IMG/VR virus record: IMGVR_UViG_3300044712_002209
Span: 1-22,046 of that record
DNA: 22,046 nt
Source of the DNA: a virus
Strand: one strand, 5' to 3'
The translations under genes and the position numbers were made by a program. The notes under the pieces are model-generated. The model did no database searches. It saw nothing but the letters and a program-made list of their open reading frames with translations, and was not told where the DNA came from. Shown one piece after another: positions 1 to 22,046 of the stretch (positions are counted from its first letter, which is position 1; every line of letters begins with the position of its first letter).

Positions 1-407
1 TTGAGCAACCTGTCTATAAAATTGTGTTTTTTCTCCGCGCTTTCCTGCCTGAAATATCTATCAAAAATCTTGTCAGTAACCGAATTCAGCAGCACTTTAT
101 CTGTTGGGGTCATATCCGGCCGGTAATGGGCGTGAGTTTCGTTTATCTGCTCTTTTGCCTCGGCTGCGGGCCGCTGAATCATTTCTCCTTCGCCGGTTAA
201 AACCCAATTTAGATCCCAACCTTGTTTGCTACATTCAATTGCTATTTTGTCAACAGGAACACTCCCACGATTTTTCCTCTGTGACAGGTTAGTGCTTGTA
301 ATACCGAACATTTCCCCCACTTGGTATTCAAACTTGAGCCCGGTTAGTTGCATCAATCTAAAAAATATTTCTTCAAATTGCTTTTTTGTGAATTTTTTAG
401 TTGACAA
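1..407 (-). CDS. CI-like phage repressor, N-terminal part (runs off left edge)
   Basis: Reading leftward, 135 codons are visible before the window ends. The N-terminal region contains a helix-turn-helix of the phage CI repressor type (VGEMFGITSTNLSQRKNRG), followed by the family's usual VPVDKIAIECSKQGWDLNWVLTGEGEM-type end of the domain, in which the LxWxLTGEGE ending is characteristic. Such proteins bind operators and keep the lytic genes silent; the C-terminal dimerisation or peptidase part would lie outside the window. The start chosen is TTG at 407-405, because GGAG stands 8 bases upstream; an internal ATG at 353 would cut off the first helix and has no comparable ribosome site. The gene is transcribed away from the early operon, as expected for a maintenance repressor. 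A strong plus-strand promoter overlaps its start. Confidence 0.85.
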   Translation of the reverse strand, partial: MSTKKFTKKQFEEIFFRLMQLTGLKFEYQVGEMFGITSTNLSQRKNRGSVPVDKIAIECSKQGWDLNWVLTGEGEMIQRPAAEAKEQINETHAHYRPDMTPTDKVLLNSVTDKIFDRYFRQESAEKKHNFIDRLL

Positions 408-429
408 TATAGCAACTCCGATTTATTCT
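401..429 (+). promoter_or_regulatory. Rightward sigma70-type promoter overlapping the repressor start
   Basis: TTGACA (401-406), a 17-base spacer and TATTCT (424-429) make a good sigma70 promoter pointing right. It overlaps the repressor's start codon, and an imperfect dyad CTTTA-N6-TAAAG (428-443) lies across the predicted start of transcription. The arrangement would suit an early lytic promoter controlled by the CI-like protein. A transcript from here would run antisense through the zinc-ribbon gene before reaching the gp16/Cro-like gene at 817. The function is inferred from sequence alone. Confidence 0.5.
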
Positions 430-517
430 TTACCTGTCTAAAGGCAACATTAAAAAAGCGAGGCGAATATGGAAATTCAAAAAAGTAATCTCCGGTTTAA
501 AATTCTCGATTCCCTTG

Positions 518-763
518 TCAGGCTTCACCTTCTGGAGCGGGCAGAATCGCGCCGATCTCCAACCCCATCAAGAGAAGTTGGCTTGATACTTCGTCTGCCT
601 GGGCTGCGGTCATTCTCATGGAATGGTCGCAGAAGGGACACCGGTAATAGTTTCCAGCGAGTAATTCAGCGGTATCAATCAGGTTTGGTTTCCCGCAGGC
701 CTCGCACGCAAACCTGACAGCCAGGGAAATGATAACCCCTGCTTCATAGCGGAAAAGTTTCAT
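518..763 (-). CDS. Small zinc-ribbon protein
   Basis: This 81-residue protein has two CxxC knuckles, C20/C23 (CEACGK) and C42/C45 (CPFCDH), which is the pattern of a four-cysteine zinc ribbon. The ATG at 763-761 is preceded by GAGGTG at good spacing, which supports this strand over the overlapping plus-strand frame (469-717), whose product is rich in Arg and Ser and looks non-biological. It sits just upstream of the CI-like repressor on the same strand, 110 bases away, so the two may share a lysogenic transcript. The partner and role are unknown; a nucleic-acid or protein-binding adaptor is possible. Confidence 0.65.
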   Translation of the reverse strand: MKLFRYEAGVIISLAVRFACEACGKPNLIDTAELLAGNYYRCPFCDHSMRMTAAQADEVSSQLLLMGLEIGAILPAPEGEA

Positions 764-816
764 GCTTCACCTCATAACACCTTAATCTAAAGACTTATAC
801 CAGAGGACAGACAGCC

Positions 817-1059
817 ATGCAAGAGATTTACGACTGGAGCCAGTTTATTCCCCGCCTGAAGGAACGCGGGACAAATATGGCTACCTGGTGCCGGGACCAC
901 GATTTCAACCGAAAGACGGTTTCGGCGCTTCATTGCGGCCGGTATATCTATTTCTGTAATTACGGGCCGAAAGCCAGGAAGATCATCGACCAGGCTATCA
1001 AGGATGATCTAATTACACCGGCAGACGTGGAGGCTGTTTGTCATAAAATAGCAGTCTAG
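817..1059 (+). CDS. BcepMu gp16-like / Cro-like DNA-binding protein
   Basis: An 80-residue protein with a compact helix-turn-helix (WCRDHDFNRKTVSAL). The order W...WCRxHxFxRKTV...G is that of the phage-associated BcepMu gp16 family, small lambda-repressor-like proteins usually found as the first gene of the early operon, opposite the repressor. By position it should compete with or counter the CI-like repressor, as Cro or Ner does. The ATG follows GAGG at about 10 bases. It is the first plus-strand gene after the repressor region and heads a run of rightward early genes. The family is recognised by motif; the regulatory role is inferred from position. Confidence 0.75.
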   Translation: MQEIYDWSQFIPRLKERGTNMATWCRDHDFNRKTVSALHCGRYIYFCNYGPKARKIIDQAIKDDLITPADVEAVCHKIAV

Positions 1060-1108
1060 TGCAAAAATCTTCAATTACAGTTTCTTATATATTTAATAGG
1101 GGGCATTC

Positions 1109-1573
1109 ATGGAGAGTTACGAGGCGCTATCCACAGCTATTAACCGCAACACGGTAAAACACGCCAAGGCCCTGGGCCTGGCCACTTCGACGGTGAACAA
1201 ATGGCAGGAACCATCCACCGACTTCAATGACAGCGGCTCTTATAATCCCCTTGACCGCATCGAGACAATCATCAAGACTTCCCTGGAGATGGGGACCCCC
1301 GCTGATGCGGCGACGATTCCCGTCCAATACCTAGCCCAACGCTTCAACCTATTCGTTACTCCCCTCCCCCCAACCAACCCCGGCCTGCCTAATATTATCG
1401 AGCAGATACACAAGACAACCCGCGGATTCGCGGAACTGATCAAGGTATCCTCGGATGCCATCGAAGACGGCAGGTTCCCCCCTGAAACACGTCTGTGCAT
1501 TGAGAAGGAGGGGATTCATCTTTTAACCGCTGTTTCTACGCTCATAAAAATGATCCGGGAGAAGGGCCGATGA
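1109..1573 (+). CDS. Phage CII-like regulatory protein
   Basis: A 154-residue protein whose N-terminal half matches the phage regulatory protein CII (CP76) pattern: RNTVKHAKALGLATSTVNKW, then QEPSTDFNDSGSYNPLDRIE. The first part is a helix-turn-helix and the second is the family's conserved linker. The C-terminal part is helical and probably mediates oligomerisation. These proteins are early regulators that affect the lysis-lysogeny choice or early transcription. AGGGGG lies 6 bases before the ATG. Its stop overlaps the next start as ATGA, so it is translationally coupled to the following small gene. Confidence 0.75.
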   Translation: MESYEALSTAINRNTVKHAKALGLATSTVNKWQEPSTDFNDSGSYNPLDRIETIIKTSLEMGTPADAATIPVQYLAQRFNLFVTPLPPTNPGLPNIIEQIHKTTRGFAELIKVSSDAIEDGRFPPETRLCIEKEGIHLLTAVSTLIKMIREKGR

Positions 1574-1797
1574 TACCTGTGAATATCCTTCAGGAGTTGA
1601 TCGAGCAAGGCAAGAGGATGGAGGCGAAGCTGGACGAATTACACGCCAGGTTGGACAAGGCCATGGAGCGTGAGCCGGATGGAATTATGACGGACCGGGA
1701 CCTTAACCATATCCTTATGCAGGATGACATTATCGCCGGGATCGACGCCTGGAACAAGGACCACAGGCCTCCCAGGCGGCCAAGGAGGGCGGCATGA
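1570..1797 (+). CDS. Small helical early phage protein, function unknown
   Basis: A 75-residue protein that begins with a charged, coiled-coil-like helix (LIEQGKRMEAKLDELHARLD) and ends in a basic Arg/Pro-rich tail (PPRRPRRAA). No known family was recognised. It overlaps both neighbours by ATGA junctions, which strongly supports it as a real, translationally coupled gene. The basic tail could bind nucleic acid, but this is only a suggestion. Confidence 0.6.
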   Translation: MIPVNILQELIEQGKRMEAKLDELHARLDKAMEREPDGIMTDRDLNHILMQDDIIAGIDAWNKDHRPPRRPRRAA

Positions 1798-2087
1798 GAA
1801 GCAAGGCTGAAGGTCTGGCCGAGAAGTTATGGGGCGGGCTTGCTATCGGGATCATCCTTTTTACCATTGCTTTTCTGCCATCGGACCCGGAAGCGGAGCA
1901 GAAGGCGACCCAAGGGCCTGATGCGCGGCAGCGGGCGGAGATAGTGAGCCGCCAGAAGATGAGCCGGGCCGAGGCGGAGATGCTCCGGATGTACGGATGG
2001 GACCGTGAGCCGAAACGCCGCATGGTGATCGTAGATGGGGCGGATGGGGAACCTTACCTGGTTGAATGGAGACCTGCCAAACATTAA
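1794..2087 (+). CDS. Small single-span membrane protein, function unknown
   Basis: A 97-residue protein with one hydrophobic segment near the N-terminus (LWGGLAIGIILFTIAFLP, about residues 12-29) and a charged, soluble C-terminal part. It starts in an ATGA overlap with the preceding gene, so it belongs to the same early operon. A membrane-anchored small protein at this position could be a superinfection-exclusion or host-interaction factor, but nothing in the sequence decides this. Confidence 0.6.
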   Translation: MRSKAEGLAEKLWGGLAIGIILFTIAFLPSDPEAEQKATQGPDARQRAEIVSRQKMSRAEAEMLRMYGWDREPKRRMVIVDGADGEPYLVEWRPAKH

Positions 2088-2113
2088 TCTCACACAGAAC
2101 ATGGAGGAAACCA

Positions 2114-2263
2114 ATGTTGGTGAATATTCTTTGTTTGTTTGTGGGCGGCTTTATGGGAATGATGGTTACGGCTCTTTGCAGTGTGAATAAATGCAATGAT
2201 TGTTCTTACCGGACGATTGTACGCAATGAGATTTATCCTGAAATGGATAAAGAGACTACCTGA
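2114..2263 (+). CDS. DUF3789-like tiny membrane protein
   Basis: A 49-residue protein with an N-terminal membrane segment (ILCLFVGGFMGMMVTALCSV) followed by a short tail with a CxxC pair. The FVGGxxGxxxxxLC arrangement resembles the DUF3789 family of tiny phage and mobile-element proteins. The start at 2114 was preferred over the in-frame ATG at 2066 because GGAGG lies 6-7 bases upstream and the longer version would overlap the preceding gene out of frame. Its function is unknown. Confidence 0.55.
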   Translation: MLVNILCLFVGGFMGMMVTALCSVNKCNDCSYRTIVRNEIYPEMDKETT

Positions 2264-2264
2264 G

Positions 2265-2441
2265 ATGGCAGCGCCGGCTAACAACAGATATCTGACGCCG
2301 TGCGACCGTTGCCGGGCGATTTTCTGCCGCCAGCGGGTTGATTTCCTTCGCAGGTATGCCTTTTCAATGTTTGATGACCCGGCCGAGTGCCCGGATTTCG
2401 AGGAACGCACATTCCACGGCCTGGATGGAGTAAGGCCATAA
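2265..2441 (+). CDS. Small cysteine-containing phage protein
   Basis: A 58-residue protein with four cysteines (C13, C16, C21, C42) in the order CDRC...FC...ECPDFE, a typical arrangement for small phage proteins that bind one metal ion. The ATG at 2265 comes one base after the preceding stop, consistent with coupling; an in-frame ATG at 2226 would add 13 residues inside the upstream gene. The function is not recognised. Confidence 0.5.
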   Translation: MAAPANNRYLTPCDRCRAIFCRQRVDFLRRYAFSMFDDPAECPDFEERTFHGLDGVRP

Positions 2442-2519
2442 CGGTTTCCCAGGGCAGGGGTAGCACCCCGCCGGACGCCTCGCCGGCAGCCCTGGGGATA
2501 TTTATCAATGAGGCAAAAT

Positions 2520-2547
2520 CCCCCCTACCCCCCTTTCCAAAGGGGGG
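2520..2547. repeat. C/G-run palindrome (CCCCCCTTT-CC-AAAGGGGGG)
   Basis: A 9-base-pair perfect stem (2528-2536 with 2539-2547) with a 2-base loop, preceded by another run of six C. It lies in the 123-base gap between a small early gene and the recombinase at 2565. It is of the same kind as the element inserted in the terminase gene at 15301-15359. As RNA it would form a strong hairpin without a T-run, ending 17 bases before the recombinase start. Confidence 0.7.
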
Positions 2548-2564
2548 AGAGGCTAGGAGGCTTT

Positions 2565-3155
2565 ATGAAATATTTGTCCGAGAAAGAGGAAAAGACGCTG
2601 ATCCGCACGGTGCGGGAAGTCAAGGGGAAGAAGGCGGAACGGGACCATGTGATCATCCGCATTGGTCTCGGCCTTGCCTTACGAGCCGGAGAACTTGCAG
2701 GGCTGACGGTCGGCGACGTAAGAAACCGTGAAACCCTTTACGTCCGACCGGAGATAGCCAAGATGAACTCGGCCGGGACCGTGCCGATCTCCAGGGATCT
2801 CCAGGCGCTGATTCGCAATTTCATCAAGCTGAAACTGATCTGGAAGGAGCCGATCAACGACACGGCCCCGCTTTTTGTTTCCCGCAACGGAGACCCCCTA
2901 TCGAAGCGGAGCCTCCAGGAGTCTATCGAAAACTGGATGATCTTCTCCGGCCTCACCACTACCAGGGGTGACGATATAATCCCCCTCTACTCCACCCACA
3001 GCCTGCGCCATTCCTGCCTGATGCGGATGCGCGAGCGGGGCGTGCGGATCGAGACTATTCAGAAATTCGCCCGCCACAAGTCGCTGGCATCGACGGGGAT
3101 CTATACCGAGGCGACGCTGGAAGAAATGGCCGAAGCGGCCGAGATGCGGGGGTGA
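2565..3155 (+). CDS. Short tyrosine recombinase/integrase (catalytic domain only)
   Basis: This 196-residue protein is a tyrosine recombinase catalytic domain with the full active-site set: R40 (LRAGEL), K66 in the beta-hairpin, H145-x-x-R148 (HSLRHS), H171 (ARHKS) and Y180 (GIYTEA). It cuts DNA through a phosphotyrosine link. It lacks the usual N-terminal core-binding domain, so it is shorter than a standard phage integrase (300-400 residues) and resembles small phage-borne recombinases of unknown target. ATG at 2565 follows AGGAGG at 4 bases; the open frame extends to 2508, but that part is the translated palindrome. The next gene begins at its stop, so it is part of the early operon rather than sitting alone beside an attachment site. 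Confidence 0.8.
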   Translation: MKYLSEKEEKTLIRTVREVKGKKAERDHVIIRIGLGLALRAGELAGLTVGDVRNRETLYVRPEIAKMNSAGTVPISRDLQALIRNFIKLKLIWKEPINDTAPLFVSRNGDPLSKRSLQESIENWMIFSGLTTTRGDDIIPLYSTHSLRHSCLMRMRERGVRIETIQKFARHKSLASTGIYTEATLEEMAEAAEMRG

Positions 3156-3157
3156 CC

Positions 3158-3370
3158 ATGCAACTGACCTGGAAACCTTGTGCGGAGGGATTACCTGACA
3201 CGGACACTGCCGTTATGACTTTTTCGCCAGAAAGCAGCGATCCCATCTGGCCGGCTTATCATACTGGCGAGGAGTGGTGGGGGCTGGACAATATGCCGAG
3301 GCAGATGGAAGTCACCCACTGGATGGATTTCCCTAAACCACCGATAACAGGAGGCGACAATGAGCGGTAA
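3158..3370 (+). CDS. DUF551-like small phage protein
   Basis: A 70-residue protein (72 if the GTG at 3152 is used) with the DUF551 pattern: an early Trp and Pro-rich opening (WKPCAEGLPDTDTAV), a central HTGEEWWGLD, and the closing VTHWMDFPKPP, close to the family's VTHWMPLPEPP. These proteins are common in phage early operons and have no established function. The ATG follows a G-run at 5 bases. It overlaps the next gene by 11 bases. Confidence 0.7.
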   Translation: MQLTWKPCAEGLPDTDTAVMTFSPESSDPIWPAYHTGEEWWGLDNMPRQMEVTHWMDFPKPPITGGDNER

Positions 3371-3485
3371 AAACTGCGCCACGTGCGCGCATGCGACCAA
3401 GAAATGCAATGAAGAGCCTTGCAAGAAGTGCTATGACGACCAGGCCAAGGGAAACCGGTTTCCGGGGTGGGAGCCGAAGAAATGA
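3360..3485 (+). CDS. Tiny cysteine-rich phage protein
   Basis: A 41-residue protein with five cysteines, arranged CATC-x6-C-x4-C-x2-C, and the ending FPGWEPKK. Small proteins with this CxxC...CxxC...F/WEP layout recur in phages and probably bind zinc. AGGAGG precedes the ATG at 5 bases, the best ribosome site in this cluster. It overlaps the gene before by 11 bases and the gene after by an ATGA, so it is clearly part of the operon although very short. Its function is unknown. Confidence 0.65.
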   Translation: MSGKNCATCAHATKKCNEEPCKKCYDDQAKGNRFPGWEPKK

Positions 3486-4069
3486 GCGAGCATAAGCATT
3501 TCAACAGCGGCTGCGTATTCGGGCGGGTGGCGGAGGAGCCGAAAAAGGACACCTCGGCGGACGGCAGGGAATATATCTCTTTCAAGGTGAACGTGTCCGG
3601 CGCGAAATCCGGCCAGGTTACCGCTTATTGCCGTCTCTGGACGGCGGAGCGGGTTGTCCCCTTCCTCTCCCATTATCGCAAGTCCCCGCACTCTCCAATC
3701 TTCCTGAAGGGTTTTTTCGGCCAGTACAAGGACGACAAGAACAATTTTCTTTCGAACTTCACCGTATTCCAATGGGAGGCACGCGACCAGGTCGACCCCA
3801 GGGCGGTGTTCATTCTGCGCGGGCTGGTGGATCTCCCTACCGATACCACGGACGGCGGCCAGCGCATACTCTTTTCGGTTACCCGCGAGGGGCAGAAACC
3901 GGAGGAGTTCGAGCTGTGGGCGCCGGGGGAGATGCTCCTCGATCGCGTTGAGGCCGGACAGGTCCTGGAGGTGAAAGGATACGTGCGGCAGGCGGAAACG
4001 GAGGATGAGTTCGGCGGGTCCGCCGGGCCGGTCCGAGCGTATGTGCATCAGCTGAAGGTGCTGGAATGA
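3482..4069 (+). CDS. Probable tandem OB-fold, single-strand-DNA-binding-like protein
   Basis: A 195-residue protein made of two related halves. Residues about 8-82 (GCVFGRVAEEPKKD...YISFKVNVSG...TAYCRLW...FLKGFFGQY) and about 112-180 (AVFILRGLVDLPTD...ILFSVTRE...FELWAPG...LEVKGYVRQ) each show the strand order, early Gly turn and late V/LKG of an OB-fold as seen in SSB proteins. A role in coating single-stranded DNA during replication or recombination fits the nearby recombinase and the primase-helicase downstream. The start is in an ATGA overlap with the preceding tiny gene; an in-frame ATG at 3467 would add five residues. The fold is inferred by eye. Confidence 0.55.
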   Translation: MSEHKHFNSGCVFGRVAEEPKKDTSADGREYISFKVNVSGAKSGQVTAYCRLWTAERVVPFLSHYRKSPHSPIFLKGFFGQYKDDKNNFLSNFTVFQWEARDQVDPRAVFILRGLVDLPTDTTDGGQRILFSVTREGQKPEEFELWAPGEMLLDRVEAGQVLEVKGYVRQAETEDEFGGSAGPVRAYVHQLKVLE

Positions 4070-4356
4070 GCGGGGATGAACGCTCCAGCTATGTCAGGGA
4101 CCTGTGCGAGAGGATCAACAAGGTGATCGCCGACAAGTGGCCGGCGGCGCTGAATGGCGAGGGTAATCCCTTCACCCGGGCGCGGGAAACGAATGCTGAA
4201 CTGATGGTGAAGTGCGAGGCCCAGGGAGAGGAGATCAATAGCCTCTGGCTCAACCTGGCCCCCCTGGATAAATTCAAGGCGGCCTGCACGGAATGGGGCC
4301 GGACGGTGCTGGAGATCCACCGGCTGTTCGCGGTGGAGATGAAGGGGCAAGGGTGA
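4066..4356 (+). CDS. Conserved-looking early phage protein, function unknown
   Basis: A 96-residue, mostly helical, soluble protein. It starts in an ATGA overlap with the OB-fold gene and is the last gene of the first rightward operon; the next genes are on the opposite strand. There are no membrane segments or metal motifs, and two cysteines are far apart. No family was recognised. Confidence 0.55.
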   Translation: MSGDERSSYVRDLCERINKVIADKWPAALNGEGNPFTRARETNAELMVKCEAQGEEINSLWLNLAPLDKFKAACTEWGRTVLEIHRLFAVEMKGQG

Positions 4357-4362
4357 ACGGCT

Positions 4363-4411
4363 AGCCCCCTGACCCGCCCGGCGGTGTTTGCCGGGTCGGA
4401 GTCCTGGGGCT
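4363..4411. terminator. Hairpin between convergent operons
   Basis: AGCCCC (4363-4368) can pair with GGGGCT (4406-4411), and inside it CCCGGC (4377-4382) pairs with GCCGGG (4390-4395). It lies exactly between the end of the rightward early operon (4356) and the end of the leftward cassette (4429), where a two-way terminator is expected. No clear T-run follows on either strand, so the call is tentative. Confidence 0.35.
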
Positions 4412-4428
4412 GGTTGTATCGCGGTTGG

Positions 4429-4602
4429 CTATTTCGGTGGATCAGGGACGGGTTTACGGCGTTTGGCAGCAGAGACGGCCCCCGCTTGTTTCCGCTGCTC
4501 TACCATAGCAGGGGTTACAGGCCGTGAGCGGCGAGCGAGAAGTTGCGCGGGGCTACCCTCAGCCCCGCAGGAAACACATTTGACTATGGAGTGATCGCAC
4601 AT
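4429..4602 (-). CDS. Small basic protein with one CxxC, function unknown
   Basis: A 57-residue, strongly basic protein with C9/C12 (CVSCGAEG) and an Arg/Lys-rich second half (QRKQAGAVSAAKRRKP). Its ATG follows the preceding minus-strand stop after one base, so it is the second gene of a two-gene leftward transcript. The CxxC plus basic tail suggests nucleic-acid or protein binding. No family was recognised. Confidence 0.5.
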   Translation of the reverse strand: MCDHSIVKCVSCGAEGSPAQLLARRSRPVTPAMVEQRKQAGAVSAAKRRKPVPDPPK

Positions 4603-4603
4603 G

Positions 4604-4894
4604 TTACGCAACCTCGGCAGACAATTTTTTGAACCAGCGGCGGGCCGTCTGATAGGTGCGGCCATTGGCAACGTAGGCAATGCCGCTGACAGAAATCCGA
4701 CCGAACCATGTTCCGGAATCCGGGGCGTCAGCAGGAATCGCGTTGTAGACCTGACCACGATCCCTGTCAATTCTGACAACGTAGAACCGATGCTCTTTTT
4801 GGGTTTCGGCGTCATCGCGGGTAATTTCAACCAGGGCAATTCCGTTTTCCTCTGCAACGATGTTTTTGCTGTGGGTTTCAGATTTGATCGACAT
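4604..4894 (-). CDS. Accessory (moron-like) protein, function unknown
   Basis: A 96-residue soluble protein with a beta-rich middle (HRFYVVRIDRDRGQVYNAI) and a basic C-terminal helix (NGRTYQTARRWFKKLSAEVA). AGGAGG lies 7-8 bases before the ATG, and an almost perfect promoter stands 43 bases upstream, so it should be strongly transcribed when its operator is free. It is opposite to all surrounding genes, which is typical of a moron or of a self-regulated gene. The basic C-terminal helix may bind DNA, and the protein may be the repressor of its own palindromic operator, but this is inference. No family was recognised. Confidence 0.6.
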   Translation of the reverse strand: MSIKSETHSKNIVAEENGIALVEITRDDAETQKEHRFYVVRIDRDRGQVYNAIPADAPDSGTWFGRISVSGIAYVANGRTYQTARRWFKKLSAEVA

Positions 4895-4936
4895 GGTGTG
4901 GCCTCCTGATTTGGTTTGTGCTGCATTGTTGATACT

Positions 4937-4964
4937 ATTATATCACGTAGCGCTACGTTGTCAA
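4937..4964 (-). promoter_or_regulatory. Consensus promoter with 14-bp palindromic operator in the spacer
   Basis: On the minus strand, TTGACA (4964-4959) and TATAAT (4942-4937) are both exact consensus and 16 bases apart. The spacer holds the perfect 14-base palindrome ACGTAGCGCTACGT (4945-4958), adjoining the -35 box, so any protein bound there would block RNA polymerase. It drives the leftward pair ending at 4604 and 4429. This is the strongest sigma70-type promoter seen in the window. Confidence 0.8.
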
Positions 4965-5102
4965 GAGGTAACAAAATTATTTTTGATTAATTTACGAAAT
5001 AACTTGAGCGATACAACGACAAAGCGCACCGGCAAGCGGAGCGCAGACCGTGTGCCGCGACTGGTTATCCCCGGTCGCTGCAATATCGAAAGGAGAAAGA
5101 GC

Positions 5103-5516
5103 ATGTCTGATACAAAGAAATTTACTCTGCGGACACTGTTGACTGTGACCACTGGCCGGTTGCTGACCGAAGGCAAGGGAGATCGTGACAACGGCATCGG
5201 TGATCTGTACGAACTCCTTGGGTGGATGACCGACGATTCCCCGTTCACTCACCAACTCGGCAGATTCTCGGACGAATGCAAGCCTCACATACTGGCATGG
5301 TTCCCAGAGATTGCCGTTGCTGGAGTCTGTCTTGATAAGCTGGACGCCTGGCTTAAATCTGCACCGACCTGCCCAAGCGAAGGAATCAAGATGTGGTTGG
5401 CGGAACTCAAGATGATGTTTCCCGAAATTAAGGACGAATACGAAGTTCCTAAAATTCCGAAAGAGTATCACACGCCGAAGAATCCGATTTCTGAACTGGC
5501 TGAGATGATGCAATAG
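5103..5516 (+). CDS. Phage protein of the DUF7736 type, function unknown
   Basis: A 137-residue protein whose central part (TTGRLLTE...LYELLGWMTDDSPFTHQLGR and then ECKPHILAWFPEI) matches small phage and mobile-element proteins in which a TTG motif, a short helix, FTHQLxR and ExxPxLxxxFP follow one another; I associate these with DUF7736. No catalytic motif is visible. AGGAG lies 8 bases before the ATG at 5103; the open frame reaches 4860, but that extension crosses the opposite-strand gene and promoter. It is the first gene rightward of the accessory cassette, and the 138 bases before it (4965-5102) hold no clear promoter. Confidence 0.6.
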   Translation: MSDTKKFTLRTLLTVTTGRLLTEGKGDRDNGIGDLYELLGWMTDDSPFTHQLGRFSDECKPHILAWFPEIAVAGVCLDKLDAWLKSAPTCPSEGIKMWLAELKMMFPEIKDEYEVPKIPKEYHTPKNPISELAEMMQ

Positions 5517-5571
5517 GGGATAACAATCATTATCTAACTGATCCGGCTTGATAATCTTTCTGGAGTCAATC

Positions 5572-6618
5572 ATGAATACTGCCTTAAAATCTAATATTTA
5601 TCCCTTTCAACGGCCTGATAATGCCCCGCCGAAAAGCGGACAGCAGATTAAAAAGGAGCAACTGCTGGATAAACTTTCCAAGGCGATCCGGCTGAAGCAT
5701 TATTCCAAGGCGACTGAGCGGTCTTATGTTGGATATGTGGCGGATTTCATAGATTTCAGGCTGGAGCGCCGATCAGAGGCGCAGGGTGCGAAAGCTATCG
5801 AGGAATACCTCACTTACCTGGCTATTCAGAAAAAGGTTGCCGCGTCGACGCAAAATGTCGCCTTTAATGCCCTTCTCTTCTTTTACCGGCGGGTGCTCGG
5901 GGTTGAGCCGGGCGAGATCAACGCCTGCCGGGCCAAGAAGCCGGAGCGGCTGCCGGTGGTTTGTACCCGCGAGGAGGTTGCCGCTATCCTGGATCACCTG
6001 AAGGGCGACTACTGGCTGGTGGTGGCTTTGCTGTATGGTTGCGGCCTGCGGGCGGAGGTGGACGGGCTTTCCCTTCAGGTGAAGGATGTCGATTTCGGAC
6101 AGCGCACGGTGACTGTGCGGGAAAGCAAGGGGGGCAGCGCCCGGGTGTTGACTCTGCCCGATTATCTTTTCGAGCGCCTGCAGCGGCATGTGCAGAAGGT
6201 GAAGACGATCCACGAGATGGATCTGCGCGAGGGCTGGGGAGCGGTGGAATTGCCCGGCGCCTTGGCCCGGAAATACCCCAACGCCAACAGGGAATTCGGC
6301 TGGCAATATCTCTTCCCGGCGGCCACACGCTGGGTCAATCAGGAAACCGGCCAGCAGGGGCGTTACCACATCCACGAGACGGCGATCCAGAAGGCGGTCG
6401 CCTCTGCCCGCAAAGCAGCCGGCATTTACAAGCACGTCACTCCCCACACTTTCCGCCATAGCTACGCAACCCACCTTTTGGAGGATGGCGAAACCATCCG
6501 CACGGTCCAGGAACTCCTGGGGCACAAGAACGTCAAAACGACCATGATTTATACCCATGTGATGCAGAAGAAGTCAGCGATCAACAGCCCGTTGGACAGG
6601 TTGTTCAAAAAGGCATAA
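5572..6618 (+). CDS. Integron-integrase-like (IntI-type) tyrosine recombinase
   Basis: A 348-residue tyrosine recombinase with an N-terminal core-binding domain (about 30-125) and a catalytic domain carrying R160 (GCGLRAE), K186 (ESKGG), H292-x-x-R295 (HTFRHS), H318 (LLGHKN) and Y327 (MIYTHV). Residues about 225-250 ([20 protein letters not shown] then YLFPA) match the extra patch that distinguishes integron integrases from XerC/XerD and phage integrases; that patch is needed by IntI to handle folded single-stranded attC sites. The ATG at 5572 follows TGGAG at 6-7 bases and was preferred to the upstream in-frame ATG at 5548. One residue appears added just after the catalytic Arg (RAEVDGLSL against the usual RLxECLRL), so activity should not be taken for granted. 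No attC-like cassette array is seen on either side. Confidence 0.85.
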
Positions 6619-6686
6619 AAGAGGCAATGCTATCCCCTGCACTGCCGCGAGAAATGGGCTTGTAGGGCAAATATGGAGGTCGGATT

Positions 6687-6926
6687 TTGAGCACGAATGC
6701 AGCAATCTTCTCTTGGGCACTGACGGCAGTGAGTCTCTTCGGCACGATGCTTAATATCCGTCTGGATCGCCGCTGTTTTTATATCTGGTCTGTTACTAAC
6801 GCCTGTTGGATGATGTTCAATCTCCTGATCGGACAGTATGCACAGGCTTTTCTTTACCTGGTGAATTTTGCCCTTGCCATCTGGGGTGTCATCGAGTGGC
6901 AGCGCCGGCAGAAGGCTGCCCTATGA
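6687..6926 (+). CDS. Small PnuC-like membrane protein
   Basis: A 79-residue protein with three hydrophobic segments (about 7-25, 32-50, 52-69). The motifs GTMLNI, CFYIWSVTNACWM and GQYAQAFLY...IWGVIEW match small phage-borne proteins related to PnuC, the nicotinamide mononucleotide/riboside transporter family, although a full PnuC has roughly 200 residues. It may assist NAD-precursor uptake or only share the fold. The start is TTG at 6687, 6 bases after GGAGGT; no ATG fits. The stop overlaps the primase-helicase start as ATGA, tying it to replication-gene expression. Confidence 0.65.
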   Translation: MSTNAAIFSWALTAVSLFGTMLNIRLDRRCFYIWSVTNACWMMFNLLIGQYAQAFLYLVNFALAIWGVIEWQRRQKAAL

Positions 6927-9900
6927 GCGACGATTTCGCCCGGGTGAAGTCTGCCCTCAATATCCAGACCCTCATCACCTCCGAAAGCGGCCTGACGATG
7001 AAAGGCAAGCACCTGGAGGAGTGCCCGTTCTGCAAGGGTCATGAATGCTTTTCGATCCGCGAAGCGCAAGGTTCCTACAACTGCTTCCAGTGCCCGCCAG
7101 GGGAGTCCGGAGGGGACGTGTTCACGTTCCTGCAGAGGTATCATAACATCGAACCCGCCGAAGCGCTCAAGCGCGCGGCGGAACTCGCGCATATAATCAT
7201 TGAAGAGAAGGGGACTGAGCGCAAGCAGCGGTTTTCCGCGGCCGAAAAAATACGCCTTTTCGCGGCCCAGCACTATCATGAGCACATGCTGGACAATGGC
7301 GGGAAGAGTTATCTCCTGGAGATACGCGGTCACAAGCTGGAGACCCTGAAAAAGGAGATGGTAGGGATCGCGGACGGACGGCTGCTCGATCATCTGCGCA
7401 AGGCGGGGTTTGATGACAAGGATATCCTGGAAAGCGGCCTGATTACAGAGCGGAAGGTCGGCGATGAAAACAGGATCCTCGATTTCTTCAAGAAGGGCCT
7501 TGTTGTCTTTCCCCACTACTCCGGAGATAAGGTCCTGCATTTCACCCAGAAGGATCCCGAGCCGGACCCGGAGAAAAAGCTCAAGTATCAGATGAAGAAC
7601 GAATTCCGCGCCAAGAACTGGCTGTTTTACGGCCAGGACGCGCTGGAGAAGTTCATCGAGATCATCCTGGTGGAGGGGGAAAACGACCGCCTCCAGGTGC
7701 TGAATACCGGGATCGGCTATGTGATGGCGATGATCGGCCAGATCTCCGACGAGCAGAAAAAGGCCCTGGGCAACCGCTGCCGCGGCAAACACCTTTATCT
7801 CTGGGTAGATAATGATGAGGCGGGTAAAAAGTATGTCCGGAGCATCTGCAAGGCACTCACCGACATCAATATCCGTATCATGGTCTATGGCAAGCCGGAC
7901 GATGATCCGGACAGCTGGCTGAAGGGGATACCCGAGGGTGAAAGGCGGGGTGAAATTAAAAAGCTGCAGCTGGAGGCTCTTGACTACATCGCCTGGGAGC
8001 TGCTGCAACTGGAGGCGCTTCCGTCCCTGGAGGCGAAACTGAAGGAGCTGAAGGATAAGGAAGTCTTCAAGCTCATCACCCAGCGCTCAGAGATCGAGCA
8101 GCAGATCTACATGGAGAAGCTGGAAAAGATCGGCTTCTCGAAAAAGGCGATCGAGCAGGCCCTGGATTTCAGCCAGGAACTCTACACGCTTGTTTCACAG
8201 TATTTCGCAGAGATATCCAGCCCCAAGGATGCGGACCCGAACACGGTGGCCGCCATCATCTACAAGTATTTCGCCGAGCACGGCCGGTTCTATTTCGATG
8301 CGACGAACACGGTCTATCTCATCTACAAAAACAAGACCTATGAAGTGGGAAATAATAGGGAATTCAATTCCCTGATGCATAAATTGACGAAGATGCTCTA
8401 TAACCGCGCTCCCGGGAACATGGTCTGGGAAGCGATCGCATGCATCGCCTATAACCACGGCCGGCGCATCGATCGGGCGTCCTGGATCATGACGGACGAC
8501 GTGCGGGGCATTATCTGGACGAACCTGAACGGGCCGAACAACACCATCCTGCGGATCTCCCAGGAGGGCGTGAAGGAAATGACGAACGGCATGAATGACG
8601 ATCACGTGCTGTTGTCATCTTCGGCGGAGATCAAACTGTTCAATTTCCTGCCCGACGCGGACATCCAAGAGGGAATGGATTATTTTAAAACCTTAATAAT
8701 GGATAATTTCGCATGTGATAAGAAACAGAGATATTTTATAACATGTGGAGTTATATCAACTTTTTTATTAGAAACGATCTCAAACCAAGCACATTTTAAA
8801 CTCGGAGGCTCATCGGGCGGGGGGAAATCTACCGCGACAGAATTTATAAGTGCTTTTCTTTATGGCAAGGAATCATTGGAAGATCCCACAGGCGCCGCTG
8901 CCGCTTCAGTAGCCGCAGAAAACCCGATTTTAATATTCGATAATCTTGAAAAAAAGGATTTAACTCGTACTGTTGAGAAATTGTTATTGAATGCAGCAAA
9001 TCGGACTGCAAAAAGAAAGCGAACAACAGGAAGCAATAGCGGCACCATGACAGAAATCCCAAGGGCTTTAATTTTCATCACAGCAATTGAGCCATTTACA
9101 TTGCCTGAATTGATCAATAGAACATATGATTTTTGGTTTGATCGAAAAAACCCAAAATTTGGGACAAAAGTTCTTCCAAAAGCAGAAATATTCCGGCAAA
9201 TCAAGAGAAAACGGGATATTATGCTTTCCGCTCTAATTAAATTCATCCAGCAAGAAATTCTCCCAAACCTTAGCCAAACAACTGATTATATGAATCTGTT
9301 ATCCTTGGATTATCCCGGACATTCTAAAGACCGCACAAATGAATATCTTTCTCTACTTTTTCTAATTCTGCATAAACTCCTTCCTTATATTCCGTTTTAC
9401 GATAAAGACGAACAAGCCCTTTTGGGTGGCCTGAAAGATGATTCTGGTAAATACTCCCTGGAGGAGAAGGACATCCGCGATGCCTGGATCAAGGAGCAGG
9501 ATGCCAAGGCGAAGGATACGGAGGTCACCAGCAATAATATCCTGAAGCTGTTCGACGGCCTTGTGCGTGAGTATTTGCTTTATTTCAAGGACAAGAAGTT
9601 GGAGCCTACCATCGAGAACGGTTTCGAAAAGAAGGTCTTCAAAATGGAGCATCCGGAGTACGGTCTACCTCTATTTAAGACCGTGCCGGAAGATGTAGAG
9701 ATCGATGGCGAACGCTACGAGACATCAGTAATCGAGTTCGTGGCCAAGTCATCCGATATCGTGGCCGCCCTGGATCGCTTTTGCAAGAACAACGGCCTGC
9801 GCAATCCCTACCCCGACGCGGCAGTGTTCGGCGCCAGGCTGGAGAACGATTTGAAGATACTTGAGAAAGGCGGCTGGAATAGGATCACGAAGCCGGGCAA

Positions 9901-9967
9901 GGAACCGTATTTCAAGACGAACAAAGGTTACAACTTCTTTAAGTTCCAGCATAAGCTGGTAAGGTGA
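6923..9967 (+). CDS. DNA primase-helicase (CHC2 zinc finger, TOPRIM, ATPase)
   Basis: A 1014-residue replication protein. Residues 34-57 form a CHC2-type zinc-binding module (CPFC...CFQC). A TOPRIM-type RNA-polymerase core follows: ILVEGEND (about 248-255) holds the catalytic Glu and LWVDNDEAGKKY (about 292-303) the DxD-like acidic pair. The second half has a P-loop G628-GSSGGGKST-637 and a Walker B at about 670-675 (ILIFDN), so it should unwind DNA and lay primers, like other phage primase-helicase fusions. The ATPase part does not look like DnaB. The start is the ATG at 6923 in an ATGA overlap, not the earlier in-frame ATG at 6806, which lies inside the PnuC-like gene. About residues 583-843 are encoded by AT-rich DNA unlike the rest. 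An iteron array follows directly after the stop. Confidence 0.85.
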   Translation: MSDDFARVKSALNIQTLITSESGLTMKGKHLEECPFCKGHECFSIREAQGSYNCFQCPPGESGGDVFTFLQRYHNIEPAEALKRAAELAHIIIEEKGTERKQRFSAAEKIRLFAAQHYHEHMLDNGGKSYLLEIRGHKLETLKKEMVGIADGRLLDHLRKAGFDDKDILESGLITERKVGDENRILDFFKKGLVVFPHYSGDKVLHFTQKDPEPDPEKKLKYQMKNEFRAKNWLFYGQDALEKFIEIILVEGENDRLQVLNTGIGYVMAMIGQISDEQKKALGNRCRGKHLYLWVDNDEAGKKYVRSICKALTDINIRIMVYGKPDDDPDSWLKGIPEGERRGEIKKLQLEALDYIAWELLQLEALPSLEAKLKELKDKEVFKLITQRSEIEQQIYMEKLEKIGFSKKAIEQALDFSQELYTLVSQYFAEISSPKDADPNTVAAIIYKYFAEHGRFYFDATNTVYLIYKNKTYEVGNNREFNSLMHKLTKMLYNRAPGNMVWEAIACIAYNHGRRIDRASWIMTDDVRGIIWTNLNGPNNTILRISQEGVKEMTNGMNDDHVLLSSSAEIKLFNFLPDADIQEGMDYFKTLIMDNFACDKKQRYFITCGVISTFLLETISNQAHFKLGGSSGGGKSTATEFISAFLYGKESLEDPTGAAAASVAAENPILIFDNLEKKDLTRTVEKLLLNAANRTAKRKRTTGSNSGTMTEIPRALIFITAIEPFTLPELINRTYDFWFDRKNPKFGTKVLPKAEIFRQIKRKRDIMLSALIKFIQQEILPNLSQTTDYMNLLSLDYPGHSKDRTNEYLSLLFLILHKLLPYIPFYDKDEQALLGGLKDDSGKYSLEEKDIRDAWIKEQDAKAKDTEVTSNNILKLFDGLVREYLLYFKDKKLEPTIENGFEKKVFKMEHPEYGLPLFKTVPEDVEIDGERYETSVIEFVAKSSDIVAALDRFCKNNGLRNPYPDAAVFGARLENDLKILEKGGWNRITKPGKEPYFKTNKGYNFFKFQHKLVR
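8670..9450. other. AT-rich mosaic block inside the primase-helicase gene
   Basis: Within one uninterrupted reading frame the base composition changes abruptly. Hand counts of 60-base lines give 39 G+C at 8461-8520, but 18 at 8701-8760 and 18 at 9121-9180, then 31 at 9481-9540. Codons change in step (many ATT, TTA, AAA, AAT inside; ATC, CTG, AAG, AAC outside). The block covers the P-loop and Walker B region almost exactly. It looks like an in-frame recombination event that replaced the motor domain; edges are accurate to some tens of bases. Confidence 0.75.
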
Positions 9968-9973
9968 GCAGTG

Positions 9974-10281
9974 GGGTGAAAGTCTCCCGGAAAGGGTGAG
10001 ACCAGGCGTGAAAGTGTGGCGATTTTGCCTCACTTCTCTTTTTTTCTTAGCATTTTCAAGGGTGCCTGGACATATTTGTAAAACACTTTCACACTTTCAC
10101 CATTTTACCTTATTCTTTAATATTATTAGTTAGTTAGTTGGGGTGAAAGTCTGGTGAAAGTCTGGTGAAAGTCTGGTGAAAGTCTGGTGAATCTTGCGGC
10201 CTGTTTTGAACTTTCACCCCAACGTAAAGCCGCACTGGTCAAGGGTTTGCGGCATGGGGTGAAAGGGGTGAAACTCTGAGA
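9974..10281. repeat. Iteron array, probable phage replication origin
   Basis: The unit GGTGAAAGTCT occurs four times in perfect tandem at 10142-10185, followed by a partial GGTGAA (10186-10191). Further GTGAAA(GT) copies lie at 9974-9984 and 10007-10016, inverted at 10084-10101 (two copies) and 10210-10220, and direct at 10256-10273 (two copies). The tandem block is bracketed by a perfect 14-base inverted repeat, GTTGGGGTGAAAGT (10137-10150) and its complement (10210-10223), and preceded by an AT-rich stretch (10102-10136) suited to melting. It has no gene and lies directly after the primase-helicase, as expected for an origin read by that protein. Known parallel: the P4 alpha primase-helicase binds GGTGAACA-type iterons. 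The origin function is inferred. Confidence 0.7.
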
Positions 10282-10289
10282 GTGTCCAC

Positions 10290-10775
10290 CACCCTGTCGG
10301 AATCGCTAGTGTGAAGTTATCAATTCATCGGGTTCAGCGGGCCGCAGGCCTTCAGTTGATCCCGATAAAATAGGTTATACGAATATTAAAAAGATCATGT
10401 TAAGGCCCCTTAAACGCACCATAGTCAAAAGTTTAGGCTAACTCTGTGCGGGCTCGGTTCGCTAGATTTGTAAAAAATAGGCTAGAATGAACCGAAAGCG
10501 AAGCGGAATCCACCGCACTTTATTACAAACTGTGCGGTTCAGGCATCAGTCAGATATCATAATTCAATACTTTAGAGGTTGTGTGATTATGCAAATGTGC
10601 GGTTCAATTCGGATGGATCAGGGTCCAGGGTGCCACCCCCCCTTAAAAAATCCCGGTCGAGATTCAAATCTCCCCCCCTATAGCTTCCTATTATCGTTGC
10701 TATATTCTAAAACCCTTTTTAAAAAGCCGGGGGTCTGGGGGTTTTTGTTGGAAAGTGGGGGGCTCGGGGGGATTT
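10290..10775. other. Non-coding region before the third recombinase; possible attachment/arm sites
   Basis: No convincing gene lies here; the plus frame at 10487-10786 has no ribosome site and a low-complexity end. TGTGCGGTTCA occurs twice exactly (10531-10541 and 10596-10606), with related TGTGCGG at 10444-10450, CCGCAC inverted at 10512-10517, and an inverted GGACCGCACA near 12084. Short repeats of this kind beside a tyrosine recombinase gene may be arm-type binding sites of an attachment region. A short palindrome GAGAT-TCAA-ATCTC (10660-10673) and C-rich runs also lie here. No core site can be defined without a second copy. Confidence 0.35.
10729..10771 (+). promoter_or_regulatory. Four G-runs over the ribosome-binding site of the recombinase
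   Basis: Runs of G5 (10729-10733), G5 (10737-10741), G6 (10757-10762) and G6 (10766-10771) end 4 bases before the ATG at 10776. The last run must also serve as the Shine-Dalgarno sequence. Four long G-runs with loops of 3, 15 and 3 bases could form a G-quadruplex in DNA or mRNA and hinder translation; this is a prediction from sequence only. Confidence 0.4.
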
Positions 10776-11798
10776 ATGACTCTTGACGCCCTCCTCTTCG
10801 CCTGGATGGAATTCCTGAGCATTCAGAAAGGCCAGCGGCCTAGCACCGTGGCGCATTACGAGAAGGTCGTCCGCTCTTTCTTCACCTGGACTGGCGTTGA
10901 CGGGCTTCCTCCTCTTTCCCCGGACAAGATCAGCCGGGATATCATCGGCGAATGGCTGAAAGACCTCTTTTACGAGCATAAGAACATCCGGCCCGCGACT
11001 CGGGCCTCCAAGCTCTCCGCTCTCCGCTCCTTTTTCGCCTGGCTCCGCTATGCCGGGCATATTGCCGTTGACCCTACCCAGGGGATTCCATCCCCCAAGG
11101 TCCAGGACACTCTCCCGCAGAAATTCAGCACCGAGGAACTCCAGCTCCTCTTTGCGGCTCCGCGGCGTGACAAGATCATGGGGCTGCGCGATCTGGCCCT
11201 GTTGAAGACCCTCTATGCGGCCGGGCCCCGAGTCTCCGAGTTGGTCAACCTGGACATAAACCATGTTGTCGATTCCGGCGGGTATATCCGCCTGCAGATC
11301 ATCGACGGCAAGGGGGGGAAGAGCAGGACAATCACCATGCGGACAAATCCCAGCCGGTCGCTCCGGGAATGGCTGAATATCCGGCGCACGATAGACACCC
11401 CGGACCCGGCGCTCTTCATTCGCCTGAAAGGCCCTCCCAACAGACTGACGACCAAGAGCGCCCAGAATATCCTCAAGAAATACGCCAGGATCATCGGCAT
11501 TGACGACCTGGAGGCCTTTTGCCACAAGATGAGGGCTACCTTTGCCTCCGACCTTTATGACAGCGGGAACGACCATTGCCCGCATTGCAGGCGGCAGATA
11601 ACCTATGTCGGCCCCGTCGAGGTTGCCATGCTGCTCGGACACGAACCGACCGACCTGGCCACCGTCATGCGTTACATTGCCATATCCGACCGGGTGTTGA
11701 GAAAGACGGCCATACCTGACAGGCGGTTCAACGAGATAGAGGAAGGGGGGAAAAGTGTCCAGATTGGAGCACAGAGAGGTAATCAGGGAACTGTTTGA
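10776..11798 (+). CDS. XerC/D-like tyrosine recombinase with a CxxC insertion
   Basis: A 340-residue recombinase with an N-terminal SAM-like core-binding domain (about 3-100) and a catalytic domain. The active-site residues are R152 (GPRVSEL), K179 or K182 in DGKGGK, H250-x-x-R253 (HKMRAT), H289 (LLGHEP) and Y300 (VMRYI). Between HxxR and the last His there is a short insertion, NDHCPHCRRQI (about 265-275), with one CxxC pair, which standard XerC/D proteins lack. It is a candidate for the phage integrase because it borders a non-coding region with repeats, although two other recombinases are present. ATG at 10776 follows a G-run; the frame extends to 10755. Its 3' end overlaps the Mor-like gene by 44 bases. 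Confidence 0.85.
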   Translation: MTLDALLFAWMEFLSIQKGQRPSTVAHYEKVVRSFFTWTGVDGLPPLSPDKISRDIIGEWLKDLFYEHKNIRPATRASKLSALRSFFAWLRYAGHIAVDPTQGIPSPKVQDTLPQKFSTEELQLLFAAPRRDKIMGLRDLALLKTLYAAGPRVSELVNLDINHVVDSGGYIRLQIIDGKGGKSRTITMRTNPSRSLREWLNIRRTIDTPDPALFIRLKGPPNRLTTKSAQNILKKYARIIGIDDLEAFCHKMRATFASDLYDSGNDHCPHCRRQITYVGPVEVAMLLGHEPTDLATVMRYIAISDRVLRKTAIPDRRFNEIEEGGKSVQIGAQRGNQGTV

Positions 11799-12024
11799 CC
11801 GGCTGCGCGAGGAATTCGGGCATGAGGCCCCAAGGATCATCCAGATACTTGTCGAAGCGGTCGGCGGGATGCAGATAAGAATCCCCGATCTCTCGTACCT
11901 TTACCGTCAGGAGCGCAACCGGCGGATCAGGAACGAATTCAACGGGCGGAATCATGAGGAGCTGGCCATAAAGTACAGGTTGAAGATCCGGTGGGTGCGA
12001 AGAATCATAAACTCGCAAAAATAG
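11755..12024 (+). CDS. Mor/C-family transcription activator
   Basis: An 89-residue protein matching the Mor transcription-activator family of phage Mu (Mor activates middle genes and C activates late genes). The signature parts are present in order: IIQILVEAVGGMQIRIPDLS (dimerisation helix and strand), RNRRIRNEFNGRNHEELA, and the C-terminal helix-turn-helix KYRLKIRWVRRII. The start is GTG at 11755, 4-6 bases after AGGGGGG. Its stop codon overlaps the first of three promoter-like elements (12023, 13366, 18434), which are its most likely targets and lie before the antirepressor, terminase and capsid operons. The family call is firm; its targets are inferred. Mor proteins bind a dyad next to a promoter with a weak -35, which these elements resemble. 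Confidence 0.85.
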   Translation: MSRLEHREVIRELFDRLREEFGHEAPRIIQILVEAVGGMQIRIPDLSYLYRQERNRRIRNEFNGRNHEELAIKYRLKIRWVRRIINSQK

Positions 12025-12063
12025 TGTCCTGAATTGGCCGAAGAGGACACATTTCTCTGATAA
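12023..12063 (+). promoter_or_regulatory. Activator-type promoter element, copy A
   Basis: AGTGTCC (12023-12029), 16 bases, GAC (12046-12048), 9 bases, TGATAA (12058-12063). GTGTCCT (12024-12030) and AGGACAC (12044-12050) form a 7-base inverted repeat. The same parts with identical spacing recur at 13366 and 18434. It overlaps the stop codon of the Mor-like gene and points toward the antisense-RNA/antirepressor cassette, so it may let the phage activator read through that cassette or autoregulate. Confidence 0.6.
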
Positions 12064-12099
12064 ATTGGAGGCATCAGCATAGTGGACCGCACATTTTAT

Positions 12100-12128
12100 T
12101 TGACAATTCTAAAGTCTTTGGATATTCT
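12100..12128 (+). promoter_or_regulatory. Constitutive-looking promoter of the antisense-RNA cassette
   Basis: TTGACA (12100-12105), a 17-base spacer and TATTCT (12123-12128) form a strong sigma70-type promoter. Transcription should begin near 12135, that is, at the first target sequence TATCCA. It is the same grade of promoter as the one at 401-429 (identical boxes and spacing) and does not need an activator. In P1/P7-type immunity a constitutive promoter like this makes the c4 RNA in the lysogen. Confidence 0.65.
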
Positions 12129-12134
12129 TTCGGT

Positions 12135-12313
12135 ATCCAAAAAACCCAAGGGGCGCCGCTCCCTATAGCGGCCGTTTCATTTCCAGGCACCTGACATAGC
12201 CTGGAAACACACCGACGCTGGTTGTACCGACGCGCCGGTAGAGATGCGCCCTAACCGTAAGGCGGGCGGCGGTCCCTTGGGTCCGTGGATAGTCTCTACC
12301 GGCGCGTTTTTTT
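12135..12313 (+). ncRNA. Candidate c4-type antisense regulatory RNA
   Basis: The 190 bases between the promoter and the terminator T-run have no convincing gene but dense secondary structure: a 9-pair hairpin TTTCCAGGC/GCCTGGAAA (12180-12188 with 12199-12207) and the 14-pair terminator stem. A two-block segment, CCCTTGGGT (12274-12282) plus TGGATA (12286-12291), is complementary to ACCCAAGGG plus TATCCA at 12144-12152/12134-12139, and again to ACCCAAGG plus ATCCA at 12330-12337/12322-12326, the latter over the Shine-Dalgarno sequence of the next gene. One antisense segment between two target copies upstream of an antirepressor is the design of P1/P7 c4 and of the P4 CI RNA (seqB between seqA and seqC). 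The RNA's exact ends are unknown; processing to a shorter form is likely if it behaves like c4. Confidence 0.65.
12231..12313 (+). terminator. Intrinsic terminator with 14-bp stem and T7
   Basis: CGCGCCGGTAGAGA (12231-12244) pairs perfectly with TCTCTACCGGCGCG (12293-12306) and is followed at once by seven T (12307-12313). The 48-base loop contains the antisense segment. It should stop most transcripts before the antirepressor gene, so that read-through is the regulated event. Confidence 0.75.
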
Positions 12314-12321
12314 GCGTCAAA

Positions 12322-12340
12322 ATCCAAAAACCCAAGGAGG
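12322..12340 (+). promoter_or_regulatory. Antisense target covering the Shine-Dalgarno sequence
   Basis: ATCCA (12322-12326), a 3-base gap and ACCCAAGG (12330-12337) are complementary, with the same gap length, to TGGAT and CCTTGGGT within 12275-12290. AAGGAGG (12334-12340), the ribosome site for the ATG at 12347, overlaps the second block. Pairing would shut off translation of the leader frame and of the coupled antirepressor. Confidence 0.6.
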
Positions 12341-12346
12341 TAAGTC

Positions 12347-12427
12347 ATGGAAACAGCAGCGGAAAGAAGTTTTACGGTAGTACAGAGTTCAGCTTCAAGG
12401 AGTCGGCACCCACCATCCGGGCGATGA
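12347..12427 (+). CDS. Leader ORF coupled to the antirepressor (or its displaced N-terminus)
   Basis: A 26-codon frame starting 6 bases after a very strong AAGGAGG. Its stop TGA (12425-12427) overlaps the ATG at 12424 of the BRO frame. This recalls P1 icd, a short frame whose translation is needed for expression of the overlapping ant gene and whose ribosome site is the c4 target. The alternative is a one-base frameshift: the leader's METAAERSFTVVQ would make a natural beginning for the BRO protein, whose conserved strand (FSFKESAPTIRAMM) is encoded in the other frame from about 12391. Both readings fit the bases. Confidence 0.45.
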   Translation: METAAERSFTVVQSSASRSRHPPSGR

Positions 12428-12909
12428 TGGACCGGAACGGGGACCCATGGTTTGTGGCGACTGATGTCGCTGACATTTTGAATTTCCGGGATGCCAGTAA
12501 CGCGGCTCAAACCCTCAAAAATGATGAAAAGGGTACTTATAAAGTAAGTACCCTTCGCGGCGATCAGGAGGTGATTATCATCAACCTCTCCGGTCTTTAC
12601 CGCCTCATTTTCCGGTCCAACAAACCGGAGGCGGAGCTTTTTAGGCAGTGGGTCTTTAATGAAGTCCTCCCCGCCCTTCACCGGGTCGGCATGTATGGCG
12701 TCCCCCTCAATATGGAAGTCCCGGAGGCACCGGAAGAGGCCCTGGCGCTCTGGGTCTATCTGGACAAGCAGCAGGAATCGCTGCAATCACGCCTGCGGTC
12801 CATCCGCGACCTGAAAAAATCCGCCATGGCGCGGGTAAAGCAGAGCGCGCAGCCTTACCACATCCCCCTCGGCAAGCAGATCGGCCTCTTCTCGGGGGTG
12901 GAATCATGA
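12424..12909 (+). CDS. BRO-N domain antirepressor
   Basis: The protein carries a BRO family N-terminal domain: MMDRNGDPWFVATDVADILN, then NAAQTLKNDEKGTY, VIIINLSGLYRLIFRS and FRQWVFNEVLPALHRVG, the classical phage BRO/antirepressor order; a helical C-terminal part follows. Such proteins counteract CI-type repressors and trigger induction. The start is uncertain. The ATG at 12424 overlaps the stop of the leader frame as ATGA, but the domain's first strand is encoded upstream in this frame from about 12391, and the open frame reaches back to an ATG at 12244 inside the terminator hairpin, which is unlikely to be used. The good ribosome site belongs to the other frame at 12347, so either translational coupling or a frameshift is involved. 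Its stop overlaps the RadC-like start as ATGA. Confidence 0.75.
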   Translation: MMDRNGDPWFVATDVADILNFRDASNAAQTLKNDEKGTYKVSTLRGDQEVIIINLSGLYRLIFRSNKPEAELFRQWVFNEVLPALHRVGMYGVPLNMEVPEAPEEALALWVYLDKQQESLQSRLRSIRDLKKSAMARVKQSAQPYHIPLGKQIGLFSGVES

Positions 12910-13349
12910 CAAGCCTGAAAGTGGTCAAACACGGCAAGGCCAGTGGAAAAGAACGAATCTATGCCGGGCCGGAAGCCGTATTTTTGAGATGCAACGATTT
13001 ATGCCGCATGGACCGTGAACATTTCATAGTGATTCATCTCGATTCCCAAAACCATCTTATCGCCAGGGAAACCGTCGCTATCGGCGGGCTCAACACAGCC
13101 CATGTGCCGACCAGGGAAGTCTTCAAGGGCGCTGTTCTGAACGGCAGCGCCGCCCTGATCCTGGTCCACAACCACCCATCCGGCGACCCGAAGCCAAGCC
13201 GCAACGATTACGAGTTCACCCGCCGCCTCAAACGGGCGGGGGCGCTGATGGGCATTACGATACTGGACCACATCATAATCGGAGAATATATTTTTCACAG
13301 TATGAGGTGGCAAGACGATGCATGGTGGCTAGGGATGAACGCCGCTTAG
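12906..13349 (+). CDS. RadC-like JAB-domain protein
   Basis: A 147-residue protein of the RadC (MPN/JAB metal-binding) family. The motif VHNHPSGDPKPSRND contains the metal ligands H88 and H90 and the acidic D101 in the usual HxHPSGxxxPSxxD order, preceded by the NTAHVPTREVFKGAVLNGSA segment typical of RadC. It is the length of phage and mobile-element RadC proteins, which lack the helix-hairpin-helix N-terminus of chromosomal RadC. These are often linked with recombination or anti-restriction, but no activity is established. It is coupled to the BRO gene by ATGA and ends before promoter element B. Confidence 0.85.
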   Translation: MTSLKVVKHGKASGKERIYAGPEAVFLRCNDLCRMDREHFIVIHLDSQNHLIARETVAIGGLNTAHVPTREVFKGAVLNGSAALILVHNHPSGDPKPSRNDYEFTRRLKRAGALMGITILDHIIIGEYIFHSMRWQDDAWWLGMNAA

Positions 13350-13365
13350 ATAGAAACCTTCAAAT

Positions 13366-13406
13366 AGTGTCCTGTTTGCCACAAACAGGACCTTGATTTC
13401 TGATAT
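13366..13406 (+). promoter_or_regulatory. Activator-type promoter element, copy B (terminase operon)
   Basis: AGTGTCC (13366-13372), 16 bases, GAC (13389-13391), 9 bases, TGATAT (13401-13406): the same spacing as copies A and C. Here the dyad is perfect: GTCCTGTTTG (13369-13378) and CAAACAGGAC (13382-13391) with a 3-base centre. Its centre lies 21 bases before the -10-like hexamer, where a -35 box would otherwise be. The predicted transcript begins near 13413 and reads into the terminase genes. Confidence 0.7.
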
Positions 13407-13410
13407 GCAA

Positions 13411-13452
13411 GCCCTCATGAGGTGGAGAAGCATCCACCCGGAGGGCTTTTTT
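13411..13452 (+). terminator. 5'-leader hairpin with T6 that also holds the Shine-Dalgarno sequence
   Basis: GCCCTC (13411-13416) pairs with GAGGGC (13441-13446), and GGTGGA (13421-13426) with TCCACC (13433-13438), then six T follow (13447-13452) and the ATG comes next. It has the form of an intrinsic terminator but starts at the predicted transcription start of the terminase operon. The only ribosome site for the ATG at 13453, GGAGGG, is inside its 3' arm. It could act as an attenuator, a translational lock, or both. Confidence 0.6.
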
Positions 13453-14256
13453 ATGTCTACAACCACTAACCTTGTTGAAATACTCGAAAAGAATATCCAG
13501 GCGAAGCTGGACAGGGGCGAGACCTCCGTCGCCAAAGAGCTGCGCGAACTCCACGACCTGAAAGCCCTCCTCGAAAAAGACAAACCTTCTGAATCAATCC
13601 GCGAAGGCGAACCCGTCCGCGTCAAGCGCTCCTACACCATGACCGAAGCGGCCCGCGCCCAGCGTCAGGCCGCCGCCGCCATGTCCACCGGCCCGACCAC
13701 CTTGGCGGGCAAGGCCGCCAGCTCGAAAAACGCCTGGAAGCACGGCAAATTCGCACAGTCCCGCATTCTCGGCCTCGGCAAGCCCTGCAAATCCACCTGC
13801 CCGGACTTCCCCTGTTCGCTGGTGGAAGAGGGGCGCTGTACCCCCGGCGCCGACTGCCTGGACAAGGAGCACCTGATTGAAGCCTGCCTGGCCATCGAGC
13901 GGGCGCTGAAAGAACAGGATTTCGGCAATTTCCATGACCTGATGGTGATGGAGCTGGGGGAAACCCTGCAGGTCGTCCGCGAACTGCGCGCCTCCATTCT
14001 GGAGCATGGCGCGGTGATGGAGTCCGCCCACTTCGACAAGGAAGGCAAGGTCATCGGCTACGAGCTGAAGCCCCACCCCTCCCTTCTCGCCCTGCCGAAC
14101 CTGATGAAGAACCTGGGGATATCCTTCACCGACTTCATGATGACCCCGGCCGCCGTGGAGCGGAAGAAGAGCGGGCAGGAAGCGGCGGAAACCCTCGCCG
14201 ACATCCTTTCCGGCATCAACCGGAAGGTCAAGCAGGCGGAAGATGCAGGCCGTTGA
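13453..14256 (+). CDS. Probable terminase small subunit
   Basis: A 267-residue protein upstream of and overlapping the large terminase by 14 bases, the usual place of the small subunit, which binds the packaging site and recruits the motor. An N-terminal coiled helix (about 1-40) is followed by the phage-common TGPTTLAGKAASSKNAWKHG block, then a cysteine cluster (C-x3-CPDFPC-x7-C-x5-C, about 112-136) that probably binds zinc, and a C-terminal segment LPNLMKNLGISFTDFMMTP like the end of P27-type small subunits. The start at 13453 was chosen because GGAGGG lies 8 bases upstream; the open frame begins earlier at 13393, inside the promoter. The identification rests mainly on position and these partial matches. 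Confidence 0.7.
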   Translation: MSTTTNLVEILEKNIQAKLDRGETSVAKELRELHDLKALLEKDKPSESIREGEPVRVKRSYTMTEAARAQRQAAAAMSTGPTTLAGKAASSKNAWKHGKFAQSRILGLGKPCKSTCPDFPCSLVEEGRCTPGADCLDKEHLIEACLAIERALKEQDFGNFHDLMVMELGETLQVVRELRASILEHGAVMESAHFDKEGKVIGYELKPHPSLLALPNLMKNLGISFTDFMMTPAAVERKKSGQEAAETLADILSGINRKVKQAEDAGR

Positions 14257-16066
14257 TCTCCTTGCCGGCCTCGGCAAAGAGATCGTCGTCCCCCGCGAAT
14301 CCTTTGAGGCGGCGCTGGAGCGTTTCGGCTGGTCATGGCATCAGGCGGCCCGCGGCGAGCTTCCTTCCCCCTTCTCTTCCCTGGACGAGTTCCAGCTTTG
14401 GATAATATCTTCCGACCCGGTGTTGTGGAGCGACCGCTATCTGATCGACCCGGACGATCCGGACCGCCCCTGGACCTTCTGGGATTACCAGGAAGAATCG
14501 ATCCGCTACCACGGCAATACCCTGCACGAATGCGGCGCGGAAGTCGGCAAGACCCGCGAGATCATCGCCTATATCCTGTGGAAGGCGTTCAACGTCCCCA
14601 ACGGCTCCGGTCTGGTCACCGCGCCGATGACCATCCACCTGATGGAGATCATCGACAACCTGGAGCAGCAGCTCGCCCACAATGCCCGCCTGGGCAAGGC
14701 CCTTGTCCTTCACCGCAAGCAGCCCCACCACCACATGAAGTTTTCCAACGGCTTCAAGGTCGATTTCCGCCCCACCGGTCACGACGGCGAGGCCCTGCGC
14801 GGCGTCCACGTCTCCACCTTCGCCATGGTGGACGAGGCGGCGAAGATCAAGAACCCCTCGGTCTGGAAGGAATTCTGGCGGGCCAGCAAGCCCGGCTGCG
14901 TCCACAAGTGCTACAGCACCCCGGACGGCGACCGCTCCACGGTCTTTTACCGGCTCTGCCAGAAGGCGGACGGGAAACTGAAAGAGGACGAAAAGGCCGA
15001 TGATGTGGGGCTCAAAAACCTCGAATTCCGGAAATTCCACTGGAGCAAGGAGCTTATGCCGCCCCCCTTCTGGACCCCGGAGCGGCGGCGCTTCTATATC
15101 GACCAGTACGGCGGCGAGGACTCCCCCGGCTACCAGCAGAACGTGCTCGGCAACTGGGGAGACCCGGAAAACAGCGTATTCCCCTGGTATCAGTTCCAGC
15201 GGCTTCTTCATGACGTGCCCGAGTATCGGTGTTTGAAAATTCTGGTGGATGAGAGTCATGGGGAGGTGTCGATTTATGGGTATGAACTGGTGAGGCCGCA
15301 TAACCCCCCCGTCCTGTCGGACACCCCCCCTTATCTTAAGGGGGGGAGGGGGGGGGTTACATTATCCAAACCCGAACCCGTCACGCTCATCGACAAGCGG
15401 GTCAGCAAGCACGGCTTTGACATCGCGGCGGAGATAAAGAGCTTTTTCGATCCCCTCCCCGGCCTCTGTTTCGGTGGCGCGGACCTGGGCTTTTCCCAGG
15501 ACCCGACGGAAATCTATATCAAGCTCGTTTACGGCAAGGCCCACCGCCTCATCTGCCGGGTGCAGTTGAAGGGGGTCACCTATGACCAGCAGGCCGACGC
15601 CATCGACGCCCTGGACGATATCTATGACGCCGGACAGAACAAGATGGGATGGGGGCTCGACTTCGGCAACGCCGGGTCCGCCGTAGTTCATATCCTCCAG
15701 GGGCAGGAAAAGTATGCTGCAAAGGATTACGAGGACCGCCTGACCGGCTACCAGTTTGGCGCGGCCTATGACGCCATCAGTGAAGATGGCGAGACCATCA
15801 TCGACAAGAAGAACGACAAGCCCGTGCGCCTTACCGCCAAGGAGCTGTCCACCGACCTGCTCACGACCAAGATGCAGCGGGTGGAACTGCAATACCCGTT
15901 CGACCCGGACATCATCTTATATTACCCGAGCCACACTTACCGCAACGGCCAGAACCGGCGCATATACAAGGACATTGACGACCATGTGATCGACGCCGAC
16001 CGGGTGTTGACCTTGCGCATCGTGCTGCCGGGCGAAATACAGGAAGACCTTTTCGCGTGTGGTTGA
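14243..16066 (+). CDS. Terminase large subunit (ATPase and nuclease)
   Basis: This 607-residue protein is the DNA-packaging motor. The ATPase domain has an atypical Walker A CGAEVGKTRE (G98-T104) and Walker B AMVDEAA (D197/E198). The RNase H-like nuclease domain has acidic residues in order: D414 (GADLGF), D473 (GLDFGN) and D584/D586 (VIDADR). It cuts concatemers and pumps DNA through the portal encoded just downstream. Between the domains, about residues 354-372 are encoded by an inserted palindrome and read PPVLSDTPPYLKGGRGG, with no place in the family. The DNA just before it (about 15226-15300) also uses unusual codons. ATG at 14243 overlaps the small-subunit gene. Confidence 0.9.
   Translation: MQAVDLLAGLGKEIVVPRESFEAALERFGWSWHQAARGELPSPFSSLDEFQLWIISSDPVLWSDRYLIDPDDPDRPWTFWDYQEESIRYHGNTLHECGAEVGKTREIIAYILWKAFNVPNGSGLVTAPMTIHLMEIIDNLEQQLAHNARLGKALVLHRKQPHHHMKFSNGFKVDFRPTGHDGEALRGVHVSTFAMVDEAAKIKNPSVWKEFWRASKPGCVHKCYSTPDGDRSTVFYRLCQKADGKLKEDEKADDVGLKNLEFRKFHWSKELMPPPFWTPERRRFYIDQYGGEDSPGYQQNVLGNWGDPENSVFPWYQFQRLLHDVPEYRCLKILVDESHGEVSIYGYELVRPHNPPVLSDTPPYLKGGRGGVTLSKPEPVTLIDKRVSKHGFDIAAEIKSFFDPLPGLCFGGADLGFSQDPTEIYIKLVYGKAHRLICRVQLKGVTYDQQADAIDALDDIYDAGQNKMGWGLDFGNAGSAVVHILQGQEKYAAKDYEDRLTGYQFGAAYDAISEDGETIIDKKNDKPVRLTAKELSTDLLTTKMQRVELQYPFDPDIILYYPSHTYRNGQNRRIYKDIDDHVIDADRVLTLRIVLPGEIQEDLFACG
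15301..15359. repeat. In-frame double palindrome inside the terminase gene
   Basis: Outer arms TAACCCCCCC (15301-15310) and GGGGGGGTTA (15350-15359) are perfectly complementary. Nested inside is a second hairpin, CCCCCCCTTA (15324-15333) with TAAGGGGGGG (15337-15346) and a 3-base loop. The frame stays open across it. It is of the same kind as the palindrome at 2520-2547. Confidence 0.8.
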
Positions 16067-16074
16067 CCCACAAT

Positions 16075-16098
16075 GTAGGGGCGTTTCGCGAACCGCCC
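16075..16098. repeat. GTAGGGGCG palindrome, copy 1 (variant)
   Basis: GTAGGGGCGTTTCGCGAACC followed by GCCC. It is one base off the perfect palindrome of copies 2 and 3. It fills the 42-base gap between the terminase stop and the portal start, and the Shine-Dalgarno GGAGG for the portal begins immediately after it. Confidence 0.8.
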
Positions 16099-16108
16099 GG
16101 AGGACCTT

Positions 16109-18301
16109 ATGAAAATATTCGGCTTCAACATCACCCGGGCCAAGGCGCCGGCGCCGGACGTGGCCACCCGGACGCAATACTCCACTACCGCGGCGCAGGG
16201 TCCGCTTACCCCATGGTTCCAGGATTATTACCTGCGCAAAGTCTCCGGCGATTTTTATGAGGCCCTGCGCGAGGGTATTCCGGTCATCGACGCGGCGATC
16301 CGCCGGCTGATCTCCCTGAACGGCACCATCAAGGTCATCGGCACGAACGGCCCCCTGGTGAGCGAGCTGGAGGAGTTCTGCATAAACGTCCCGGTCAACG
16401 ATCACCAGAAAGGGATACACGCTTTCCTGGAAAACTTCAGCAATGAAGTGTTCGAACAGGGCTTCGCGCTTCCCGAATTCATCGCCACCCCCGGGCTTGA
16501 CGATATCGCCCAGCTGCGCGTACCCGATTCCAAGCAGATCATCTTCCGGCGGAACAACGACGGCGCCACCGAGCCGTGGTATCGCTACATAAACAGCTTC
16601 CTCCCGGCCTCCGTTACCCGTTACACCTCCCCCCAGACCCTGGTAGAGCGGATACTCACCGCAACCTATAACCAGGCGTGTTACATCAATAGCGGCTGGG
16701 AAGTGAAATTGAACCCGGCCAACAAGCTCTATTTCTCGATAAATAACGAAAATGCGGACCCCTATGGCGTGTCCCTTATGCGTTCCATGGAGTTCTGCGC
16801 GAAACTGCTGATGACCATGCAGAATTCACTCGGCAATGTCTGGGAGCGTTTCGGCGACCCCTCCTATCACGTAAATTATAAGACCACGAAAAGGGACCTG
16901 GGGGGCACCGACCTGGAGTCCCGCCGCCAGAAGATACAGACCGACTTCGACAATGCCATACGGGCCAAACGTGCCGGTAAATCGGCGGACTTTGTAACCG
17001 CAGTCAACACCGATGCAGACTTGGAGATCAAAATCATCGGTTCGGATGGCCAGGTATTGGAACTGGAGGTCCCGGCCCAGCACGTACTCGACCAGATCGT
17101 CAGTAAGACCGGCCTCCCCCCCTGGATGCTAAGCGTCTCCAGCCGCACCGTCCAGGGGCTGGCCACGCTCGAAGTGGAAGCGGCCTTGCAGGATGCCAAG
17201 ATTCGCCAACTCGCCATGCTCCCCGAGTTGGTCCGGCTCTTCTCCGTGTTCCTGCGTCTGCGCGGGCGCACCTGGAAGAGCATCAACCTTTCCGGAGACC
17301 CGGAGAAGCCGGGCGACTGGGGCATCATCTTCGAAACCCCGAACCTCCGCGACCTGGTGGCCCAGGCCCAGGCCCGTTTCTTGAACGCCCAGGCGGACCA
17401 GATGCAAAGCGCGGCCACCACCGTGCCGAGCATACCAAAGGCCCCACCACCGAAATCCGTAGGGGCGGTTCGCGAACCGCCCTTCCATACCTGCAAGGAC
17501 ATCCACGGCCAAAAAGAAGAACAGCGCCCCACCCCCTGGCCCGAGCTGGACAACGTGGAGACCGGCTACGAGAACCGCCTTAAAGCGGACTGGGAAGAAC
17601 TGCGCGGCAAGATATTCACCATTGCCAGGCTGACCGACGCCGATATCGCCATGGGAATGACGGGCCAAAGATCCGTAGGGGCGGTTCGCGAACCGCCCTC
17701 GTCCAAAGACCCTGATCCCTTCACCTTCACCGAAGAGCAGCGCGCCCAAGTCTTCAAATCCCTGGAGGGCATGATCGGCGAATACGCGCCTGATGCCGCC
17801 GGCTCCCCCATCACTTGGTATTACGGCCAGAGCTACAGCCTCGGGCTCATCCAGGCGGCGCGGATGGTGGGAGCGGAGCGCCCCATCCTGGACATCATAA
17901 AAAACCGGGAGATATTCGCCGAGATGGTGAAGTCCGGATTCGAGTTGTTCAAGAACAACGCGGAACTTTCTGTCGGCAGCATCATCTCTGAGATGGAGGC
18001 CCACATGCTTGCCGGGAGCAATCCCCTTTCCGTGGCGGACCGGCTCAAAAGCAAGTTTAAGGGGCAAGATATTAATTGGGAACGACTGGCGAGGACGGAA
18101 ATGTCCGGCGCCGCGGAACAGGCAAAGGTCAACGAGTGGAAGGAATGGGGGGTAAACGTCAAAAAAGCGATCATCGCCGGGCGTGACACCCACCCCCGCT
18201 GCCGCTGCGCCAACACGGTGGTACAGGTGGACGGCGAATGGCGGCTCAAGTTCTCCCCCGCCCCGGATGCGTGCGCACTCTGTTTTTCCCTGGCGACGTA
18301 A
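16109..18301 (+). CDS. Portal protein fused to a MuF-like minor head domain
   Basis: A 730-residue protein. About residues 20-430 are a portal: an early ALREGIPVIDAAIRRLISL helix, the stem region with PLVSELEEFC, and SKTGLPPWMLSVSSRTVQGL, then the helical crown; portals form the 12-fold ring for DNA entry. The C-terminal part (about 560-725) resembles the Mu gpF-type head morphogenesis domain: NWERLARTEMSGAAEQAKVNEW, DTHPRCRC and final cysteines. Usually these are separate neighbouring genes, so this is a natural fusion. The linker between them holds two copies of SVGAVREPP (V451-P458 and V523-P530), each encoded by an inserted palindrome. GGAGG precedes the ATG at 6 bases. Confidence 0.85.
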   Translation: MKIFGFNITRAKAPAPDVATRTQYSTTAAQGPLTPWFQDYYLRKVSGDFYEALREGIPVIDAAIRRLISLNGTIKVIGTNGPLVSELEEFCINVPVNDHQKGIHAFLENFSNEVFEQGFALPEFIATPGLDDIAQLRVPDSKQIIFRRNNDGATEPWYRYINSFLPASVTRYTSPQTLVERILTATYNQACYINSGWEVKLNPANKLYFSINNENADPYGVSLMRSMEFCAKLLMTMQNSLGNVWERFGDPSYHVNYKTTKRDLGGTDLESRRQKIQTDFDNAIRAKRAGKSADFVTAVNTDADLEIKIIGSDGQVLELEVPAQHVLDQIVSKTGLPPWMLSVSSRTVQGLATLEVEAALQDAKIRQLAMLPELVRLFSVFLRLRGRTWKSINLSGDPEKPGDWGIIFETPNLRDLVAQAQARFLNAQADQMQSAATTVPSIPKAPPPKSVGAVREPPFHTCKDIHGQKEEQRPTPWPELDNVETGYENRLKADWEELRGKIFTIARLTDADIAMGMTGQRSVGAVREPPSSKDPDPFTFTEEQRAQVFKSLEGMIGEYAPDAAGSPITWYYGQSYSLGLIQAARMVGAERPILDIIKNREIFAEMVKSGFELFKNNAELSVGSIISEMEAHMLAGSNPLSVADRLKSKFKGQDINWERLARTEMSGAAEQAKVNEWKEWGVNVKKAIIAGRDTHPRCRCANTVVQVDGEWRLKFSPAPDACALCFSLAT
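17459..17482. repeat. GTAGGGGCG palindrome, copy 2 (in-frame in portal gene)
   Basis: Contains the perfect 20-base palindrome GGGCGGTTCGCGAACCGCCC (17463-17482) preceded by GTAG. Read in frame as VGAVREPP. The flanking ATCC upstream is shared with copy 3. Confidence 0.9.
17675..17698. repeat. GTAGGGGCG palindrome, copy 3 (in-frame in portal gene)
   Basis: Identical to copy 2 over all 24 bases and in the same codon phase, again giving VGAVREPP. The two copies lie 216 bases (72 codons) apart, both in the linker between the portal and MuF-like domains. Confidence 0.9.
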
Positions 18302-18433
18302 AGGAGGCGTCAAGAAATGTTCCAGATGCCAGGCGCGCAAGGGTGAGGAGTGAGGCGTACATATAGTACGCCGCAGCGGCAGAGCCCGCAGAGCAACGCC
18401 GCAGATGGTCATTTATTGGCGCTGAGGTAAAAA
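18302..18433. other. Non-coding gap after the portal gene with a short hairpin
   Basis: No supportable gene lies here: the only ATG with a ribosome site (18317) opens nine codons. GGCGTAC (18354-18360) and GTACGCC (18366-18372) form a perfect 7-pair hairpin with an ATATA loop, without a T-run. The gap separates the terminase-portal block from the protease-capsid block and ends at promoter element C. Confidence 0.5.
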
Positions 18434-18474
18434 AGTGTCCTGTTTGCCCCAATTGAGACCTTGATTTCTGCTAT
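18434..18474 (+). promoter_or_regulatory. Activator-type promoter element, copy C (protease-capsid operon)
   Basis: AGTGTCC (18434-18440), 16 bases, GAC (18457-18459), 9 bases, TGCTAT (18469-18474). Long stretches are identical to copy B: AGTGTCCTGTTTGCC at the left and GACCTTGATTTCTG at the right. The right dyad arm is degenerate (AGAC for GGAC). The predicted transcript reads into the genes from 18518 onward. Confidence 0.7.
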
Positions 18475-18517
18475 AGGGCATGGGAACGCTGAAAAAAGTA
18501 AAAGAAACGGAGGAGTT

Positions 18518-18700
18518 ATGGCCGACGAAGGCAAAACCGGGAAAATCACCTCTTCAGCTGAAAAGCCTTTCAAGGGGAACAAGGTCGAAAAGCAGAAGGG
18601 CCTTGATACCTCGGGCGCAAACTGTGTGATCACCCACAGGAATGGCCCGAAAAAGGCCTGGTATCGCGACGGCCACGAAATAGGTGTGGAAGATGCCTGA
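18518..18700 (+). CDS. Small phage protein, function unknown
   Basis: A 60-residue, highly charged protein, Lys-rich in the first half, ending VITHRNGPKKAWYRDGHEIG. GGAGGAG lies 2-4 bases before the ATG at 18518; the frame extends back to 18461 within the promoter. It is the first gene after promoter element C, and its 3' end overlaps the protease start. No family was recognised; a short head-associated protein is possible. Confidence 0.5.
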   Translation: MADEGKTGKITSSAEKPFKGNKVEKQKGLDTSGANCVITHRNGPKKAWYRDGHEIGVEDA

Positions 18701-19817
18701 CAGCCTCCGCCAAAAGGTATTCGGCCTGAAAATGGCCATGGGCGAAGGGGCCGAATGCACCCCCGAGATGCTGGCCAAGATAAACCGTTACGCCCTCACC
18801 CCGCTTAAGGCCGAGGATGTCTTTGTCCGGAAACTCCTCCTGGCCCACAACTGCATCGACCGGGACAACGAGCGGTTCCCGGACCAGATGCTTGAGCAGT
18901 TCGCCTCCTCCATCGTCGGTAAATCCCTCCTGATCGGCCACAACCGGAAAGAAACCGGCTGTGGCCTCTTTTTCGACGCCTACACCGAGACCATGGCGGC
19001 GGACCAGTTCAAGGGCATGACCGAAGAAGAGCCGAGGATTCCCGATGGGGTCGATGGGTGCAAGGTCCTCTGGGCATGGTTTTACACGCTCAAAACCGAC
19101 AGCTCCTCCGAATGGCTCAAATGGATCGACGGAGGGATAACCCGGCACTGCTCCATCGGCTTTGCCGCCGCCGACCTGGTGGCCATCCGCAAGGACCCGA
19201 ACGGCCCGGCCATGTATTGGGAATACGTCCCCCCCGGCGAAGCACTGGAAGGGTCCCTCGTCTGGCTCGGCGCACAGCCGGGCGCAGGCGCTTATAAACA
19301 GGCTTCACAGCCCGAAACCCAAAAAAGACAGGAGGAAAAGAGCATGAAAGAGTTTCTCGCAAGACTCGGGAAGGCTCTGGGGCTGTCGAAAGCCCTGGAG
19401 GAGGAGAACGCCGTCGAGGCCGTGACAAACGCCCTGGCAGCAAAGGATGCCGAAATAGCCGAATTGAAGAAGCTGGAGCCGCTGGCCGAGGAAGGAAAGG
19501 CCTACCGCAAGGGCATGATCGATGACTGCCTGAAATTCGGCGCGCTTATCGAGGAGATCCCGTCCGCCGCTGAAGAGCAGGCAAAGGAAGCGGCGTTCCT
19601 CGCCACCTTCCCCGTGGATAGGCTCAAGGTGATGCGCGACAAGTACGAGGCCAAAGCCCGCGAGAAGTTCCCGACCCATACTGTCTTCACCGGCAAGGAC
19701 CAGACGGACCGGGAAAAGCAGGCGAAAGATGCCGAGACCAAGAGCGACGAATCCGGCAAGAGGAAAGACTTCACCCGCCCCGAGCACAACAATCTCTTCA
19801 AGATGGTAGGTCGATAA
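18693..19817 (+). CDS. Prohead (head maturation) protease with scaffold-like C-terminus
   Basis: A 374-residue protein. About residues 40-190 look like a phage prohead serine protease: LAHNCIDRDNERFPDQML, VGKSLLIGHNR and GGITRHCSIGFAA, where the His in GHNR and Ser in SIGF are likely catalytic. After about residue 200 comes a helical, charged, coiled-coil-like segment typical of capsid scaffolds, so the scaffold is made fused to the protease and cleaved out. The ATG at 18693 overlaps the previous gene by 8 bases; GTG at 18684 is the alternative start. It lies just before the decoration and major capsid genes, as in HK97-like and lambda-like head operons. Confidence 0.75.
   Translation: MPDSLRQKVFGLKMAMGEGAECTPEMLAKINRYALTPLKAEDVFVRKLLLAHNCIDRDNERFPDQMLEQFASSIVGKSLLIGHNRKETGCGLFFDAYTETMAADQFKGMTEEEPRIPDGVDGCKVLWAWFYTLKTDSSSEWLKWIDGGITRHCSIGFAAADLVAIRKDPNGPAMYWEYVPPGEALEGSLVWLGAQPGAGAYKQASQPETQKRQEEKSMKEFLARLGKALGLSKALEEENAVEAVTNALAAKDAEIAELKKLEPLAEEGKAYRKGMIDDCLKFGALIEEIPSAAEEQAKEAAFLATFPVDRLKVMRDKYEAKAREKFPTHTVFTGKDQTDREKQAKDAETKSDESGKRKDFTRPEHNNLFKMVGR
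19344..19817 (+). CDS. Nested scaffold protein from an internal start
   Basis: Inside the protease frame, GGAGG (19331-19335) stands 8 bases before an in-frame ATG (19344), just where the scaffold-like part begins (MKEFLARLGKALGLSKALEE). Use of it would give a free 157-residue scaffold rich in Glu, Lys and Ala and helical throughout. This matches the lambda C/Nu3 design, where the scaffold is made from a start inside the protease gene. The start is well supported by its ribosome site; its use is inferred. Confidence 0.6.
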   Translation: MKEFLARLGKALGLSKALEEENAVEAVTNALAAKDAEIAELKKLEPLAEEGKAYRKGMIDDCLKFGALIEEIPSAAEEQAKEAAFLATFPVDRLKVMRDKYEAKAREKFPTHTVFTGKDQTDREKQAKDAETKSDESGKRKDFTRPEHNNLFKMVGR

Positions 19818-19824
19818 AAACCCT

Positions 19825-19848
19825 GTAGGGGCGGTTCGTGAACCGCCC
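19825..19848. repeat. GTAGGGGCG palindrome, copy 4
   Basis: GTAGGGGCGGTTCGTGAACC then GCCC, with T for C at the centre compared with copies 2 and 3. It occupies the 68-base gap between the protease/scaffold and decoration-protein genes, and could act as an mRNA hairpin there. Confidence 0.85.
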
Positions 19849-19885
19849 TGGTTATTCATAATTTAACGAAAGAGAGGATAAATAT

Positions 19886-20485
19886 ATGTCGGTCAAAGTC
19901 AGAGAAGGGATGGAGCGGATACGCACCATCAAATACACCCATTCCAGCGCCACCGTAAAGGACACCATCTACTACCTTAACGGGATGGTCCTTCTGGCGC
20001 AGAATTCCGCCGACGCCAACGTCGAGAACGTTTTCATCGTCGCGGGCCTTATCGAGTACGCCAAGACCTCGGCCCAGGCATGGACCGGCGGCCAGAAGAT
20101 CTACTGGGACGCGGGGAACAGCGTCTTCACCAACGTCTATGCAATCGGCCTCATCCTGGCCGGCTACGCCTACGAGGCCGCGGCCAACCCGACCGCTACC
20201 GGCTTCCTGGCCCTCTCCCCCGAGATGCGGGCCGCCTCCAACCCCACCCACTCCATAATCGCCTCCGGATCTTCCGCATCCGAGACCGACGCCGACGCCA
20301 CCGTAACCGTCACCATCCCCGGCCTGGCGGCAACCGACAGGTGCGTTGCCAGCCTTCACGCAGCGGCCAACGCCGTTTACGTGACCAAGGTGGTCCCGAC
20401 AGCCGACACGCTCACCATCACCCTTTCCGGCAACGGCGGGGCCGGCACGATAGTCGATTACATCTGCTGCCGGGCGGTAATCTGA
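19886..20485 (+). CDS. Capsid decoration (DUF2190-like) protein with extra C-terminal domain
   Basis: A 199-residue protein. Residues about 1-110 resemble DUF2190/capsid cement proteins: a short beta protein with VKDTIYYLNGMVLLAQ, TGGQKIYWDAGNSVFTN and IGLILAGYAYEAA, the GxxVYWDxxxxxxT and IGxAxxxA motifs of the family. These proteins bind the outside of the shell and stabilise it. Residues about 125-199 (ADATVTVTIPGL...DTLTITLSGNGGAGTIVDY) form a second beta-rich domain that simple DUF2190 proteins lack. AGAGGA precedes the ATG. It lies directly before the capsid gene, as usual. Confidence 0.75.
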   Translation: MSVKVREGMERIRTIKYTHSSATVKDTIYYLNGMVLLAQNSADANVENVFIVAGLIEYAKTSAQAWTGGQKIYWDAGNSVFTNVYAIGLILAGYAYEAAANPTATGFLALSPEMRAASNPTHSIIASGSSASETDADATVTVTIPGLAATDRCVASLHAAANAVYVTKVVPTADTLTITLSGNGGAGTIVDYICCRAVI

Positions 20486-20491
20486 TCCACA

Positions 20492-20508
20492 GGGGGCGAA
20501 GCGCCCCC
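20492..20508 (+). terminator. Strong hairpin between decoration and capsid genes
   Basis: GGGGGCG (20492-20498) and CGCCCCC (20502-20508) pair perfectly around AAG. Only two T follow, so termination would be partial at most. It may instead protect or divide the mRNA so that the capsid gene downstream is made in excess. Confidence 0.4.
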
Positions 20509-20540
20509 TTAACTATTTAAGACTACGGGAGGATAAACAA

Positions 20541-21599
20541 ATGCCTTATATCAGACGAGACCCTTTCCACACCATGAAACTCTTCACCATCGAAACCTGC
20601 GAGGCGATGAAGGCCATGGACGTTCAGGAGCGCCGGCAGAAACTGTGCGGGCTCCTCACCGCGTTCTTCCAGAACAAGATGCCCCAGACCCCCCTAGCGG
20701 TAGAGATCGCCAAGGAAATGGGCGTTGACGAGGATCTGATCGTCAAGATGCTTGGGCTATTGGCCGCCAAGGGCGCCACAGGCCCCAGCGACGCGCCCAA
20801 CCTGATGAATCGCGGCACCCCGGTCACAGCCGGCGTCTTTTACACCGCCCAGGTAGACCCGCTGCTTGACTTCGGGTTTGAAGAGCTGTTCGACTTTGTC
20901 GATATGCGTCAGAGCCTCCAGACCTCCTTCGACATCCTGGATGTTTCCAACCTCATCACCTTCGCCGAGGTGAAGAGCGGCGAGCGGATGAAGAAGTACG
21001 GCATCCAGGACGCGAAGTCCAGCGTCTCCAAGATGATCGTCGCCGCGGCCCTGGGGATCATGGACGACTGGATCAATTACGCCATGTACTGGAACCTGAA
21101 CCAGGCGGCGGTGGAGGCCAAGTCCAAGTATTACGACAAAATGGCCACCGATCATTATGCGCTTATCGTCGCCGCGGCCCAGGCCCAGGCCTTCGCCACC
21201 GATGACATCGGCACCATCAACGCCGCCTGTGCCAGCATCCTTTCCGGCTGCGCAGCCAAGGGCTACACCCTCACGGGTAACGAAACCTTTGAACTCCGTG
21301 CCAACATCAGCCTGAAAGACAGGATAGAGAAGGCGTTCGCCCTGACCTTCAATTCGCCGGGGCCGACTACCCCGCGTCAACTCGTTTTTACCCTCAACCG
21401 GAAATACAGCACCAAGCTGCTCACCACCGAATATTACGTGGTGCTTGCTGGGCGGAAGATCAAGCGTGGCGTCTGGTCCGACCTTTCCGCCGAAACCGAC
21501 CGCGATATCCTCATGCGCGGCACCGACGTGGCCTATTGCGGCGAATACAACGCCGGCGTCGGCGAAGTGCAGCAGGTAAGGAAGTGCGCGCTGTCGTAG
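20541..21599 (+). CDS. Probable major capsid protein
   Basis: A 352-residue soluble protein in the canonical place after protease/scaffold and decoration genes. Its first about 85 residues are helical and charged (delta-domain-like); the rest alternates strands and helices without membrane segments or enzyme motifs, with QTSFDILDVSNLITFAEVKSG and the closing ILMRGTDVAYCGEYNAG reminiscent of HK97-fold capsid proteins. GGGAGG lies 9 bases before the ATG, a strong site suited to high expression. The identification is by size, order and general sequence character; no single diagnostic motif was seen. Confidence 0.7.
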   Translation: MPYIRRDPFHTMKLFTIETCEAMKAMDVQERRQKLCGLLTAFFQNKMPQTPLAVEIAKEMGVDEDLIVKMLGLLAAKGATGPSDAPNLMNRGTPVTAGVFYTAQVDPLLDFGFEELFDFVDMRQSLQTSFDILDVSNLITFAEVKSGERMKKYGIQDAKSSVSKMIVAAALGIMDDWINYAMYWNLNQAAVEAKSKYYDKMATDHYALIVAAAQAQAFATDDIGTINAACASILSGCAAKGYTLTGNETFELRANISLKDRIEKAFALTFNSPGPTTPRQLVFTLNRKYSTKLLTTEYYVVLAGRKIKRGVWSDLSAETDRDILMRGTDVAYCGEYNAGVGEVQQVRKCALS

Positions 21600-21603
21600 T
21601 CGC

Positions 21604-21627
21604 GTAGGGGCGGTTCGTGAACCGCCC
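21604..21627. repeat. GTAGGGGCG palindrome, copy 5
   Basis: Identical to copy 4 over 24 bases. It begins 4 bases after the capsid stop and is followed 15 bases later by copy 6 in the opposite orientation. Confidence 0.85.
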
Positions 21628-21642
21628 TTTACCCAAACAATC

Positions 21643-21666
21643 GGGCGGTTCGCTAACCGCCCCTAC
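21643..21666. repeat. GTAGGGGCG palindrome, copy 6 (inverted)
   Basis: On the minus strand it reads GTAGGGGCGGTTAGCGAACC then GCCC. With copy 5 it makes an inverted pair, so the two can fold separately or with each other into one long stem around a 15-base spacer. It ends 9 bases before the next start codon. Confidence 0.85.
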
Positions 21667-21675
21667 AAGTTCATC

Positions 21676-22046
21676 ATGGCCAAGATCACCGCCCAAAATC
21701 TCAAAGACTTAGGCTTCGTCCCAGAGATGTTCGCCAACCAGAGCACCGGCACCTTTGACGCCTTCCTTGCAGCCGTCATAGATGAACAGGCAGAGCTTCT
21801 CACCGTGCGTATAGGACCCTCCCGCTATGCCGATACCGGGACCATGGCGATTTACGTCGCTTACGCCGAGAAATCCCTCTGCATCGCCGAATTATGGGAC
21901 CGTCGCATAACCACGAAGTTGGGGCAGGCGAAATTCGGCGGAGAGACACAGGTCTCCACGGCCTTCGAGGAAAAGCAGCGGGATTACTGGCGCGGGGAAG
22001 GTGAAAGGATCATCTCGGCGAAGATCATCAGCGACTCCGCCGAGGA
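21676..22046 (+). CDS. Probable head-tail connector protein (partial, runs off right edge)
   Basis: The frame is open from the ATG at 21676 to the end of the window, giving 123 residues. It starts MAKITAQNLKDLGFVPEMFA and continues with a helical region (MAIYVAYAEKSLCIAELWDR). Position right after the capsid gene and the mostly helical character fit a head completion or connector protein, but no family motif is decisive. There is no good ribosome site, because the palindrome pair fills the upstream gap; a later ATG at 21727 is a possible alternative. Confidence 0.55.
   Translation, partial: MAKITAQNLKDLGFVPEMFANQSTGTFDAFLAAVIDEQAELLTVRIGPSRYADTGTMAIYVAYAEKSLCIAELWDRRITTKLGQAKFGGETQVSTAFEEKQRDYWRGEGERIISAKIISDSAE

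Follow-up and report, generated by a model that had tools for sequence, protein, structure and literature searches.

A terminator-fused C4-like RNA upstream of a BRO antirepressor gene in a viral contig, a putative phage immunity cassette

Introduction

Does the leader of a phage BRO antirepressor gene encode an antisense RNA of the C4 kind, and, if so, is that RNA one of those already catalogued? The question is raised by the region 12100-12909 of a 22-kb viral contig. The window, i.e., the whole stretch of DNA analyzed here, has 22,046 nucleotides (positions 1-22,046 of IMG/VR record IMGVR_UViG_3300044712_002209). RNAs of this kind have been described as a basis of phage immunity in Proteobacteria, among them Enterobacteriales, Burkholderiales and Pseudomonadales (PMC5320573, PMC2864571). 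The original prediction, made from sequence alone, had read the region as a C4-type cassette, in which an antisense RNA is flanked by two copies of its target and the second copy covers the ribosome-binding site of the antirepressor gene.

Anatomy of the locus

All features given here are on the plus strand. A sigma-70-type promoter (TTGACA-17-TATTCT, 12100-12128) is followed by the first target copy, a1b1 (TATCCA-N4-ACCCAAGGG, 12134-12152), where the transcript is predicted to begin. Immediately 3' of b1 is a terminator-like hairpin, T1 (GCCGCT-CCCTAT-AGCGGC, 12155-12172), at the position of the isrK-type terminator in P1-like loci, and a spacer hairpin (TTTCCAGGC / GCCTGGAAA) occupies 12180-12207. 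Most members of the RNA family described below have a hairpin 3' of b1, several of them with a T-run; T1 is followed by clear T-runs in the Nitrospirota relatives and by only a weak one in the window.

The C4-like RNA core spans 12230-12307. Its outer stem, P1 (15 perfect pairs, 12230-12244 / 12293-12307), doubles as the stem of a terminator, T2, with a run of seven T (12308-12314) that is kept in most relatives. Two hairpins are enclosed: P2 (CGCCC-UAA-CC-GUAA-GG-C-GGGCG, 12247-12268), whose GNRA tetraloop and UAA bulge are the family signature, and P3 (GCGG/CCGT, 12269-12286), which carries b' (CCCTTGGGT, 12274-12282) in its loop. Block b' is complementary to b1 and b2, and the single-stranded a' (TGGATA, 12286-12291) to a1 and a2, the whole antisense segment being CCCTTGGGT-ccg-TGGATA (12274-12291). 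The second target copy, a2b2 (12322-12340), comprises ATCCA-N3-ACCCAAGG (12322-12337) and runs into the Shine-Dalgarno sequence AAGGAGG (12334-12340), which b2 overlaps.

The leader contains a single target/antisense/target triad of 8+5 nt, and none arose in 20,000 dinucleotide shuffles; a 7+4 nt criterion likewise gave 0 of 20,000 shuffles of the leader, whose folding energy lies 4.6 sd below that of shuffled sequences. The predicted positions of the blocks, the promoter, the terminator and a 26-codon frame were all confirmed. The terminator had been described as 14 pairs with seven T, lying between the blocks: the T-run held, the stem has one pair more, and the hairpin encloses the antisense segment in its loop region rather than standing beside it.

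A family of related RNAs

About 16 distinct elements of the same family were found in metagenomic phages and in genomes of Geobacteraceae, other Desulfobacterota and Nitrospirota. The phages whose terminases are most similar (95% to 78%) lack the cassette, and the homologues listed in unrelated contigs include L358/L438, L439/L440 and L441/L442. L358 was found using the BRO protein aligned with L198, and the same RNA lies 5' of its BRO gene; L439/L440 and L441/L442 were found by the P2 hairpin sequence. A covariance model built from four sequences, the window and its closest relatives (R1), recovered L469 (59.5 bits) from the Geobacteraceae family, six matches in Nitrospirota genomes, five of them convincing (L471-L474 and L476), and L316, from a Nitrospirae MAG. 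The refined model (R2) gave good scores for L316 and L284 and added L477-L479 in Desulfobacterota. The window meets all four criteria of the R2 family, namely a C4 fold, a GNRA-looped P2, the target triad and a promoter 4-6 nt before a1.

Several candidates were discarded. L470 and L475 were dropped as members after folding, and the genome matches L457-L460 covered terminator-length stretches only. Scans of public contigs with the block sequences alone returned many unrelated chance matches; of the block-scan matches rejected, L142 belongs to another kind of virus and L172 is just an inverted repeat ahead of a BRO gene, and a looser scan for GGCGGGCGGC...GTGGATAG gave 14 more loci, all chance. 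No match to the leader was returned by BLAST against phage and plasmid records, and the BRO protein, used as a single-sequence query, retrieved no relative. In a general anatomy search, the arrangement was present upstream of 22 of 198 BRO genes, in none of 196 downstream control regions and in one of 990 shuffled regions.

The distance from the -10 box to a1 is exactly 5 nt in 13 of the 16 members and 4-6 nt in all 16. Because this spacing is kept, the transcript should begin within a1, and transcription appears to start there in most members, an inference from promoter geometry in the absence of transcript data. An operator-like inverted repeat over the -10 box of the window (TTTGGATA-N9-TATCCAAA) is probably incidental, since it is absent from L358, L440 and L442.

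One Nitrospirae contig (L316) carries two C4-like cassettes with different b' (2014-2083 and 2871-2941), the first preceding an AntA-like gene and the second a BRO gene. Judging from their sequences, these are apparently two independent antisense circuits within one element.

Co-variation of the antisense segment with both targets

In each of the window, L358, L442 and L440, b', b1 and b2 mutually agree, and a' is constant (TGGATA). The window has ACCCAAGG as its b block, L358 has ACGTAGG, L442 ACAACAGG and L440 GTCAAAGG (b1 GTCAGAAGG); the b' variants across the closest relatives are given as CCCAAGG, CGTAGG, CAACAGG and GTCAAAGG, with both targets changed accordingly. For 12 members, cognate duplexes had mean energies of -18.0 (downstream target) and -21.7 kcal/mol (upstream target), compared with -11.2 and -15.1 kcal/mol when each antisense segment was paired with the leaders of other members, and none of 20,000 permutations reached a sum as low as that of the cognate pairing for either target. 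The downstream target is weak in L469, and L477 and L479 have no clear one.

Co-variation thus shows that the antisense-target pairing is real, the segment and both targets having changed together in phage and bacterial relatives, although no RNA data are available. Homologous loci in which they failed to do so would have refuted the original prediction; such loci were examined, and the predicted C4-type logic held. The same evidence bears on the view that the complementarity arose by chance around an ordinary terminator and ribosome-binding site. In favor of chance, scans with short blocks alone yield many unrelated matches; against it stand the shuffling result (0 of 20,000) and the conservation of co-variation in homologues, which all but exclude it.

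Conservation of the fold

Folding of 12228-12308 gave a 17-pair outer stem, the P2 hairpin, a GCGG/CCGU hairpin with b' in its loop and an unpaired a'. Folds of the P1 C4 RNA and of three further RNAs of Rfam C4 had the elements in the same order. The outer stem, too, is altered on both sides in the closest relatives. In a four-sequence alignment built without structure, all of the 101 cells (100%) are paired and six pairs have changed on both sides, compared with a shuffled mean of 2.5; one of 500 shuffles was as high. In the alignment of ten members to the model, 98.7% of cells are paired, and both sides have changed in 22 of 26 helix pairs (0 of 500 shuffles; two to five pairs in slid controls). 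The latter alignment was fitted to the structure and leans toward it, so the independent evidence consists of the four-sequence alignment and the target pairing. The P2 loop is of the GNRA type (GUAA, GUGA, GCGA or GCAA) in the aligned members. A riboswitch was rejected as an explanation: the element matches no known family, and its variable loop matches its own targets.

Comparison with known RNA families

A check with the Rfam C4 covariance model, which had been suggested with the original prediction, was negative. RF01695 (C4; gathering 45 bits) matched neither the window, even at E 5-10, nor the homologous records and genomes, and the Rfam models C4, c4-a1b1, isrK and c4-2 gave no match in a 901-base stretch of the window even at E up to 5. 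As positive controls (L122-L124), C4 and c4-a1b1 were matched in phiKO2, another Klebsiella phage and Bordetella phage IFTN3. R2, in turn, did not match P1, phiKO2 or other RF01695 loci.

The RNA nevertheless resembles the P1/P7 C4 RNA (RF01695, with c4-a1b1 RF03163) in its outer stem around two hairpins, with b' in the second loop and a' single-stranded, and in its setting: a1b1 lies upstream, a2b2 downstream over the ribosome-binding site and an antirepressor gene behind, all in the same transcript. It differs in several respects: neither Rfam model matches it, a U-run after the outer stem makes that stem a terminator in its own right, P2 contains a UAA bulge and is capped by a GNRA tetraloop, a1 is at the predicted start of transcription, no icd gene separates the RNA from the antirepressor in BRO-type members, and a' is constant while b' varies in the four closest members. 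The P1 C4 RNA is excised by RNase P (PMC5320573, citing Hartmann 1995). An alternative that we consider somewhat less likely is that the RNA is a true, though strongly diverged, member of Rfam C4 rather than of a separate family. For it speak the identical order of helices and loops and the finding that R1 matches a Paraburkholderia C4-type element (L290, E about 0.0003) and gives a weak match to an Rfam-C4 locus (L201); against it speak the lack of RF01695 matches in the window and its homologues and the lack of R2 matches to RF01695 loci. Common descent of the two groups remains possible and cannot be excluded.

The P4 CI RNA (seqA, seqB, seqC), a comparison drawn from the literature only (PMC4825925), has the same target-antisense-target order in one transcript; in P4, premature termination controls replication genes, whereas in the window b2 covers the Shine-Dalgarno sequence and an antirepressor gene follows. 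The locus could possibly act in the P4 manner, i.e., mainly by early termination of transcription through a1b1/T1 and lost translation at a2b2, with the translation block secondary. The order promoter, a1b1, T1, antisense, target equals that of P4, and the T-runs behind T1 in Nitrospirota members fit this view; however, b2 lies over the Shine-Dalgarno sequence in nearly all members, as it does in P1, and T1 of the window has merely its weak T-run.

Other families share parts of the anatomy. The isrK/Gifsy-1 antirepressor locus (RF01394) has a 5' target segment and terminator, a downstream antirepressor and alternative cis structures (PMC4825925), but no isrK match was found in the window. A weak c4-2 (RF02944) match, L274, lies upstream of a BRO gene and has an outer stem followed by T5; however, c4-2 matched neither the window nor any family member tested, and R2 does not match L274. 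In L209, L213 and L235, sRNA-Xcc1 (RF02221) takes the place of C4 ahead of BRO genes and is accompanied by target copies, but it is absent from the window and unmatched by R2. This Xanthomonas sRNA has no assigned role (PMC2996969); it may be another C4-type antirepressor regulator. L239 and L261 have an anatomy similar to the sRNA-Xcc1 loci without a reported Rfam match. In Bacteroidota (Prevotella, Saprospiraceae), L215/L285 and L340 have a C4-like fold, a terminator-fused stem and targets before BRO genes, and a c4-2 search of the genomes of L285 and L340 found no match.

The original prediction had placed novelty in a BRO protein in the ant role. This part failed: BRO genes stand behind RF01695 in at least seven viral loci and behind sRNA-Xcc1 or c4-2 in further ones, and the gene behind C4 in IFTN3 encodes a BRO/Rha-type antirepressor. 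Since Rfam C4 already precedes BRO in IFTN3 and viral contigs, BRO as a C4-controlled gene is not new. What is new here is the RNA family itself, its terminator fusion, its GNRA-capped hairpin and its host range.

The BRO gene and its neighborhood

The conserved part of the BRO-N antirepressor gene covers 12385-12909 (PF02498, E 1.2e-24; phrog_130 anti-repressor, E 1.7e-38), and a gene with a RadC-like JAB domain (12906-13349; PF04002, E 6.4e-39) lies directly behind it in the same module. The frame of the BRO-N domain and the conserved residues preceding it in the alignment (EFSFKES...IRAMM) has no start codon between the Shine-Dalgarno sequence and the domain. The ATG at 12347 is at the right distance from the Shine-Dalgarno sequence, but its frame (12347-12427) stops after 26 codons, with TGA at 12425. 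In the homologues L358, L441/L442, L316, L284 and L474, the ATG after the same Shine-Dalgarno sequence opens the BRO frame directly, and the corresponding ATG is in frame with BRO in L198 (MEKEFTAVREFSF), L358 (MKKEFATFREFSF), L442, L316 and L284. The 26-codon frame had been predicted to be a leader overlapping BRO. It exists, but an icd-like leader peptide was rejected on account of the homologues, and we reread the frame as the N-terminal coding part of BRO, one base out of frame. The true start is most likely ATG 12347, and one continuous BRO gene with a one-base discrepancy in the window contig is the simplest reading, the discrepancy being due to mutation, assembly error or, less likely, a programmed -1 frameshift. 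The ATGA overlap at 12424-12427 would also permit translational coupling; a start there would lose the conserved residues. Because the frame is broken near its start, this BRO copy may be inactive or mis-assembled.

A BRO gene stands directly behind the RNA in the window, L358, L442, L316, L284 and L474. The RNA is followed by P22-antirepressor-like proteins in L472 and L476, by Rha (PF09669) after two small frames in L439, and by small proteins of unknown kind in L471 and L479. The P22-antirepressor-like proteins and the AntA-like protein of L316 are what we take them to be from our own reading of the sequences, not from tool results. In L473, the family member (1501-1571) lies ahead of a serine recombinase gene, not an antirepressor.

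A Geobacteraceae MAG contig (L278) has an 83% identical terminase and a related BRO gene, from which we infer that the host probably belongs to the Geobacteraceae group. The closest phage relative, L188 (terminase 95%), has quite different genes at the C4-BRO-RadC site, and the cassette is therefore an exchangeable module; in L358, it lies upstream of a head protease gene instead of a small-terminase-like gene. At the left edge of the window, where a CI-like repressor had been predicted, ORF 1109-1573 resembles CII/CP76. That claim failed, and no CI-like repressor was found.

Proposed mechanism

The locus is very likely a temperate-phage immunity cassette with the logic of c4-icd-ant in P1/P7 and seqA/B/C in P4, its RNA forming a separate, unlisted family. 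The anatomy, the conserved fold, the co-variation with both targets, the promoter geometry and the linkage to antirepressor genes are shown. Action in trans, a block of translation, immunity set by b' and what the BRO protein inactivates are inferred by analogy with P1 and P4, without RNA or genetic data. On the same footing, the most likely role of the RNA is to block translation of the phage's own antirepressor. A single promoter would start transcription at a1b1, and the transcript would yield the C4-like RNA, the outer stem and seven U also terminating transcription. The free RNA would then bind a2b2 on read-through mRNA in trans, through b' in its hairpin loop and the single-stranded a', covering the Shine-Dalgarno sequence of the BRO antirepressor and keeping it off in the prophage. 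Pairing with a1b1, beside the T1 hairpin, would probably serve transcription feedback or mopping-up of the RNA. Where the RNA is missing, as for a newly infecting phage or one with another b', the antirepressor would be made and lytic growth would follow.

Some observations count against this explanation. An uncut transcript could possibly occupy its own antisense segment with a1b1; the second target is weak or missing in L469, L477 and L479; non-antirepressor or unknown genes lie behind the RNA in L473, L471 and L479; the BRO frame of the window is broken near its start; and no lysogenic repressor was identified as a target of the antirepressor. A rival is a cis-only attenuator without any RNA acting in trans: the antisense segment and a1b1 of one molecule would pair to form an antiterminator, with C4/T2 as the alternative terminator. 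In its support, the energies of the C4/terminator and a1b1-paired forms are at most 4 kcal/mol apart for 10 of the 11 members tested, a1b1 on average forms a stronger duplex than a2b2, and experiments have demonstrated a two-structure switch at a related locus, isrK of Gifsy-1 (PMC4825925). However, such an attenuator would not need a second target over the Shine-Dalgarno sequence, yet a2b2 co-varies as strictly as a1b1; moreover, b' is in a loop and a' single-stranded exactly as in C4, and the trans action of P1 C4 is established. We thus regard the cis-only model as unlikely and prefer the immunity cassette acting in trans.

A bolder reading is possible, in which the undescribed family of terminator-fused C4-like RNAs in Desulfobacterota and Nitrospirota phages and prophages forms a two-state RNA switch. 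Speculatively, cis pairing of a1b1 with the antisense segment would prevent the terminator fold and let the antirepressor be transcribed; in trans, existing RNA would occupy a1b1, and new transcripts would terminate, giving more RNA, with a2b2 blocked. The b' variants would then define separate immunity groups, and one prophage could hold two orthogonal copies, as in L316.

Significance

An Rfam-missed family in Geobacteraceae and Nitrospirota phages, with several specificities that differ in b' only, suggests that such switches are far more widespread. Block b' would provide a sequence rule for predicting the immunity of a prophage to given phages, and fusion of the terminator to the antisense fold makes the role of a1b1 directly testable. 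The cassettes may also be used as small orthogonal RNA regulators.

Other repeats in the window

A 45-nt repeat with a dyad (GTGTCCT...AGGACAC; GTCCTGTTTG...CAAACAGGAC) is present in three copies (12019-12063, 13362-13406 and 18430-18474), two of which bracket the C4-BRO-RadC module, the third preceding the head protease gene; L188 has a copy before its small-terminase-like gene. It may mark a module border or serve the Mor-like gene at 11755-12024 as an activator site. Besides, a palindromic repeat, GTAGGGGCGGTTCGCGAACCGCCC, occurs in six copies between 16071 and 21667; those at 17455 and 17671 lie in frame inside the portal-like ORF 16109-18301, adding VGAVREPP twice. Peptides such as TPPYLKGGRGGV and YPPFQRGE are further stretches that look repeat-derived, in the terminase-like (14243-16066) and integrase (2508-3155) genes. 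Finally, 10142-10196, after a primase-like gene, contains four head-to-tail copies of an iteron-like 11-nt unit, GGTGAAAGTCT.
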